Source: Saccharicrinis aurantiacus (GTDB lineage: Bacteria > Bacteroidota > Bacteroidia > Bacteroidales > Marinilabiliaceae). From it: a stretch of 64,000 bases of DNA. This document shows, piece after piece, positions 1-64,000 of the stretch (its first letter is position 1; every line of letters starts with the position of its first letter). The notes below the pieces were generated by a model. It did not search any database and had not been told where the DNA came from. It saw nothing but the letters and a program-made list of their open reading frames with translations. Location: positions 85,653-149,652 of the forward strand of contig NZ_LYBV02000009.1 in assembly GCF_001660705.2 (NCBI RefSeq), in the 5' to 3' direction. A program made the position numbers and the translations under genes.

Positions 1-2
1 AA

Positions 3-191
3 TGTAAAGCTTTAAAAGAATATGTAATAAATGCCGAAACATGTGTAGGATGTACCTTGTGTTCTCGTGTTTGTCCGGTTAATGCAATTACGGGCGATAA
101 AAAACAGCCTCACCTAATCAATGCCCAATTGTGTATAAAGTGCGGTGCATGTTTTGCCAAATGTAAGTTTGGAGCCATCAGTATTCAGTAA
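3..191 (+). CDS. NuoF-like subunit of NAD(P)-dependent [FeFe] hydrogenase, C-terminal fragment
   Basis: Only the last 62 codons are in the window; the gene begins to the left. The visible part is a ferredoxin-type double [4Fe-4S] domain: a first CxxCxxCxxxCP cluster (CVGCTLCSRVCP) and a second (CIKCGACFAKC), ending just after GAISIQ. This C-terminal 2x[4Fe-4S] extension is typical of the flavin- and NAD-binding beta subunit (HydB/HndC type) of trimeric electron-bifurcating hydrogenases, not of respiratory NuoF. The two following genes encode the other subunits of such a complex, which supports the call. The flavin and NAD sites cannot be seen here. Cytoplasmic. Confidence 0.8.
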   Translation, partial: CKALKEYVINAETCVGCTLCSRVCPVNAITGDKKQPHLINAQLCIKCGACFAKCKFGAISIQ

Positions 192-287
192 TGATTGAGT
201 TCTATTAACTGGACAGCCTTGAATTTTTGCGATGAGCTCAACAATATTGGGTAGTAACTAAGAGCTAATAACTAACAACTAAAAGTT

Positions 288-2051
288 ATGAGTCAAATAA
301 AATTAACTATAGATAATAAAACAGTGCAAGTAGCCCAAGGTACAAGCATTGTTGATGCAGCCAAGCAGATAGGCGTTAATATACCCACGCTTTGCCACAT
401 GAAACTTGAGCATGTAGGTTATGAGAATAAACCTGGCGGATGCCGTATATGTGTAGTTGAGTTAGAAGGTCGTAAAAACCTAGCCCCAGCCTGCAAAACC
501 ATATGTACCGAAGGTATGCAAGTAAGCACACATACATTGCGTGTAATAAATGCACGCCGTACAGTAATGGAACTCATCTTGTCCGATCATCCTGCCGAGT
601 GCCTCACCTGTGTTAAAAGCGGGAAGTGCGATTTACAAACACGAGCTCAAGAACTGGGCATACGCGAAATCCCTTATCAGGGCGAGCAATCAAAATATAA
701 AGAAGATAAGTCGCCAGCCATTATACGCGATATGGACAAGTGTATTATGTGCCGTCGTTGCGAAATGATGTGCAAACAAGTACAAACCGTGGGCTGCCTA
801 TCGGCCATTAATCGAGGCTTCGAGTCGGTGGTAGCACCCGCCTTCGAAATGGATCTAGAGAAATCCACCTGCACCTACTGCGGGCAGTGTGTGGCCGTTT
901 GTCCAACCGGAGCACTATCCGAAATCGACAATACCCGCAAGGTAATTGCCGCCTTGGTAAACCCCAATAAAACAGTAATAGTACAAACCGCTCCGGCAGT
1001 TCGTGCTGCCTTGGGCGAAGAGTTCGGACTAGAACCCGGCACCCTAGTAACTGGTAAAATGGTTTCGGCACTTAAAAAAATAGGCTTCGATAAAGTGTTC
1101 GATACCGACTTTGCCGCCGACCTCACCATAATGGAAGAAGGAACCGAGCTATTAAACCGCCTACAAAAACATTTGGCAGGCGATAAAAATGTAAAACTGC
1201 CCATATTAACATCGTGCTGCCCGGGCTGGGTTAACTTTTTTGAGACCAACTACCCTGATATGCTCGATGTGCCATCCACCGCCAAATCGCCACAGCAAAT
1301 GTTTGGTGCCATTGCCAAAACCTATTTAGCTGAGCAAATGAAGCTAAAACGCGAAGATCTTGTGGTGGTTTCAGTAATGCCCTGCTTGGCTAAAAAGTAC
1401 GAGTCGCAGCGCAAGGAGTTTCAAGTAAATGGTAATCCCGATGTTGATTTATCCATCACCACACGCGAGCTGTCGCAAATGATAAAAGGAGCCAATCTAA
1501 ATTTTAACGAACTACATAACGAAGAATTTGATAATCCAATGGGCGAATCTACCGGAGCAGGTGTTATATTTGCCAACACTGGTGGCGTAATTGAAGCAGC
1601 CGTGCGCACCGCCTACGAGTTACATACCCAAAAGACCCTTGAGAAAGTCGACTTTCACGAACTCCGCGGTTTCGAAGGTATTCGTTCGGCAACGGTCGAT
1701 TTCGATGGATTTCCTCTAAAAATAGGTATCGCCCACGGCTTAGGACATGCACGTCAGTTGCTCAATGAGGTAAAAGCAGGCACATCCACCTTTCACGCCA
1801 TCGAAATAATGGCCTGTCCAGGTGGATGCATCGGTGGGGCAGGGCAGCCTTACCACCATGGAGATACTAATATTTTAAAGCAAAGGGCAGCAGCAATTTA
1901 TCGCGAAGATGCAGGAAAAGCCATACGCAAATCGCATCAAAACCCTTTTATCATCAAGTTGTACGATGAGTTTTTAGGAGAGCCATGTGGCGAAAAGGCG
2001 CATAAATTATTGCACACACATTACTTTGATAAAAAGCCTAAAGTGAAATAG
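288..2051 (+). CDS. hndD: [FeFe] hydrogenase catalytic subunit (HydA/HndD type)
   Basis: This 587-residue protein carries the H-cluster, where protons are reduced to H2. Domains in order: an N-terminal [2Fe-2S] ferredoxin fold (about residues 1-80), a His/Cys [4Fe-4S] motif (HPAECLTCVKSGKCDLQ, near residue 100), two [4Fe-4S] clusters (CIMCRRCEMMC and CTYCGQCVAVCP, about 150-210), then the catalytic domain. All three H-cluster signatures are intact: TSCCPGW (near 307), MPCLAKKYE (near 364) and the MACPGGCIGGAGQP loop (near 508). The C-terminus matches the short iron-hydrogenase small-subunit extension. It lies between NuoF-like and NuoE-like genes, so the enzyme is probably the cytoplasmic NAD(P)H/ferredoxin-linked bifurcating type. 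Bifurcation itself is inference. The hydEFG maturases are not in the window. Confidence 0.93.
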   Translation: MSQIKLTIDNKTVQVAQGTSIVDAAKQIGVNIPTLCHMKLEHVGYENKPGGCRICVVELEGRKNLAPACKTICTEGMQVSTHTLRVINARRTVMELILSDHPAECLTCVKSGKCDLQTRAQELGIREIPYQGEQSKYKEDKSPAIIRDMDKCIMCRRCEMMCKQVQTVGCLSAINRGFESVVAPAFEMDLEKSTCTYCGQCVAVCPTGALSEIDNTRKVIAALVNPNKTVIVQTAPAVRAALGEEFGLEPGTLVTGKMVSALKKIGFDKVFDTDFAADLTIMEEGTELLNRLQKHLAGDKNVKLPILTSCCPGWVNFFETNYPDMLDVPSTAKSPQQMFGAIAKTYLAEQMKLKREDLVVVSVMPCLAKKYESQRKEFQVNGNPDVDLSITTRELSQMIKGANLNFNELHNEEFDNPMGESTGAGVIFANTGGVIEAAVRTAYELHTQKTLEKVDFHELRGFEGIRSATVDFDGFPLKIGIAHGLGHARQLLNEVKAGTSTFHAIEIMACPGGCIGGAGQPYHHGDTNILKQRAAAIYREDAGKAIRKSHQNPFIIKLYDEFLGEPCGEKAHKLLHTHYFDKKPKVK

Positions 2052-2066
2052 AGTAAAGACTAAGAG

Positions 2067-2543
2067 ATGACAAAAATAAAATTAGCAGATAGTAAAGTAA
2101 CAGAACTCAAACAAGTTTGTGCTAAATTCGATAATCAGAAAAACGAACTCATCAACATCCTACACGGAGCACAAGAATTGTTTGGTTACCTACCCGCCGA
2201 AGTGCAAGAAATAATAGCACAGCAACTCAGCGTTGATGTGGCTCACGTATATGGCGTAGTCACCTTTTACTCCTTCTTTAGCATGTCGCCCAAGGGCGAG
2301 CACCCCATTTCAGTATGTATGGGAACCGCGTGCTACGTGCGTGGTGCCGAAAAAGTCCTCGATGAGTTTAAGCGCATCCTAAACGTAAAAATAGGCGAAA
2401 CCACACCCGATGGCAAATTCTCCGTCAGTAGCCTTCGTTGTGTAGGCGCCTGCGGTTTGGCACCCGTAGTAACCGTTGGCAGTAAAGTATATGGCCGTGT
2501 CACCATCGAAGAAGTGCAACAAATAATCAACGAATATCAATAG
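2067..2543 (+). CDS. hndA: NuoE-like [2Fe-2S] subunit of the hydrogenase (HndA/HydC type)
   Basis: This 158-residue protein is a thioredoxin-fold ferredoxin of the NuoE family. It shows the characteristic C-x4-C (CMGTAC) and C-x3-C (CVGAC) ligand pairs of a [2Fe-2S] cluster, about 38 residues apart, and an N-terminal helical region with the usual LLxxLhxxQExxGYLP-like segment. It starts 15 bases after the hydrogenase stop codon, so it is the last gene of the same operon, and a clear terminator follows about 300 bases later. In trimeric hydrogenases this subunit passes electrons near the flavin of the NuoF-like partner. Length is normal for the family. The start is the first ATG after the hydrogenase stop; no Shine-Dalgarno site is seen, as is usual in this phylum. 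Confidence 0.9.
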   Translation: MTKIKLADSKVTELKQVCAKFDNQKNELINILHGAQELFGYLPAEVQEIIAQQLSVDVAHVYGVVTFYSFFSMSPKGEHPISVCMGTACYVRGAEKVLDEFKRILNVKIGETTPDGKFSVSSLRCVGACGLAPVVTVGSKVYGRVTIEEVQQIINEYQ

Positions 2544-2836
2544 TTTCTAATGTGATTTGTTCGCACTCTTATTTAAAAGAGTAATTGTGTATTAGAATTT
2601 ATTTAGCTAGATGTTATTTATAATTATTTTAAATAATAGTAATGGTTTGTGTTTAACAATAAAGTATATTATATTCGAATATTAATTTGGAGCTATAAAG
2701 TTTTTAAGCTTATAATGTTGGGACTGATTCAAAAGTGATAATAAAAGTTATCAGCCAAGTACGTCTGTTAAAAAAGAAATTTAATACGTAGAGTATATTA
2801 AAGTAATTTAGTTTGGTGGGTTAAGGTTAGGTAAAA

Positions 2837-2863
2837 GTCATTCCGAAAGGAATGGCTTTTTTT
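2837..2863 (+). terminator. Intrinsic terminator after the hydrogenase region
   Basis: An 8-bp stem (GTCATTCC / GGAATGGC) closed by a GAAA tetraloop is followed directly by seven T residues. It lies about 290 bases after the NuoE-like stop codon, with no gene in between. The spacer (2544-2836) is very AT-rich and I see no other structure in it. Confidence 0.8.
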
Positions 2864-2899
2864 GTGCAAAAAAAGTTGGAGTTAACTTACGAATAATAA

Positions 2900-3063
2900 G
2901 AAGTTGTTTAAGGTTGTAGGGGAATTGCGAGAGTGACAATTTGATTATCAGTGGCAAAGCTCCATTTTTTATTGCATAGCCGTAGCTACGGAATAAAAAT
3001 TAGCTGAAGCCAATTAAATCAAGGTGTTACTCGCAGATTTTCGATACAACTTTAAACAACTTC
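2900..3063. repeat. Imperfect long inverted repeat (MITE-like) next to repeat copy 1
   Basis: The outer arms are GAAGTTGTTTAAGGTTGTA at 2900-2918 and its near-perfect complement at 3045-3063 (one mismatch). Complementarity continues inward with gaps (TGCGAG...; TTGATT...) to a central perfect palindrome, CCGTAGCTACGG, near 2980. The whole 164-bp piece could fold into one long hairpin. No open reading frame is present. This architecture suggests a small non-autonomous mobile element or a structured intergenic repeat. I did not find a second copy in the window, so mobility is inference. Confidence 0.55.
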
Positions 3064-3067
3064 AAAT

Positions 3068-3272
3068 AAAAAAAGGGATTTCAACCGTTGTTGAATCCCT
3101 TTCTTTTAACCTAAACCCTAATCTATGAAAAAAAACTTCTTATGTCTTACTTTGAGGTGAGTTTTAAAGAGGGAATGTTTTAGAAACATTCCCATCTTAT
3201 AACCTAAACCCTAACCTAATCTATGAAAAACTCTCTTGCTCTTCGGTATGGAATATTGCAAAGTGTGTGCCA
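3068..3272 (+). repeat. Two-hairpin leader-like direct repeat, copy 1 of 3
   Basis: This 205-bp unit recurs almost unchanged at 6264-6467 and 8375-8580. Order of parts: an A-run; hairpin 1 (AGGGATTTCAAC...GTTGAATCCCT) followed by TTTCTTTT; the box AACCTAAACCCTAATCTATG followed by eight A; a spacer; hairpin 2 with a perfect 10-bp stem (GGGAATGTTT, loop TAG, AAACATTCCC, 3171-3193); a second box, AACCTAAACCCTAACCTAA, then TCTATGAAAAACTC; and a tail ending GCAAAGTGTGTGCCA. Each ATG opens a tiny frame; in this copy MKKNFLCLTLR and a second of 21 residues starting MKNSLALR. It lies about 165 bases upstream of a TonB-like gene. Function unknown. Confidence 0.9.
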
Positions 3273-3349
3273 AAAAAGCATATGGTAATTTGTTTAACCT
3301 TTATTAATGAAACTAGTTTTTATTGAAGGGGAAAGTTTGAAATAGTTAA

Positions 3350-3381
3350 TTGAAAAAAACTTAGTTATCCTTGTATCTTTT
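3350..3381 (+). promoter_or_regulatory. Candidate promoter of the TonB-like/sigma operon
   Basis: A TTG at 3350-3352 is followed after 21 bases by TATCTTTT (3374-3381), one base away from the Bacteroidota -7 consensus TAnnTTTG. It sits about 55 bases upstream of the first ATG (3437) and downstream of repeat copy 1, so transcription of the operon would not need to read through the repeat's hairpins. Match is approximate. Confidence 0.4.
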
Positions 3382-3436
3382 ATGGCTCCTTTCAGTTATG
3401 AGAGTAATATAAAGTAGCTCACTTAAAAACTATTAA

Positions 3437-3919
3437 ATGAAAAATATAATAATTGTCCTTTTAATATTAAGTCCGTTTCTGCTTCATGCTCAGGATAAAT
3501 CAAAAACCCTCACTCTTAAAGTTAGGAAACCTATAGTAGAAGAGGATATTATAATTGAGTTTGATGTGCAACCATCTGATGATAGACCAGTTTTTTTTGT
3601 AGTTGAAGAAATGCCCAAATTTCCTGGTGGAGATGAGGCATTGCGTAAGTATATTTCAGATAATATAACAGTGCCCTCTGATATACCTGAAAGTGAAAGC
3701 ATGGGCACAGTGTATGTTCAATTTATAATAAGTAAATCAGGTAAAGTAGAGAGGGTTAGGCTAGGGAGAGGGGTGAACAATATATTAGATAAAATAGCTA
3801 TGGATATAGTTAGTAATATGCCCAAGTGGGAACCTGGTAGGCAAAGAGGAAAGGCTGTTGAGGTGAGCTATACTGTGCCAGTTAATTTCTTAGGAAACCA
3901 AACAAAGAGCACTGAGTAA
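3437..3919 (+). CDS. Exported TonB C-terminal-domain protein
   Basis: The 160-residue product has a signal peptide or membrane anchor (MKNIIIVLLILSPFLLHAQ) followed by a TonB_C-like domain. The family signature FPGGDEALRKYI is near residue 63, then GTVYVQFIISKSGKVERVR and KWEPGRQRGKAVEVSYTVPVNF. Canonical TonB couples inner-membrane energy to outer-membrane receptors and has a TM helix plus a proline-rich linker. Here the linker is very short and a cleavage site is likely, so this may be a free periplasmic TonB-like domain rather than a working energy transducer. It precedes an ECF-type sigma factor gene by 84 bases and may share its transcript. Start chosen for the signal peptide. Confidence 0.75.
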   Translation: MKNIIIVLLILSPFLLHAQDKSKTLTLKVRKPIVEEDIIIEFDVQPSDDRPVFFVVEEMPKFPGGDEALRKYISDNITVPSDIPESESMGTVYVQFIISKSGKVERVRLGRGVNNILDKIAMDIVSNMPKWEPGRQRGKAVEVSYTVPVNFLGNQTKSTE

Positions 3920-4003
3920 TTTGAAAATATACACAATTAACTTGTTGTGTAATTGTTTGTGACTAAATCCTTACCAGCTATTATCATTAAACCTAAATAG
4001 TAA

Positions 4004-4573
4004 ATGACCATATCACAAATTCATCATAAGTCGCCTAAAACAATTGACCAAGAGTATCAATTAGTAAAGGCAGCTCAAAACGATACCGCAAAGTTTGAGG
4101 TATTATACGATAGGTATTACGAGGCCATATTCCGATTTGTTTATCAGAGATTAGATTCAAAAGAGTTGGCTTTTGATATTACGCAGCAAGTTTTTGTAAA
4201 AGCACTGCAGGGCATCAAAAAATACAAATTCAAAGGAGTTCCTTTCTCGGCATGGTTATATCGTATTGCAAGTAACGAACTCAATACTTCTTTTAAACAA
4301 AACAAACTAATCAGAACCATAAATATCGAATCTGTTACCCCGCATACTCTAAAAGAAGATATTGATGAGGAGAGCTTGGATGATTTGTGGAATATATTGA
4401 TAGAACAAATTGGCACTTTGGCAGCAAGTGAAATTACATTAATAGAAATGCGCTATATGGAGAATAGACCATTTAAAGAGATTGCCGATATACTTGATAT
4501 TACCGAGAATAATGCCAAGGTTAAGGTTTATCGGATTTTAGATAAACTAAAAGCTAAATGTAAAACTCTTTAA
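4004..4573 (+). CDS. RNA polymerase sigma factor, sigma-70 family, ECF type
   Basis: The 189-residue protein has region 2 (about residues 25-95: FEVLYDRYYEAIFRFVYQRLDSKELAFDITQQVFVKAL, with the WLYRIASNEL segment following) and region 4 (about 135-185: LIEMRYMENRPFKEIADILDITENNAKVKVYRILDKLK), the helix-turn-helix that binds the -35 element. There is no region 1 or 3, as expected for an ECF sigma. The next gene starts 10 bases downstream and encodes a single-pass membrane protein, an arrangement typical of sigma/anti-sigma pairs. Target genes are unknown; the TonB-like gene just upstream is a candidate. Confidence 0.88.
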   Translation: MTISQIHHKSPKTIDQEYQLVKAAQNDTAKFEVLYDRYYEAIFRFVYQRLDSKELAFDITQQVFVKALQGIKKYKFKGVPFSAWLYRIASNELNTSFKQNKLIRTINIESVTPHTLKEDIDEESLDDLWNILIEQIGTLAASEITLIEMRYMENRPFKEIADILDITENNAKVKVYRILDKLKAKCKTL

Positions 4574-4583
4574 GCTGCCAATT

Positions 4584-6233
4584 ATGAATAAGTATAAAAT
4601 TAACATTGATAGAGATATTATTAGTTCTGAGAGTATTGCCCAAGAACGCAATTTTGCCGCAGTACAAACAGAGGCTCGTATAAAAGATCCGCTTTACACA
4701 AAAACTAAAATATTTTTAAATAGTGTGGCTATACTGATTACAGTAGCCGTTGTGGGTTATTTATTGTACAGTCCAACAAACCAAGATATTGATGATGTAA
4801 CATCATTTATTGTACCTCCTATAAATGATATCAACATTTCTTTTCAGGAGTTTCAGCTTGAGGCTTGTATAGCCGATACCATTATTAGTGAGCGAGGTAG
4901 TAGAGTAATAATCCCCGCTAATGCCTTTGCAGATACAACTAATCAAATAGCTAAGGGAGCGATAATATTTAAAGTGCGTGAGTTTCATAATCAGGCCGAT
5001 ATATTTTTATCAGGTATTCCAATGGGATACGATTCTTTAGCCAATAACTATACATTAGAATCAGCTGGTATGATTGAACTACGTGCATTTCAGAATGGAA
5101 AGGAATTGCAGCTAGTTCCCGAAAAGGAGCTTGAAGTTGAATTGGTATCCGACTATAGCGATAATGATTACAATGTTTATTATTTAGATGAGAATCTTGA
5201 AAACTGGCAGTATGTAGGTAAAGATTCTTTAATACTTCCCAATAAAACACTTCCTGTCGATGAACCTCTAGAGGTAGCAATAAATAACAAGGATATTTTA
5301 GAACTTCAAAGAAGATTAGATTCTATTATAACAAATAATCAACAGTTTAGATTAACAGAACCAATCAAACCACAAAAGGCTTTGGCCGATAAATGGAAAA
5401 TTGAATTAGATGTAATTGCCGAAGATTTCCCTGAACTATCTGTTTACGAAGGTACTAATTGGCAATTTGCCGATGATGCGCTAGTTCCGGATATTCAGGA
5501 TGCAGATATTACTTGGGATGATATTATTATTAGCAAAGCAGGAGGGAGCAATAATTATTTACTTACTGTAAAAAAAGGAAGTAAAGAAAAGCAATATACA
5601 GTAAATCCTGTCTATACAGGAATTGCGTATGCAGATGCAATCAACAATTACGAAAACAAGTTTAATACTTATAAAGCGGCTCGTGCAAGCAGAAGGCAAG
5701 AAGAAGCGAACCTGTTAGCCGCAATTGAGGCTGATAAAGAAAAGTGGCGCTTAAGTCAACAAAGAGCAATGAGCTTGCGCACAAATATAAATAACAATAA
5801 AGGAAAACTCGACCGTGATATTTTTAGGCGCTTCTCGGTAAGTACATTAGGAGTATGGAATTGTGATAGAATTATTAACACTAATAGGGTAAAAACTGTA
5901 AATGCTTTGTGTGCAGATAAAAATGGGGACGCAATGGTTTTTAAAAGCTTATATGTAATAAATAAGAATAGAAATACAGTACTGCAGTCTACTTCCCAAG
6001 TTAGTATTGATGATGTATTGTATTATAGAGTTATGCTTAATAAATTGGGTGGTGATATTATTATTGGTATTAACATTGAAGATAAAATAATAGTATTGTC
6101 TGAAAGGGAATTAAACTATGCAGTTAAAAGCGCTAAAGAGGAAGTTGTTTTCAACTTTAGTGTAATTGATAAAGAGGTTTCCTCAAAAATGGATTTTAAA
6201 AAGCTATATGAAAATAGTTTTAATGCGAATTAG
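4584..6233 (+). CDS. Single-pass membrane protein, possible anti-sigma factor
   Basis: The 549-residue product has a short polar N-terminus (about 1-46), one hydrophobic segment (FLNSVAILITVAVVGYLLY, about 45-63) and a large extracytoplasmic part. Near residue 110 is a motif shared by uncharacterised Bacteroidota exported proteins: IIPANAFAD, then REFHNQADIFLSGIPMGYDS and ESAGMIELRAFQNGKEL. A charged, possibly coiled stretch rich in R, E and K lies around residues 365-410. It starts 10 bases after the sigma factor, so a role as membrane-bound regulator of that sigma is plausible, but the N-terminus shows no anti-sigma (ASD/zinc) motif that I recognise. Family uncertain. Confidence 0.6.
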   Translation: MNKYKINIDRDIISSESIAQERNFAAVQTEARIKDPLYTKTKIFLNSVAILITVAVVGYLLYSPTNQDIDDVTSFIVPPINDINISFQEFQLEACIADTIISERGSRVIIPANAFADTTNQIAKGAIIFKVREFHNQADIFLSGIPMGYDSLANNYTLESAGMIELRAFQNGKELQLVPEKELEVELVSDYSDNDYNVYYLDENLENWQYVGKDSLILPNKTLPVDEPLEVAINNKDILELQRRLDSIITNNQQFRLTEPIKPQKALADKWKIELDVIAEDFPELSVYEGTNWQFADDALVPDIQDADITWDDIIISKAGGSNNYLLTVKKGSKEKQYTVNPVYTGIAYADAINNYENKFNTYKAARASRRQEEANLLAAIEADKEKWRLSQQRAMSLRTNINNNKGKLDRDIFRRFSVSTLGVWNCDRIINTNRVKTVNALCADKNGDAMVFKSLYVINKNRNTVLQSTSQVSIDDVLYYRVMLNKLGGDIIIGINIEDKIIVLSERELNYAVKSAKEEVVFNFSVIDKEVSSKMDFKKLYENSFNAN

Positions 6234-6263
6234 GAAATACTTTATAGCTTAGGAGTGAATCAT

Positions 6264-6467
6264 AAAAAAAGGGATTTCAACCGTTGTTGAATCCCTTTCT
6301 TTTAACCTAAACCCTAATCTATGAAAAAAAACATCTTATGTCTCATTTGAGGTGAGTTTTAAAGAGGGAATGTTTTAGAAACATTCCCATCTTATAACCT
6401 AAACCCTAACCTAATCTATGAAAAACTCTCTTGCTCTTCGGTGAGGAATATTGCAAAGTGTGTGCCA
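6264..6467 (+). repeat. Two-hairpin leader-like direct repeat, copy 2 of 3
   Basis: Same unit and orientation as 3068-3272, starting 30 bases after the stop codon of the membrane-protein gene. Both hairpins and both AACCTAAACCCTAA boxes are identical to copy 1; the few differences fall in the spacer and tail. The two mini-frames here read MKKNILCLI and MKNSLALR before stops. Hairpin 1 with its following T-rich stretch could also terminate the upstream operon. Confidence 0.9.
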
Positions 6468-6635
6468 AATTTTTCAATAATTGAAAAAATTTATCTTAAA
6501 CCAACTTTTTTTCTAAAAATTAATGTGGCGCATAATAAAGTATCAGTCAATTGTTAAAAACAGATCGTGTGTAATGCTTGCCTGTAGGTTAAAATAGTTA
6601 ATTCCGTTATTAGTTATATTGTGTACTTAGATTAA

Positions 6636-6643
6636 TATATTTG
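6636..6643 (+). promoter_or_regulatory. -7 promoter element upstream of the 6687 gene
   Basis: TATATTTG matches the Bacteroidota -7 consensus TAnnTTTG exactly and lies about 45 bases before the ATG at 6687. No well-spaced TTG -33 element is obvious. Confidence 0.5.
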
Positions 6644-6686
6644 CGCAAAATTATAGAAGCAATTTTAACTAACACATTAAACTACA

Positions 6687-8261
6687 ATGCGTAAATTACT
6701 ATTAATTGTATTTGTATTACTAACGCAATTACAACTTGAAGCAAAAAAAACAGAGAACCGACTTTTACTGAATACACCGAGCGATAGTCTTGTTTTTATG
6801 TTTTATATGAATGCCTCAGAAATACAATCCGACTCATTATATCAGGCCTTTAGTAAAGAGATTGGAGAAGAACAGCAAAAGCTGCTTGAGCAGTTTAGCG
6901 AATTAAATATCTATGCACAGATGTACGAGGCTCACATGGCTCTTACAGTAAACTTTAAAGCATCTAAGGAATTTGATTTAGAGTTCATGAAATCTAGCTT
7001 ATCCGATCTGGATTTATCAATAACAGGCATGCAAGGTAACTTTATCACACTTCAAGGAGATGGGGAAAACAAGCGATATGCTTATTTATATACAGGAAAT
7101 CAATATGCTACCTTAAAGATCTTCACACCATATTCTTATATCAGTCAAGATATAAGAACTCAAGTAACTGAACTCTATGGTTTACTAGATAAGCCTAACA
7201 TGGATTATGAAGATAGAAATGTTATTTATGATAAGATAGATTCATTAAAAGTGTTGGATGATGCATATGTTGAACCATTCTTCACCGCTTTGATTCAATC
7301 CGATAAAACGCGTTTATCCAATGGTGAAGATATACAATCGGTGAAGCGACCAATAAAGTTTAAACAAGAGATTCAAAATAATCCAATTGTTTCTTATGTG
7401 AAGAATGATGAAATATGGAGAATTACTTATTTCGGTGGAATAGCTTTGGCTGGTAAAGATATGTTTGGAAGTTTTTCATCAAATTATGATGATTTTAAAA
7501 GGGCAATGGCCATCTATAATATATTTGATGAAACATGGTATACTGCTAAGTCAACAAATGATGGGGTAGAGCTAGCACAAATTTCTGGCAATAAAAATCG
7601 TAAGCAAAATTTATATACAAATATTGATAGTAAGATGTTACAATATATTCCGTCTTCAGATTCAGCTAATCTGGCAACCTATAGTATAGATGCTTTAAAT
7701 CTGAGAGAGATTTTGTACGATTATTATGTAACTGATTATGACAAAGAATTAAAATTGGGCAAATTAGCAATGCTGGCATTAGATGATGACGTAGTTAAAA
7801 TGTTAAATAACTTTTTAATATCGGGAAATTTTGTAAAGACTAGTTATTACGGAAAAGAACTACATTTTAAGGCAGTGTTAAAAATGCCAAATCAGCAAAA
7901 AGGGAGGCGCCTATTAGATCTTTTATGTAAAGAATTTGAAATATTGCAAAAACTAGAGGAGGATACCTATGTTTTCGTAGAACAAAGTCTTACAGAAAAA
8001 CCTCTTTATTTAGTTATTGATAACGAATATTGGATTGCAGGAACTCATTCTGCAGATGAGCTAAAGCAAAAGAATAAGAATTATAAAACTAGTTTTCCTG
8101 ATTTGTTAAATAAAAAACTTTCAAGCTATATTTTGCTTAGGCAAGATATCCTAGGTGTTAAAGAGGGAATTGATAACGTGAAAATACAATTAGAGCTAGT
8201 GGATAGTAAAACAGTGAAAACAACTTATAAACTCAAATTTAGCGATCAATTAAGTAATTAA
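6687..8261 (+). CDS. Exported protein of unknown family, 524 aa
   Basis: A signal peptide (MRKLLLIVFVLLTQLQLEA) is followed by about 500 residues with no transmembrane segment and no motif I recognise. The mature protein is acidic/mixed in charge with many Tyr and Asp, and looks globular. There is no lipobox cysteine and no T9SS C-terminal signature, so it is probably periplasmic. The gene stands alone between repeat copies 2 and 3, with its own promoter element upstream. Base composition resembles its neighbours. I cannot assign a function. Confidence 0.7.
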   Translation: MRKLLLIVFVLLTQLQLEAKKTENRLLLNTPSDSLVFMFYMNASEIQSDSLYQAFSKEIGEEQQKLLEQFSELNIYAQMYEAHMALTVNFKASKEFDLEFMKSSLSDLDLSITGMQGNFITLQGDGENKRYAYLYTGNQYATLKIFTPYSYISQDIRTQVTELYGLLDKPNMDYEDRNVIYDKIDSLKVLDDAYVEPFFTALIQSDKTRLSNGEDIQSVKRPIKFKQEIQNNPIVSYVKNDEIWRITYFGGIALAGKDMFGSFSSNYDDFKRAMAIYNIFDETWYTAKSTNDGVELAQISGNKNRKQNLYTNIDSKMLQYIPSSDSANLATYSIDALNLREILYDYYVTDYDKELKLGKLAMLALDDDVVKMLNNFLISGNFVKTSYYGKELHFKAVLKMPNQQKGRRLLDLLCKEFEILQKLEEDTYVFVEQSLTEKPLYLVIDNEYWIAGTHSADELKQKNKNYKTSFPDLLNKKLSSYILLRQDILGVKEGIDNVKIQLELVDSKTVKTTYKLKFSDQLSN

Positions 8262-8374
8262 CCATCTTGGTTGTAATCAAAATTAATTATTTCTCAGAAG
8301 ACTTATTTTTATACTCAGGTATGGATGTAAGTCTTCTTTGTTTTAGATTAAAATAGAATCACATTTTTAAGCAT

Positions 8375-8580
8375 AAAAAAAGGGATTTCAACCGTTGTTG
8401 AATCCCTTTCTTTTAACCTAAACCCTAATCTATGAAAAAAAACTTCTTATATCTTATTTGAGGTGAGCTTTTAAAAGAGGGAATGTTTTAGAAACATTCC
8501 CATCTTATAACCTAAACCCTAACCTAATCTATGAAAAACTCTCTTGCTCTTCGATGAGGAATATTGCAAAGTGTATGCCA
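8375..8580 (+). repeat. Two-hairpin leader-like direct repeat, copy 3 of 3
   Basis: Third copy of the unit at 3068-3272 and 6264-6467, again on the plus strand, about 110 bases after the preceding stop codon and reading toward the 3' end of the minus-strand ung gene. Hairpin 2 and both boxes are unchanged; the spacer has small indels (GAGCTTTTAAAAGAGGG). Mini-frames: MKKNFLYLI and MKNSLALR. Confidence 0.9.
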
Positions 8581-8615
8581 AGAATATTATTATATATTAG
8601 CTTAACTTTTATTAA

Positions 8616-9314
8616 CTAAAACAAAGTTTTTTGTACTTGGGGTAAATCCCAGATAATAGGCGCGTAACCTTTACTTTGCAAGTAATTATTAGTTTTGCTA
8701 AAGTGTTTATTACCAAAAAAACCCCGATGCGCTGAGAGAGGAGAAGGATGAGGTGATTCTAAAATAGAATGCTTATTGGTATCGATAAGACTTACTTTTT
8801 TACGCGCATATGCACCCCAGAGTATAAAAACAATGTTTTCTTTTTCCTTAGCAAGCTTTTCTATTACTGCATCAGTAAATGTTTCCCAGCCTTGTTTTTG
8901 GTGCGAACCCGCTTTGTGGGCCTCTACCGTTAAAGTAGCGTTGAGTAAAAGTACCCCTTGTTTGGCCCACTGCTCAAGGTTTCCATTTTCAGGCATTCTA
9001 AAATCTACCTCTTCATCGCTATCTAATTCTTTAAAGATATTTCGCAACGATGGCGGGAATTTAATACCATTATTCACCGAAAAGCAAAGACCGTGTGCTT
9101 GGTTTACATCATGGTAAGGGTCTTGGCCTAAAATGACCACTTTGGTTTTATCAAGCGGACAAAGATTAAATGCTTCGAATATTAATTCGCGTGGGGGGAA
9201 TATCTCTGTTGTTTGATAAGCATCATTCACAAATGAATTTAATTGTTTAAAATAATCGGTTTCAAGTTCACTTTGTAATAGCTTCTTCCAGCCTGATTCT
9301 ATATTAATATCCAT
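8616..9314 (-). CDS. ung: Uracil-DNA glycosylase, family 1
   Basis: This enzyme removes uracil from DNA in base-excision repair. The 232-residue product has the family-1 water-activating motif GQDPYHD (D65 catalytic, near residues 63-69), the LLLNATLTV segment with its uracil-contacting Asn, and the DNA-intercalation loop HPSPLSAHRGFFG near residue 190. Length is normal. It is transcribed alone; a perfect -7 element lies just upstream. Cytoplasmic. Confidence 0.96.
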   Translation of the reverse strand: MDINIESGWKKLLQSELETDYFKQLNSFVNDAYQTTEIFPPRELIFEAFNLCPLDKTKVVILGQDPYHDVNQAHGLCFSVNNGIKFPPSLRNIFKELDSDEEVDFRMPENGNLEQWAKQGVLLLNATLTVEAHKAGSHQKQGWETFTDAVIEKLAKEKENIVFILWGAYARKKVSLIDTNKHSILESPHPSPLSAHRGFFGNKHFSKTNNYLQSKGYAPIIWDLPQVQKTLF

Positions 9315-9351
9315 ATTAAATGCACTCTTAAATTAGTTTTAATTCTGAGTG

Positions 9352-9359
9352 CAAATATA
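9352..9359 (-). promoter_or_regulatory. -7 promoter element of ung
   Basis: CAAATATA on the plus strand reads TATATTTG on the minus strand, an exact TAnnTTTG match, about 38 bases upstream of the ung start codon. Confidence 0.5.
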
Positions 9360-9365
9360 TTGGCT

Positions 9366-10270
9366 TTATTTAATATACATGTAATATGAGCGCGATGCCT
9401 TGCCTGTCCATCTCCCAATTCCACCAACTATATTGGTTTCAGTTTTCTGATTTACTAAAGCAAAGGGGTTGCCATTGTTAAAGTTATCAACATAAATAGC
9501 ATTTAGTACCTTGTAAGAAGTTTCATCAATACACGATATTTTTACTTTTATGCTATCTGTATAATGGTATTCCTTTCTTGGTAAATCTCGCTTGTCATCA
9601 ATATTAAATAAGTTAAGAGGATCGGGCTGATTAGACCGATGTACTGAATGTTTTAAATCCTCTCCATTGGTGCGAGCATTTGAAAATAGAGGATTCTGAC
9701 TAGGGTGGTATTGTGTATCAAAGTTTTGGGTAAATATTTCAGAGTAGTAGTAAATAGAGTTTTCTGTATTACCATTTATAAATGCATTTATAGTTGTTGT
9801 GGTATCCGATACAAATTCAATTTCCATTTTATCCATATCGGGTTTTGATGGAATTGTTGTTTCTGCAGTTATTTTCTCACCATTTGTTTCTATTATATTT
9901 GGTAACTTTTGTTTTCTTCGCCTATAATTTCAACTGATTTATATACAAAAGGAGGGAAGAATTCATCTTGTTTGAATAGTGTAAGAATTTCGGAATTTCC
10001 ATCACTACAAATAAGGCTTACTTTTGCGGTGTTAATAAATAAATTACGAATGCTGGCAGAATCGTAATCTGAAAAATAAGGTGAGCTGTTTGTAAGAAAT
10101 ATATGAGCTGGCTGATTGGTTTCTATCCACCCATCTACAACAACCTTTGTTTCATAATCAGGTAAATCTATTTCAATAACTTTTGTACAACTAATGCAAA
10201 ACAAGTTACATGCTATAAACACGTAAAGTATTTTAAGGTTGTGGAATGTATTTTTATTGATGAGGTGCAT
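9366..10270 (-). pseudogene. DUF4249-family lipoprotein gene, broken by a frameshift
   Basis: Two minus-strand frames together make one DUF4249 protein. The first (10270 to about 9893) has a lipoprotein signal (FIACNLFCISCTKVIEIDLP) and the family start KVVVDGWIETNQPAHIFLTNSSPYFS. It runs into TAA after SYQI. Reading continues in another frame as IIETNGEKITAETTIPSKP, then MDKMEIEFVSD, to the normal-looking end ASRSYYMYIK. The break is near 9897-9903, where one lost A in an AAA run would explain it. DUF4249 proteins pair with TonB-dependent receptors, and the adjacent upstream gene is such a receptor, itself truncated. Either a real pseudogene or a sequencing error; the damaged neighbour favours decay. 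Confidence 0.75.
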
Positions 10271-10287
10271 ATGCTACATTAATTTAG

Positions 10288-11604
10288 TTAAAATTTATAG
10301 CGCCAACTAATGGAAGGAACTATAGGAAAAAAACTACTCTGTTTGGCATTAATGCTCATATCGTAGTTTTGGTCTCCTTTTTGGGTTTCAAAATAGATAA
10401 AGTATGGGTTGCTTCTGTTATATATGTTGATGATTGAAAAGTTAAGAACTGATTCATGAAAAATGTTGGATTCAATGTAATAATTCATTGAAAGATCGAG
10501 TCTATGGTATGCCGGCATTCTGTAATTATTGATGCTTGAATAGTCATTTGCAATGTTTCCCATCATAAAGTATCTGCCCGTGGGTAATGTTGCCGTATTT
10601 CCGGTGGCATACATAAAAACAAGTCCGTAATCAAAACGTTTATTGGGTTTGTGAGTAAGTACAATATTCACATCGTGGCGGCGATCGTATTTGGCATTAA
10701 ACCACTCTCCACTATTCATGTTTGGGAACTGCTGCTTCATTTGCCCCAAAGTATAACTGAGGGTAGCTCTTGTTTTTCCTCTATTCTTTTTAAATAAAAA
10801 CTCGGCTCCATAACCAAGGCCTTTACCTATAAAGAAATTGTCTTCAAAATGTAAACTCTCATCACCATTAATATTCGGGTTCAGTAATAGTTGATTTTCA
10901 ATAGACTTTCCGTAAAATTCAATGCCAAACTCATATTTCGATTGCGCTAAATCCTTGAAAATACCAATTGTTGCCTGGTGCCCTTTTTCATGAGGAAGTC
11001 TTTCGGTAGCAGGCATCCAAACATCTGTAGGTAAGGGAATGGAAGCCATGGAAGCCAAATGGATATTTTGTGCAGTGTAGGCGTGAGATGCTTTTATGGA
11101 TGTCTGTTTGTTTATAAAATAGCTTAACGTGATTACCGAGTTAATATGATTACTTTGTTCTTTTAATAAAGATGAGGAATTGTTGTCGATTAGTCCATAA
11201 TGCTCATAACGTAAGCCAAAATAAGCATCCCATTTTTCCGATATTGAATAATGATTGCTAAAATATATTTGAGTACTTAAATTATTATAATTATCAGTTT
11301 GAGAGATAGGTACACTTTGTATGTTGTACTTTATATCTTGTGGTGTATATTCTCCGTACTTTATTCTTGAACCAATGCGAAACAAATGTTTATAGGCTTG
11401 TTTGTAATAGTCGAATTTATGTTGTAGTTGATTTAGCCTTGTTTTAAAGTACATTAACTCATTATTCATTGTAGTTGAAAAATAGGAGTAGTACGATGTA
11501 TAATCAAAACCAGTATTGAAGCCACTGGTATCTGATAATTTTCTGTTCCACAATAAGGATGCTCCAGCATTACTCCAATTCGAATCGCCATTGAGGTTTT
11601 GGCC
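10288..11604 (-). pseudogene. TonB-dependent receptor, C-terminal barrel remnant
   Basis: About 438 residues of an outer-membrane TonB-dependent receptor remain: amphipathic beta-strands throughout (for example DYGLVFMYATGNTATLP and YRMPAYHRLDLSMNYY) and a terminal aromatic residue (SISWRYKF). In frame, the sequence starts with GQNLNGDSNWSNAGASLLWNRK directly after a TAA at 11605-11607. No signal peptide, carboxypeptidase-like domain or plug is found upstream, and full-length members are about twice as long. A TTG at 11553 could start translation but would give a plugless, signal-less barrel. It precedes the frameshifted DUF4249 gene by 17 bases, as in intact receptor/DUF4249 pairs. Confidence 0.78.
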
Positions 11605-11699
11605 TTAAGTACTTTCTTTAATTAAATTTATGTATTTAAACTGTATCTTATGTTTATTTTACATATACTTGTACTATTATTAACTTTTTTTTAAAAAAT

Positions 11700-13178
11700 A
11701 TGAATAGAATTAAATTTAGCCTACTACCCCTACTAATAGCACTTATGTGTTGTTATGTTGAAGGCCAGGAATTGAGAACACCAATAGAATTAAATGGTGA
11801 GTCGAATAAAGCAGGATATGTAGATTTCACTTGGAAAGACAATTCTGTAGGACATAATGGTTATGAAATCCAGCAAAGAAGACAATTGGTGGGATATAAG
11901 ACGGTGGGTATATTAAGGCCGAATGCAAAATCGGTTAAATCTTTGAAATGTACCGCAAAATCAACTAGAAATGTCGAAAAATTTAGAATTTTTAGTTTTA
12001 TAGGTCCTAAGGTCAAGAAAAATACGTTTTCAAAACCAGATTGGAAAAAAAAATCTGGGAATAGATATTGTGATGTACAGATGGTATGGCCTAATTTGAT
12101 AGTGCCGAAGTGTAACCTTAATAAAACAGTTGTTCAACAGGAAGATTATGTAACATGTACATTTTCAATACAAAATATTGGAAATTATAGTTCTGAGAAA
12201 TCTGAAATTTTCATTTATTTATCAAAGGGTTCTTATAATCATGAAGGTTGTGTTAAATTAAAGAGTATAAAGATTGATGCATTATCTCCTGGCCAAAGCT
12301 TTAGTAGTAGCACATCGTGTTATATTCCGTCAAACAGTTCCTTAGGGAATTGTAATTTTGTACTGACAGTAAATAAGCTAAGTGCATCTACAAGTCCAAA
12401 ATTTCCAGAACTTATGACTTCAGATAATATTGCTACACGCAGTATAAATATTAAGAAGGCTCCACCAAAACCAAAGTGTGACCTGAATGTTCTTGATTTG
12501 AAACTTCCTTGGGCTGATATATCGGGTGATACGCCTAAAGTACCATCTGATGGGAATCAAAGAATAGAATTAGAATGTCAAAATTTAGGATCGGTTAATT
12601 CTCCAAAAACGTCTATTAACTTATTTTTAACTAAAAAGACTACGCCAGTTATTAGCGAACAACTTGGAACAATTGAGGTTCCAAGTTTAAGTAAAGGGCA
12701 GAAGAAGAAGTTTTACTTAGATTCAAATATTGGTAATTATTCGGGGGTCTATTATATCCTTGCATATGTGGATAAGAGTGTAGGATGGGATGGAAATATA
12801 TCTGAAGAAGATGAAGATAATAATACGGTAAAATTAAAAATTTACATTGAGAACTCTGTGGTAGCTAGTTCATTGGAGCTAAAAGGGGCTTCTTTGGATG
12901 ATTCAAAAAGCACTAGCATTAAGAGCAAGTCATTAAAAGGAGTTGAGATTTACGTTGCGCCAAATCCTAATAGAGGAGTTTTTAAAATAATTGGATTGTC
13001 ACGTGAATTTATGAGAGTAGATATATTTAACTTAGAAGGTTCAAAAGTATTCACATATGACTTGTCAGAATATTATGATGATGAAATTGATGTTTCTTTT
13101 TTAAGTGATGGAGTATATATGATTAAAGTAATAGGCGAAGGCAAAGTCGTTAGTAAAAAATTTTTACTTAAGCATTAA
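11700..13178 (+). CDS. T9SS-secreted protein with CARDB-type domains
   Basis: The 492-residue product has a signal peptide (to about residue 22), an N-terminal Fn3-like stretch (VDFTWKDNSVGHNGYEIQQRR, about 40-60), then two Ig-like CARDB-type domains (about 135-250 and 255-385; the second ends YVDKSVGWDGNISEEDEDNN). The C-terminus is a type-A T9SS sorting domain: VAPNPNRGVFKI near residue 422, DIFNLEGSKV, DVSFLSDGVYMIKV and a basic end (SKKFLLKH). The family is exported across the outer membrane and often surface-anchored; the ligand is unknown. Lysine content is high in the N-terminal half. It is divergent from the decayed receptor next door. Confidence 0.8.
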   Translation: MNRIKFSLLPLLIALMCCYVEGQELRTPIELNGESNKAGYVDFTWKDNSVGHNGYEIQQRRQLVGYKTVGILRPNAKSVKSLKCTAKSTRNVEKFRIFSFIGPKVKKNTFSKPDWKKKSGNRYCDVQMVWPNLIVPKCNLNKTVVQQEDYVTCTFSIQNIGNYSSEKSEIFIYLSKGSYNHEGCVKLKSIKIDALSPGQSFSSSTSCYIPSNSSLGNCNFVLTVNKLSASTSPKFPELMTSDNIATRSINIKKAPPKPKCDLNVLDLKLPWADISGDTPKVPSDGNQRIELECQNLGSVNSPKTSINLFLTKKTTPVISEQLGTIEVPSLSKGQKKKFYLDSNIGNYSGVYYILAYVDKSVGWDGNISEEDEDNNTVKLKIYIENSVVASSLELKGASLDDSKSTSIKSKSLKGVEIYVAPNPNRGVFKIIGLSREFMRVDIFNLEGSKVFTYDLSEYYDDEIDVSFLSDGVYMIKVIGEGKVVSKKFLLKH

Positions 13179-13271
13179 TTCTAACTACATATTACGTTGA
13201 AACTTTCCAACTTTGTATTTATACTGTTATGTAAATCTGAAGAGGTTTGTATTTATGAGAGATTATATAAC

Positions 13272-13303
13272 GAGGGTGTCCAATAATGGGCACCCTCTTT
13301 TTG
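13272..13303 (+). terminator. Intrinsic terminator of the T9SS-protein gene
   Basis: A 10-bp stem (GAGGGTGTCC / GGGCACCCTC, one G-T pair) with a six-base loop is followed by a T-run, about 95 bases after the stop codon. Confidence 0.85.
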
Positions 13304-13510
13304 TCTGACGTAAAACACTATTAGTTACTCTTTAGCAATTTCAGTAACGTATACTTGTGCCGTAATATGGACCATACTAAGTAAAAGCATTCATTATATG
13401 TGTCTTTGAGGTAAGCCGTTTCTCAAGTAATGTTGTATTAATAATTAAAGGAGCTTATCAATAAACTATTTACATAAGTTGTATTAATGTTAGTTGAGTT
13501 GGGTTATTTA

Positions 13511-13906
13511 AGTTTGGATGTGCAAAATATCGATGTGACAATAATAGAACGTGCAGCTAATCGTTACTTTTTTGTTTGGGTAAATTGATAGAACGCTACA
13601 AGTCAAAGTTCGAAATCAAGATTAAGAATATCCTTGTCCAAATAAACGTAGGTATTCGGGAAGATAATAAACCGTCAGAAGGAGTTATTGAGTTTATAAA
13701 CTCGCATACCGTGTAGGGAAAACAGCTGTCTGAATCAACAGAACAAGGCGTAGACAAAGGAAAATAAAAATCAATGAAGAGCGCTAGTGCCACAACACCT
13801 TTACAAATTAGAAGAGTACGAACAAAAGCTAGAAGATATCGAAGAAAGCCGTAACTTAAGTTCTAAAACGGAAACAAGAAAAACAATAATAATACATAGT
13901 GACTGA
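13511..13906 (+). pseudogene. IS1182-like transposase remnant, multiply frameshifted
   Basis: Three fragments in two frames resemble the middle part of IS1182-family transposases. Frame A (13535-13585) reads VTIIERAANRYFFVWVN, like the family's IEANANRYTFVW. Frame B (13588 on) continues IERYKSKFEIKIKNIL and runs to a TAG after INSHTV. Back in frame A, 13793-13906 reads LYKLEEYEQKLEDIEESRNLSSKTE, like the conserved YEEQLEILGDRNSYSKTD region. The catalytic DDE parts and terminal repeats are missing. The family match is from memory of its motifs. The downstream NhaC gene is intact, so the insertion or its decay stopped at its promoter. Confidence 0.6.
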
Positions 13907-13936
13907 ACGATATAAGAATAGCTTCTATCTTTTTAT

Positions 13937-13944
13937 TAGCTTTG
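13937..13944 (+). promoter_or_regulatory. -7 promoter element of the NhaC-family gene
   Basis: TAGCTTTG is an exact TAnnTTTG match 26 bases before the ATG at 13971. It supports that ATG as the true start, since the longer frame from 13899 would begin upstream of the promoter. Confidence 0.55.
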
Positions 13945-13970
13945 TGTTTATAAATTATAAAGATTATATA

Positions 13971-15281
13971 ATGGATCAAACAAAACTATTAAAAAGGAAG
14001 TGGCTAGCACTTCTTCCCATTGTAATATTCCTACTTCTATATCTAGTTTCCTCCATTGTATCTGGCGATTTTTATAAAATGCCAGTAACCGTATCCTTCT
14101 TTGTAGCCTCGCTAATTGCATTGGCCATGAATAGGAAGAGAGTTTTCTCAGATAGGGTTGAAACTTACCTTAAAGGAATGGGCGATTCTGGTATTATGAT
14201 GATGTGTTTAATTTTCATATTAGCAGGAGTGTTTGCCACATTAGCAAAAAATATGGGGGCGGTATCCGCTACTGTGAATCTTGGCATTACTTATTTACCA
14301 CCTAATATTTTGGTAGCAGGCTTATTTCTTATCGGATGTTTTATATCCCTTTCAGTAGGTACCTCATTGGGGACAGTTGTGGCTTTAACGCCTGTTGGAA
14401 TGGAGATTGCCGATCAAACAGGAGTTAGTTTAGGTTTAACCCTTGGAGCCGTTTTAGGAGGTGCCATGTTTGGCGATAATTTATCGTTTATATCGGATAC
14501 CACTATTGCGGCAGCACGCACACAAGGGGCCAAAATGAAAGATAAATTCAGGGTCAACTTCTTTATTGTACTCCCGGCAGCAGTAATCACTTTTTTATTG
14601 TATTTGTTTTTAACTAAAGGTACCCCTATTGATGTGGCTAGTAAAGAAATTGAGTATCAATATCTGAAAATTGTCCCATACTTATTTGTTTTGATAGCCG
14701 CTTTGGCAGGAATGAATGTTTTTATAGTATTAGTTATTGGCTCAATTTTATCCGCAATAATCGGATTTGGTATTGGTGCGTTCGACTTTTGGGGTATTGT
14801 AAATAGCATAGGCGATGGTATTGATGGTATGAGCGAGATCATCATTATTTCCATTTTAGTTGGAGGTATGGTTGCCTTAATACGCTACAATGGTGGTATT
14901 GATTGGATTATTAAAATAATATCGCGCAATACCAAAGGACGCAGAAGTGCAGAGTTTAGCATTGCAGCCTTAACTTCTGTTGTGAACGTATTTACAGCTA
15001 ACAATACAATTACCATACTCATTGTAGGACCAATAGCTAAGGATATTGCGCAAAAATTTGGAATCAAGCCAAGAAGAGCTGCGAGTATCCTTGATACATT
15101 CTCCTGTTTTATGCAAGGTTTATTACCTTATGGAGCACAAATTCTTGCCATTATAGGATTAACACATGAGCTTGTTTCTCCATTTGAAATAATGAACTAT
15201 TTATTTTATCCCTATTTGATGGGTATATCATCAATCTTAGCCATTACTTTTGGCTTACCAAAATTAAAAGAAGAACAATAA
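13971..15281 (+). CDS. NhaC-family Na+/H+ antiporter
   Basis: A 436-residue inner-membrane protein with about ten to twelve hydrophobic helices. Conserved family segments include SLSVGTSLGTVVALTPVG, GGAMFGDNLSFISDTTIAAARTQG (the ion-binding region, about residues 170-190) and, late, FTANNTITILIVGPIAKDIA. These match the NhaC/ArcD-like ion-transporter family; which amino acid or cation is carried cannot be decided from sequence, but Na+/H+ exchange is most likely. The frame is open back to 13899, giving 24 extra residues, but the upstream part overlaps the transposase remnant and a -7 promoter element, so the MDQTKLLKRKW start is preferred. The next small gene overlaps its stop codon. Confidence 0.85.
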   Translation: MDQTKLLKRKWLALLPIVIFLLLYLVSSIVSGDFYKMPVTVSFFVASLIALAMNRKRVFSDRVETYLKGMGDSGIMMMCLIFILAGVFATLAKNMGAVSATVNLGITYLPPNILVAGLFLIGCFISLSVGTSLGTVVALTPVGMEIADQTGVSLGLTLGAVLGGAMFGDNLSFISDTTIAAARTQGAKMKDKFRVNFFIVLPAAVITFLLYLFLTKGTPIDVASKEIEYQYLKIVPYLFVLIAALAGMNVFIVLVIGSILSAIIGFGIGAFDFWGIVNSIGDGIDGMSEIIIISILVGGMVALIRYNGGIDWIIKIISRNTKGRRSAEFSIAALTSVVNVFTANNTITILIVGPIAKDIAQKFGIKPRRAASILDTFSCFMQGLLPYGAQILAIIGLTHELVSPFEIMNYLFYPYLMGISSILAITFGLPKLKEEQ

Positions 15282-15466
15282 TGGAGAAGAAATGTGCCAA
15301 TTGTGGAACTCAGTTTACGTGTAGAGAAGATAGCATTATTCAATGCCATTGTGCGACTGTTAAATTAAATGATTCGGCTAGAGATTATTTAAAAACTAAA
15401 TTTACAGGATGCTTGTGCCACAAGTGTTTACTCGAAGTTAAGCAACGTTTTGTAATCAATAAATAA
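15281..15466 (+). CDS. Small cysteine-rich CWC-type protein
   Basis: The 61-residue product has eight cysteines in pairs (CANCG, TCRED, CHC, CLCHKC), matching the Cys_rich_CWC family (CxxCG...C...CxC...CxCxxC) that likely binds zinc or another metal. Its ATG overlaps the TAA of the antiporter gene by one base, so the two are translationally coupled. Function of the family is not known. Cytoplasmic by absence of a signal peptide. Confidence 0.75.
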   Translation: MEKKCANCGTQFTCREDSIIQCHCATVKLNDSARDYLKTKFTGCLCHKCLLEVKQRFVINK

Positions 15467-15497
15467 ACACTAACTATTAATTAATATAAATATTAAA

Positions 15498-15944
15498 ATG
15501 AGAAAACTATTACTTACGTTTAGTCTTGCAGTATTATTTATAACTGCTACTCAGGCACAAACAAATGATGCCTATTCTAAGGAATTGAAAAAAATGTTTG
15601 AATTATCAGGATCAGAAGAGACTTATAAGGCAGTAATTACTCAAATGATGGGAATGATCAAGATGCAATATTCTCAAGTTCCAGCCGCAGTAATGAATGA
15701 ATTAGAGAAAGAATTCTTAAATACTTCGATGTCTGATTTAGCTGTAGAGTTAACGCCTGTATATAAAAAACATTTAAGCTTAGAAGATTTAAAAGGCTTA
15801 ATAGTTTTTTATGAAACACCACTAGGTAAGAAATATGCAAAGAAAACCCCAGCAATTATGCAAGAATCAATGGCAGTTGGACAAAAGTGGGGGATGAGTA
15901 TAGGAACTAAGTTTGCTGAAACTTTAAAGGCAAAGGGATATTAA
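15498..15944 (+). CDS. Exported DUF2059-domain protein
   Basis: The 148-residue product has a signal peptide (MRKLLLTFSLAVLFITATQAQ) and a helical DUF2059 domain. Typical family features are the paired helices and the segment LSLEDLKGLIVFYETPLGKKYAKKTPAIMQES (about residues 91-122). It is predicted periplasmic; the family's role is unknown. It follows the small cysteine-rich gene by 31 bases and may belong to the same transcript. Confidence 0.8.
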   Translation: MRKLLLTFSLAVLFITATQAQTNDAYSKELKKMFELSGSEETYKAVITQMMGMIKMQYSQVPAAVMNELEKEFLNTSMSDLAVELTPVYKKHLSLEDLKGLIVFYETPLGKKYAKKTPAIMQESMAVGQKWGMSIGTKFAETLKAKGY

Positions 15945-15987
15945 ATAAAGTATTACTTAATTATGATGAGGGTGTGATATGAAAATA

Positions 15988-16440
15988 TCAACCCTTATCC
16001 TGACATTCTTTACAAACCCCGTATATATACAATGATTGGTGCGTTACTTTAAAGTTCATTGTATCCTGAGCATTGTTTAAAACAACTTGAATTCCAGGAT
16101 CACAGAATTCAATAACCTTACCACATGTAGTGCAAATCAAGTGGTCATGCTGTTTTGATTCAAAAGCTTTTTCAAACTGAGCAATATTTTTACCGAATTG
16201 GTGTTTAATAACAAGCTTACACTCCAGTAATAAATCTATAGTGTTATATAAGGTAGCTCTACTTACTCTATAATTTTTATTTTTCATAAAAATATAAAGT
16301 GACTCGATATCGAAATGACCTTCGCGAGAATATATTTCCTCTAATATCGCAAAACGTTCTGGTGTTTTTCGATGCCCATTATTCTGCAAAAATTCAGTAA
16401 AGATTTGCTTAACCACTTCCTTGGTCTTTACCTTATCCAT
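15988..16440 (-). CDS. Fur-family transcriptional regulator
   Basis: This 150-residue metal-dependent repressor has an N-terminal winged helix (about 1-85; [21 protein letters not shown], then [18 protein letters not shown] for DNA recognition) and a C-terminal dimerisation domain with [15 protein letters not shown] and the second Zn pair CKEC near the end. Both structural CxxC pairs are intact. Whether it senses iron, zinc or peroxide cannot be told. Just upstream, TTTAGACTAAA (16504-16514) is a perfect 11-bp palindrome with a central A that could be an autoregulatory box. It converges with the DUF2059 gene. Confidence 0.92.
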
Positions 16441-16553
16441 AACTAATCTAATTAAAAAGAACGGGCTAAAGATATATATTTTATGTAGATTAAAAAACGA
16501 TTGTTTAGACTAAATTAAGATAAGGATTGTTAATGAATTGATTAAAAACAAAA

Positions 16554-16581
16554 AGGCCGAATCAACTGATTCGGCCTTTTT
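16554..16581. terminator. Bidirectional terminator between the carboxylase genes and fur
   Basis: AGGCCGAATCA and TGATTCGGCCT form an 11-bp stem with almost no loop, flanked by an A-run on the left and a T-run on the right. It ends the minus-strand carboxylase operon, 16 bases past its last stop codon. Confidence 0.85.
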
Positions 16582-16596
16582 GTTTGTTTATTATGT

Positions 16597-16917
16597 CTAC
16601 TCTTCCAGTAGTATCATTAGTTCATTCTTAGGGACTCTATCTCCCTCTTTAATGTGAATCTCTTTTACTTTGGCATCAAATGGCATAGTAATTTGATTTA
16701 ACATCTTCATTGCTTGAAGTACAAGTACGTTATCTCCTTCTTTTAATACCTGTCCTACTTCTACCTGAATATCAATAATGGTTCCAGGGATGTAAGAACG
16801 TATTTCTAAAGGATTGGGTTCTTTCCAAGCTTGTCTGTTTGCAAATTTCTTTGTCAACTTGGTTTGATACTCCAAACTTTGTACTCGAAAGCCTACTAGG
16901 TCTTTATCTTTACTCAT
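16597..16917 (-). CDS. Biotin carboxyl carrier subunit of an acyl-CoA carboxylase
   Basis: The 106-residue protein ends in a biotinyl domain (about residues 38-106) with the biotinylation motif QAMKM; K71 would carry biotin. The N-terminal 35 residues are charged and basic rather than a Pro/Ala-rich linker. It follows the carboxyltransferase gene by 11 bases, so the two act together: biotin on this protein delivers CO2 to propionyl-CoA or another acyl-CoA. No biotin carboxylase gene is adjacent. It could equally serve a decarboxylase complex. Cytoplasmic. Confidence 0.85.
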   Translation of the reverse strand: MSKDKDLVGFRVQSLEYQTKLTKKFANRQAWKEPNPLEIRSYIPGTIIDIQVEVGQVLKEGDNVLVLQAMKMLNQITMPFDAKVKEIHIKEGDRVPKNELMILLEE

Positions 16918-16928
16918 TATCCAATGAT

Positions 16929-18473
16929 TTAAAATGGAGGAATACCGTGTTTCTTCTCTGGATGATGTACATCTTTTCCTACTGAAACTTCTAATGCATG
17001 TAATAAAATATTACGTGTATCATTAGGTTCAATAACAGAGTCAATGTAACCTTTTGCAGCAGCAACATACGGATTAGCAAATTTCTCTTTGTACTCTTGT
17101 ACTTTAAGTTTGCGCATTTCATCCGGATCATCAGCACCATCAATCTCTTTCTTAAAGATGATGTTAGCAGCTCCTTCTGGTCCCATAACAGCAATTTCAG
17201 CAGTTGGCCAAGCAAACATAAAGTCAGCACCTAAGTGACGAGAGTTCATGGCAATATAACCCCCACCATAAGCTTTACGTAAGATTACTGTAATTTTTGG
17301 TACAGTAGCTTCTGAATAAGCGTAAAGAACTTTCGCACCATGACGAATTACACCAGCATGTTCTTGGTCTACACCTGGTAGGTAACCTGGCATATCCTCT
17401 AAAGTTACGATTGGAATATTAAACGAATCACAGTAACGGATAAAACGAGCTGCTTTATCAGAACTATCACAATCTAATACACCCGCAAGAACAAGAGGTT
17501 GATTAGCAACAAAACCAATTGTTTGACCATTTAAACGACCAAAACCGATGACGATATTTGCTGCAAATAATTCTTGAATTTCGAAGAAATCACCTTCATC
17601 AACAATGCTCCTAATAACATCACGAACATCATAAGGCTGACGTGGATCAGATGGAATCAAATCTTCGATATTTCCTTTAAAGGTAGGTGCCTTAGGAGGA
17701 AACTCTTTTGCTTTCTTATTATTATTCCAAGGAATAAACGTAATTAGCTTTTTAATTTGATCGAAACATTCTTGCTCACTTTCTGCAAAGAAATGTGCAT
17801 TTCCTGTAATTTCAGCATGTACGCGTGCACCACCTAGCTCTTCCATAGAGATCTCTTCTCCAAGAACAGTTTTGATTACACCTGGGCCTGTAATAAACAT
17901 TTTTGAAATGTTATCAACCACAAATACAAAATCAGTTAACGCAGGAGAATATACTGCACCACCAGCACAAGGTCCTAAGATTACTGAAATTTGAGGAATT
18001 ACACCAGAAGCGATAGTGTTTCTATAGAATATTTCTCCGTATCCTGCCAAAGAGTTCACTCCTTCTTGGATACGTGCACCACCAGAATCGTTAATACCGA
18101 TCAAAGGTACGCGCATTTTTAAAGCATGATCCATGATTTTAGTGATCTTACGTGCGTGCATAAGACCTAAAGACCCACCAGCTACAGTAAAATCCTGCGC
18201 GAAGATACATATTGGAGCACCATAAATAGTACCTGTTCCAATAATAACTCCATCTCCATGCAGTTGTTTTTTATCCATTCCAAAGTCTTTAGCTTCATGC
18301 TCAACAAAAAGATCATACTCTGTAAATGAATTTTGATCGAGAAGGGCGAGAATACGCTCACGGGCAGTCATTTTACCCATTGCCACTTGTTTCTCTATGG
18401 CTTTTTCGCCACCTCCCATTTCCACTTGTTCCTTTCTTTTGCGAAGATCAAGAATGTGTTTTTTTAATGACAT
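16929..18473 (-). CDS. Acyl-CoA (propionyl/methylmalonyl-CoA) carboxyltransferase subunit
   Basis: The 514-residue protein is a full-length carboxyltransferase of the PccB/MmdA family, with two crotonase-like halves. Family segments: GKMTARERI (about 33), INDSGGARIQEGVNSLAGYGEIF (about 125-147), GPCAGGAVYSPALTDF (about 168-183), VVDNISKMFITGPGVI, and in the C-terminal half LEDMPGYLPGVDQEHAGVIRHGAK and RKAYGGGYIAM. It transfers carboxyl groups between carboxybiotin and an acyl-CoA, here likely in the propionate/methylmalonyl-CoA pathway of Bacteroidota fermentation. Direction and exact substrate are not decided by sequence. First gene of a two-gene operon. Confidence 0.9.
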   Translation of the reverse strand: MSLKKHILDLRKRKEQVEMGGGEKAIEKQVAMGKMTARERILALLDQNSFTEYDLFVEHEAKDFGMDKKQLHGDGVIIGTGTIYGAPICIFAQDFTVAGGSLGLMHARKITKIMDHALKMRVPLIGINDSGGARIQEGVNSLAGYGEIFYRNTIASGVIPQISVILGPCAGGAVYSPALTDFVFVVDNISKMFITGPGVIKTVLGEEISMEELGGARVHAEITGNAHFFAESEQECFDQIKKLITFIPWNNNKKAKEFPPKAPTFKGNIEDLIPSDPRQPYDVRDVIRSIVDEGDFFEIQELFAANIVIGFGRLNGQTIGFVANQPLVLAGVLDCDSSDKAARFIRYCDSFNIPIVTLEDMPGYLPGVDQEHAGVIRHGAKVLYAYSEATVPKITVILRKAYGGGYIAMNSRHLGADFMFAWPTAEIAVMGPEGAANIIFKKEIDGADDPDEMRKLKVQEYKEKFANPYVAAAKGYIDSVIEPNDTRNILLHALEVSVGKDVHHPEKKHGIPPF

Positions 18474-18758
18474 AATTAAATAATTTCATTTAACTTCATA
18501 CATATCAGTACATTAATACAATGTAGCCTCATGTAAATTTAAGGGTGCATAATTACTAAAATTATTCTGCACAAAACTGATAAATTAAGATATTTTTACA
18601 CTCCAATCAAGTAACTAACATACAATCACTTATTGAGAGGGACTTTTCAATTCTTTTTTATAATGATTCTAGATAAGAATTTGAGAAACATTAATTGTAA
18701 TGAATATATATTCATATTAAAAGCCTTAAATAATTAGGTAATCAATAATCATATATAA

Positions 18759-19850
18759 TTATTTAGGTGCTTTTTGGTATAAATATACACCGATTAAAGA
18801 GAATACGATATTTGGTATCCATACAGCTAAAAGTGGGTTCATACTACCATTAACAGCAAATGTTGTGGATATGGTCATAAATAAGATGTATGTAAAGCTT
18901 AAAGCGAGTCCAACTCCAATATGGAGCCCCATTCCTCCTCTAACTTTACGCGATGCTAAGGAAACACCAATTAGGCTTAATATAAATGCAGAAAAAGGAT
19001 TAGCCCACCTTTTATAATATTCAATCTTAAATGGCTGAATGGCTCCAACACCTTTTTTAGTCTGTGCATCAATATATTCTATTAGTTCGCTATTATTCAT
19101 GGTTTCATGCCAATTGTGCTCTTCAGTAAAGTCTTTTGGCGTCATATTAAATACGGTATCTAATTTTGAACCTTCAATAATTTCGATAGTATGATCATCA
19201 GAGAAGTTTTGAATTACGTAGTCAGAAATTGTCCAATTATCAGCTTCCTCATTAAATACAATTGACTGAGCAGATAACTTAGATTTTAAAGTTTTACCTT
19301 CAAAACGTTCTGACCCAAAGTAAGTTCCTCTGTTTCTTAATGCATAATAGCGCCCCATGTATACAAATAAACCAGGTTCAAGTTGTAAGTGAATATCTTG
19401 TAAACCTCTGTCTTTTTGTTTTTTAATATATACTGTTTCAAAAGCCAGACGAGTTTTGTTTGCTGGAGGAATCACATAAGCACCTAACCAAAAGGAGAAT
19501 ACGGCTATTACCAATGAGCCCACTAAGTAAGGGAACATCAGTCGTTTAAAACTTACACCGCTTGATAGAATGGCAATAATCTCTGTTTGATAAGCCATTT
19601 TAGAGGTGAAAAATATTACGGCAATAAACACAAATAGAGGCGTAAATAGATTGGCAAAGTATGGAATGAAGTTGGCGTAATAGTCAACAACAATCGCATT
19701 TAAAGGAGCTCCTTTTTCAATAAAATCATCAATCTTCTCGGTGATATCAAAAACAACGGCAATACTTACTATTAGTAAAATTGCGAAAAAATAGGTTCCT
19801 AAAAACTTAAATATGATATATCTATCTAACTTTTGCAGTATTCCTCTCAT
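18759..19850 (-). CDS. LptF/LptG-family permease
   Basis: A 363-residue inner-membrane protein of the YjgP/YjgQ family. Three helices lie in the N-terminal 115 residues (FLGTYFFAILLIVSIAVVF, then LFVFIAVIFFTSKMAYQTEIIAILSSGVSFKRLM, the coupling region to the ATPase), a periplasmic beta-jellyroll follows (about 120-270), and three helices close the protein. LptF and LptG with LptB drive lipopolysaccharide transport to the outer membrane. Which paralogue this is cannot be decided. It is followed, in transcription order after tgt, by nothing else; tgt lies 56 bases upstream on the same strand and probably shares its transcript. Confidence 0.88.
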   Translation of the reverse strand: MRGILQKLDRYIIFKFLGTYFFAILLIVSIAVVFDITEKIDDFIEKGAPLNAIVVDYYANFIPYFANLFTPLFVFIAVIFFTSKMAYQTEIIAILSSGVSFKRLMFPYLVGSLVIAVFSFWLGAYVIPPANKTRLAFETVYIKKQKDRGLQDIHLQLEPGLFVYMGRYYALRNRGTYFGSERFEGKTLKSKLSAQSIVFNEEADNWTISDYVIQNFSDDHTIEIIEGSKLDTVFNMTPKDFTEEHNWHETMNNSELIEYIDAQTKKGVGAIQPFKIEYYKRWANPFSAFILSLIGVSLASRKVRGGMGLHIGVGLALSFTYILFMTISTTFAVNGSMNPLLAVWIPNIVFSLIGVYLYQKAPK

Positions 19851-19906
19851 AGGTGCTTTACCTTATTATAATAATAAACTGTACTTTGGTTAAGTAATAT
19901 ACTACG

Positions 19907-21037
19907 TTATAAACGTACTGACATTTGTTTTACCATTTGATCTTTCCAGGTAGCAAAGTCGCCAGCAATAATATGTTTGCGCGCTTCTTTAACAAGCCAT
20001 AGATAAAATGCTAGGTTATGAAGACTCCCAATTTGTCCCGCTAACAATTCTTTAGATACATATAAATGACGCAAATAAGCTTTTGTATAGGTATGATCAA
20101 CAAATGATGTGCCCTCTGGGTCAATTGGAGAGAAATCATCCTTCCACTTTACGTTCTTCATGTTAAGGATTCCACGCGAAGTAAAAAGCATTCCATTTCT
20201 ACCATTACGAGTTGGCATAACACAATCAAACATATCCACGCCAAGTGAGATTGCTTCTAAAATATTTACAGGAGTTCCTACGCCCATTAGGTAACGCGGT
20301 TTATCTTCAGGTAAAACTTCGTTAACTACTTCAATCATTTCGTACATAACTTCAGCAGGCTCTCCAACTGCTAATCCGCCAATGGCATTTCCCTCTCTTT
20401 CAAAGGATGCAATATATTCGGCTGATTGTTTTCTCAAATCTCTAAAACCTGCACCCTGTACAATCGGAAAAAATGTTTGACTATGCCCGTATTTAGGTTC
20501 TGTAGCATCAAAATGCGATATGCCACGTTGTAGCCAACGATGTGTGAGTTCCATTGAGTTTTTGGCGTACTTGTGGTCAGCATCACCTGGGGCACACTCA
20601 TCAAAAGCCATTATAATATCAGCTCCAATAATTCGTTGGATGTCTACCACGTTTTCAGGAGTAAATAAATGCTTCGATCCATCAATGTGTGATCTGAAAA
20701 TTGCCCCTTCTTCCTTTAATTTTCTATTGGCACTTAGCGAAAAAACCTGATAACCACCACTATCTGTTAGTAAGGGTTTATCCCAACCATTAAACTTATG
20801 CAGTCCACCTGCTTTTTCAATAATATCTAAACCCGGACGTAAATATAAATGATATGTATTTCCTAAAATTATTTGTGCTTCAATGTCATTCTTTAAATCG
20901 TTAAAGTGTACTCCCTTAACACTTCCAACAGTTCCAACTGGCATGAAAATAGGTGTTTCTATTTCTCCATGATCGGTTGTTATTTTCCCAACGCGTGCTT
21001 TACTTTTTGTATCTGTATGCTGTAATTCAAAATCCAT
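19907..21037 (-). CDS. tgt: tRNA-guanine transglycosylase (queuine/preQ1)
   Basis: This 376-residue enzyme swaps guanine-34 for a queuine precursor in GUN-anticodon tRNAs. The active-site segment LTDSGGYQVFSLS (about 89-101), MAFDECAPGDADH, GGLAVGEP (about 220) and the nucleophile region DMFDCVMPTRNGRNG (about 270) are intact. The C-terminal zinc site is altered: where bacterial Tgt normally has CxCxxC before YTRAYLRHL, this one reads PEGTSFVDHTYTKAYLRHL, without any cysteine, although the later His (SLHNL) remains. I recall related sequences in other Bacteroidota, so this may be a lineage trait. Start at the first ATG; promoter element 78 bases upstream. Confidence 0.95.
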   Translation of the reverse strand: MDFELQHTDTKSKARVGKITTDHGEIETPIFMPVGTVGSVKGVHFNDLKNDIEAQIILGNTYHLYLRPGLDIIEKAGGLHKFNGWDKPLLTDSGGYQVFSLSANRKLKEEGAIFRSHIDGSKHLFTPENVVDIQRIIGADIIMAFDECAPGDADHKYAKNSMELTHRWLQRGISHFDATEPKYGHSQTFFPIVQGAGFRDLRKQSAEYIASFEREGNAIGGLAVGEPAEVMYEMIEVVNEVLPEDKPRYLMGVGTPVNILEAISLGVDMFDCVMPTRNGRNGMLFTSRGILNMKNVKWKDDFSPIDPEGTSFVDHTYTKAYLRHLYVSKELLAGQIGSLHNLAFYLWLVKEARKHIIAGDFATWKDQMVKQMSVRL

Positions 21038-21397
21038 TTCTCAAAACCTTATTATAAAGTATAGTGCCTCACTATTATGTACTAAGTAATATTATTACAT
21101 TATAATTCGGCTTGCAAATATAAAGATAAGGATTTGGATATTTCGCTTTTGCTACTTCTTATTATAAAGAGAAAAGATAAAGAAACAGATATGCGAAGTA
21201 AAAGTCCCTTATTAAAATGCTTGTCACACTATTTTTCCTTAGTCAAGGGATGGTTTTTATACATAAGCTTAGTTATCATTTATAATACTGCGTAATGTAA
21301 AAGGTGGAAAGTGAGAAAATAAATAAAAAGCTATTTGTATTGACTATTATTATTGGATTGAATCACAAAAATGTTCATTTTTGGGGAAACTTTTTGA
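21038..21397. promoter_or_regulatory. Divergent intergenic region tgt / glycosyltransferase
   Basis: This 360-base gap separates divergent genes. For tgt, CAAATATA at 21115-21122 is an exact -7 element on the minus strand (TATATTTG). For the glycosyltransferase, TTGAC near 21349 is a possible -33 element but no clean -7 element follows. No gene or repeat is seen. Confidence 0.45.
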
Positions 21398-22540
21398 ATG
21401 AATTATTCTATTGATTTTTTTCTCGATCACCAAACTGAAAGTATACTATTAGGTATTTGTATTATAGCCTTCTTAATACAAATCATATACTATTTAAGAT
21501 ATTATTTAGCATTAGCTAAATATAAAGATCCCGAGGTTTCAAAAGATCTCCCACCAGTTTCAGTTATTATTTGTGCTCGTAATGAATCAAAAAATCTAGA
21601 GAATAATTTACATAAAATACTTTCTCAAGAATATCCCTCTGATTTTGAAGTGGTAGTAGTTAATGATGCATCAGAAGATGACTCAGAATTAGTGCTTGCA
21701 AAATTGAAACGTGAGCATACAAATTTATATTATACCACTATACCTCACGACAGGCAATTTTCTCACGGTAAGAAATTGGCATTAACATTAGGGGTTAAGG
21801 CAGCAAAAAACGAACATCTTATATTTACAGATGCAGATTGTGTGCCTCAATCAAATAAATGGTTAAGTCATATGGCAAATGGATTGCTGCAAAAGGATAT
21901 TGCATTAGGGGTTGGTTTATATAAAAAAAGAAAAGGCTTATCGAATCTGCTCCTTCGGTATGATACTTTTATGATAGCGGTTCAATATTTATCTTTTGCG
22001 ATAAAGAAAAAACCATACATGGGAGTGGGGCGTAATATGGCATATACAAAAAAAACATTTTACGATACGGGAGGTTTTAAAAGTCATAGTCATATTTTAT
22101 CAGGTGATGATGATTTATTTATCCAAGAAGCGGCTACAAAAAATAATGTTGCCATCGTTACTAACTCGGATTCATACACACTTTCAGAATCTCCGAATAA
22201 TTTTAGTGAATGGTGTAATCAGAAAAAAAGACACTTAACTACTTCAAAACACTATAAGAACAAATCAAAGAGATTAATTGGTATTGAAATATTTAGCCGA
22301 CAACTTTTTTGGGCAAGTGCAATAATTTCTATGTTTTTTTCTACTTTTGCAAATGCAATTCTTATTGTGTTTTTTTTAAAATTATTAGTACAATTCTTAG
22401 TTTTAGGGAAAATATCAAGAAATATGGGGCAGAAGAATATAATCTGGATAGGTATCCTATTGGATTTCGTATTGCCGATTATTACGGGTGTTTTACTAAT
22501 GGGGAGTAAACGAAAAGTTAAAAGTAATAGATGGACTTAA
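21398..22540 (+). CDS. Membrane glycosyltransferase, family 2
   Basis: The 380-residue protein has one N-terminal helix (about 16-35), a cytoplasmic GT-A domain and two to three C-terminal helices (about 305-370). GT2 features: VSVIICARNESKNL (about 52), VVVVNDASEDDSE with nucleotide-binding Asp, the metal site FTDADCVP (about 144), the acceptor/base segment SGDDDLFIQEA (about 243) and the Q/RxxRW-like QKKRHLTTSKHY (about 274). The layout resembles processive or cell-envelope GT2 enzymes. Substrate not known. Its last 10 bases overlap the start of a sigma factor gene, implying coupled translation. Confidence 0.88.
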   Translation: MNYSIDFFLDHQTESILLGICIIAFLIQIIYYLRYYLALAKYKDPEVSKDLPPVSVIICARNESKNLENNLHKILSQEYPSDFEVVVVNDASEDDSELVLAKLKREHTNLYYTTIPHDRQFSHGKKLALTLGVKAAKNEHLIFTDADCVPQSNKWLSHMANGLLQKDIALGVGLYKKRKGLSNLLLRYDTFMIAVQYLSFAIKKKPYMGVGRNMAYTKKTFYDTGGFKSHSHILSGDDDLFIQEAATKNNVAIVTNSDSYTLSESPNNFSEWCNQKKRHLTTSKHYKNKSKRLIGIEIFSRQLFWASAIISMFFSTFANAILIVFFLKLLVQFLVLGKISRNMGQKNIIWIGILLDFVLPIITGVLLMGSKRKVKSNRWT

Positions 22541-23142
22541 ATCCAAATTTGTCAGATAAAGCCAAGCACGACCTTACTTTGGTCGATTTAGCTATAAGTG
22601 GTGACCAGAAGGCATTTGCTGAACTTATGGGTAGGTATAGAGATGCAATTTACTTTATGCTATTAAAGATGGTTAATAATAAAAGCGATGCTGAAGATTT
22701 AACCATTGAAGCTTTTGGTAAAGCGTTTAAGAATATACATCAGTATTCTCCGAACTATGCATTTAGTACTTGGTTGTTCAAAATAGCATCAAATAATTGT
22801 ATCGATTATTTGCGAAAGAAAAAAAACAATGTTGTTTCTTTAGATGGGTCTCATCAAACTGAAGAGAAAGAAATAGAGCAAACTTTCCATTTAAAAGATG
22901 AGACACCTGATCCTGAAGAAAATCTCATAAAGCAACAGAAAGCGATTTTAATGCGTACTGTTGTTAAAAAGCTTAAGCCAAGATATAGAACACTTATCGA
23001 GCTAAGGTATTTTAATGAGTTTTCTTACGAAGAAATAGCACAGGAATTGGGGCTGCCATTGGGTACTGTAAAAGCACAATTGTTCAGAGCTCGTGAGCTG
23101 CTTTTCAATACACTAAAAAACACCGACATAAAAACAAATTAA
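22531..23142 (+). CDS. RNA polymerase sigma factor, ECF type
   Basis: The 203-residue protein has region 2 (ELMGRYRDAIYFMLLKMVNNKSDAEDLTIEAFGKAF, about 32-67, then FSTWLFKIASNNCIDYLRKKK) and region 4 (YRTLIELRYFNEFSYEEIAQELGLPLGTVKAQLFRARELL, about 153-192). A charged linker joins them. The start codon lies within the glycosyltransferase gene. No anti-sigma gene follows: rsmG is next, 24 bases away. Genes with this layout in the phylum are often growth-related rather than stress sigmas; that is inference. Confidence 0.88.
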   Translation: MDLNPNLSDKAKHDLTLVDLAISGDQKAFAELMGRYRDAIYFMLLKMVNNKSDAEDLTIEAFGKAFKNIHQYSPNYAFSTWLFKIASNNCIDYLRKKKNNVVSLDGSHQTEEKEIEQTFHLKDETPDPEENLIKQQKAILMRTVVKKLKPRYRTLIELRYFNEFSYEEIAQELGLPLGTVKAQLFRARELLFNTLKNTDIKTN

Positions 23143-23166
23143 CTAAGGTTATTCAAATTATACTTC

Positions 23167-23781
23167 GTGATAAATAAGTACTTTCCGAATTTAAATAGCA
23201 AACAAGTTGAGCTTTTTAATAAACTAGAAGCTCTATATCCTGAATGGAACGAAAGAATTAATGTAATATCCCGTAAGGATATTGATGAGCTAGCTGTGCG
23301 ACATATTCTACATTCGCTAGCCATTGCTAAATATACCAACTTTACTCCAGGAACCAGAATTATAGATGTTGGAACAGGGGGCGGATTTCCAGGAATTCCT
23401 TTGGCAATAATGTTTCCTGAATGTGAATTTCATTTGGTGGATTCTATAGGGAAGAAGATAAAAGTGGTAAGCACAATAGCTGAAGAACTTGGACTTAGCA
23501 ATGTAAAGGCTCAACAAATCAGATCTGAGAATGTGAAAGATAAATACGATTTTATCGTAAGTAGAGCCGTAACCGCATTTCCTCGTTTTGTGTCTTTAAC
23601 CCGTCATTTGATCGACAAAAAACAAATTAATGCCATTGGTAATGGGATACTATATCTTAAAGGTGGTGATTTTGAAGAAGAGGTAAAGCCTTTTATAAAA
23701 AACATTAGTACTACAGATCTTACTTCTTATTACGAAGAAGATTTTTTTGAGACTAAAAAACTGATTCATCTAACTTTGTAA
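23167..23781 (+). CDS. rsmG: 16S rRNA (guanine-527-N7) methyltransferase
   Basis: This 204-residue enzyme methylates G527 of 16S rRNA. The N-terminus has the family's NERINVISRKDIDELAVRHILHSLA (about 30-54), followed by the SAM-binding motif IIDVGTGGGFPGIPLAI (about 65-81), HLVDSIGKKI and the later IVSRAVTAFPRFV. Start is GTG at 23167, giving MINKYFPNL; no earlier ATG fits. It follows the ECF sigma gene by 24 bases, so the two are likely cotranscribed. Loss of function in other species gives low-level streptomycin resistance. Cytoplasmic. Confidence 0.95.
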   Translation: MINKYFPNLNSKQVELFNKLEALYPEWNERINVISRKDIDELAVRHILHSLAIAKYTNFTPGTRIIDVGTGGGFPGIPLAIMFPECEFHLVDSIGKKIKVVSTIAEELGLSNVKAQQIRSENVKDKYDFIVSRAVTAFPRFVSLTRHLIDKKQINAIGNGILYLKGGDFEEEVKPFIKNISTTDLTSYYEEDFFETKKLIHLTL

Positions 23782-23830
23782 GACAAGGCCATTTTTTTTA
23801 ATTAGAAACATTAAAAAATACTTGGTTTGT

Positions 23831-23860
23831 TTTGTAAGAATAAAATAATGTGTATTTTTG
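23831..23860 (+). promoter_or_regulatory. Promoter of rpmH
   Basis: TTTG at 23831-23834 and TATTTTTG at 23853-23860 match the Bacteroidota -33/-7 consensus with an 18-base spacer. The start point would be near 23867, leaving a leader of about 120 bases before the rpmH ATG. Confidence 0.65.
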
Positions 23861-23988
23861 CACTCCGAAATTAAGAGAGTAAATAACAACAGCCGTTGCA
23901 GATTATCAAAAATTGTAACAATTCAAGTTTGAAAGTTCATTTTGCTTCAAAAGTTTGTTAACGGTTATCATAAATAAAATATAAGCAT

Positions 23989-24147
23989 ATGAAAAGGACA
24001 TTTCAACCTTCGAACAGAAAGAGAAGAAATAAGCACGGGTTCAGAGCAAGAATGGCTAGTGCTAACGGGCGTAAAGTTTTAGCTTCAAGAAGAGCTAAAG
24101 GAAGAGCTAAACTAAGCGTTTCAAGCGAAAAAAGACATAAAGCATAA
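23989..24147 (+). CDS. rpmH: 50S ribosomal protein L34
   Basis: A 52-codon gene too short for many gene finders. The product begins [19 protein letters not shown] and continues [24 protein letters not shown], the full, strongly basic L34 signature. It has its own promoter and a terminator 25 bases downstream, so it is a single-gene unit. No dnaA or rnpA lies beside it, unlike in many other phyla. Confidence 0.97.
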
Positions 24148-24170
24148 TTAATTGCTTACAGTATAAAGAA

Positions 24171-24199
24171 AAGGATTCTGAGAAGAATCCTTTTTTTTT
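24171..24199 (+). terminator. Intrinsic terminator of rpmH
   Basis: AAGGATTCT / AGAATCCTT form a 9-bp stem with a short loop followed by nine T. Confidence 0.88.
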
Positions 24200-24316
24200 G
24201 CTTTAAAAACAAGCTTTTATCGCATATCTAAATTGGGATTTTAGTAATAGGTAGCACTACTTATTAAATTCTTAGCAGATAGCATATATATATTTCATAC
24301 GTTAAGTTATTTGTAT

Positions 24317-24324
24317 TATTTTTG
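24317..24324 (+). promoter_or_regulatory. -7 promoter element of the PASTA-protein gene
   Basis: TATTTTTG is an exact TAnnTTTG match 24 bases before the ATG at 24348, implying a very short leader. No clear -33 element is seen. Confidence 0.5.
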
Positions 24325-24347
24325 ACACTCTGAAAATCTTAAATTAT

Positions 24348-25196
24348 ATGGCATTCTTAAAGTTTTTAATCAGCAAGCGTTTCTTATTACACGCAGCAGC
24401 TGCAATTGGTTTAATAGTTTTACTTCTTATCTCTACGTTTATAGGTTTAAGTATCTATACACATCATAGAGAAAGTAAAGCAACACCTGACTTTACAGGA
24501 TTAAAAGAGAATCAATTAATTGATTTGGTGCAAAGTAATAACTTGCGATATAAAATAATAGATTCAGTTCATATTAATGGTAAAACACCTGGTGTTGTGG
24601 TGGATCAGACCCCAAATGCTGGTGCACTTGTTAAAGAGGATAGAACCATATTTTTTACAATTAATGCCTATAGCTCAGAGCAGGTGCCTATGCCGCGTTT
24701 AATTGATGCTTCTTTAAGAAATGCTGAAGCAACTTTAGAATCCTATGGCTTAAAAATTGGCGAGTTGATTTATATTCCTTCGGAATACTCGCAGTTGATT
24801 TTAGGTCAGCACTATAAGGGCAAACCAATTGAGCCAGGAACTCTTTTAAGTAAAGATTCAGAAATTGATTTATTGATAGGTAAGGGCTTGAGTAATAAGA
24901 AAACAAATATACCTGAGCTTATTGGATTAGGTTTTGAGGAGGCAAACTCAATATGCCAAAGTAATATGTTAAGTATTGGGGCATCAGTCTACGATAAATC
25001 GATTGAAACAGAGGAAGACTCATTGAGTGCCTTTATCTGGAAGCAATCGCCTCAGAATAATGAGTTATCAAATCGTAAAGTACGATTAGGGTCGTCAATT
25101 AATATATGGCTTACCAACGATTCTACAAAAGTGGAAGCTTTTAGAATTGAGTTAGAAGAAGCAATTGAAGAAGCTGAGCAAGATCAACAACAATAG
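24348..25196 (+). CDS. Membrane-anchored PASTA-domain protein
   Basis: The 282-residue protein has a short cytoplasmic tail, one helix (about residues 13-33) and three PASTA domains outside the inner membrane (about 43-110, 111-185, 188-262); for example PDFTGLKENQLIDLVQSNNLRYKI and PMPRLIDASLRNAEATLESYGLKIG. PASTA domains bind muropeptides or the peptidoglycan stem. In Firmicutes and Actinobacteria they sit on Ser/Thr kinases or penicillin-binding proteins; here no kinase or transpeptidase domain is present. The genes after it are an RluD-type enzyme and ddl (peptidoglycan precursor synthesis). The tail is rich in Glu and Gln. Confidence 0.87.
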   Translation: MAFLKFLISKRFLLHAAAAIGLIVLLLISTFIGLSIYTHHRESKATPDFTGLKENQLIDLVQSNNLRYKIIDSVHINGKTPGVVVDQTPNAGALVKEDRTIFFTINAYSSEQVPMPRLIDASLRNAEATLESYGLKIGELIYIPSEYSQLILGQHYKGKPIEPGTLLSKDSEIDLLIGKGLSNKKTNIPELIGLGFEEANSICQSNMLSIGASVYDKSIETEEDSLSAFIWKQSPQNNELSNRKVRLGSSINIWLTNDSTKVEAFRIELEEAIEEAEQDQQQ

Positions 25197-25234
25197 CATT
25201 TATATTTACATACAGGAAGTTAATAAAACAAAGG

Positions 25235-26287
25235 ATGAGTACTGATATTACTGGATACGAGGAGGAAGATTTTAATGATTCTAACAATGAATTGTTTGAG
25301 CATCATCGCTTTGAGGCAGATCCTGGCCAAGCCATGATTCGCATCGATAAATTTATTGTAAATCGTATGGAAAATGCATCGCGTAATAAAATACAGGATG
25401 CAGCCAGTAATGGACACATAAGAGTAAATGATGTTGTTGTAAAATCTAATTATAAGGTTAAACCTAATGATGTTGTTACTATAGTAATGGAATTTCCCAA
25501 AAGGGAGTTAACCATTATTCCAGAAGATATTCCTTTAAATATTCATTATGAAGATGAGCATTTAATAGTCATCAATAAGGAGCCTGGTATGGTTGTGCAT
25601 CCTGGTCATGGTAATTATACGGGTACCTTAGTGAATGCACTTGCTTATCATTTAAAAGGAGTGCCTATTTTCGAGTCTGAGGATCCCCGCCCAGGATTAG
25701 TTCATCGTATTGATAAAGACACCTCAGGTTTATTAGTGGTTGCCAAAACGGAACAGGCTAAAATTCATTTGGCAAAACAATTCTTTGATAAAACCACAGA
25801 AAGAAGCTATGTAGCTATTGTGTGGGGGCAAGTTAAAGAAGAAGAAGGAACCATAGAAGGACACATTGGTAGAAGCTTAAAAAATAGGATGGAAATGACC
25901 GTATTCCCTGATGGAGAATTCGGAAAGCATGCCGTAACTCATTATAAAGTATTACAAAGAATGGGCTATGTAACCTTGGTTCAATGTGTGCTCGAAACGG
26001 GAAGAACGCATCAGATTAGGGCGCATATGAAATATATTGGTCATACCTTATTTAATGATACGCGTTATGGAGGTAATGAAATATTAAAAGGTACTACATT
26101 TAGTAAATACAAACAGTTTGTAAACAACTGTTTTAAAATATTACCGCGACAGGCTCTTCATGCTAAATCGCTAGGTTTCATTCATCCACATACTGGAGAG
26201 AAAATGACTTTTGATACAGAAATACCTACAGATATGACAGAAGCTATTGAAAAATGGAGCTCTTACATAGCTGGTAGAGACGAATAA
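25235..26287 (+). CDS. 23S rRNA pseudouridine synthase, RluA/RluD family
   Basis: The 350-residue enzyme converts uridines in 23S rRNA to pseudouridine. It has an N-terminal S4 RNA-binding domain (about 34-95; RIDKFIVNRMENASRNKIQDAASNGHIRVN) and the catalytic domain with VHRIDKDTSGLLVVAK (D160 catalytic), then TERSYVAIVWGQV and LETGRTHQIRAHMKYIGHTLFNDTRYGG. The full S4 domain and length point to RluD (positions 1911/1915/1917) rather than RluA. An acidic N-terminal tail of about 30 residues is longer than usual. It sits between the PASTA gene and ddl. Confidence 0.9.
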   Translation: MSTDITGYEEEDFNDSNNELFEHHRFEADPGQAMIRIDKFIVNRMENASRNKIQDAASNGHIRVNDVVVKSNYKVKPNDVVTIVMEFPKRELTIIPEDIPLNIHYEDEHLIVINKEPGMVVHPGHGNYTGTLVNALAYHLKGVPIFESEDPRPGLVHRIDKDTSGLLVVAKTEQAKIHLAKQFFDKTTERSYVAIVWGQVKEEEGTIEGHIGRSLKNRMEMTVFPDGEFGKHAVTHYKVLQRMGYVTLVQCVLETGRTHQIRAHMKYIGHTLFNDTRYGGNEILKGTTFSKYKQFVNNCFKILPRQALHAKSLGFIHPHTGEKMTFDTEIPTDMTEAIEKWSSYIAGRDE

Positions 26288-26306
26288 ACTAGACCTTTAC
26301 AATAAA

Positions 26307-27287
26307 ATGAATTCAAAAAAAATAATAGCAATAATATACGGTGGTGATTCTTCTGAAATAGTGGTATCTCGTAAGAGTGCTGAAGGAATTCAATCGTTTA
26401 TTGATACAGATAAATATGATATCGTATCGGTATGCATGGAAGGTAAAAGTTGGAATGCAATTATCGATAATAATGAATATTGCATTGATAAAAATGACTT
26501 TAGCTATACCATCAACAACATAAAGTATTGTATTGATTTCGCTTATATAACCATTCATGGCACACCAGGTGAAGATGGTAAATTACAAGGCTATTTTGAA
26601 TTGTTAGATATTCCATATTCAAGTTGTGGTGTGTTAGCATCATCTCTTACCTTTAATAAATTTGCTTGTAACAATTACCTTAAAGGTTTCGGATTAAAGG
26701 TAGCTGATTCCTTAATGATAAGAAAAGGAATTAATTACGATGCAAATGCCATTGTTGAAAAATTAGGTTTGCCTTGTTTTGTTAAGCCTAATGCTGGCGG
26801 TTCGAGTTTTGGAATTACTAAGGTGAAGAAAGCTGAAGAAATGGAGGAAGCGTTGAAGAATGCTTTTGGTGAGAGTGATGAAGTAATTATTGAGCAGTTT
26901 ATAAAAGGACTCGAAGTAACTTGTGGTTTATACAAAACCCACAATAATACCAGTATATTTCCGTTAACAGAAGTAATCCCTGCCAATGAGTTTTTTGATT
27001 TTGAAGCCAAATATAATGCTGATAAGGTTCAAGAAATAACGCCAGCCCGAGTCCCTGAAGAAACTACAAATAGAATACAACAAATCAGTTCAATGATTTA
27101 TGATTTACTAGCTTGTAAAGGAATTGTTAGGGTTGATTATATTATTAGCGAAAATCAAATATATTTGCTAGAAGTTAATACAACACCAGGAATGACAAAA
27201 ACTAGTTTTATTCCACAACAAATAGCAGCAGCTAAGTTAGATATAAAGGATGTATTCACCGAAATTATAGAAAGTAACATCGCATAA
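26307..27287 (+). CDS. ddl: D-alanine--D-alanine ligase
   Basis: The 326-residue ATP-grasp enzyme makes D-Ala-D-Ala for peptidoglycan. Motifs: IYGGDSSEIVVSRKSA at the N-terminus (family normally GGxSxE), ITIHGTPGEDGKLQGYFELLDIPYSS (about 86-111), the ATP-grasp FVKPNAGGSSFGITKV (about 155), VTCGLY, and the C-terminal metal site LLEVNTTPGMT. All catalytic positions I can recognise are present. It follows the RluD-type gene by 19 bases, forming an operon with it and the PASTA gene. Cytoplasmic. Confidence 0.94.
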   Translation: MNSKKIIAIIYGGDSSEIVVSRKSAEGIQSFIDTDKYDIVSVCMEGKSWNAIIDNNEYCIDKNDFSYTINNIKYCIDFAYITIHGTPGEDGKLQGYFELLDIPYSSCGVLASSLTFNKFACNNYLKGFGLKVADSLMIRKGINYDANAIVEKLGLPCFVKPNAGGSSFGITKVKKAEEMEEALKNAFGESDEVIIEQFIKGLEVTCGLYKTHNNTSIFPLTEVIPANEFFDFEAKYNADKVQEITPARVPEETTNRIQQISSMIYDLLACKGIVRVDYIISENQIYLLEVNTTPGMTKTSFIPQQIAAAKLDIKDVFTEIIESNIA

Positions 27288-27302
27288 ATAGAAATAATTA
27301 TA

Positions 27303-28016
27303 GTGTTATTAAAAAGATTATTAGTTCTCATTCCTTTATTACTATTTTGTATAGTAGGCAATGCTCAGCAAAATGAGTTGAGAACACTATTCTTGGCTAA
27401 ATTTGATTTTAATAGTGACTGGCGAGGAAGTCTTGACGGAGGTTATTATAGAGGATTAAATGGAAGTGGATGGGATCGATACGGCATTCGTGCAATTGCC
27501 CAGCGACGACTCAATTCTAAGGTTCAATTTGATGCGGGTTTTATGTTTAACCATGTAAATAATCATGATGGAACCCATACTAATGAATACAGGCCACACC
27601 AAACTGTAAAATTAGCTTATCCTAGGTTTTCGAGGATGACGATTAATCATCGATTTAGACTAGAAGAACAAATCATATATAGGAGTTCTACTGAAAAAAC
27701 GCAGATGACTTCGCGTTTTAGGTATGAATTAAAAACCAAACGCGCTTTTAATCTTGAAAAGTTTATTCAACCCAAAACCTTTTATTGGATTGCTTCTAGT
27801 GAAATTACATTCAACTTCACTGGGCATATAAAAGGAGAATATAATTTCTTTGAAAGAGGAAGGCATGGTCTTGGAGTGGGGTATAGAGTCAATACAAATA
27901 CCTCAGTTGAATCAACTGCTTATTTTCAGCATACCCATAAGGGTATTGATTTCCATGATCATAGTGATTTGTTCATCTTTAACTTCTGTATAATACAAAG
28001 TATCTTTGTTAATTAA
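27303..28016 (+). CDS. DUF2490-family outer-membrane protein
   Basis: The 237-residue product begins at GTG (27303) with a signal peptide (MLLKRLLVLIPLLLFCIVGNAQQ). The rest alternates amphipathic strands typical of a small beta-barrel, with DUF2490 hallmarks: DRYGIRAIAQRRLNSKVQFDAGFMFN, then NHRFRLEEQIIYRSSTEKTQMTSRFRYE. Function of the family is unknown. It follows ddl by 15 bases and is the last gene of that operon. Confidence 0.82.
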   Translation: MLLKRLLVLIPLLLFCIVGNAQQNELRTLFLAKFDFNSDWRGSLDGGYYRGLNGSGWDRYGIRAIAQRRLNSKVQFDAGFMFNHVNNHDGTHTNEYRPHQTVKLAYPRFSRMTINHRFRLEEQIIYRSSTEKTQMTSRFRYELKTKRAFNLEKFIQPKTFYWIASSEITFNFTGHIKGEYNFFERGRHGLGVGYRVNTNTSVESTAYFQHTHKGIDFHDHSDLFIFNFCIIQSIFVN

Positions 28017-28059
28017 TGATGGTTTTATAAGCGCCATAAAATAAGAGTTGATGTACAAA

Positions 28060-28086
28060 AAAAGGCTACCTAAAACGATAGCCTTT
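28060..28086. terminator. Bidirectional terminator, DUF2490 gene / amylase gene
   Basis: AAAGGCTA and TAGCCTTT pair across a ten-base loop, with an A-run to the left and T-rich sequence to the right. It lies between two convergent genes and can serve both. Confidence 0.75.
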
Positions 28087-28109
28087 CTAAATTTATACCC
28101 TATAAAGGT

Positions 28110-30896
28110 TTATCGCTTTATAAATTTCTTCACAACAGAATTACTATCCCCACCTTCAAATTTAATAAGGTAAATGCCCGATGGTAATTCACTTAAGTTT
28201 TCGGTGTGTATATTATTGTCGATTATAAACTGTTTAATTACACTACCCGATAAGTTATAAATAAGTGCCTTATTGGCTGGTTGATTACTGAAATTTATAG
28301 TCAGAGAACTTTCAACTAGTGTTGGACTTATGCTTACATTCTGAATGGGCTCTAATTCATCAGTACTGGTGTCAATACCAAATCCGATTAGCTTTTTCTC
28401 AGTAAACATGATGAATTTCCCTGGAGATAATTCAAACTCTTGGTTAAGATCAGTAATTTCTATTTCATCACCTCTAAAGTGACGGTACCAAATACCAGTA
28501 CTACTAAAGCTAGGAGATACAGAGGCTGTTGTTGTTCCAAAATTACCCACTAAGCGTACGTCTGAACCATTATAGTTTAACTCAATTTGTTTAATAGCAT
28601 CACTAACATCCAAACTGTAATCATCAGTTGAAAATACAGGCTCTTCTTTTTTTAACGTAGCCATTTGAGCATATACTTTATAAAGATTCATTCGATCTGT
28701 ATCTTCGGCATAATCCCACTTAATGGGTTTACGGCCAGTTCTACACCCTTCATCTATACTGCCATCAGTACAAGTATTAATGCTATAATCATATCCGAGC
28801 TCACCAAATTGCCAAATCATATTAGGACCAGGTACTGAGAATATAAATGCCGCAGCAGCTTTTGAGCGTTCTAGTCCGGTTGACAGATCTTTAACATTAT
28901 AATCACCTGAAGAAGCGCCATACTCTTGCGCCTTATACATAATACGTTCTTCATCATGACTCTCAATGTAATTGATAATATGTGGACTATCCCAACCTCT
29001 TTTTTGGTAAGATGCCCATGAGAAATCTGATTTTCCATTTTCATTATAGCCCATTACTGCCTCAGCCATGTTGTGGTTATGATTTCCCCACATTAAGATC
29101 CCGTAATCGGCGAGCTCTTTTTCTTCATCATTGTCAGATAAGTGTTCAAAGGAAATAATAGCATCGCTTTTTCGCTTTCTAATCTCATCAGTCATTCGCT
29201 TTAAAATGGCAATACGAGAAGCGTCGTATGCACTTGCCCAATCACCAACAGGATAGCTCGTATTAGTAAAACCTTTTGTAAAATCGAAACGATAACCATC
29301 AATCTTAAATTCGCTAATCCAGTAGGAACAGATACTATCTACCAATTCTTTAGTATCTACACTTTCGTGATTAAAATCGTAACCCCATTGTGCGGCAGGT
29401 TCTGCCATATTGTGTTCTGTATTATACCAAGGGTTATTAGCAGAAGGCTTGTTCTCATCATTTAAGTACATACGCGCAAATGGCGATTGACCAAAGGAGT
29501 GATTGAGTACATGATCCATGATTACTGAAATGCCATTCTCGTGGCAGGCATCAATAAATGCTTTATAATCGTTGGCTGTGCCGTAGGCCTTATCTGTAGC
29601 AAAATAGAAGGATGGATTATATCCCCAGCTATCGTTACCTTCAAACTCATTAAAAGGCATTAACTCAATGGCGTTAATCCCTAAATCAACAAAATAATCC
29701 ATTTTAGCAGTAACTGCTTTAATGGTGCCTTCTTCTGTAAAGTCACGAATGTGTAATTCGTAAATTACCAATTGCTCTGGATCAGGGTTGGTGTGCGATG
29801 CCACTTTCCAAGTATATTCATCCTCATTAATTGTAAATAATGAAGCTACGTGTTCTGTTTTATCAGATGGATATTCTTTTAATCCAGGATAAACGGAATC
29901 ATCAATCCACTTATCATCTGGATCTAATGTTTTTGTAGTGTACGGATCAGCAATGCGTATTTCGCCATCAATATAAAACTGAAAAGCATACTCTGTATCT
30001 GCAACTAAACCATCAAGAGTCAACCAGAAGTCATCGCCATCCTTTTTCATCATATATTCATTGGATGGCGTCCAATCGTTGAACTCACCAATTACATGTA
30101 CAAACTCCTTCTCTGGAGCAAATAATACAAAGGTGACGCTTGAATCGTCTACTTTATTAACACCACGTCGAAGGTTAGATGGCATCGTCTCTTCAATAAC
30201 ATCTTCTCTCACATAAAAAGTTTGTGACTTCTCCAACGTTGTAGTCCCATCCGAAGACTGAGCCTTTAGGGTGTATGTACCGGGAACACCTGCTGTTTCA
30301 GTAATATCAAGAGTAGAAGTACTACTACTGCCTGCCTCGTTATTATTAACAAAAGCTTTTATACTAGTTGAATTTTCTGAAGTTATTTGGATACTTATGG
30401 CATCTCCTTCTTCAAAAATAGCACTTGGTGCTGGGCTTATTATATCTAAAGTTAGGTTTAGAGTAGTGACATCAACAAATATATCACCACCAGTACTTGT
30501 TTTTCCTACTTTTGAACCATCAGCATTTCTAAAAACAAAAGCCATTTGCTTTATTTGTTCACCTTCTGGTACTCCATAATAAGCATTAATAGAAGTAGGC
30601 ATTTCTAAAGTAAAAATATCATTCCCAATACTTGTTAACTTAGCCTTTTCAGTATTCTCTGTCCACTCAGCAATAACATATTTCCAATCGCTGCCATCGC
30701 TGCTTTTATCTGTAATAACTCCTGTGTGTGCATATACATCGCCTGTATAACCTTTTAACTCAGCATTACCCTCAGCAGCATTAAAAGTTATGGTTACAGG
30801 TTTGTTATCAACAGGCGGATTTGGGTTTGTTGTTACTTGAGCTGCTAAGAGCAAACCCATGCACAAAAAACTAATTAAAGTATATATTCTATTCAT
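28110..30896 (-). CDS. T9SS-secreted alpha-amylase-family enzyme (GH13)
   Basis: A 928-residue multidomain starch-degrading enzyme. Order: signal peptide (about 1-19); N-terminal carbohydrate-binding-like domain (about 20-135); Ig-like linker (about 145-230); CBM48-like module with FAPEKEFVHVIGEFNDWTP (about 255-330); GH13 barrel (about 360-760); C-terminal domain; type-A T9SS sorting domain (VSISPTLVESSLTINF to SNSVVKKFIKR, last 75 residues). Catalytic residues: nucleophile Asp in GYRFDFTKG (near 537), acid Glu in ISFEHLSD (near 583), Asp in YIESHDEER (near 647). The sorting domain means export to the surface or medium, where starch is cut before SusC/D uptake. Specificity may be amylase or pullulanase-like. 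Confidence 0.9.
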   Translation of the reverse strand: MNRIYTLISFLCMGLLLAAQVTTNPNPPVDNKPVTITFNAAEGNAELKGYTGDVYAHTGVITDKSSDGSDWKYVIAEWTENTEKAKLTSIGNDIFTLEMPTSINAYYGVPEGEQIKQMAFVFRNADGSKVGKTSTGGDIFVDVTTLNLTLDIISPAPSAIFEEGDAISIQITSENSTSIKAFVNNNEAGSSSTSTLDITETAGVPGTYTLKAQSSDGTTTLEKSQTFYVREDVIEETMPSNLRRGVNKVDDSSVTFVLFAPEKEFVHVIGEFNDWTPSNEYMMKKDGDDFWLTLDGLVADTEYAFQFYIDGEIRIADPYTTKTLDPDDKWIDDSVYPGLKEYPSDKTEHVASLFTINEDEYTWKVASHTNPDPEQLVIYELHIRDFTEEGTIKAVTAKMDYFVDLGINAIELMPFNEFEGNDSWGYNPSFYFATDKAYGTANDYKAFIDACHENGISVIMDHVLNHSFGQSPFARMYLNDENKPSANNPWYNTEHNMAEPAAQWGYDFNHESVDTKELVDSICSYWISEFKIDGYRFDFTKGFTNTSYPVGDWASAYDASRIAILKRMTDEIRKRKSDAIISFEHLSDNDEEKELADYGILMWGNHNHNMAEAVMGYNENGKSDFSWASYQKRGWDSPHIINYIESHDEERIMYKAQEYGASSGDYNVKDLSTGLERSKAAAAFIFSVPGPNMIWQFGELGYDYSINTCTDGSIDEGCRTGRKPIKWDYAEDTDRMNLYKVYAQMATLKKEEPVFSTDDYSLDVSDAIKQIELNYNGSDVRLVGNFGTTTASVSPSFSSTGIWYRHFRGDEIEITDLNQEFELSPGKFIMFTEKKLIGFGIDTSTDELEPIQNVSISPTLVESSLTINFSNQPANKALIYNLSGSVIKQFIIDNNIHTENLSELPSGIYLIKFEGGDSNSVVKKFIKR

Positions 30897-30919
30897 CTAT
30901 CTTAAATTTATGTGATTAA

Positions 30920-30950
30920 AACCCCACACTAAATTTTTATAGCATGGGGT
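30920..30950 (-). terminator. Weak terminator after the GH13 lipoprotein gene
   Basis: ACCCCA and TGGGGT form a short stem around a long AT-rich loop, followed on the minus strand by T residues. It lies just past the stop codon at 30958. Confidence 0.4.
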
Positions 30951-30957
30951 ATCTACA

Positions 30958-32799
30958 TTAGTTAAGTATTAAAACTCTCCCTTTTAATGCCCCTAATTCT
31001 ATTGTTGATGCTGAAATTATTTCTTGTGTTAATGCATCGGTATAAGTACCTTTTGGCAATTGAAATACTTCAGAAGAAGTTCCTGCGTTCATTACTGTTA
31101 ATATAGTCTGGCTAGCATTACTTCTGGTATAAGCCAACAATTTACCTTCGGCCTTAATAAAGTTGATATCACCATCAATAAGCGCTGAGTTGCCGTTACG
31201 CAAAGCACACAATTGTTTGTAATAGTTATGCCACTCTGCATTAAATCCAACATTTGTATATTTAGGTTTGCCTTCTTTTATGTTATTCTGATTCTCAGGA
31301 TCAAATGTAAACTCAGGCCACCAAAGTGGTTTTCTACAGTCAGGATCATCAGCACCCCACATACCCATTTCATCGCCATTCCAAATTTGGGGTGCGCCAA
31401 TATTAGTGAACTGGTGCATTAAATATAGTTTAACGCGCTCATATGTTTCTGCTTCAGGCTTACCCGCTTTGTAATTGGGATCGTCGTTTAAGTTTGCTTT
31501 GTACTTGTATTTATCCCTATTATTAAACGAGCTTAATAAGCGTGGCGTATCGTGCGTAGCATTCACATTCATCATGCCATATCTAAAAGGTTCTTCTAGC
31601 CTGTTCCACTGCAGATTTAGGCTATCCACCAAGTTGGCAGCGTCAATTTCATAATCAGTGTCAGCAAAAAAGTAACGAGCAGGGCGATAAACGTGATAGA
31701 ACATAACTGCATCAAAAATATCACCACTGGTATAGGGTACAGGATCCATAAATTCATCAGGCCAAACCTTCCACCAAATTTCACCCACTAAGTAGGCCTC
31801 GGGGTTTATACTTTTTACATGAGTACGGTAATCGCGCCAAAATCCGAGGGGCACGTGGTCGGCTACATCTAAACGGTAGCCATCAATACCCTTGCTCACA
31901 TCACCATTTGGTGCTAACCAGCGTTCGCTGACATCAAATACATGTTGTTTTGCACCTGGGTTTAAATCACCTTCAAAAGGAATACCTGCTTTGTGCGCAC
32001 CATGTGTATTAACTTTCTTAAGTTCTGGTAGGCTATTTAGTCCTAACCACCCTGAGTAAGAAAATTCATCTTCTTCGGTATTGGGATCATCAAAACTTTC
32101 TACAGCATACCAATCTTTGTATTTTGATTGCTCTTGATTTTTTAGAAGGTCTTTCCATGCCCAAAATTCTACTCCTGTATGATTCCATGAGTAATCGAGT
32201 ACCACTCGCATACCTCTTTTATGCGCCTCGTCTACTACTTTTAGAAACATCTTATCGGCAGCAGTCCATTTCCACGTAGATGGATCTCCTGGATCTTCCG
32301 ATGTTATAATAGCCATGTCTCCCTCAGGGTCGGGACCAAAAGTTACATCAATGTGATGGTAGTTACGTGCATCGTATTTATGCAGTGAAGGCGCATCATT
32401 TAAGGGGTTAAAATAAAGAGCGGTAATGCCCAAATCTTGTAAATAATCTAACTTATCTAGCACCCCTTGTAAATCGCCACCGTATCGGCGCAATTGCAAA
32501 TTGCTATAGAAGTTCTGATTGGTTTCTTGTGCCCAATCTTCTTTGGCAAACCAATCGGTTGTCCATGGTGTAACTGACCAATCGCTTGGCGTTTCAATAA
32601 AGTTAGACTTATCATAAATGGTTTCTGGTGTAGGGTCATTTGTAGGGTCGCCATTATTAAAACGCTCTACAAAAATCTGATACCAAATTACGGATTTCGC
32701 CCATTCGGGAGGGGTACTAGGTATTTCAATAGCTTCTTGCTTTGGTTTGTTTTGGCAAGATATTAATGCCAATAATACTAAAAAAGATATATAACGCAT
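30958..32799 (-). CDS. GH13 lipoprotein (neopullulanase/maltogenic-amylase-like)
   Basis: This 613-residue enzyme degrades maltooligosaccharides. The start chosen, ATG at 32799, gives a lipoprotein signal (MRYISFLVLLALISCQNK), whereas the frame is open 13 codons further upstream. The GH13 domain starts with SVIWYQIFVERFNNGDP and contains DGYRLDVADHVP (nucleophile Asp near residue 310), LVGEIWWKVW (acid Glu near 338) and NATHDTPRLLS (transition-state Asp near 416). A C-terminal beta-domain follows. The lipid anchor puts it in the outer membrane, facing the surface or the periplasm, like SusA/SusG in Bacteroides; side not decided. It lies between the secreted amylase and the susE-like genes. 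Confidence 0.9.
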   Translation of the reverse strand: MRYISFLVLLALISCQNKPKQEAIEIPSTPPEWAKSVIWYQIFVERFNNGDPTNDPTPETIYDKSNFIETPSDWSVTPWTTDWFAKEDWAQETNQNFYSNLQLRRYGGDLQGVLDKLDYLQDLGITALYFNPLNDAPSLHKYDARNYHHIDVTFGPDPEGDMAIITSEDPGDPSTWKWTAADKMFLKVVDEAHKRGMRVVLDYSWNHTGVEFWAWKDLLKNQEQSKYKDWYAVESFDDPNTEEDEFSYSGWLGLNSLPELKKVNTHGAHKAGIPFEGDLNPGAKQHVFDVSERWLAPNGDVSKGIDGYRLDVADHVPLGFWRDYRTHVKSINPEAYLVGEIWWKVWPDEFMDPVPYTSGDIFDAVMFYHVYRPARYFFADTDYEIDAANLVDSLNLQWNRLEEPFRYGMMNVNATHDTPRLLSSFNNRDKYKYKANLNDDPNYKAGKPEAETYERVKLYLMHQFTNIGAPQIWNGDEMGMWGADDPDCRKPLWWPEFTFDPENQNNIKEGKPKYTNVGFNAEWHNYYKQLCALRNGNSALIDGDINFIKAEGKLLAYTRSNASQTILTVMNAGTSSEVFQLPKGTYTDALTQEIISASTIELGALKGRVLILN

Positions 32800-32822
32800 G
32801 ATAAAAACTTTTGTGAATAAAC

Positions 32823-32850
32823 AAAAAAAGGCTGCCACTTGGGCAGCCTT
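32823..32850 (-). terminator. Terminator after the sus genes
   Basis: AAGGCTGCC and GGCAGCCTT form a 9-bp stem with a five-base loop; on the minus strand it is followed by seven T. It ends or attenuates the susC-to-susE transcript before the GH13 genes. Confidence 0.82.
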
Positions 32851-32876
32851 AGATAATATACATTTACTTTAAATGC

Positions 32877-34196
32877 CTATTGCTTAACAATAGAATATGA
32901 GTAATTTCCACCTTGTGTAAGTACTAAACTAATAGAATATGTACCTGCTTCCTGAATTGATAAGTTATCCCCACCAGGAATAGGTTCTCCTGTTAAACCA
33001 GTACCACCATAATTTACAGACCAATCATCCGTGCCTCTAAATTTCATGGAACCTACCGTTAAATCAGCTTCCATGGTAAAGGTATTTGTTGTTGCATCGA
33101 AAGTTGTAAAGTTTGTTTGTGCATCCCATCCACCTGAGGTTGCATCACCAATGATACCCCAAGTTGTTGACGTAGCAGTCCATTTCTGAGTAGATAAATC
33201 TACTTGCATTAAATAAAAACCAGCATCAGGGATTAGTACATTTGTTTCACCTTCAGAAATAATATTACCCGGGTTATTGGGGTCATCACCAAAGTCATTA
33301 TCCCAAGAACCTAATTGTGGCAACCATTTACATGCACTATTTTCTGGGAAATCTTGATAAACTTCGTATGTGCCATCAAAGAAGTTTTTATGAGCTCCTG
33401 CTGTTGCATTATCCCATCCATTATGACTTCCTACTAAGTATATATTATTTGGGAAATTAGACTGTTCCATAGTATAAGTCATATTCTCAAGATCCAATGA
33501 GAATTTATAAACTGCCGCTTCTGTGGCTATTTTCTCTCCATCAGCAACTAGCTTGCCTGTCATTGTTCCATCATCACCTAAAACAGTTTGTCGATACGAG
33601 TTATCTTTAAACACATACTCTCCTTCTTCAACTAACATTGTAGATTCCCAAAGACTTGTAGCTTCATTTAACACTAATGGTCGGAACATTGCCTCTCCTG
33701 CAGTAGTGCCATAAATCCCCCAAACAATGATTTCATCTTCATATATATACCTATTAACAAGGAAATTTACAGGTATTGAATAAACGATTTTATCATTTCC
33801 TGTAGCCTTAACACGCGCTTGTAAACCTGTAGCAACACCTGCTACGACTTCAAGTTCACGACAGATTTGATTCATCTCACCTATCGTGATTTTGATGGCA
33901 TTTAGTTCTGTCGTATCTACAACTATGGGATTTGAAAAATCTCCCGTTGCAAGGTCTAACTCCAAAGAATACATTGGTGTTACATCCTCTGCAAAGTATG
34001 CATCTTCCCAAATAAAGGTTTCAAATGCACCTTCTTCATTTTCTGGGATTAATGTATATGAACTAGACCCGTTCGGATTTAGGAACATTGGCGCTGTTTC
34101 CGTCATTGGAATTCTTGTTATTCCATCCTTATCTTCACAAGACGAAAAGACTAAGACTAAAGCCAATAAACTATATAATATATTTATTTTCTTCAT
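32877..34196 (-). CDS. SusE/SusF-type outer-membrane starch-binding lipoprotein
   Basis: A 439-residue lipoprotein. The start at 34196 gives MKKINILYSLLALVLVFSSCEDKDG, with lipobox Cys and an acidic +2/+4 stretch like the Bacteroidota surface-export signal; the frame is open 18 codons upstream without sense. The SusE-type N-terminal domain follows (APMFLNPNGSSSYTLIPENEEGAFETFIWEDA, about 30-65), then two or three starch-binding Ig-like modules, seen in NNIYLVGSHNGWDNATAG and AGFYLMQVDLSTQKWTAT. It binds maltooligosaccharides at the cell surface for SusC/SusD. Six bases separate it from... the upstream SusE-like gene on the same strand (about 60 bases with this start). Confidence 0.85.
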   Translation of the reverse strand: MKKINILYSLLALVLVFSSCEDKDGITRIPMTETAPMFLNPNGSSSYTLIPENEEGAFETFIWEDAYFAEDVTPMYSLELDLATGDFSNPIVVDTTELNAIKITIGEMNQICRELEVVAGVATGLQARVKATGNDKIVYSIPVNFLVNRYIYEDEIIVWGIYGTTAGEAMFRPLVLNEATSLWESTMLVEEGEYVFKDNSYRQTVLGDDGTMTGKLVADGEKIATEAAVYKFSLDLENMTYTMEQSNFPNNIYLVGSHNGWDNATAGAHKNFFDGTYEVYQDFPENSACKWLPQLGSWDNDFGDDPNNPGNIISEGETNVLIPDAGFYLMQVDLSTQKWTATSTTWGIIGDATSGGWDAQTNFTTFDATTNTFTMEADLTVGSMKFRGTDDWSVNYGGTGLTGEPIPGGDNLSIQEAGTYSISLVLTQGGNYSYSIVKQ

Positions 34197-34256
34197 AAAA
34201 TTATGTTTTAATAAAAAGTTACAAACCTGGTGAGGACTTCTCCTCACCATTTAGAA

Positions 34257-35084
34257 TTACTGTTTAGTAAACTTCACTGTTTTATTAACTGCGTTAAATA
34301 AGATTTCGTAATCACCAGCTTCAGTTGGTGCGAAATTAGTTTCATCATATTGATTAACTTCTGGAACAATTAGACCACTTGGCACAGATTCAACTACCTC
34401 CATGTCTGTATAAAACCATTGAACTGGATTCCAATCTGTATTCTGCCCTAAGAACCTAAAAGAAAAAGCATAACCATCATCATCAACACCGGTAATTAAA
34501 GAAATGGTTCCTTGATATTCTTCTGCAGATATTGCCTCGAGGGGTAATCCATCTGCAGGAACCCAATCAGCTGAACAAGCATTACCTACAACATAGATAG
34601 GTGGCACTACAGCATCATATGGAGTAACTGTTAAAACAATAGTATCACTATACATTGTTGCTACATCAGGATTAGAAGAGTCAGCTCTAACACGAATCTT
34701 TACCTTGGTTTGTTCTTCGGGTGTTTTATCTAATCCTGTTGGTCCTAATAATAAGTTAAATGCTTTGTTGCTAATAGTCTGATATAATAATGTAACAGGC
34801 TCTTGCATATCAACCTTGTTATCAAAAGAATCATCAGACTCACTAGCTACTTCAACTGTATAATTAGTAACTACTGATTCGCTATACTTCGCCTCGCTGT
34901 ATATAAAAGTTTCGAACGGACTATTTTCATTCTCTTCAGTTAGCACATAATTTAACGAGCCGTCAGGGGATTGTAAAACTGGCGCTTCCTCAGCTTTTAA
35001 TGCAGGCTTTTCAGTTACTTCAGCACAACTCGAAAGGAATGCTAAAGTAAAAAGTAGAATATATATATAATTTAATTTCTTCAT
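34257..35084 (-). CDS. SusE-domain lipoprotein
   Basis: A 275-residue lipoprotein (MKKLNYIYILLFTLAFLSSCAEV) with a SusE-type domain (EAPVLQSPDGSLNYVLTEENENSPFETFIYSEAKYSES, about 33-71) and one C-terminal binding module (IYVVGNACSADWVPADGLPLEAISA... to DYEILFNAVNKTVKFTKQ, about 168-275). It resembles the N-terminal half of the neighbouring SusE/F-type protein, so the two genes may come from a duplication. It starts 13 bases after the susD stop codon in the susC-D-E operon. Predicted on the cell surface, binding alpha-glucans. Confidence 0.85.
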   Translation of the reverse strand: MKKLNYIYILLFTLAFLSSCAEVTEKPALKAEEAPVLQSPDGSLNYVLTEENENSPFETFIYSEAKYSESVVTNYTVEVASESDDSFDNKVDMQEPVTLLYQTISNKAFNLLLGPTGLDKTPEEQTKVKIRVRADSSNPDVATMYSDTIVLTVTPYDAVVPPIYVVGNACSADWVPADGLPLEAISAEEYQGTISLITGVDDDGYAFSFRFLGQNTDWNPVQWFYTDMEVVESVPSGLIVPEVNQYDETNFAPTEAGDYEILFNAVNKTVKFTKQ

Positions 35085-35097
35085 AATTGTATGTGTT

Positions 35098-36855
35098 TTA
35101 ATAACCAGGGTTTTGAACTAATTTAGTATTGGCACCGATGTCTTTTGCTGGGATAGCAAATAACCTTTTTGTGGTGCTTACAGCAGCTCCGTTTGAAACA
35201 CCACCTTTCCACGACCATAAGTAGTCATTAGTAGTATACTTACTGAAACGAATTAAATCAGACCTACGAGTACCCTCCCAGAATAACTCTCTACCGCGCT
35301 CATCGATAATAAAATCTTTGGTTAAATTACTCAGTGTAATATTGCCACTAGTATCACCAAAAGCTCTTTCACGAAGTTGATTAATGTAGTTCACTGCTGT
35401 ATTGGCATCACCACCACCACCATTAATATTGGCTTCGGCATACATTAAGTAAGCATCAGCTAATCTAAAAAGAGGGAAGTCTGTTGTTACAAAATCTTGG
35501 TTAGCAGGATTAGCACCATCGCTATTGATATTTCTGAATTTCATAACACCATAACCATCAGTGTAATTTGCAGGGTTCTCATTTTCTAGTAAGCCACCAG
35601 CTTCAACTTCTTTTTCTTCTCTAAAAGTAAATGAACCATCTTCATTTTCATCCCATATTTTCTCTGTGTAAGTAGCACTATTCCAAAGTGTACCTGCAAA
35701 TCCCGAAATGACTGTATCTGTAAGAAGTGAATCATTTTTTTCGAAAGTATAATAGCTATGCACTACTCTCTCTTCTGCAGTTCCTCTGTTATCACCAGTA
35801 GGGAATAGACCAACTAATTGAGGACGAGCTCTGTTACCTCCCCATCCGCCACTTAGACCTACTTCAGCAGGACTAATGCCTCCACCTGTAGCACTAAACG
35901 CTAAGAATGTAGTACCTCCGTAGGTTTGCATTTGGTCACCATCGTAAGGCACTGCAAAAATAAACCCTGAGGCAATATCTGCTTTGTTGTTATCGGCATA
36001 GAATAAGTGTTGGTAGTTTCCTGTGTATAAAGAATAGCCAGCAATTACTTTGTTGGTTTCGGTGATTACCTTATCCCACATGGCTGTTCCTGTATATACT
36101 TCCGCATTTAGGTATAAACGTGCTTTTAAGAATGCTACTGCACCTTCATCTACTCTTCCATATGCAGCTGTACCTACTGTTCCTATTTCACCTTCAATAG
36201 CGTCTAATTCCTCAATTAACCAGTTAAATAGGTCTTTACGCATAATTTGCTCCGGCAAATAAGTACCTAAGCCGTCTTCTTCTAAAACAAATGGCACGTT
36301 ACCAAATAAATCAACTGCACAAGAATAAGCATATGCTCTTAAGAAACGTACTTCAGCACGTAAAACTTTCATTTTATCTTGTAAGTCTTCCTGACCTCGA
36401 GAAGCTAACATTTCATCAGTAGATTGACGAAGAAACTCGTTGGCCATTGAAACTTGGTGATATATTCTGTAATACAAACCTTCAATAAATGGATTTGCTG
36501 CAGAATATTGTAATTGGTTCAACTGAGAAATACCAAAATCACCCCATGCACAAATAGCCTCATCTGTTGTTAAAACCTGTGCATTCCAAAGATTACGTAT
36601 AAATGAAGATGAACCTTCATCAATACCACCTACATCACCGTTACCTGCAGGACCTTCTTGCCCTGTTAATGCTAAAGCAGCATATATTTTAGCCACAACT
36701 TGGTTATATCCTTCTTCGGTAGTATAAACGGTTTCAGCTGTACTTTCATTTGGATCAATTGGTAGCTGATCCAAATCGTTTACACAAGAGGTGAAGCTGA
36801 AAGCTCCCAATAGAACTATTGCTGCCCCCTTTTTTATTTTATCTATATATTTCAT
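35098..36855 (-). CDS. susD: SusD/RagB-family nutrient-binding lipoprotein
   Basis: This 585-residue outer-membrane lipoprotein captures oligosaccharides and hands them to SusC. It has a lipobox (FSFTSCVNDLDQLP), the TPR-rich SusD core, and typical segments: LRAEVRFLRAYAYSCAVDLFGNVPFV (about 165-190), PLFRLADAYLMYAEANI (about 466), and the C-terminal RGRELFWEGTRRSDLIRF (about 515-532). It directly follows susC (31 bases). Given two SusE-type genes, GH13 enzymes and a maltose phosphorylase nearby, the ligand is most likely starch-derived; sequence alone does not prove that. Confidence 0.93.
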   Translation of the reverse strand: MKYIDKIKKGAAIVLLGAFSFTSCVNDLDQLPIDPNESTAETVYTTEEGYNQVVAKIYAALALTGQEGPAGNGDVGGIDEGSSSFIRNLWNAQVLTTDEAICAWGDFGISQLNQLQYSAANPFIEGLYYRIYHQVSMANEFLRQSTDEMLASRGQEDLQDKMKVLRAEVRFLRAYAYSCAVDLFGNVPFVLEEDGLGTYLPEQIMRKDLFNWLIEELDAIEGEIGTVGTAAYGRVDEGAVAFLKARLYLNAEVYTGTAMWDKVITETNKVIAGYSLYTGNYQHLFYADNNKADIASGFIFAVPYDGDQMQTYGGTTFLAFSATGGGISPAEVGLSGGWGGNRARPQLVGLFPTGDNRGTAEERVVHSYYTFEKNDSLLTDTVISGFAGTLWNSATYTEKIWDENEDGSFTFREEKEVEAGGLLENENPANYTDGYGVMKFRNINSDGANPANQDFVTTDFPLFRLADAYLMYAEANINGGGGDANTAVNYINQLRERAFGDTSGNITLSNLTKDFIIDERGRELFWEGTRRSDLIRFSKYTTNDYLWSWKGGVSNGAAVSTTKRLFAIPAKDIGANTKLVQNPGY

Positions 36856-36886
36856 ATTAATTTCTTTTTTTGGTTGCTAACAACGA

Positions 36887-39862
36887 TTAAAAGTTAAGAT
36901 TAACGCCTAATATAAATGTTCTTGGACGTGGATAGAAGTTATTGTCAATACCTCCAGAAACCTCTGGGTCAACTCCTTCGTATTGTGTAATTACAAATAC
37001 ATTTTGAGCAGTACCTGTTATTTTTAAACTCATATCTGTACCTCCTAATTTATTAAAGCGATATCCAGCTGTAATATTATCCATTCTGAAGAATGATGCA
37101 TCCTCTAAATACTCGGAAGACCAATATTGGAAGCTATTAAAACCTGAAGGAGTAGATGTTAATCTATTACTTAAGAAGTTACCACCGCTGTTGTAAGTAT
37201 CCTGTGCAACTCCCATGTTTGATTTGTTATCATTATACACAGTAGCTCCAAATTGCATACGACCAGAGAATGCAAAATCCCAATTCTTATACTCTAAACG
37301 AGAGTTAATACCCACTAATAGGGTAGGAGCAGCTTGGCCAACTCTAACCTTATCAAAGTCGTTATAAATACCATCACCATTTTGGTCAACGTACACACCT
37401 TCTAAAGGCTTTCCGTTGGCATCATACACTTGTTGATAAACAAAGAATGAGTTAGCAGGGTATCCAACAGAGTGGATTTGAACATTGTTACCTGTACCGC
37501 CTGAAATACCACCTGTTTGAATACCTAGGTATGTAGGATCATCACCATTTGTTAAACTTGTAATTTCGTTTTGGTTGTAGGTTAAGTTACCACCAATTTC
37601 CCAAAACAGATCTTGTTTTGCAATTGCTCTATAAGTAAGGTTTAATTCAACCCCTGTATTTTCTAAACTACCTACATTTGTTAATAACTCATTTGTTAAG
37701 TTTGCACCTGCTGCTACCGGAACAACATTTAATAAGTCATCTGTTATTCTGTGGTAAAATTCGAAGCTACCAGCTAGTTTATTGTTGAAGAACCCAAAAT
37801 CAAGACCTGCATTGTAGGTAGTAGTTTCCTCCCACTTAATATTCTCGTCATATCCATCAGGACGCATTGTGTTGATGTAACCACCATCCCAAGGATACAT
37901 TGCGGTTCCATTTGAACGAACATAAGAACCTTGGTAAGGAAGATCCTCTGTTACACCTTGTTGACCTGTAATACCCCAACCTAAGCGAAGTTTTAAATCA
38001 GATAACCAATCAATATCAGTCATGAACGCTTCGTTTTTCATTCTCCAAGCTAAGCCAACGGCTGGGAAATAACCCCAACGATTGTCTTCTGAGAAACGAG
38101 ATGTACCATCGGCTCTTACTGTAGCATTTACTAAATATCTGTTGTCGTAGTTATATTCAGCTCTACCGAAGAATGATACAAGGTAGTTTTGCGCTTCATA
38201 AGCTCTATATGGTGTTACTTCATTTGTTTCTGCATAATTGTAAGTAACATTATTACCTTCTCTGTGGAAGTGCTGCCATGCATAACCACCCATTGCTTTA
38301 ATATTGTGCTTACCAAAACTTTCGTTGTACGTAAGGTACATATCTAAAGTCTTGTTGTTCTTATCTTGATTGTATGGAGAATACTCCCCAGCTCTTTCAG
38401 GATCATTTGGAGAAGACCAAGCAGCTGTAGGCTGAACAATTGTTCTTCCCTCAGATGTAGAACCATCAATACCCATATTTAAAGTAGCCGTAATTGTTGG
38501 AGCAAAATGGAGCTTATAGTCGAACTTTGCATTTATGATATAACGATTTACTTTAGACTGATTATCATGAAGGTTTAATTGAGCAACTGGGTTCATTGGA
38601 GCAATAGTAACTGGGTTACCATCGTTATCAATCCAAGTATAATAACCTCCATATTTAGAAGATTCGTCATATACTGGTTTTGTGGGATCAAAAGTTACAG
38701 ATCCTCCAATAGCAGCATCGTTTGAAAAGTTATTACTCACATGCATATATTTTGCATTAACAGCTGTTTTTAAATGCTCATTAAAGAAAGTTGGGTTTAA
38801 GTTTAAACCTACTGTAATTCTTTCCATTGCTGATGTTTCTACAATACCTTCTTGGTTAGTGTAACCGAAAGATAAACGGTATGGTAGATCTTTTACTCCA
38901 CCTGAAACACTTAAGTTGTGGTCCGTACCAATAGAAGTTCTGTATACTTCATCTTGCCAGTTGGTGTTTACACCCTCATATGATGTAACATTTCTGTAAG
39001 CTTCAGAATCCTCACCATAAGTATCTTTTATAAAAGAGCTGTATTGGCTAGCATTCATTACATCTAATGTATTTGCAGCAGTCGCTACACTTACATTACC
39101 TGAATAGTCAAACTTAACAACATCACCACTTTTACCATTTTTAGTAGTAATGATGATTACACCATTAGAGGCACGAGAACCGTAAATTGCAGTTGCAGAT
39201 GCATCTTTTAATACAGTAAATGTTTCAATATCGTTAGGGTTAACTGTGTTTAGTGGATTCTGCATCCCTTCTACACCTTCGGTATCAATAGGTACACCAT
39301 CAATTACAATTAATGGATCGTTACTTGCATTTAAAGAAGAACCACCACGAATACGAATGGTAGATCCAGCTCCAGGAGCACCTCCAGTTGATGTAATCTG
39401 TACACCAGCTGTTTTACCAACGATAAGATCTTGTGGAGATGCAATGGCACCAGCGTTAAAGTCTTTTGATGATACTGCAGATATTGATCCTGTAGCATCT
39501 TCTTTTTTAACACTACCGTAACCAATAACAACTACTTCTTCAACACCAACTACATCTGGCTTTAATTGAATGTTTAATTGAGCTTGTTGTCCTATTGTTA
39601 CCTCTTGTGCAACATAGCCTATGAATGAATATACTAATATATCCCCTTGATTTGCGTTTAAATTATATACACCATCGAAATTAGTAATACTACCAGTTGT
39701 TGTGCCTTTTATTATTACAGATACTCCTGGTAATAAATCGCCTGTGGTTGCATCACTTACACTACCACTTATTGCAATACTTTGTGCCTGTATGATACCT
39801 GAGATAAAAAATATCCCGGTAAGCAGCAAAAATGCTTTCTTAAGACAAAATGATTTAATCAT
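36887..39862 (-). CDS. susC: SusC/RagA-family TonB-dependent transporter
   Basis: The 991-residue outer-membrane transporter has a signal peptide, a carboxypeptidase-regulatory-like domain (ISGSVSDATTGDLLPGVSVIIKGTTTGSI, about 32-60), the TonB box region VEEVVVIGYGSVKKEDATGSI, the plug (TIRIRGGSSLNASNDPLIVIDGVP and KDASATAIYGSRASNGVIIITTK, about 165-240), and a 22-strand barrel to the final aromatic residue (ILGVNLNF). It imports maltooligosaccharides with SusD as lid. It heads the minus-strand operon; a -7 element lies about 120 bases upstream and LacI-type operators lie beyond that. Confidence 0.95.
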   Translation of the reverse strand: MIKSFCLKKAFLLLTGIFFISGIIQAQSIAISGSVSDATTGDLLPGVSVIIKGTTTGSITNFDGVYNLNANQGDILVYSFIGYVAQEVTIGQQAQLNIQLKPDVVGVEEVVVIGYGSVKKEDATGSISAVSSKDFNAGAIASPQDLIVGKTAGVQITSTGGAPGAGSTIRIRGGSSLNASNDPLIVIDGVPIDTEGVEGMQNPLNTVNPNDIETFTVLKDASATAIYGSRASNGVIIITTKNGKSGDVVKFDYSGNVSVATAANTLDVMNASQYSSFIKDTYGEDSEAYRNVTSYEGVNTNWQDEVYRTSIGTDHNLSVSGGVKDLPYRLSFGYTNQEGIVETSAMERITVGLNLNPTFFNEHLKTAVNAKYMHVSNNFSNDAAIGGSVTFDPTKPVYDESSKYGGYYTWIDNDGNPVTIAPMNPVAQLNLHDNQSKVNRYIINAKFDYKLHFAPTITATLNMGIDGSTSEGRTIVQPTAAWSSPNDPERAGEYSPYNQDKNNKTLDMYLTYNESFGKHNIKAMGGYAWQHFHREGNNVTYNYAETNEVTPYRAYEAQNYLVSFFGRAEYNYDNRYLVNATVRADGTSRFSEDNRWGYFPAVGLAWRMKNEAFMTDIDWLSDLKLRLGWGITGQQGVTEDLPYQGSYVRSNGTAMYPWDGGYINTMRPDGYDENIKWEETTTYNAGLDFGFFNNKLAGSFEFYHRITDDLLNVVPVAAGANLTNELLTNVGSLENTGVELNLTYRAIAKQDLFWEIGGNLTYNQNEITSLTNGDDPTYLGIQTGGISGGTGNNVQIHSVGYPANSFFVYQQVYDANGKPLEGVYVDQNGDGIYNDFDKVRVGQAAPTLLVGINSRLEYKNWDFAFSGRMQFGATVYNDNKSNMGVAQDTYNSGGNFLSNRLTSTPSGFNSFQYWSSEYLEDASFFRMDNITAGYRFNKLGGTDMSLKITGTAQNVFVITQYEGVDPEVSGGIDNNFYPRPRTFILGVNLNF

Positions 39863-39982
39863 AAAATTTATAATTTAAGTGTTAAAACATGTATAATTCA
39901 TTGTTTACGAATTTTATCATCAATAAACAGTTAATAATTACACACCTTACTATTAGGTACTTTTACCTACAAATGGACATTA

Positions 39983-39990
39983 CAAATCTA
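39983..39990 (-). promoter_or_regulatory. -7 promoter element of susC
   Basis: CAAATCTA reads TAGATTTG on the minus strand, an exact TAnnTTTG match, giving a leader of about 115 bases. No well-placed TTG -33 element is visible, which fits a promoter that needs an activator. Confidence 0.5.
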
Positions 39991-40052
39991 TATCAAAAAC
40001 CGACTTATTTATACACTTCTTAACAAATGGAAACGTTTTTTTGTGGTTTTTC

Positions 40053-40068
40053 TTCGCAAACGTTTGCG
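40053..40068. promoter_or_regulatory. LacI-type operator upstream of susC (site 1)
   Basis: TCGCAAACGTTTGCGA is a perfect 16-bp palindrome with the central ACGT of LacI/PurR/CcpA-type operators (half-site GCAAACG). Its centre is about 85 bases upstream of the predicted susC start point, that is, upstream of the promoter rather than over it. The same core recurs before the transporter gene. Confidence 0.75.
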
Positions 40069-40075
40069 AAGCCGA

Positions 40076-40095
40076 TTGCGAATTCGTTTGCAATA
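40076..40095. promoter_or_regulatory. LacI-type operator upstream of susC (site 2)
   Basis: ATTGCGAATTCGTTTGCAAT is an imperfect palindrome with the same TTGC...GCAA outer half-sites, centred 25 bases from site 1. A further half-like GGAAACGTTTTT lies near 40028. From here to 40602 I see only AT-rich sequence with no gene or repeat. Confidence 0.55.
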
Positions 40096-40602
40096 AAAAC
40101 ATATGTTGTAAAACATAAATTTATTATAAAAAAAGCATCACAAATATTAACAAATATTTAACATAAATAATAATTAGGGCATCACTTTTAATCATTAATT
40201 ATCATTTATCGATTTTTATTAATGTTTATTCTTTACATGTTTCAGCAAGTTTTAACATTACAAATGCCACAAATTCTTTTGCGATTTGAAGTAATTAATA
40301 TTCCCTTTTCATTCAGGAGCTACTCTCCTTAATATATGGTAGCAATTGATACGTATAAAATCAGATCAAACTAACGTTTAAGAGAGTTTGATTCGTTTAT
40401 AAGCCGATGATGTTATATCTTGTTTATCGTATGATTTAAAGCAAGTTAATGAGGAGATATTATTGATTAAGGTTTCACACTGTAGGTATTTATTGATAGT
40501 TTTATTGAATATAATTCATTGATATTAAAATATGTATTAAAGCTTAATGTTTTAGTTCGCCCTACTACAATATATCAATCATTATTATTAAAAACGGCAA
40601 TT

Positions 40603-41212
40603 ATGGCACGATTAAAAACAAATATATTAGATGCTGCTTTAGGCAAAGTTGGTAATGTGCTTTTGTATGAAAGAAACGGGTTGGCATGTATGCGCTCTAT
40701 GATTAGTTATTACCGAGATAAGAAAAGCGATAAGCAATTGCGACAGCGACAAAAAATGAGCTTGATTATGGTTTTATTAAGCCTTTTAGAGACCTGTTAA
40801 AGCTTACATTTTTTGAAAAAGGCTCTGGGCGCACTGCATACCAATCAGCACAAGCTTATAACTTAAAATATGCCATTACAGGTGAATACCCTGATCAATA
40901 CGTTGACAAAAAACTTGCATTCCTTTGTAAAGGCGATTTACCCTTAGCTGATCAAATTTCATGCAAAGTAACAACAGATGAGATTTTTATTAATTGGAAC
41001 AATAAAGTTCCCATAGGGCCAAAGCGAATGATTTGCTCATAGTAATGCTAAGAGTTGATGAGGATAGGTTTGACTATATTTTAACTAATGAATTGAGAAG
41101 TTCTGGGAGCTATCAATTTAAAAACCAATTTAAGACAGCTCATGTAGACATATGGATTGCGTTTAGGAGTGTTCATGATAATAAAGTCAGTAATAGCATC
41201 TATCTTGAATAG
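40603..41212 (+). pseudogene. DUF6266-family gene with two frameshifts
   Basis: Three frames in order build one DUF6266-like protein of about 203 residues. Frame 1 starts at ATG 40603: MARLKTNILDAALGKVGNV, then YERNGLACMRSM, the family's diagnostic start. Near 40770 it shifts to a frame reading FIKPFRDLLKLTFFEKGSGRTAYQSA through KVPIGPKR. Near 41027 it shifts again to NDLLIVMLRVDEDRFDYIL and ends SNSIYLE with TAG at 41210-41212. The length matches intact members. DUF6266 function is unknown; these proteins are common in Bacteroidota. Two independent shifts make sequencing error unlikely. Confidence 0.75.
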
Positions 41213-41371
41213 AGGGATCAGTTTGGGTACTTTATTACAGTATATGAAATGAGACAAGCATTCAATATTGATGTATTCGGGTCTTTTGATTGTTGATAAA
41301 AAGAGTATATTTATACATAAGATTTTATTATCATTAGACAAAATTAAAATAAAACATATTATATAGTATTC

Positions 41372-42400
41372 ATGGCACCACACCAGATTACAATAAAAGA
41401 TATAGCTAAAATTTTGGGTATATCAGCATCAACTGTATCTAGAGCACTAAAGGATCATCCTGATATTAGTCCGAAAACGAAGACGATGGTTCAAACTTTT
41501 GCTAAGAAAGTTCACTATCGACCTAACGCTCTAGCTTTAAACCTGAGACGCAGTAAAACCAATACCATAGGTATTATAATTCCTGAAATGGTGCATCATT
41601 TCTTTTCTTCAGTTTTGGCAGGTATCGATAAGATAGCATACGATGCAGGATATAATGTGATGATTTGTCAATCAAATGAAAATTACGAACGAGAAATAAG
41701 CGATGCACAAGCTTTGCTTGATAACAGAGTTGATGGGATATTAATGTCGTTAAGTAAAACTACCCATAAGCTAGATCATATAAATAACCTTTTGGATCAC
41801 GGTTTACCATTGGTGTTTTTTGATAGGGCACCAGAAGAATTAAGTGTTGATAAAGTAATTATTGACGATTTAATGGGGGCAAAAATTGCCACCCATCACC
41901 TTATTTCTATAGGGTGTAAAAAGATTCTGCACCTTGCAGGCCCGCAGCATTTGCAAATAGGAAAGCGCAGAAGACAAGGGTATGAAGATGCTTTAACAGA
42001 GAATGGAATGGAGTACAATCCTAACTATGTTATTAAATGCGACACTATGGACGAAGTTTATGCTAATGCAGGACAAATATTGGAGATGGCTTCTGAAATA
42101 GACGGGATTTTTGCAGTAAATGACAGTACTGCAATTGCCGCAATGCAAGTATTAATGAAAAATGACATAAAAATACCTGATCATATTTCTGTTATAGGAT
42201 TCGGAGATGGACCTAATGCAAAAATTGCATATCCTCCATTATCCACTGTGGAACAGAAAGGAATTGAAATGGGGCAAGAAGCGGTTAAACTTTTAATCAA
42301 GCAAATTGAGGAAAATGAAGTTACTACAGAGCCAAGTACAAAAGTACTAACTCCTGTTTTGCGAATCAGAGAATCTACAAATAAGTCAAGGTTATATTAA
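41372..42400 (+). CDS. LacI-family regulator of the maltose/starch locus
   Basis: The 342-residue protein has an N-terminal helix-turn-helix (TIKDIAKILGISASTVSRALKDHPDIS, about 6-32), a hinge helix (RPNALALNLRRSKTNTIGIIIPE, with the LxxxL that inserts at the operator centre) and a periplasmic-binding-like sensor domain (about 62-335; FFSSVLAGIDKIAYDAGYNVMICQSN and GIFAVNDSTAIAAM). It lies between susC and the transporter/phosphorylase genes. Palindromic sites of the LacI type occur upstream of both, so it probably controls the locus in response to maltose or a derivative. Site positions suggest activation; this is inference. A promoter for the gene itself is not clear. Confidence 0.9.
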   Translation: MAPHQITIKDIAKILGISASTVSRALKDHPDISPKTKTMVQTFAKKVHYRPNALALNLRRSKTNTIGIIIPEMVHHFFSSVLAGIDKIAYDAGYNVMICQSNENYEREISDAQALLDNRVDGILMSLSKTTHKLDHINNLLDHGLPLVFFDRAPEELSVDKVIIDDLMGAKIATHHLISIGCKKILHLAGPQHLQIGKRRRQGYEDALTENGMEYNPNYVIKCDTMDEVYANAGQILEMASEIDGIFAVNDSTAIAAMQVLMKNDIKIPDHISVIGFGDGPNAKIAYPPLSTVEQKGIEMGQEAVKLLIKQIEENEVTTEPSTKVLTPVLRIRESTNKSRLY

Positions 42401-42421
42401 TAAAGTGTACATTATAATTTG

Positions 42422-42455
42422 GCTCAACTCATTAAATGGGTTGGGCTTTTTTTTA
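42422..42455 (+). terminator. Intrinsic terminator of the LacI-family gene
   Basis: GCTCAACTCAT and ATGGGTTGGGC pair over 11 bases (with G-T pairs) around a TAA loop, followed by eight T, about 22 bases after the stop codon. Confidence 0.8.
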
Positions 42456-42583
42456 TAATAAAAGGGTACACAAAGCTTCAGTAAATTAACGTCTATTTAC
42501 ATTTATGTTTGAAGGTAGAATGCATTTAAATAGGATGGATTGCCCTATGTATCTAAGGTAGAATCTATCGTTTTTTGCATATT

Positions 42584-42599
42584 TTGCAACCGTTTGCAT
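42584..42599. promoter_or_regulatory. LacI-type operator upstream of the transporter gene (site 1)
   Basis: TTGCAACCGTTTGCAT contains the near-palindrome TGCAACCGTTTGCA, with the same GCAAACGG half as site 2 in reversed orientation. Centre about 65 bases upstream of site 2. Confidence 0.65.
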
Positions 42600-42644
42600 A
42601 AGTGCTTGCAAAAAAAAATGCATATTTTTTTTAACTTTTTTTCA

Positions 42645-42670
42645 CCTTATTGCAAACGGTTGCAATAAGG
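42645..42670. promoter_or_regulatory. LacI-type operator upstream of the transporter gene (site 2)
   Basis: A 26-bp near-perfect palindrome, CCTTATTGCAA-ACGG-TTGCAATAAGG, with only the central CG-step asymmetry. Core half-sites match the susC operators. Its centre is about 100 bases upstream of the predicted start point of the promoter at 42722-42752. Confidence 0.78.
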
Positions 42671-42721
42671 AAAAGTGCACGGAAAGCTGTGTTTTTAAGC
42701 TATTTTACCGATGTGTAATAA

Positions 42722-42752
42722 TTGAATAAAAAGTGCACATTGTCTATCTTTG
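42722..42752 (+). promoter_or_regulatory. Promoter of the transporter-pgmB operon
   Basis: TTG at 42722-42724 and TATCTTTG at 42745-42752 are an exact match to the -33/-7 consensus with a 20-base spacer. Start point near 42759, leaving a leader of about 180 bases. No Shine-Dalgarno site precedes the ATG at 42938. Confidence 0.65.
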
Positions 42753-42937
42753 ATTCAGATTTTAAAACAAATGGACAGGTTTTAAAACCATTACACCTTA
42801 CTTTTTTCGTTTCTGAAATTGTGAATATTATTATTAGTAATAAATAAATCTATATGCATTGTATGTTTTAGTACAAGTGCTTATCAAGTAAGTTTTTCTA
42901 ATCTTAATGTCATGTACTAATCACATAAAATAATTGT

Positions 42938-44299
42938 ATGAATAAGATGCCTCGGTTGTCATTTTGGCAAATTTGGAATGTTAGTTTTGGATTTTTGGGT
43001 GTTCAATTTGGTTTTGCTCTTCAAAATGCAAACGCCAGTAGAATTCTAACAAGTTTGGGAGCTGATCCTCATAATTTATCATTCTTTTGGTTAGTTGCCC
43101 CAATCATGGGATTGATGGTACAGCCGTTAGTAGGTGCTGCGAGTGATAAAACATGGACTCGACTTGGTAGAAGGTCTCCTTATATCCTTGGTGGAGCAAT
43201 TGTCTCAATGATTGCTATGTTCTTTATGCCTAATGCACCATTGTTTTTTAAAGCAGGGGGAGCAGCAGCTTTAATTTTTGGAGTAACTATGCTAGCTCTA
43301 ATGGATGGGTCATTTAATGTAACATTTCAGCCATTTAGAGCATTAGTAGCTGATATGACACCAGAAGAGCAACGAAATATCGGCTATTCGATACAAAGTT
43401 TTCTTATTAATATAGGTGCAGTTATTGGATCTGCTTTGCCTTTTATTTTAACAGCTTTAGGAATTGCTAACGAATCGGATGCAGGAGAGGTTGCACCTTC
43501 AGTTATATGGTCTTTCTATATTGGGGGATCTCTGTTGTTATTAAGTGTATTGGTGACTGTATTTAAAACCAAAGAATATCCACCCGAGCAATACGAAGCT
43601 TATAAAAATATTACCGAAGAGGATAAAGCGGAAAAGGTAAATTTTTGGGAGTTATTAAAAACTACTCCGAAAGTAATGAAGCAGTTGGCCATAGTTCAAT
43701 TATTCAGCTGGTTTCCTTTGTTTTTATTATGGGTTTACTCTACTACTGCTATTTCACAGCACTATTTTGGTGTTCCACTAGATTTTAATGCAAGTGATCC
43801 TGAGTTTCTACCTTATAAAGGTGCTTTTGACGAAGCGGGTAATTGGGTAGGTATAACATTTGCAATGTATAGTCTTGTAGCTGCACTATTTTCTATTGTG
43901 ATGCCTAAGTTAATAACTCTTACAAGCCGAAAAATAGTATACTCAGGAGCATTACTTATTGGAGGATTAAGCTTTATAAGTCTTTATTTTTTCACTAATC
44001 AATATCACATACTATATTCTATGGTCGGAATTGGTATAGCTTGGGCTGCAATATTAGCAATGCCATATACAATACTTTCAGGCGTACTTCCTCCAAAACG
44101 TATTGGTATTTATATGGGATTATTTAACCTAACAGTTGTAGTGCCTCAAATATTGAGTGGTGTTATAGGTGGTCCAATTTTGAGAGCATTTTTTAATAAT
44201 CAAGGAATTTATGTAATGGTTCTTGCGGGAGTTATTATGATTTTAGGGTCTATATCTGTTGCTTTTGTGCAGCAGAATAAACAACAAATTGAGAAATAA
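42938..44299 (+). CDS. MFS sugar transporter, SLC45/maltose-permease type
   Basis: A 453-residue inner-membrane protein with twelve predicted helices. The N-terminal FWQIWNVSFGFLGVQFGFALQNANASRI, the loop GAASDKTWTRLGRRSPYILGG (MFS motif A, about 69-89, with DKTWTRLGRRRP of the SLC45/GPH-like sugar permeases) and FNVTFQPFRALVADMTPEEQRNIGYS are typical. In this locus it should carry maltose or short maltooligosaccharides from periplasm to cytoplasm with a cation. It heads an operon with pgmB and, 160 bases later, maltose phosphorylase. Uptake direction and substrate are inferred from context. Confidence 0.87.
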   Translation: MNKMPRLSFWQIWNVSFGFLGVQFGFALQNANASRILTSLGADPHNLSFFWLVAPIMGLMVQPLVGAASDKTWTRLGRRSPYILGGAIVSMIAMFFMPNAPLFFKAGGAAALIFGVTMLALMDGSFNVTFQPFRALVADMTPEEQRNIGYSIQSFLINIGAVIGSALPFILTALGIANESDAGEVAPSVIWSFYIGGSLLLLSVLVTVFKTKEYPPEQYEAYKNITEEDKAEKVNFWELLKTTPKVMKQLAIVQLFSWFPLFLLWVYSTTAISQHYFGVPLDFNASDPEFLPYKGAFDEAGNWVGITFAMYSLVAALFSIVMPKLITLTSRKIVYSGALLIGGLSFISLYFFTNQYHILYSMVGIGIAWAAILAMPYTILSGVLPPKRIGIYMGLFNLTVVVPQILSGVIGGPILRAFFNNQGIYVMVLAGVIMILGSISVAFVQQNKQQIEK

Positions 44300-44317
44300 A
44301 AAATAAAACTAATTACA

Positions 44318-44971
44318 ATGAAAAATATTAAAGCTTGTTTATTTGATTTAGATGGTGTTATAGTTGATACTGCTAAATACCATTATATTGCATGGAAAGA
44401 ACTCGCAAATGAACTTGGTTTTGACTTCACATTAGAAGATAACGAAAAATTAAAGGGAGTAAGCCGAATGACCTCTTTAGATATTCTACTATCAATTGGT
44501 GGAATTGAATTAGATGAGGATAAAAAACTAGAGCTTGCTACTAAAAAGAATGATAATTACTTACAGTATATTCTAAAAATGGGACCGGAAGAAATTCTTC
44601 CTGGAACCAAAGAGTTTTTAGAAGTGCTAAGAAAAGAGCATATTAAAATAGCACTTGGTTCCGCAAGTAAAAATGCCATGTTAATTCTTGAACGTCTAGA
44701 ATTGACAGGTTATTTTGATGCTATTGTTGATGGTACTCATGTGGCAAAAGCTAAGCCAGACCCTGAAGTATTTTTGCAGGGTGCTGAAAAATTAGGAGTT
44801 GCTCCAACTGAGTGTGTGGTATTCGAAGATGCAGAAGCAGGAGTCGAAGCTGCTTTAGCAGGAGGTATGAAATGCGTAGGAATTGGAAGCTCAGAGGTAT
44901 TGGGTAAAGCACATTTAGTTGTGGATGGTTTACACAAAATGAGTATTCAAAAATTAGGGTTGTTAGACTAA
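44318..44971 (+). CDS. pgmB: Beta-phosphoglucomutase
   Basis: The 217-residue HAD-superfamily enzyme turns beta-glucose-1-phosphate, made by maltose phosphorylase, into glucose-6-phosphate. The catalytic FDLDGVIVDTA motif holds D10 (phosphorylated) and D12 (acid/base); KLKGVSRMTSLDILL is the substrate-binding cap region (about 47-61), LGSASKNA motif 2 (about 111), KAKPDPEVFL and VVFEDAEAGVEAA motif 3/4 (about 145-180). It follows the transporter by 18 bases. Cytoplasmic. Confidence 0.94.
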   Translation: MKNIKACLFDLDGVIVDTAKYHYIAWKELANELGFDFTLEDNEKLKGVSRMTSLDILLSIGGIELDEDKKLELATKKNDNYLQYILKMGPEEILPGTKEFLEVLRKEHIKIALGSASKNAMLILERLELTGYFDAIVDGTHVAKAKPDPEVFLQGAEKLGVAPTECVVFEDAEAGVEAALAGGMKCVGIGSSEVLGKAHLVVDGLHKMSIQKLGLLD

Positions 44972-45132
44972 AAAGTACGTTAAGCTTTTTATGTTATTCA
45001 TAGTTAAATAGTCGTTTTTTGATTGGTGTTAAATGTAATGGGCAAATATTCAAACTATTGCATCTTTCGCTTCAGACTTTTAACTAATAACTAACGAACT
45101 ATTATTATCTATCTATCAAAAAACGAATTACA

Positions 45133-47442
45133 ATGAAAGAATATTTAAAATATGATGAGTGGGAGATAATTGAAGAGGGCTTTGACCCGAACAACCACGA
45201 AGCATCAGAAAGTATTTTTAGTATTGGCAACGGTAAAATGGGACAGCGTGCCAACTTTGAAGAAAAATACTCAGGGAAAACATTACAGGGAAGTTATGTA
45301 GCAGGGGTTTATTATCCTGATAAGACAAGAGTAGGTTGGTGGAAAAATGGATATCCAGAATATTTTGCCAAAGTATTAAACTCACCAAATTATATAGGTA
45401 TTAATGTTACCATAGATGGTACTGATTTAGATTTAAATAAATGTACTGTTGAAAACTTTGTACGCACCTTAAATATGCAAGAAGGTTTTCTTGCGCGTGA
45501 ATTTGATGCTATTATTGATGGTAACAAAAAGATTCATGTTTCAGCCAAGCGTTTCTTAAGTATTTCTGAAACGGAGATTGCTGCTATACGTTATGAGGTA
45601 AAAGCAAGTAATTTCTCAGGTAAAATTGGATTTAGTCCATACATCGATGGAGATATCAAAAATGAAGACTCTAATTACGATGAGAAGTTTTGGAATGTTT
45701 TAAATGCCGAGTCAACAGAAGGAGAAGCTTACTTAGAATCTCAAACTAAGAAAACAGATTTTCGTTGTGGTTTTGCAATGAACTATAAAGTTCTTAAAAA
45801 CGATAGTGAAATATCTCCCAAACAAGAAGTAATTCAACTTACCAAATGGGTAGGGAATCATATTGAGGATACAGTAGCAGAAGGCGAATCATTAACTATT
45901 GAAAAATATGTTGGTGTAGTATCTTCTTTAAATTCTGATCCGAAAGATTTAAAAGCAAATGCTTTAAAACAAGCTCAAGCAGCAGCGTCAAAAGGTTTCA
46001 ATGCCTTATTTGCTGAACACAAAGCTACATGGGCTGAGAAGTGGGTGCATAGTGATATTGTTATTAAAGGTGATGTATCTGCACAGCAAGCCATCCGTTT
46101 CAATATCTTTCATTTAAACCAGACTTACACCGGTGAAGACGATCGTTTAAATGTAGGGCCAAAAGGATTTACTGGTGAAAAATATGGAGGTACTACTTAT
46201 TGGGATACCGAGGCTTACTGTATACCATTCTTTTTAATGACGTCTCCATCAGAAGTGACGCGACAATTATTGGTTTACAGATATAAGCATTTACCAAGAG
46301 CCATCGAAAATGCCGCTAAATTAGGTTTTACTGATGGAGCTGCGCTTTATCCAATGGTTACAGCAAATGGTGAAGAGTGTCATAATGAGTGGGAAATTAC
46401 CTTTGAAGAAATTCACCGTAATGGAGCCATTGCATATGCAATTCATAATTATATCCGTCATACTGGTGATTACGCTTATTTAGCGGATTATGGTTTAGAG
46501 GTATTGGTTGGAATTACACGTTTCTGGAGCCAAAGAATTACTTACTCTGAAGCTCGTAAGAAGTTTGTGATGTTAGGTGTTACTGGTCCTAACGAGTACG
46601 AAAACAACATTAACAATAACTGGTATACTAATAAAATGGCCGTTTGGTGTTTAAAATATACCATGGAGGCTCTTGATATTGTTAAGAATAGTAATGCGGC
46701 ACGTTATGATGAGTTATTGAAGGTGATGAATCTTGATCCTGCTGCTGAAACACCACGTTGGAAAGAGATTTCAGAGAATATGCACTTCCCATATAATGAA
46801 GACTTGCAGGTATTTATGCAGCAAGATGGTTTTATGGATAAGGAACAGCTGATGGCGGATGATTTAAATCCTGCTGAGCGCCCTATTAATCAACATTGGT
46901 CATGGGATCGTATTCTTCGTTCAAACTTTATTAAGCAAGCAGATACCTTACAAGGTATGTATGTTCTTGAAGAAGAATTCTCAAATGAAGAGTTAGAAAG
47001 AAACTTTGATTTTTATGAACCTCGTACTGTACACGAGTCATCTTTATCACCTTGTGTACATTCAATTATTGCTACTAAGATTGGTAAGATTGAGAAAGCT
47101 TACGAGATGTATCTGCGTACTGCACGTTTAGATTTAGATGATTACAATGCTGAAGTACACGAAGGTTTACATATTACCAGTATGGCCGGTACCTGGATGA
47201 GTATTGTTGAAGGTTTTGGAGGTAAACGCGCCTACGACGAGAAACTTTATTTGAGTCCAATGATACCTGAGCAATGGGATGAATATGCTTTCCGATTGAG
47301 ATTTAAAGGTAATGATATGGAGGTTCGAGTTTCTGCTACAGAAGTAGAGGTGATCTCACACTCTAGCAATAATTTTGATCTTTTTGTTTATGATAAAGCA
47401 GTTAGTGTTGAAGCTAACAAATCTGTTACCATCAAAAGATAA
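45133..47442 (+). CDS. mapA: Maltose phosphorylase, GH65
   Basis: The 769-residue enzyme splits maltose with phosphate into glucose and beta-glucose-1-phosphate. It has the GH65 N-terminal beta-sandwich (about 1-270), the (alpha/alpha)6 barrel and a C-terminal beta-sheet domain. Key segments: KYGGTTYWDTEAYCIPFFL (about 350), the catalytic-acid region HNEWEITFEEIHRNG (about 417-431), and the phosphate-site HESSLSPCVHSIIATKIG (about 636). Kojibiose or trehalose phosphorylase is possible within GH65, but the starch locus and adjacent pgmB favour maltose. No signal peptide, so cytoplasmic. Confidence 0.92.
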   Translation: MKEYLKYDEWEIIEEGFDPNNHEASESIFSIGNGKMGQRANFEEKYSGKTLQGSYVAGVYYPDKTRVGWWKNGYPEYFAKVLNSPNYIGINVTIDGTDLDLNKCTVENFVRTLNMQEGFLAREFDAIIDGNKKIHVSAKRFLSISETEIAAIRYEVKASNFSGKIGFSPYIDGDIKNEDSNYDEKFWNVLNAESTEGEAYLESQTKKTDFRCGFAMNYKVLKNDSEISPKQEVIQLTKWVGNHIEDTVAEGESLTIEKYVGVVSSLNSDPKDLKANALKQAQAAASKGFNALFAEHKATWAEKWVHSDIVIKGDVSAQQAIRFNIFHLNQTYTGEDDRLNVGPKGFTGEKYGGTTYWDTEAYCIPFFLMTSPSEVTRQLLVYRYKHLPRAIENAAKLGFTDGAALYPMVTANGEECHNEWEITFEEIHRNGAIAYAIHNYIRHTGDYAYLADYGLEVLVGITRFWSQRITYSEARKKFVMLGVTGPNEYENNINNNWYTNKMAVWCLKYTMEALDIVKNSNAARYDELLKVMNLDPAAETPRWKEISENMHFPYNEDLQVFMQQDGFMDKEQLMADDLNPAERPINQHWSWDRILRSNFIKQADTLQGMYVLEEEFSNEELERNFDFYEPRTVHESSLSPCVHSIIATKIGKIEKAYEMYLRTARLDLDDYNAEVHEGLHITSMAGTWMSIVEGFGGKRAYDEKLYLSPMIPEQWDEYAFRLRFKGNDMEVRVSATEVEVISHSSNNFDLFVYDKAVSVEANKSVTIKR

Positions 47443-47468
47443 ATAGGATTTATTAAGATAATAATTTA

Positions 47469-47496
47469 AAAGCGATTCGTAAGGATCGCTTTTTTT
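47469..47496 (+). terminator. Intrinsic terminator after maltose phosphorylase
   Basis: AAAGCGAT and ATCGCTTT pair around an eight-base loop, followed by a T-run, 27 bases after the stop codon. Confidence 0.85.
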
Positions 47497-47696
47497 ATGG
47501 GCAATAATTTTATTCGTGTTGGTTTAGAGTATAATAATCTCCTTTGTAATGAATGCCAAAATTTTAATGTGAAAACATGATATTATACCATTTTTAATAA
47601 CTATTTTTACCGGTCGTAAAAAAAGATGTTTTTTTGCAATACCATTATCTCGCACAGTGTGGGGTTAAATACAAAAGAAATATTAAAATATAACGC

Positions 47697-48965
47697 ATGA
47701 AAGTTGATGTTTTACTTGGTCTTCAGTGGGGAGACGAAGGGAAAGGAAAAGTAGTTGATGTACTAACGCCTAAATACGATGTGATTACACGTTTTCAAGG
47801 AGGTCCCAATGCAGGTCATACCTTAGAATTCAATAATATCAAACATGTATTACATAATATTCCTTCAGGTATTTTCCATACAGATAAAATGAATATTATT
47901 GGTAATGGTGTAGTTTTAGACCCAATTAGTTTTAAGCAAGAAATTGATGAACTAGAGGCTAAAGGCATGGATATTACTAAAAACTTATTAATATCTAAAA
48001 AAGCACATCTTATACTTCCAACACATCGTGTTTTAGATAGAGCTTCTGAAGATTCTAAAGGTAAAACTAAGATCGGATCTACACTTAAAGGTATTGGACC
48101 AACTTATATGGATAAGACTGGTCGTAATGGTTTAAGAGTGGGTGATATTCTGAATAACTTCGATCAAAAGTATGCCGATCTTAAAAAGAAGCATCAGCAA
48201 TTACTTTCAATGTATGACAAAGAGTACGATGTAACAGAATACGAAGTTGGTTTACAAGAAGGAATTGATTGTTTAAAGCGTTTTACAATTATTGATAGCG
48301 AACATAGCATCAATAATTATATAAAAGAAGGAAAATCGGTATTGGCAGAAGGTGCTCAAGGTACTTTATTAGATATTGATTTTGGTTCTTATCCATTTGT
48401 TACATCATCAAACACAATTTGTGCTGGTGCATGTACAGGTATGGGTGTTGCTCCAAATAAAATTGGAGAAGTGTATGGTATTTTTAAAGCATACTGTACA
48501 CGTGTTGGTAGCGGTCCTTTCCCTACTGAGTTGTTCGACGAAACAGGTGAGGAACTTCGTAAGGCGGGTCACGAGTTTGGTGCAACAACAGGTCGTCCGC
48601 GCCGTTGTGGTTGGATTGATTTAGTAGCCCTTAAATACTCAGTGATGATTAATGGAGTTACTCAACTTATCATGACTAAAGGCGATGTTTTAAGTACTTT
48701 TAAAACCATTAAAGTTGCTACATCTTATATTATTGATGGTGTTGAAACAAAAGAATTTCCTTTTGAGTTACCAGAGAATATGGAGGTGGTTTACACTGAA
48801 CTTCCTGGTTGGTCTGAAGATTTAACAGGCTTGAAGAGCGAAAATGAGTTCCCTGAAGAATTAAATGCTTACATTGATTACCTTGAATCTGAACTTGAGG
48901 TACCAATTAAGATTGTTTCAGTAGGTCCTGATCGTGATCAAACTATTATTAGAGAAGAAGCTTAA
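47697..48965 (+). CDS. purA: Adenylosuccinate synthetase
   Basis: This 422-residue enzyme joins IMP and aspartate with GTP, the first step toward AMP. The N-terminal GTP-binding loop LGLQWGDEGKGKVVD (about 5-19), FQGGPNAGHTLEF (about 33), KGIGPTYMDKTGRNGLR, the IMP-site EGAQGTLLDIDFGSYPFVTSSNT (about 217-239) and GATTGRPRRCGWIDLV (about 298) are all present. Transcribed alone with a terminator on each side. Cytoplasmic. Confidence 0.96.
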   Translation: MKVDVLLGLQWGDEGKGKVVDVLTPKYDVITRFQGGPNAGHTLEFNNIKHVLHNIPSGIFHTDKMNIIGNGVVLDPISFKQEIDELEAKGMDITKNLLISKKAHLILPTHRVLDRASEDSKGKTKIGSTLKGIGPTYMDKTGRNGLRVGDILNNFDQKYADLKKKHQQLLSMYDKEYDVTEYEVGLQEGIDCLKRFTIIDSEHSINNYIKEGKSVLAEGAQGTLLDIDFGSYPFVTSSNTICAGACTGMGVAPNKIGEVYGIFKAYCTRVGSGPFPTELFDETGEELRKAGHEFGATTGRPRRCGWIDLVALKYSVMINGVTQLIMTKGDVLSTFKTIKVATSYIIDGVETKEFPFELPENMEVVYTELPGWSEDLTGLKSENEFPEELNAYIDYLESELEVPIKIVSVGPDRDQTIIREEA

Positions 48966-48985
48966 TATATAGATCATATCATATG

Positions 48986-49019
48986 CAAAGCCTGATTAAT
49001 TTTAATCAGGCTTTTTTTG
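48986..49019 (+). terminator. Intrinsic terminator of purA
   Basis: AAGCCTGATTA and TAATCAGGCTT form an 11-bp stem with a four-base loop and seven T after it. Confidence 0.9.
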
Positions 49020-49067
49020 TTTTAAATTGCTAAAGGCTTAACTTCAATAAGTCTAAATTTTAGTTAA

Positions 49068-49874
49068 ATGCCTAAAGCAATCATATCTATATTCCTACTT
49101 CTTACATTGTCGCTTGTCTCATTTTCGCAAGATTTTGATTCAGACAGCTACCGTTTAAATGATACTCATAATAAATGGAGCTTTAGATTTGGGCCTTACT
49201 TTTGGCTTTTAGGAATAGAGGGATCCATAATTAAACCGCCTCAGCCATCTAACCTACCAGAATATTCAGACCGTAGAATTGATATTGATTGGGATTTCTA
49301 TGAAGTGTTGAATTCGCTGAAGTTTGCTTGTATGTTTCTTAGCGAATATAGATCAGAGAATTGGGTTGCAAAGTTGAACTTTAGTTCTTTAATATTAGAA
49401 AGTAACGTATTAACTGATCATGAAATATTAATTAAGAATGGCAACATCCGTTACACCTATATAGGAACAGACCTTTCCTTTGGATATCGAATTATTAAAA
49501 ATCCGGCGCACGAATTTAATACCAGCTTTGGTGCTAAATTGGCTTTTTTTAAGGTTGATTTAAATACTAAGATCTTTCTGGTTGATGGAATTCACTTTGT
49601 TAGAGATCATTTATTGTTAGAGCCGGCTTTGGCAATGCGCTATATATACCGACCACATACAAGGGTAGAGTTAAGCGCTTATGTTGATGTGGGGAGTAGG
49701 TTATTAGACGATGCTTTTTCTTATCAGTTGCAATTGGGTGGAAAGTATGTTTTTTCAAAACACTTTAGTTCAGGAATTACATTTAGACGACTGTATTATA
49801 ATGCAGATTTGGACAATGGAGTGTTTGATGGTGCTATACATGGACCTACTATAAATGTGTTGGCACAATTTTAG
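49068..49874 (+). CDS. Exported beta-barrel protein of unknown family
   Basis: The 268-residue product has a signal peptide (MPKAIISIFLLLTLSLVSFSQ) and a run of alternating amphipathic strands (for example WSFRFGPYFWLLGIEGSI, YTYIGTDLSFGYRIIK, SSGITFRRLYYNADL) ending in an aromatic residue (TINVLAQF). This is typical of a small outer-membrane barrel. No domain I can name. It stands between purA and the DSD1-like gene, possibly co-transcribed with the latter (77-base gap). Confidence 0.7.
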   Translation: MPKAIISIFLLLTLSLVSFSQDFDSDSYRLNDTHNKWSFRFGPYFWLLGIEGSIIKPPQPSNLPEYSDRRIDIDWDFYEVLNSLKFACMFLSEYRSENWVAKLNFSSLILESNVLTDHEILIKNGNIRYTYIGTDLSFGYRIIKNPAHEFNTSFGAKLAFFKVDLNTKIFLVDGIHFVRDHLLLEPALAMRYIYRPHTRVELSAYVDVGSRLLDDAFSYQLQLGGKYVFSKHFSSGITFRRLYYNADLDNGVFDGAIHGPTINVLAQF

Positions 49875-49951
49875 ATTGAAAATATCTTTTATATTTAGCC
49901 TTTATAATGATTTTAGTAAAAGATTAATTTTCCTCAATAATACAATTTCAA

Positions 49952-51037
49952 ATGTTTGAACCGCACTTACTTTTAAATACAGAAATAGCTCGTAGTAATA
50001 TTTCTCGCATGCTTACTAAATGTAAGGATAATAACATTGTTTACAGACCACATTTTAAAACACATCAATCAGCAGAAATTGGCGAATTGTATCGCGAATT
50101 AGGAGTAGACTGCATTACTTGTTCATCGTTTAAAATGGCTTCTTATTTTGCTGATAATGGTTGGAGGGATATTACGGTAGCCATAACAGTCAATCAGCAT
50201 TATGCCGATGATATTAATGCACTGGCATCTAAAATAAACCTTAATATTTTGGTAGAGGATGTTGCGGTTATTAACGAATTAGAAGCTCAAATAACCTCAC
50301 CTGTAGGCTTGTTTATAAAGATTGATGCTGGCTACCATAGAACGGGTGTTGATGTTGAAGATTTTGACCAGATAAAAAAGTTGCTTGGTGCATTAAAACT
50401 GTGTAAGAACTTAATATTTATCGGATTTTTAGGGCATGCAGGTAATACATATGATGCAAGAGGAAAAGAGCAGATTATTGATATAGCTACTCCAGCAATG
50501 CATCAATTTGTTGCCCTGAAGGTCTTTTTAAAAGATGAGTTTCCTTTAATGCAATTATCATGGGGAGATACGCCAAGTTGTTCCGTATTACAACATTTTG
50601 AAGGTATTGATGAGCTTCGCCCAGGAAATATGGTGTTTTACGATTATGTACAGTCAATTATTGGTAGCTGTGAATTGCCAGATATTGCTGTTTGCATGAA
50701 GGTGAGCGTAATTGCGGTTCATCCTAAAAGAAACCAAGTAATTGTACACTGTGGTGCGGTTCATCTATCAAAAGATAGAGTTGAACTGCCAGATGGCACA
50801 ATCTCTTATGGGAAGGTAGTTGAGATTGATGGAAATTCATGGGATATTAATAAAGATGTAGGAGAGGTAATTGCCTTATCGCAGGAGCATGGAACCATTA
50901 GGGTAGGGGATGATTTGATTCATTCAATTAAACCCGGAGATACTTTGGCTATTCTGCCAGTACATTCATGTTTAACAGTTAATCTTATGAAGGAAATGTA
51001 CACTAATAGTGGTCAAAAAATTACTTGCATGCGATAG
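49952..51037 (+). CDS. DSD1-like PLP-dependent enzyme (D-threonine aldolase / D-serine dehydratase type)
   Basis: The 361-residue protein is a fold-type III PLP enzyme: an alanine-racemase-like N-terminal barrel with RPHFKTHQS (Lys near residue 36 would bind PLP), FIKIDAGYHRTGVD (about 121) and FLGHAGNTYDARG (about 157), then a C-terminal beta-domain typical of D-serine dehydratases (GAVHLSKDRVELPDGTISYG and LPVHSCLTVNLM, the HSC zinc-site region). Members cleave D-threonine or dehydrate D-serine; the exact substrate cannot be read from sequence. Cytoplasmic. Confidence 0.83.
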   Translation: MFEPHLLLNTEIARSNISRMLTKCKDNNIVYRPHFKTHQSAEIGELYRELGVDCITCSSFKMASYFADNGWRDITVAITVNQHYADDINALASKINLNILVEDVAVINELEAQITSPVGLFIKIDAGYHRTGVDVEDFDQIKKLLGALKLCKNLIFIGFLGHAGNTYDARGKEQIIDIATPAMHQFVALKVFLKDEFPLMQLSWGDTPSCSVLQHFEGIDELRPGNMVFYDYVQSIIGSCELPDIAVCMKVSVIAVHPKRNQVIVHCGAVHLSKDRVELPDGTISYGKVVEIDGNSWDINKDVGEVIALSQEHGTIRVGDDLIHSIKPGDTLAILPVHSCLTVNLMKEMYTNSGQKITCMR

Positions 51038-51046
51038 TGCTGATAA

Positions 51047-51083
51047 AAAAATGGGTAGCTCCGTATTCAGAACTACCCATTTT
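51047..51083. terminator. Bidirectional terminator between DSD1-like gene and gcvP
   Basis: AAAATGGGTAG and CTACCCATTTT pair over 11 bases; A and T runs on both sides let it work for both convergent genes. Confidence 0.85.
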
Positions 51084-51109
51084 AGTGTTAAATTTATCTT
51101 TTATATAAA

Positions 51110-53983
51110 TTACGATAGTAATTCGTACTCTTCAGGAGAACCACAAGTACAAATTAAATTTCTATCACCAAAAGCATCATCTACTCTTGCTACTGATATC
51201 CAAAATTTGTTCTCTTTAATCCACTCCTGTGGGAACGCCGCCTTTTCTCTTCCGTATGGGTGCGACCATTCATCAGATACTACTTTGTAATCAGGATGAG
51301 GAGCATTTTTCAGTACGTTATCTTCCTTATCAGCTTCGCCAGATTCAATTTCTTTGATTTCACTTAAAATACCTGTGAGTGCTGAAATGAACTTATCTAG
51401 TTCTTGTTTCGATTCACTCTCCGTTGGCTCTATCATTAAAGTACCATGCACTGGGAATGATAACGTTGGTGCGTGGAAACCATAATCCATTAAACGTTTG
51501 GCTATATCTAATTCGGTAATTCCTGAGCTGGCTTTAAAATGACGACATTCTAAAATCATTTCGTGTCCTACTCTTCCATTTTCTCCTGTGTACAGGATTC
51601 CGTAACCATCTTTAAGGTGATGTGCTAAATAGTTGGCATTCAAAATAGCCATTTCAGTAGATTTTGTTAATCCATCGCTACCTAACATTTTAATGTAACC
51701 ATAGGTAATAGGTAAAACGCTAGCACTTCCGAAAGGAGCAGCAGAAACTGCGCTAATTCCAGATCTACCATTATTAATTACTGGGTGCGAAGGTAAAAAT
51801 TCAACCAAGTGCTTAGCAACACCAATTGGGCCAACACCAGGGCCACCACCTCCATGGGGAATAGCAAATGTTTTGTGCAGGTTTAAGTGACAAACATCGG
51901 CACCAATTACTCCCGGATTGGTTAAACCAACCTGAGCGTTCATATTAGCACCATCCATGTATACCTGGCCACCAAATTGGTGAATAGTTTCGCAAACCTC
52001 AACAACAGAAGCTTCGAAAACACCATGTGTAGATGGGTAAGTTATCATTAAACAAGATAAGGTATCTTTATACTTTTCAGCCTTTTCTTTTAAGTCGGCA
52101 ACATCAATATTACCTCTTTCATCACACTTCACAACCACAACTTTCATTCCTGCCATTACAGCACTTGCGGGGTTGGTACCATGCGCAGAAGAAGGAATAA
52201 TAGCCACATCGCGTTGCGCTTCGCCTCTGCTTTTATGATATGCACTAATAACCATTAGTCCTGCATACTCACCTGCCGCACCTGAGTTTGGCTGAAGGCT
52301 TACATCTGCAAAACCAGTAATTTCAGCTAAATCGCGCTTTAGTTCAGCCATTAATAAATGGTAACCCGCAGCTTGATCAGCCGGCACAAATGGGTGAATA
52401 CCACCAAATTGAATCCAACTAAGTGGCAACATCTCAGTAGCCGCATTCAACTTCATAGTACAAGAGCCTAATGAAATCATAGAATGTGTTAATGAAATAT
52501 CTCTGCGCTCTAATTTTTTGATGTAGCGTACCATCTCAGTTTCAGAGCGGTAATGATTAAATACATCTTGCTGTAAAAATGAACTTTCTCTGATGAAAGA
52601 TTTATCGATGGTGCAAGTTTCTGGTATTTCTTTAATCTCAACAATTTCGTTTCCTGATGCTCTAGCAAATACTTCAATTATCCAATTAACATCTTCAAGA
52701 TTTGTTGTTTCATCAATACTTAAAGCCACTTCTCCATTTTCGCAGTAGCGGAAGTTCATCTCAAGTTCTAATGAATACTTCTCTATTAAATCAAGCGAAG
52801 CATTATCAGGCAGTGAGAAACGAATTGTATCAAAAAAGTTATTGTTTAATTGTTTGTAGCCAAATTTCTCAATTTCGTTTGTAAGTAAACTAGCAATGTT
52901 ATGAATTTGACCAGCTATTTGTTTAATACCTTCAGGGCCATGGTAAACTGCGTAGAAACTAGCCATAGTAGCTAGTAAAGCTTGAGCAGTGCATATGTTT
53001 GAAGTAGCACGTTCGCGTTTGATGTGCTGCTCGCGTGTTTGAAGTGCCATTCGTAAGGCTCTTTTTCCGTTTTTATCTTTTGTAATACCGATAATACGAC
53101 CTGGTAAATGTCTTTTATAATCTGCCTTAGTGGCAAAAAATGCAGCATGAGGACCGCCATAACCCATTGGAACACCAAAGCGCTGTGTTGTACCAAATAC
53201 AACATCGGCACCCCATTCTCCCGGAGGAGTTAATAAGGATAAGCTTAATAAGTCAGCAGCAACAGCCACCTTACAATTAGCAGTATGTAATTTTTCAATC
53301 CATTCTTTATAGTCAACTACATTACCCTCAGAATTTGGGAATTGAACCATGGCACCAAAATAGGCTTCTGTAGGTTCACACTCATTCCATTTACCAAACT
53401 GTAATGTAATGCCAAGAGGTTCAGCTCTGGTTTCAAGAACCGCCTTGGTTTGTGGCCAGATATTCTCATCAACAAAAACAATATTTGCACCTGCTTTTGC
53501 CATGGCTCGTGAGCGAGAATTAAACATCATTACCATAGCTTCGGCAGCAGCTGTTGCTTCATCTAATAAGGAAGCATTAGCCAGCTCCATACCAGTAAGT
53601 TCACTTACTACGGTTTGGAAGTTTAATAAAGCTTCAAGTCTACCTTGAGAAATTTCAGCTTGGTAAGGTGTATATGAAGTATACCATACTGGGTTTTCAA
53701 GTACATTTCTAAGCACCACTGCAGGGGTAATTGTATCGTAATATCCCATTCCGATATAGGTATTGTATACCTTATTTTTATCGGCAATTGCCATTATTTT
53801 ACGATAATACTGTCGCTCAGTTAAACCCTTAGCTAATCGAAGAGGTTCTTTTAATCTAATATTCGCAGGAACTGTTTCTTCAATAAGTGAATCCATTGAC
53901 TTTACTCCAATGGTATTTAGCATTTCGTCTATCTCGTGATCTCTCGGACCAATATGACGCGCAACAAATTTATCTGTAGCCAT
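51110..53983 (-). CDS. gcvP: Glycine dehydrogenase (decarboxylating), P protein
   Basis: The 957-residue full-length fused P protein of the glycine cleavage system decarboxylates glycine and passes the aminomethyl group to lipoylated GcvH. The N-terminal half starts VARHIGPRDHEIDEML and holds YQAEISQGRLEALLNFQTVVSELTGM; the C-terminal half has the PLP-lysine motif HLNLHKTFAIPHGGGGPG (Lys near residue 704), GAAGEYAGL and PSSAHGTNPASA. It stands alone here; gcvT and gcvH are not in the window. Codon use looks like its neighbours. Confidence 0.96.
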   Translation of the reverse strand: MATDKFVARHIGPRDHEIDEMLNTIGVKSMDSLIEETVPANIRLKEPLRLAKGLTERQYYRKIMAIADKNKVYNTYIGMGYYDTITPAVVLRNVLENPVWYTSYTPYQAEISQGRLEALLNFQTVVSELTGMELANASLLDEATAAAEAMVMMFNSRSRAMAKAGANIVFVDENIWPQTKAVLETRAEPLGITLQFGKWNECEPTEAYFGAMVQFPNSEGNVVDYKEWIEKLHTANCKVAVAADLLSLSLLTPPGEWGADVVFGTTQRFGVPMGYGGPHAAFFATKADYKRHLPGRIIGITKDKNGKRALRMALQTREQHIKRERATSNICTAQALLATMASFYAVYHGPEGIKQIAGQIHNIASLLTNEIEKFGYKQLNNNFFDTIRFSLPDNASLDLIEKYSLELEMNFRYCENGEVALSIDETTNLEDVNWIIEVFARASGNEIVEIKEIPETCTIDKSFIRESSFLQQDVFNHYRSETEMVRYIKKLERRDISLTHSMISLGSCTMKLNAATEMLPLSWIQFGGIHPFVPADQAAGYHLLMAELKRDLAEITGFADVSLQPNSGAAGEYAGLMVISAYHKSRGEAQRDVAIIPSSAHGTNPASAVMAGMKVVVVKCDERGNIDVADLKEKAEKYKDTLSCLMITYPSTHGVFEASVVEVCETIHQFGGQVYMDGANMNAQVGLTNPGVIGADVCHLNLHKTFAIPHGGGGPGVGPIGVAKHLVEFLPSHPVINNGRSGISAVSAAPFGSASVLPITYGYIKMLGSDGLTKSTEMAILNANYLAHHLKDGYGILYTGENGRVGHEMILECRHFKASSGITELDIAKRLMDYGFHAPTLSFPVHGTLMIEPTESESKQELDKFISALTGILSEIKEIESGEADKEDNVLKNAPHPDYKVVSDEWSHPYGREKAAFPQEWIKENKFWISVARVDDAFGDRNLICTCGSPEEYELLS

Positions 53984-54302
53984 TCTATAATTCTTTAAAC
54001 GACCTGAAGGTCTTTAATTACCTATGAGTCAACTTAATAAAAAATGATTTGGTTGTGTTAATTACCTGGCTAAAGTTATAATATTAAACAAGTTATAAAA
54101 ATGACACAACTAGTATTTTGGGATGATTTTTATCAGAGAAATCATAAAAAAAGTGGATATACCCTCGGCTTAAGGGGTATCCACTTTTAAATTTCTTTAT
54201 TTTAAGAGACTTATCTACCAATAGATTGATAGTGTTTGTTATTTGTTTGAAATACAAAAAAATCACTATTGGCTACAGCCTAAAAACAGACTAACTATTA
54301 AT
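53984..54302 (-). terminator. Intergenic region with terminator of the MBL/pcm operon
   Basis: The gap between gcvP and the MBL-fold gene holds a hairpin at 54148-54188: AAAAGTGGATA...CCC and GGGTATCCACTTTT, with a two-base bulge, and a T-run on the minus strand. It would end the MBL/pcm transcript. Nothing else is recognisable; the gcvP promoter has no clear TAnnTTTG element. Confidence 0.65.
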
Positions 54303-54944
54303 CTATTGCAAGTGCATGTTATTTTCTTTTTCGTACCCAATGGTTGTTGATGGTCCATGTCCTGGATATACAGCAACTTCAGCAGGTAATGTAAGTAGTT
54401 TTGCTTTGATACCTGAAATTAAAGTATCATAATCTCCACCAGGTAAGTCAGCTCTACCAATGCTATCACGGAATAATACATCGCCAGCAATTGCGAAGCC
54501 TTCCTTTTCAGCATATAATACAACTCCACCTGGAGAATGACCCGGTACGTGAATAATTTTGATGATTGATCCGCCAAATTCGAGCTCTTGCCCATCTTCG
54601 AAGTATGTGCCAATAGCAGGAGGGTTTTCTTTTACCTCAATACCCATAGAACCCGCATATTCCACCGTTTTTTCTATCCAGAACTCATCACCTTTGTGTG
54701 CTACGGCACTTAAGTTGAAAGTATCGGATACAAAACGGTTCCCGAAAACATGATCAAGATGTAAATGTGTATTCCATAGTTTTGTTGGAGTAAGGTTGTT
54801 CTCTTTTAAATATTGTACCAAGTGTTGTTGCTCATGGTCAGCTAAACAACCGGGATCAATTATAATACACTCGCCATTATCGGCAGAAATTAAGTAAGTA
54901 TTTTCTTGCCAAGGGTTATACGGTAATGTATGTACTTTTAACAT
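54303..54944 (-). CDS. MBL-fold metallohydrolase (glyoxalase II-like)
   Basis: The 213-residue protein carries the metallo-beta-lactamase HxHxDH motif THLHLDHVFGN (about 59-69), a later HVPGHSPGG (about 131) and VYPGHGPST (about 197), which together form a dinuclear metal site. Its family hydrolyses thioesters such as S-lactoylglutathione or acts as persulfide dioxygenase; the short C-terminus fits the small YcbL-like glyoxalase II group. It starts 23 bases after the pcm stop codon, so the two are one operon. Cytoplasmic. Confidence 0.85.
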   Translation of the reverse strand: MLKVHTLPYNPWQENTYLISADNGECIIIDPGCLADHEQQHLVQYLKENNLTPTKLWNTHLHLDHVFGNRFVSDTFNLSAVAHKGDEFWIEKTVEYAGSMGIEVKENPPAIGTYFEDGQELEFGGSIIKIIHVPGHSPGGVVLYAEKEGFAIAGDVLFRDSIGRADLPGGDYDTLISGIKAKLLTLPAEVAVYPGHGPSTTIGYEKENNMHLQ

Positions 54945-54967
54945 GATATATTGTTTTTAATTATTAT

Positions 54968-55609
54968 CTATTTTGCAGTGCCTTTTAGCATAGGAACAAA
55001 AGCAAATTTACCAAAATCTTCTTGATCAAATTCAGTTGCTGAAATTCGAGTAATTCTAATCATATTCTGCGACTTATCTCCAACGGGAATTACCATATTC
55101 CCACCTATCTTTATTTGCGTTAACAAATCTTCGGGAATATAGGGGGCACCAGCAGTTACTATTATATGATCAAAAGGACCATACTTAGGCAAGCCAGCAT
55201 AACCATCTCCATAAAAGAAAAGTGGTCGGTATCCTAGTCTTGGTAGAAAGGTACTGGTTTTATTATATAACTCCTTTTGACGCTCGATAGTATAAACCTT
55301 TGCACCAACCTCAATTAGCACTGCAGCTTGATAGCCAGAGCCTGTTCCTACTTCCAAAACTTTATCTCCTGACTTAATCTTTAATAATTGCGTTTGAAAG
55401 GCTACTGTATAAGGTTGTGATATGGTTTGACCCGCACTAATAGGAAAAGCCTTATCCTGATAAGCAAATTGCATGAAGCTACTTTCAAAAAAAAGATGGC
55501 GAGGAACATTACCAATTGCTGATAATACATTGGAGTCAGTTATACCCTTTCTCTCAATTTCATCTACCAATCTTAGCCGCAGTCCTTTATGTCTGTATGT
55601 ATCAATCAT
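54968..55609 (-). CDS. pcm: Protein-L-isoaspartate O-methyltransferase
   Basis: This 213-residue enzyme repairs isoaspartyl damage in ageing proteins with SAM. Family features: VPRHLFF (about 31), AYQDKAFPISAGQTISQPYTVAFQTQLL (about 50-76), the SAM motif VLEVGTGSGYQAAVL (about 84-98), VYTIERQKELY, and ITAGAPYIPEDLL-like VTAGAPYIPEDLL followed by GGNMVIPVG. First gene of an operon with the MBL-fold gene. Cytoplasmic or periplasmic forms exist; no signal peptide here. Confidence 0.93.
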   Translation of the reverse strand: MIDTYRHKGLRLRLVDEIERKGITDSNVLSAIGNVPRHLFFESSFMQFAYQDKAFPISAGQTISQPYTVAFQTQLLKIKSGDKVLEVGTGSGYQAAVLIEVGAKVYTIERQKELYNKTSTFLPRLGYRPLFFYGDGYAGLPKYGPFDHIIVTAGAPYIPEDLLTQIKIGGNMVIPVGDKSQNMIRITRISATEFDQEDFGKFAFVPMLKGTAK

Positions 55610-55721
55610 TCAAAAAAAATATGTGTAAAAGTAATATTATATCTATTATTTTGTAAACAATATTCTTATACTTTGTACGTTATAAGCCTTGTTGAGGTGG
55701 CTTAATTCACTATGGAGATCA

Positions 55722-57170
55722 ATGATAAAAAACTTATTTTCAATAAATAATAGGATAAATGAACGCAGGGTAAAATATACTTTTGTGCTATCTGATATTG
55801 TATTTATTTGCTTGTCGCATTTGATAATACTTCAGTTATTTCCTGATTTGCCATTGCACATCCTTAATAAGCACTTACCTATATTATCAAAAGGGTTTGC
55901 AATACCTCTATTTTTTTTAACCTCAACTTTTTATTGGGTTTATAATTTTTATTTATTCGGGGCTTACACTCAGGTGGATAAGAGATCAGGATTATCAATA
56001 ATATGGCCAAGTTTTTTATCCGTTTTTAGTGGCTCAGCACTTCTATTGTTACTTTTAATTAAAACAGTTCCGTATTACGTAAGCTATTTTCAATTTATAC
56101 TTTTTATAAAGTATTTATCACTACTTGGAGGGTTAATTATTATATCTAGGGTTATTTGGATTCAACTTTTCCAGAAACAAAAACGAAATGGAAATATCTC
56201 ATACAACACGATTTTGATTGGTAATAACGAACGTGCTTTAGCTATTATTAAAGATTTCTTGGGATTTAAATATAATTTAGGGTTTAAGTTTATTGGATAT
56301 GTATCACCTAATAATGAAGAAAATCCTCAGATTAATAATTACTGTAAGCATTTTGGAAATATTGATAAGCTAAGCTCGATTATTAACAAGAATGAAATTG
56401 ACGAGGCTGTAGTTTGTTTAGACCCTCGAAATCATGAAGGTATTTATTCTGTAATTACATTATTAAAGCAAAGTGGTATTACTATTCGCTTAAATCCGGA
56501 TATTAATTTAATAATTGAAGGGGCTGTTAAAACAAATACACTAGAGACGTTACCTTTTGTAACCATTACTCCTTTTAAAATGCCTGTTTGGCAAGGGGTT
56601 ATGAAACGATTTCTTGATTTTTCAATAGCACTATTAGGCTTGCTATTTTGTGCGCCTATATTCTTAATACTTGCCCTATTAATTAAACAGGGATCAAACG
56701 GACCTATTTTTTACGCTCAAAAGCGAATCGGAAAGAATGGTAAGGTTTTTACTATTTACAAGTTTAGGTCAATGTACATTAATGCTGAAGAAAGTGGACC
56801 TTGTTTGGCAAAAGAAGATGATGTGCGTATTACTAAGCTTGGCAGATATATGCGAAAGTGGCGAATTGATGAGTTACCTCAATTTATTAATATTGTTATG
56901 GGTGATATGTCTTTGGTAGGTCCTCGTCCTGAGCGTCAATTCTTTATTGATCAAATAGCAGAGAAAGCACCACACTATGCGCATATATTAACGGTTAAGC
57001 CAGGTATTACATCATGGGGTATGGTTAAGTTTGGCTATGCACAAAATATAAATGAAATGATTGAACGTTTACAATTTGACCTTCTTTATCTTGAAAATCA
57101 GACCTTATTGGTTGATTTTAAGATAATTCTATTTACCGTTAGAACTGTTTTGGCAGGGGAAGGTAAATAA
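55722..57170 (+). CDS. Exopolysaccharide sugar-phosphate transferase (WcaJ/PssY type)
   Basis: A 482-residue inner-membrane protein that would load the first sugar-phosphate onto undecaprenyl phosphate for capsule or exopolysaccharide synthesis. Four N-terminal helices (about 20-145), a Rossmann-like CoA-binding-type domain (about 155-270; NTILIGNNERAL) and the C-terminal bacterial sugar transferase domain: KRFLDFSIALLGLLFCAPIF, IFYAQKRIGKNGKVFTIYKFRSM (about 340), LGRYMRKWRIDELPQFINIVMGDMSLVGPRPE (about 385-416). The frame opens 11 codons earlier at TTG; ATG at 55722 is preferred. No other polysaccharide genes lie beside it. Confidence 0.9.
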   Translation: MIKNLFSINNRINERRVKYTFVLSDIVFICLSHLIILQLFPDLPLHILNKHLPILSKGFAIPLFFLTSTFYWVYNFYLFGAYTQVDKRSGLSIIWPSFLSVFSGSALLLLLLIKTVPYYVSYFQFILFIKYLSLLGGLIIISRVIWIQLFQKQKRNGNISYNTILIGNNERALAIIKDFLGFKYNLGFKFIGYVSPNNEENPQINNYCKHFGNIDKLSSIINKNEIDEAVVCLDPRNHEGIYSVITLLKQSGITIRLNPDINLIIEGAVKTNTLETLPFVTITPFKMPVWQGVMKRFLDFSIALLGLLFCAPIFLILALLIKQGSNGPIFYAQKRIGKNGKVFTIYKFRSMYINAEESGPCLAKEDDVRITKLGRYMRKWRIDELPQFINIVMGDMSLVGPRPERQFFIDQIAEKAPHYAHILTVKPGITSWGMVKFGYAQNINEMIERLQFDLLYLENQTLLVDFKIILFTVRTVLAGEGK

Positions 57171-57175
57171 GCATA

Positions 57176-57208
57176 AAAAAAGGAGAACAGTATGTACCAT
57201 TCTCCTTT
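57176..57208. terminator. Bidirectional terminator between transferase and carbohydrate cluster
   Basis: AAAGGAGAA and TTCTCCTTT pair across a 12-base loop; A-run to the left and T residues to the right. It serves the convergent genes ending at 57170 and 57227. Confidence 0.78.
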
Positions 57209-57226
57209 ACAAACTGTTGTTTGATT

Positions 57227-58600
57227 TTATCTTTTATAACTTGGCTTTTCCTTATTAAAGAAGTCGTTATATTCTTGAAAGAATTCAACTCCTAACATTT
57301 CAGGTAAGGCGGCTAATCCAAACAGCATACAACCATAATCAACACCTTCTACCTTAGATGGGCGCCAATTTAAGTCACTATAGCTGTATTTCCATAGAAT
57401 ATAGTCGCCACCATCAGAAATTCCTTCTCTTGCTGGTAGTGCCATTTTACCTAGTCCACGAGAATCTCGATATATTGCAATTAAATCTTCACGAACTAAA
57501 TTTGGTAATACTGCAGAATACCCAGCCATCGCACTTAGTGCTACGTTTTTGCCTTTGTTTCGGTCTTTATCTGTGTTGATGTCTTTAATTTCACAAATTC
57601 GATCTACACAATAACTTTCCACTAACTCCCCTTTGTTATCTCTTAAACCAATACCGGCAGTAGTTCCCCATTCGTATGTTTGTTTTCCCATTTCATCAAG
57701 ATCATTTCTATCATGCCACCACGCTCTATCTGCTAAGGCCGCACTTTTCATAGCTTCATGATATTCTTCACTTATCGAGAAATCGTGCACAAACATATAA
57801 TTAAACATGAATGTGAAATTAGAGGTAAACTCTTTAGTTACGGCATGATCTGTTGGGATATCAAATTTTTCGCCTGATTTACTGGTGTAAGTGGCATGTG
57901 GTAAGTTTTGAGTTGAAGCATACCATTTATCCCACAACTTATTGGCGGCATTATTCTTCTTTTTGGCTTGATTTTTAGCAAACCACGCTACAATCATATA
58001 TTCATTGTAGGGTAAGGTGTAGTTGTTTTTAGCTGAACCATCAGGGTTCATCTCAAGTGCAATTTGACCTTTTTCCCAATCGCCAACAAATACCTCATGA
58101 TTGATCATATTGTATAAACGATCGGCATATTCTCCGATTTTCTTATTTTCATGAAAATATCGCTTGGCAAATAGTACTCCACCTAACATTAAATCTGTGT
58201 CAATGGGGCTAAAATCATGACTCATTGATTCGCCTGTATGGATATTAAAGAAGTGGATGAAACAATTTTCATCAGTTTTCTCAAGATTAACACCATAATC
58301 GTTAATTCCTAAAACTGTTTCTAAGGTTTCTGTGATTTGCTCTTCTGCATTGTTAGTCCATCCCATTTCTGTGGCCACACAAAGAGAAACTAAGCCCATT
58401 CCAATATTGGCAGAAGATCCTCTGTCAGAACTCTCTTTTGTGCTCACATAATCGTTATATAAACCTTTATCAGTGCGGAGCATATCGTAAAACTTACAAG
58501 TATTTTGCAGAAGTTCTTCCAATATCTGATGGTCCGTTTTTTGAGCAGTAAGGTTTCCTGCTAGAGCAAACACTAATACGAAATAAATAAGTTGTTTCAT
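57227..58600 (-). CDS. Secreted protein, possible (alpha/alpha)-barrel carbohydrate-active enzyme
   Basis: The 457-residue product has a signal peptide (MKQLIYFVLVFALAGNLTAQ). The remainder is rich in helices and Trp/Tyr, with segments reminiscent of glucoamylase-like/GH144-type (alpha/alpha) barrels: LYNDYVSTKESSDRGSSANIGMGLVSL (about 48-75), DFSPIDTDLMLGGVLFAKRYF (about 130-150), PYNEYMIVAWFAK (about 198) and YEWGTTAGIGLRDNKGE (about 320). I am not sure of the family; no catalytic pair can be assigned with confidence. It lies downstream of a GH43-like gene, esterase and sulfatase on the same strand, so a role in saccharide breakdown is likely. Confidence 0.6.
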   Translation of the reverse strand: MKQLIYFVLVFALAGNLTAQKTDHQILEELLQNTCKFYDMLRTDKGLYNDYVSTKESSDRGSSANIGMGLVSLCVATEMGWTNNAEEQITETLETVLGINDYGVNLEKTDENCFIHFFNIHTGESMSHDFSPIDTDLMLGGVLFAKRYFHENKKIGEYADRLYNMINHEVFVGDWEKGQIALEMNPDGSAKNNYTLPYNEYMIVAWFAKNQAKKKNNAANKLWDKWYASTQNLPHATYTSKSGEKFDIPTDHAVTKEFTSNFTFMFNYMFVHDFSISEEYHEAMKSAALADRAWWHDRNDLDEMGKQTYEWGTTAGIGLRDNKGELVESYCVDRICEIKDINTDKDRNKGKNVALSAMAGYSAVLPNLVREDLIAIYRDSRGLGKMALPAREGISDGGDYILWKYSYSDLNWRPSKVEGVDYGCMLFGLAALPEMLGVEFFQEYNDFFNKEKPSYKR

Positions 58601-58747
58601 TTGTAATTCTTTAGTTGTTAATAGTAGTTATATGAAGCAAAGATCAAGAGGTGATTTTTATATCCTCCCTCATTATAAAGTAATGAGAGAGGATTATTTG
58701 GTAGTTATACAATGGCAAATTAAATTCGCCATTTTGATTTTAGATAC
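58601..58747. other. Intergenic hairpins after the GH43-like gene
   Basis: Two inverted repeats: CCTCCCTCATTA...TAATGAGAGAGG (58665-58692, one mismatch) and AATGGC...GCCATT (58711-58733). Either could end or attenuate the minus-strand transcript from the GH43-like gene, though neither is followed by a strong T-run. Confidence 0.4.
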
Positions 58748-60553
58748 TTATTTAACGAGTACTGGTTTTGTACTCTTGGATATTCCATTTTCATTAAAAG
58801 CCTCTATGGTAAAATAGTAATCCGTTCCTTTATCTAAGGATGGAACTTTATGCTCGTTCACATCATAAACCAACCACGAATGGTATAATTTATCGGGAGC
58901 AATACCCCAACGGATATTATAACCCTGAGCACCCTTAACAGCGTCCCACGACATAACAGCATCACGTGGATCCGCTTCTCTGCTAATTTTGAAGTTTTTA
59001 ACGCTCGATGGTATTTTTCCTTCGCCCAAACCAAATACGCGTACCTCAGACATGGCAAAGTTATTTCCTGGAACCTCGATGTTATTATAACGTACATACT
59101 TAGCTTTTACAGGAACGCTTAAAGGGAGGTATGCATTAGGTGTATCCTTATAGCTTTTGCTTTTATCAACAATTGTTTCCCAGTTTGTACCATCAAGAGA
59201 TGCTTCAATTGTATAGCGATGACGAAGACCTTCTACACGTGTGTAAATACCCGCCTCATGATCGTGAAAATTAAGTTGCAATGCGTAAATCATTCCAACA
59301 TTTTGCATTTCAATTTCTATCCACTGTTTATCATCATTAGCTTCGGCAACCCAATAAGATTTAGGGTTTTCATCCGTTAATATCTTTGATAAAATTTTAC
59401 CATCTGCAGTGCGCTCTTCTGGCATTTCTTCAATATCGAATTCACCATCATCGGCCGTGCTTTTTTCTATTTGCAGAACAGAACTTGATACCGTGGCTTT
59501 GCCTTTGTATGATAATAACATCCAGCCATTGTGTTGACCTGCTTTTGTTGGATGACTTGGCGCATAACGCGGATAATCGCCATAATGCGTATTGCTGTGC
59601 ATAATATCTTCGTTATCGAAATAAGTTGGATACATACATAAACGGCGTTCCCAATGCGCATTAGAGGCTAGTGCTGTTGTGCCAAAATGCCAATACTGAT
59701 TGTTGGTTTGCTTTACGGTAATACCATGACCGGCACCGTTGGTAAAACCACCAGGTTTAAAACTAATTGGATTTCCTTTCATATATTCAAAAGGACCAGT
59801 TGGTGAATCGCCTACGTAAGCACCATCAGCATAAACATTAAACTGTGTACCTGGAGCAGCATACTGTAAATAATATTTACCATTGTGCTTGGTCATTGAG
59901 GCTCCTTCCATATAACCTTCTTTTATGGTTGGATGAAAGTTGTTTTCGCCAAAACGCTCCCAACCATGCTCTTCCTCATTTAAATAAATAAGTTCTTTCG
60001 GTTCCCCAATTTCAAGCATTCTATCATTTTTATTAAGCTCTTTTACTTTAAGAGGAAACACATTGGACGATCCCCAATACAAATAAGTTCTGCCATCATC
60101 ATCAATGAATATTTCAGAATCTTGTATGTTTTTTGAAATAGAAGCCGTTGGAGTCCACGTACCCGACTTAGGATCGTCAGAGTAAAGAATGCTTCCATAA
60201 CCAGCAGGATTTCCGGCAAAATAGATTACTGAATCTTTATAATTAAATGCCGAAGGTGCGTTAGATCCCTCAAAAAACCATTGAGCCGGTTTGATAAATT
60301 CCCAGTTAACAAGATCTGTAGAGTGCCAATATCCGAAAGATCGGGTTACAAACATGTAATATTCACCCCTAAATTCCACAACTGCAGGATCGGCACCAGA
60401 GCGATAGGATAAATTATTGGCAGAATTATAAACCATATAAGTATAATCAATATCGATAGGATTACAATAGGTTTGCGGTAATTGATCCTGTGCATATACA
60501 GAAACGTTTGATAGTGCAAACACTAATAGTAGTGTATTTAATATTTTACGCAT
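58748..60553 (-). CDS. Secreted GH43-like enzyme with discoidin-type and Fn3 domains
   Basis: The 601-residue product has a signal peptide (to about residue 21), a five-bladed beta-propeller typical of GH43/GH117-like enzymes (about 28-350), an F5/8-type-C carbohydrate-binding domain (about 385-510; DENPKSYWVAEANDDKQWIEIEM ends early, then MSEVRVFGLG) and a C-terminal Fn3 domain (about 520-601). Candidate catalytic residues: Asp in RSGADPAVVE (D55), Asp near SEIFIDDDG (about 151-153) and Glu in YMEGASM (E216), the usual D/D/E set. Substrate (arabinan, xylan, galactan or other) is unknown. One base separates it from the esterase stop region, so it is in one operon with the next genes upstream. 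Confidence 0.83.
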   Translation of the reverse strand: MRKILNTLLLVFALSNVSVYAQDQLPQTYCNPIDIDYTYMVYNSANNLSYRSGADPAVVEFRGEYYMFVTRSFGYWHSTDLVNWEFIKPAQWFFEGSNAPSAFNYKDSVIYFAGNPAGYGSILYSDDPKSGTWTPTASISKNIQDSEIFIDDDGRTYLYWGSSNVFPLKVKELNKNDRMLEIGEPKELIYLNEEEHGWERFGENNFHPTIKEGYMEGASMTKHNGKYYLQYAAPGTQFNVYADGAYVGDSPTGPFEYMKGNPISFKPGGFTNGAGHGITVKQTNNQYWHFGTTALASNAHWERRLCMYPTYFDNEDIMHSNTHYGDYPRYAPSHPTKAGQHNGWMLLSYKGKATVSSSVLQIEKSTADDGEFDIEEMPEERTADGKILSKILTDENPKSYWVAEANDDKQWIEIEMQNVGMIYALQLNFHDHEAGIYTRVEGLRHRYTIEASLDGTNWETIVDKSKSYKDTPNAYLPLSVPVKAKYVRYNNIEVPGNNFAMSEVRVFGLGEGKIPSSVKNFKISREADPRDAVMSWDAVKGAQGYNIRWGIAPDKLYHSWLVYDVNEHKVPSLDKGTDYYFTIEAFNENGISKSTKPVLVK

Positions 60554-60554
60554 G

Positions 60555-61340
60555 TTATTTACTTTTATATTTAAAGATCCGTTTTAATAATTTTGGTTCG
60601 GCTAGGGCGCTGTCCCAACTATTATGATTATCGTTTCGATATAATGTGTATTTCGATTTTCGATTGCTTTTTTTAACGATATCGTAAATGTCTTTTGATA
60701 AATATGGAGGAACAACATCATCAACTCCACCATGGAAAAACCATATTGGAGTTTGTGCATATTTATTTGCAAGTGTTTTATCATGACCGCCACAAATAAC
60801 CACCGCGGCAGCATATTTATCAGGGTATCTATACAATTGCTCAAGAGTACCCATGCCACCCATTGATATTCCCATTATGTATAACCTTGACGCATCTACA
60901 TAATTAGCTTTTGAAAGTGTATCAACCAATTGGTTTACTAATTGTGATGATTTTGGTAATGGCCTTTCTACATCAAATGAAAAGATGGGACCATTTGCAC
61001 CTTGTTCTTTTTTTCTGTTAGTCCACATCTCATTTGGTGGGCATTGCGGAAATAAAGCAATACACGGAAAGTCAACTAAATTACTTTTTTGAGTAAATAA
61101 GTCGCCCCCATGGGTAAGCTGCGCTTCATTATCGTATCCTCTTTCTCCAGATCCATGTAAAAACAAAACCAAGGGATATTTTTTTTTCGAATCAAAACCT
61201 ATGGGTAATAGAATTTGATAGTTTAAGGTGTCTGAATTACTAACAAAGGCACCTTTCTGAAATTCACCTGTTTTGTCCAAATCAAAATTGCTGATTGAAA
61301 GATTTAATGACATCAGCATATTTATAAATAATAATATCAT
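60555..61340 (-). CDS. Exported alpha/beta-hydrolase, esterase/PHB-depolymerase-like
   Basis: The 261-residue product has a hydrophobic N-terminus (signal peptide or anchor), then an alpha/beta-hydrolase fold: LVLFLHGSGERGYDNEAQLTHGGD (oxyanion region, about 57-80), the nucleophile elbow GISMGGMG (S159), the acid in FHGGVDDVVPP (about 208) and a His in NDNHNSWDSAL (about 240). Similar enzymes in polysaccharide loci remove acetyl or feruloyl groups. It lies end to start between the GH43-like gene (1-base gap) and the sulfatase (no gap), so it is tightly coupled to both. Confidence 0.83.
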   Translation of the reverse strand: MILLFINMLMSLNLSISNFDLDKTGEFQKGAFVSNSDTLNYQILLPIGFDSKKKYPLVLFLHGSGERGYDNEAQLTHGGDLFTQKSNLVDFPCIALFPQCPPNEMWTNRKKEQGANGPIFSFDVERPLPKSSQLVNQLVDTLSKANYVDASRLYIMGISMGGMGTLEQLYRYPDKYAAAVVICGGHDKTLANKYAQTPIWFFHGGVDDVVPPYLSKDIYDIVKKSNRKSKYTLYRNDNHNSWDSALAEPKLLKRIFKYKSK

Positions 61341-62903
61341 TTAATGTAAGTATTTATCAGGTACCTGATATTTTAGAATTAAGCTATCGAGTTCATTATG
61401 TAATTCTTCCTGTTTGGTTTTGTATTCAGCCTGGCCGTAGATGTTATGCATTTCATCCGGGTCTTTATCAAGGTCATACATCTCCCAAACTTTATCTTTA
61501 TAAAAATGAATTAATTTAAAGTGCCCTTTCTTAACACCATTATGAGCCTTTACACTATGGAAACCTGGGTATTCGTAATAATGATAGTATAATGACTCTC
61601 GCCATGGTACATCCTCAGAATTGGATTCCATTAAAGGCAAGATTGATTCACCTTGCATATCAGTTGGAGAGTCTACTCCAAGCATATCTAGAAATGTTGG
61701 AGCAAAATCGATATTCTGTGTAAATTGATTTATGCTAACGCCTTTTTTATCAATAAATGGATTACGGATAATCAATGGCATCCTAAACGATTCTTCATAC
61801 ATCCATCGTTTGTCAAACCAACCGTGCTCCCCTAAAAAGAAGCCTTGGTCAGAAGTATACACAACAATTGTGTTTTCTAATAAATCATTTTCTTCAAGAT
61901 ATTGGTACATTTCGCCAATGCTCTCATCAACAGACTTAACACATGCCAAATAATCTTGTAAGTAGCGTTGTAGCTTCCATTCTGCTTTTTCTTTTTCAGT
62001 TCTTTCTGTAAGGTAATAATCATTATTTCGTTCGCGATAGGCCTCTAAAAATGTTTTACGTTCTTCGTCTGTCATACGTCCAAAGAATACATCAGGCCAT
62101 CTATCGTATAAAAGTGTATCGCTATCTAATCCTGTTACCATTTTTAAGTCATGACCTTCATATGCATCTACATATATATTCATTTCTTGTCCGCCAGCAG
62201 CTTGTCGACCTTGGTAATTATCAAAGTAATTATCTGGAATTGGGAACTCTGTGTTTTCAAATAAGCGATAGTATTTTTCAGCAGGTACCCAGTTACGATG
62301 CGGTGCTTTATGCTGCATCATTAAAAAGAAAGGTTTATCAGAATTTCTATTGCTTAGCCAATCTTGCGTAAATTCGGTAATAAGTTCGGTTACATATCCT
62401 GTTTCTTGAGTAGTGCCCTCTTTTGTTATAAAATCAGGGTTGTTATATTCTCCTTGATCATTTAAAATTCGGTAATAATCGAACCCAACGGGTAGTGAAT
62501 TCAAATGCCATTTTCCAATTACAGCCGTTTCAAATCCGTTTTCTTGAAGTATGTTTGATATTGTAGCCTGTTCGCCATTAAACTTAGTACCATCATTTTT
62601 CATAAAACCATTGGCATGAGAGTGTTTACCTGTTAGTACAGATGCTCTACTGGGACCACATATTGAATTGGCACAATAGTTTTCGGTAAACAAGAAGCCT
62701 TCTTTAGCAAGGCGATCGATGTTAGGAGTTGGGGCTAGCTTTGAAATGGGGTGCCCATACGAACTGATAGCCTGTAGTGCATGGTCATCAGTCATGATAA
62801 AGAGAATGTTGGGTTGCGTCTTGTCTTGTTTGTTATTGCTAGAACACGATGCTAGAATAAAGCTCGTAATTAATAGAAATAACATGTTAGTTGTGTGTTT
62901 CAT
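61341..62903 (-). CDS. Sulfatase lipoprotein, S1 family
   Basis: A 520-residue lipoprotein (lipobox SFILASCSS, Cys20). The S1 sulfatase signature CGPSRASVLTGKH is intact: C82 would be converted to formylglycine by a sulfatase-maturating enzyme, R86 follows. Metal ligands: D39, D40 (FIMTDDHA) and the late DQGFFLGEHGWFDKR (about 345). The C-terminal KRWMYEESFRMPLIIRNP and IDFAPTFLDMLGV are typical. It resembles N-acetylglucosamine-6-sulfatase-like and other glycan sulfatases; the sulfated substrate is unknown. Cys, not Ser, at the active site, so it needs an anaerobic or aerobic maturase encoded elsewhere. Confidence 0.92.
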   Translation of the reverse strand: MKHTTNMLFLLITSFILASCSSNNKQDKTQPNILFIMTDDHALQAISSYGHPISKLAPTPNIDRLAKEGFLFTENYCANSICGPSRASVLTGKHSHANGFMKNDGTKFNGEQATISNILQENGFETAVIGKWHLNSLPVGFDYYRILNDQGEYNNPDFITKEGTTQETGYVTELITEFTQDWLSNRNSDKPFFLMMQHKAPHRNWVPAEKYYRLFENTEFPIPDNYFDNYQGRQAAGGQEMNIYVDAYEGHDLKMVTGLDSDTLLYDRWPDVFFGRMTDEERKTFLEAYRERNNDYYLTERTEKEKAEWKLQRYLQDYLACVKSVDESIGEMYQYLEENDLLENTIVVYTSDQGFFLGEHGWFDKRWMYEESFRMPLIIRNPFIDKKGVSINQFTQNIDFAPTFLDMLGVDSPTDMQGESILPLMESNSEDVPWRESLYYHYYEYPGFHSVKAHNGVKKGHFKLIHFYKDKVWEMYDLDKDPDEMHNIYGQAEYKTKQEELHNELDSLILKYQVPDKYLH

Positions 62904-62977
62904 GAGGTATTAAATTGATTATAAAATGATAAATAAGTAAGGGTTTATAATCTATACTGAATTCTATTATTAATGCA

Positions 62978-63002
62978 GCTCAGCTGTTTTTATCAGCTGA
63001 GC
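62978..63002 (-). terminator. Hairpin after the GH3 gene
   Basis: GCTCAGCTG and CAGCTGAGC form a perfect 9-bp stem with a seven-base loop, 17 bases past the GH3 stop codon. No strong T-run follows on the minus strand, so it may attenuate rather than end transcription into the sulfatase gene. Confidence 0.5.
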
Positions 63003-63018
63003 CACAATAGTTGATTTT

Positions 63019-64000
63019 TTATTTAAATGAGAAAGTTTTGTGATTACTTTCATCGCTAGAACTAGTGCTTACCCACACATTAAAGTCACCTGCTTCCACA
63101 GTTGGTTTAATGTTGTTATCTAAAAACTCAATAGTACTTTCGTCGATGGTAAATTCAACGGTTTTAGTTTCTCCTTTTTTAAGAGCAACTTTTTCAAAAC
63201 CTTTTAGCTCTTTTACCGGACGTGTAACCGAAGCTACAATGTCTTGTATATACAATTGAACTACTTCTTCGCCATCGTAATTTCCATTGTTGGTAACATC
63301 AATGGAAACATTGATAGAACCACCTTTAGAAAATTCAGCACTGCTCAATTTTAGATTGCTGTACTCATAATTGGTATATGATAAACCATGACCAAATGGA
63401 TATAGCGGAGTGTTTTCCACATCGATATAATTTGATCGGTAATCGGCAGGAGCATCATCGTTAAATGGGCGACCTGTGTTTTTCATGTTGTAATAAATAG
63501 GCACCTGACCCACATTACGAGGGAAAGTCATTACCAATTTAGCAGTAGGATTGTAGTCTCCAGAAATGATATCAGCCACAGCATCACCTGCCTTAATACC
63601 CGGATACCAAGCCTCAACTATGGCATCTACATTTTCAGCTTCCCATGATAAATCTAACGGGCGACCATTGAATAATACCAAAACAATTGGCTTACCTGTT
63701 TTCTTCAGTTCTTTTAAAAGCTCGCGCTGATTTCCTGGAAGGGTAATTTCACTGCGGCTAGCAGCTTCGCCCGACCAGTGGTAGTTTTCTCCCATTGCAA
63801 CTAAAACCACATCGCTATTTTTTGCAGCTTTAACCGCTTTAGCAAATCCTTTTTTATTAGGCACATTTACCGTAGAAACCTTCTCAGTAGAACGATCGAT
63901 TAATGGTAAATCAGTTCCTTTGGCATAAGAGAATTTCACTCTAGTATTGTTGTATTTGGCTTCTAAACCTTCGCGAACAGTTACCGATTTGCTACGATCA
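63019..64000 (-). CDS. GH3 beta-glucosidase, C-terminal part (runs off the window)
   Basis: About 327 residues of a GH3 enzyme are present; the frame stays open past 63939 to the window edge, so the apparent ATG/GTG starts are internal. Visible: the C-terminal (alpha/beta)6 sandwich domain with VVLVAMGENYHWSGEAASRSEITLPGNQRELL, VLVLFNGRPLDLSW and EAWYPGIKAGDAVADIISGDYNPTAKLVMTFPRNVGQVPIYYN, then the Fn3-like C-terminal domain (VSIDVTNNGNYDGEEVVQLYI). This matches periplasmic BglX-type beta-glucosidases. The nucleophile Asp lies in the N-terminal barrel outside the window. It removes terminal beta-linked glucose or xylose; exact specificity unknown. Confidence 0.92.
   Translation of the reverse strand, partial: DRSKSVTVREGLEAKYNNTRVKFSYAKGTDLPLIDRSTEKVSTVNVPNKKGFAKAVKAAKNSDVVLVAMGENYHWSGEAASRSEITLPGNQRELLKELKKTGKPIVLVLFNGRPLDLSWEAENVDAIVEAWYPGIKAGDAVADIISGDYNPTAKLVMTFPRNVGQVPIYYNMKNTGRPFNDDAPADYRSNYIDVENTPLYPFGHGLSYTNYEYSNLKLSSAEFSKGGSINVSIDVTNNGNYDGEEVVQLYIQDIVASVTRPVKELKGFEKVALKKGETKTVEFTIDESTIEFLDNNIKPTVEAGDFNVWVSTSSSDESNHKTFSFK

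Follow-up and report, generated by a model that had tools for sequence, protein, structure and literature searches.

Near-identical repeats of Saccharicrinis aurantiacus as candidate sigma-54-type small RNA genes with two FopS-like seeds

Each of three near-identical repeats in a 64,000-nt stretch of Saccharicrinis aurantiacus DNA (the window) is probably a minus-strand small RNA (sRNA) gene. Sigma-54 is predicted to direct its transcription, and its two FopS-like seeds would block the starts of mRNAs, those of SusC-type outer-membrane nutrient importers likely included. The preliminary description of this DNA had placed three same-orientation copies at 3068-3272, 6264-6467 and 8375-8580, within 5.5 kb, and this was borne out: with copy 2 as the reference, the other two copies align at 98% and 96% identity. 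Ungapped repeat finding gave lower values (right part 98% and 90%; left part 83% and 94%) because of small indels. Outside the element, the window copies share no repeat of at least 40 nt. Chance resemblance is far off, the window copies matching at E 1e-94 to 1e-107 and the host genome having 11 full copies. The element is present in all 9 genomes of the host's genus-level group (the Labilibacter group), with a copy number that varies between species.

The minus strand gives the best reading of the repeats: there, a sigma-54-type promoter (TTGGCAY-N5-TTTGC) is followed by ~179 nt with two U-rich boxes, each succeeded by a hairpin, and a terminator comes last. Every copy has the pair of AACCTAAACCCTAA boxes and the two unlike hairpins described earlier. 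With the predicted +1 placed 12 nt past the GC of the -12 element, the putative sRNAs would span 3068..3246 (copy 1, ~179 nt), 6264..6441 (copy 2, ~178 nt) and 8375..8554 (copy 3, ~180 nt, fold z-score -4.68), all on the minus strand, as are the features below. Model R1 matches them at E 3.4e-32 (G000:C69:88717-88908:-), 1.5e-32 and 3.6e-33, respectively, all three being among the 23 sequences from which that model was built. The sigma-54 -24/-12 type promoters lie at 3258..3273 and 6453..6468 (both TTGGCACACACTTTGC) and at 8566..8581 (TTGGCATACACTTTGC). The -24 element is preceded, at a distance of 20 nt, by a GTTAA-N5-GTTAA direct repeat in copy 1 (3294..3308, 9/10 letters) and copy 3 (8602..8616, 10/10 letters), while the best match in copy 2 reaches 7/10 letters and is not a good site. 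Within the predicted RNAs, seed box A occupies 3201..3230 (RNA UUUUUCAUAGAUUAGGUUAGGGUUUAGGUU in copy 1), 6396..6425 and 8509..8538, and is followed by the internal hairpin, a covarying helix (helix 1), at 3171..3193, 6366..6388 and 8479..8501. Seed box B occupies 3108..3135 (RNA UUUUUUUUCAUAGAUUAGGGUUUAGGUU in copy 1), 6304..6331 and 8415..8442, and the intrinsic terminator, a hairpin with U7, lies at 3068..3106, 6264..6302 and 8375..8413.

The plus strand offers a competing reading, in which a terminator and a leader with start-codon boxes (ATGAAAAA) would control the downstream gene in cis, perhaps via short peptides. Both boxes do resemble a gene start (AACCTAAACCCTAATCTATGAAAAA), and most host frames open with similar peptides (MKKNFLCL..., MKNSLALR...). 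These frames, however, run for 8 to 58 codons before a stop and diverge past the first residues, the next plus-strand neighbour is convergent at 5 of the 11 copies, copy 3 included, and the RNA is assigned to the minus strand by its sigma-54 type element and its U-run. We rejected a plus-strand leader or attenuator, and with it the regulatory leader offered in the preliminary description, on the promoter, the terminator, the short frames and the neighbours, and regard a cis element of this kind as highly improbable.

Conservation among relatives is in line with a structured RNA. Across an alignment of 23 copies, both hairpins covary and the boxes are fixed: 93.5% of aligned stem cells are paired, against at most 59.9% when the structures are slid along the alignment, and two-sided changes occur in 14 of the 19 stem pairs (78 such cells vs 29.0 in shuffles; 0/500 reach the real count). 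The terminal U-run is present in 23/23 copies, and the boxes are near invariant, box A being shortened in the host copy C1. The alignment consists of two-box loci found with a regular expression plus L005, added by hand; it leaves out the identical duplicates L031, L034 and L036, L149, which lies near a contig end and in which no box B was found, and later model matches (e.g. G004:C33:109527, G008:C376:12987, G007:C311:353198 and the weak family matches). These compensatory changes, together with the 11 copies and the genus-group relatives, support its idea of a conserved structured element of the RNA family type. Its statement that drift is confined to the spacers, with boxes and hairpins unchanged, is true of the three window copies but not of relatives, whose stems have compensatory sequence changes and in which the boxes alone are fixed. 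The boxes are predicted to be only partly open, with mean unpaired values of 0.30-0.60 vs 0.25-0.38 for other parts of the RNA.

A passive MITE- or REP-like mobile repeat that happens to bear a promoter and a terminator would also be dispersed and multi-copy, with three copies in 5.5 kb and a species-dependent copy number, and one copy (L022) has an integrase-like gene, named as such by eye, at a distance of 430 nt. Against such a repeat stand the compensatory changes in both stems, the retention of promoter and boxes in 23/23 aligned copies and the intergenic position of all 11 host copies. In none of the three window copies are the element ends joined by an inverted repeat of at least 10 nt (an 11-nt inverted pair flanks copy 1 only), the neighbouring genes are not alike, and collections of phages, plasmids and viral contigs gave no match at the sensitivity used. 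The earlier suggestion of a mobile repeat is not upheld, and we consider it very unlikely. The bracketing of TonB/sigma-like genes by the repeats, also reported earlier, is incidental: the remaining 8 host copies have other neighbours.

The sRNA reading includes a predicted sigma-54 switch. The consensus of sigma-54 promoters has GG at -24 and GC at -12, separated by 10 nt, and the repeat promoters fit it; GGCAY-N5-TTG lies upstream of 23/23 aligned two-box copies, with the C of the -12 GC present in 12/23. TGGCAYN5TTG occurs 3 times in the window, once at each repeat; since a count of 3 is also attained by 10 of 100 shuffles, the evidence lies in position rather than in count. In 1.01 Mb of the host, a subset picked so as to contain all repeats, T[TA]GGCA[CT]N5TTG[CT] occurs at 12 sites; a box lies downstream of 8, and the remaining 4, which have no box, are inside long open frames. 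A score of at least 9/12 to TTGGCACN5TTGCA was reached by 33 of 67 first-box contexts, compared with 2.7% of random stretches and, among second boxes, 1 of 25, in a scan of contexts of at least 100 nt. The composite of GTTAA-N5-GTTAA, 15-32 nt and TGGCAYN5TTG was matched 7 times, in 4 of the 9 genomes; every match falls on one of these elements or on a related R1 match, and the reversed control gave 0. A good GTTAA site is absent from 5/23 aligned copies, copy 2 included, and a fixed short spacing such as that at the GTTAA site is unusual for a sigma-54 enhancer. The host encodes rpoN (PF04552 in G000, E 2.9e-53) and has 14 matches to the PF00158 activator domain, 7 of them strong (>170 bits).

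Nothing in the whole window matched Rfam at the gathering threshold, and FopS appears in E-value mode only. RF04319 (FopS) gives the top bit score for both halves of the element, in copy 3 at 8443-8372 over box B (31.1 bits) and 8541-8469 over box A (26.9 bits), with model positions 1-71 of 71 aligned in both halves and the gathering score of 56 not reached. The host's 11 copies score 28.2-31.1 bits (E 0.025-0.088), all below the gathering score, and are all among the 14 matches at E<=0.1 that this model has over the host. At the box B end, the model of another Bacteroides sRNA, BTnc231 (25.1 bits, gathering 80.4), gives a slightly better E-value than FopS (0.0037 vs 0.007), and the GibS model (RF04182) gives 24.5 bits, below its gathering score of 115. 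FopS comprises Bacteroides thetaiotaomicron sRNAs, with 14 paralogs, which pair at susC start regions and stop translation; they are described in Bacteroidaceae, with housekeeping (sigma-ABfr) promoters and a modulating RRM partner, RbpB (PMC11697453). Each half of the repeat resembles FopS in having a UUUUUCAU...UUAGG seed plus terminator, the seed, UUUUUCAU..AUUAG..AGGUUA, lying directly 5' of the intrinsic terminator and including an anti-start-codon stretch. Both have many paralogs per genome, and SusC-type mRNAs, the known class for FopS, are the class with the better predicted pairing for the repeats. Unlike FopS, which has a single seed-hairpin unit per RNA and a sigma-ABfr promoter, the repeats have two such units and, in 23/23 copies, sigma-54 type promoter elements; no RRM protein was found in their genus group, and they occur outside Bacteroidaceae with FopS model scores under the gathering score. 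A sigma-54-driven or two-unit form did not come up among the top-listed open-licence papers, a negative of limited reach. A separate single-box paralog bears TAcaTTTG, as judged by eye.

Other known sRNAs share some of these traits. GibS of Bacteroides (PMC7366714), like the repeats, has two pairing regions in one sRNA and a non-canonical promoter (PM2), and its seed R1 is common to FopS, whereas its seeds R1 and R2 are unlike each other, in contrast to those of the repeats. Qrr are cited among paralogous sRNAs (PMC11697453). The repeats and Qrr are alike in traits, being multi-copy and, for the repeats as predicted here, sigma-54 dependent and trans-acting. The Qrr sRNAs of Vibrio occur in several copies, depend on sigma-54, act in trans and require Hfq, whereas Hfq was found in 0/41 genomes here.

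Pairing of the boxes was scored at translation starts, defined as the first ATG of open reading frames of at least 120 codons (641 starts in 1.01 of 5.88 Mb), and at those of 30 of 39 SusC genes above cut-off. These scans supersede an earlier one of 122 genes with mononucleotide shuffles. In the interval -40..+21, 26 duplexes reached -20 kcal/mol vs 9.2 for shuffled boxes (0/60 reach), while in six other intervals the real count was reached by 11 to 60 of 60 shuffles; by counts, the seed exceeds shuffles at translation starts only. Counting against start targeting, one far-upstream interval (-200..-139) had a top-20 mean stronger than that of all 60 shuffles. SusC starts (n=30) paired better than 635 others, with an AUC of 0.715, compared with 0.523 for fully shuffled boxes (0/80 reach) and 0.661 for boxes shuffled with the anti-AUG part kept (2/80 reach 0.715). 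At non-SusC starts with the anti-AUG part kept, the real box gave 25 vs 22.7 for partial shuffles (27/80 reach), and the seed minus its UUUUUCAU part gave 13 starts vs 11.1 in the leader interval (37/120 shuffles reach), which is no excess. It is the anti-AUG UUUUUCAU part that carries most of the targeting signal.

Some of these results would also suit a protein-binding decoy, in which tandem UUAGG(G) boxes titrate an RNA-binding protein and mRNA pairing is secondary; CsrB is a known decoy RNA of this protein-titrating type. The boxes are near invariant over their full length, the GGUUAGGGUUUAGGUU part included, although for that part alone complementarity to mRNA leaders is not in excess. 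Sequence-specific binding of FopS and GibS RNAs by RbpB is described (PMC11697453). A protein of that kind was, however, not found: RRM proteins (PF00076) occur in 0/9 genus-group genomes and in 13/16 other genomes of the family, and Hfq (PF17209) in 0/41 genomes, with control rings recovered in 5/14 named genomes, E. coli included. The seed, in addition, retains the anti-AUG of FopS, and complementarity counts peak at start codons only. We consider a decoy unlikely. An RRM or Hfq chaperone for the element RNA was likewise discarded, neither having been found in the genus group.

In the mechanism that we propose for the sRNA, sigma-54 with an activator that may bind the GTTAA-N5-GTTAA site would transcribe it from the -24/-12 element under stress; the boxes would then pair with the start-codon regions of mRNAs and block translation, and the many copies may provide a fast and strong dose. 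Such a circuit could be a Bacteroidota counterpart of the sigma-E/MicA/RybB arm, in which a stress sigma factor acts through sRNAs to halt outer-membrane protein synthesis. MicA and RybB are the Hfq-dependent sRNAs of the enterobacterial sigma-E arm that stop synthesis of outer-membrane proteins; the analogy is to how they work, the sigma factor is another one and no homology is claimed. The full proposal, to which we give somewhat less than an even chance, is that Marinilabiliaceae have a multi-copy family of double-headed sRNAs under sigma-54 control, which silences outer-membrane importers at their start codons without a known RNA chaperone, as the Bacteroidota answer to this envelope-stress arm, and that fusion of two seed-terminator units goes with RRM loss in the same genus. 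If the sRNA reading holds, start-codon-blocking seeds occur beyond the gut genus, may come under sigma-54 and be doubled in one transcript, and need neither Hfq nor RRM proteins to act. Sigma-54 of Bacteroidota, which is little studied, would gain a direct target set, with 11 like promoters in one genome, and Labilibacter marinus and L. sediminis would be relatives suited to testing dose, two-seed action and chaperone independence.

Sites resembling the boxes were also sought directly. The 16-nt box core, searched as CCTAATCTATGAAAAA with at most one mismatch, gave 21 sites, none outside the repeats, and box-like 14-mers gave 121 sites (22 in repeats) vs 111 for the reversed pattern, which is no excess. 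Among the 12 one-mismatch 14-mer sites outside the repeats, 8 were inspected, partly by eye: 4 lie inside other long frames, 2 are away from starts, one is at codons 4-8 of a secreted-looking protein, and one is the SusC start at C15:124499.

The three repeats that the preliminary description had placed in one orientation at window positions 3068-3272, 6264-6467 and 8375-8580 were found as described, and the searches of the host and other genomes that it proposed showed that they belong to a larger set. Copy 2 (6264-6467) gave 13 matches in the host genome (G000, 5.88 Mb), 11 of which are elements, spread over 9 contigs. The remaining two (C15:~125234 and C67:348612) have the terminator end alone in common with copy 2, a near-identical hairpin standing behind other sequence, and are either remnants or a shared terminator. 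Among the 41 genomes searched, host included, 19 contained a match to copy 2, including 9/9 of the genus-level group, with Labilibacter marinus Y11 (G004), L. sediminis CG51 (G007) and Plebeiobacterium marinum D04 (G002) among its members; Labilibacter is a genus of Marinilabiliaceae, Bacteroidota. All 11 host copies lie clear of open reading frames of 60 aa or more, and their flanking genes are unlike one another. In the window, plus-strand frames of 549 and 524 aa (4584-6233 and 6687-8261), neighbours of a TonB_C protein and a sigma-70-type factor, are without a Pfam match, and an iron-only hydrogenase large subunit and a thioredoxin-like [2Fe-2S] subunit are encoded at 288-2543 (+). Copy 1 is adjoined on its left by an imperfect 47-nt inverted repeat (2900-2946 / 3017-3063), 77% complementary with its arms 70 nt apart.

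Read on the minus strand, each repeat is laid out as box A UUUUUCAUAGAUUAGGUUAGGGUUUAGGUU, internal hairpin, spacer, box B UUUUUUUUCAUAGAUUAGGGUUUAGGUU and terminator, and the predicted transcript would be about 179 nt long. An intrinsic terminator forms the left end of the repeat, and its U-run is present in all 23 aligned copies. Across this alignment both boxes are near invariant, apart from a shortened box A in a host copy on C1, and the stem sequences vary. The repeats had been proposed to be a conserved structured element, and compensatory changes bear this out: 14 of 19 pairs are altered on both sides, 93.5% of cells in the stems are paired (at most 59.9% in slid versions of the structure), and two-sided changes occupy 78 cells versus 29.0 in shuffles, a count reached by none of 500. 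The copy 3 RNA also folds 4.7 sd better than its shuffles. Since an imperfect U-run follows the internal hairpin, a shorter, one-headed product is possible. Plus-strand frames at 3108-3135, at 3201-3230 and in other host copies recurrently start MKKNFLCL... or MKNSLALR... and stop after 8-58 codons; they probably arise from the anti-start seed as a by-product.

When Rfam was searched in evalue mode, the entire 71-position model of the Bacteroides sRNA family FopS (RF04319, BTncRNA_FopS) aligned with both halves of copy 3 on the minus strand, at 31.1 bits (8443-8372) and 26.9 bits (8541-8469), and topped the table by bit score for these halves; by E-value another Bacteroides sRNA, BTnc231, was slightly better at the box B end (0.0037 versus 0.007). 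Because RF04319 covers both halves, each repeat looks like two tandem FopS-like units, and because the gathering score of 56 bits is not reached, we term the element FopS-like and not a FopS member. The FopS model matched the host genome 14 times at E<=0.1, at the 11 repeats, the box A half of one and two other loci. G026, a genome of the same order but a different family, had five matches above the cut-off (60.5-78 bits), and among the 14 named control genomes Bacteroides ihuae alone had a match. The portions of PMC11697453 that cover FopS describe 14 paralogs in B. thetaiotaomicron with sigma-ABfr promoters, each built of one seed and a terminator, which bind susC mRNAs close to the start codon and block translation in vitro, are antagonised by the RRM protein RbpB, are conserved within Bacteroidaceae and respond in expression to bile salts. 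The element differs from FopS in carrying two FopS-like units instead of one seed unit and a sigma-54 type instead of a sigma-ABfr promoter. From its sequence, we infer that it is a FopS-like sRNA family in a double-headed variant with a sigma-54 type promoter.

The right end of each repeat reads TTGGCAC(T)-N5-TTTGC on the minus strand, which we take by consensus to be a sigma-54 -24/-12 element. Every one of the 23 two-box copies in the alignment, which come from 9 genomes, has GGCAY-N5-TTG. The window holds three matches to TGGCAYN5TTG, each at one of the three repeats; since 10 of 100 shuffled sequences also gave three, the evidence lies in their place and not in their count. A stricter pattern gave 12 sites in 1.01 Mb of host sequence, chosen so as to contain all 11 repeats: eight have a box downstream, and the four without one lie within open frames of at least 130 codons. 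Among the extracted loci, 33 of 67 distinct first-box contexts scored at least 9/12 against TTGGCACN5TTGCA; this score was reached by 2.7% of 67-mers drawn at random from those loci and by 1 of 25 second boxes. These sites lie 43-48 nt from the box in the genus group, with one at 40, and 34-36 nt away in single-box RNAs of other genera. The host has an rpoN gene and 14 matches to the PF00158 activator domain, 7 of them strong. Transcription of the element is predicted to depend on sigma-54, and a role in stress is predicted as well.

Farther upstream, the 10-bp direct repeat GTTAA-N5-GTTAA agrees at 8 or more of 10 letters in 18 of the 23 copies. In 16 of these 18 it stands 20 or 21 nt from the -24 element (e.g. 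window 8602-8616 (-)), and in the other two (G002b, G008a) 31-32 nt, about one helical turn more; compared with an ordinary sigma-54 enhancer, this spacing is close and fixed. Five of 23 copies, window copy 2 included, lack a good match, and on its own the motif is no rarer than chance in the window. Combined with the -24/-12 element, it gave 7 matches in 4 of nine genomes searched (six from the genus group), each located at one of the RNAs or shortly ahead of a related model match, and the reversed composite gave none in the same nine. According to passages of PMC9723704, the sigma-54 regulon of Flavobacterium psychrophilum takes in functions of protein quality control and of envelope stress, and passages of PMC12316311 tie Bacteroidota sigma-54 to chaperones and proteases. 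The words small RNA, sRNA and noncoding are absent from the main text of PMC12316311.

A covariance model built from the 23 aligned copies, the host's own included, matched 38 of 81 genomes at E<=0.01. Matches were full-length in 9/9 genus-group genomes (E 4e-16 or better), with 11 in the host (E 2e-24 to 2e-35, its copies being in the model), and weaker in 29 of 40 other genomes of the family (E 2.5e-8 or worse); none of 32 genomes from other families of the order matched at E<=0.01 under stricter large-search filters. Among the weaker matches that were read (L161-L181), some single-box RNAs have a clear promoter of the sigma-54 type, so this kind of switch extends beyond the host genus. Two-box arrangements without such a promoter were seen by eye among weaker matches (G013, G044, G053), and the strong two-box form with one was seen in the genus group only. 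RRM_1 proteins were found in 0/9 genus-group genomes and 13/16 other genomes of the family, and Hfq in 0/41 genomes. As the absence of the RRM protein and the two-unit sigma-54 form occur together in a single genus, they amount to one event, which is no proof of a link.

Single-box relatives were seen as well. Loci L163, L164, L166-L170, L173 and L181, from other genera of the family, are FopS-like RNAs whose sigma-54 type promoters are near consensus, and L144, from a genome in a different family of the order, has a similar arrangement by eye. A second, single-box FopS-like RNA, L132 (G000:C33:32529-32611:+), has relatives L134, L135, L136, L138 and L140; this type occurs in G000, G003, G004, G006 and G009 and by eye has a classical Bacteroidetes-type TAcaTTTG promoter in place of sigma-54. 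In five species of the genus group, another relative lies directly upstream of a gene that by eye is tsaB-like (L031 5449, L034 14178, L035 14449, L036 18112, L037 16933) and has no obvious sigma-54 element; scanning host loci for the tsaB motif did not find it.

Pairing at start codons was scanned over 641 ORF starts from the 1.01 Mb, with dinucleotide-shuffled boxes for comparison. In the window -40..+21, the real boxes reached -20 kcal/mol at 26 starts versus 9.2 for shuffled boxes, and -18 kcal/mol at 60 versus 27.8, with 0/60 shuffles reaching either count. At -20, the real count in the six other windows was reached by 11 to 60 of 60 shuffles; in one of these, -200..-139, the top-20 mean was stronger than in every shuffle. 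A box without UUUUUCAUA showed no excess in the leader window, and when UUUUUCAUA was kept and the rest shuffled, the real box was not above the shuffles at 635 non-SusC starts (25 versus 22.7 at -20; 27/80 reach). Because the excess vanishes without UUUUUCAUA and persists when the rest is shuffled, this anti-AUG part carries the general pairing signal at starts, and blocking of start codons is predicted. SusC starts (n=30) paired better than the 635 others, with an AUC of 0.715 (p 3e-5), versus 0.523 for full shuffles (0/80 reach) and 0.661 for partial shuffles (2/80 reach). SusC genes above the cut-off number 39 in the host, and SusC genes are predicted targets, the top candidate being G000:C15:121335-124340, with leader AACCTAAACACTAAAACTAATCAAAATGAA and a pairing energy of -24.0 kcal/mol.
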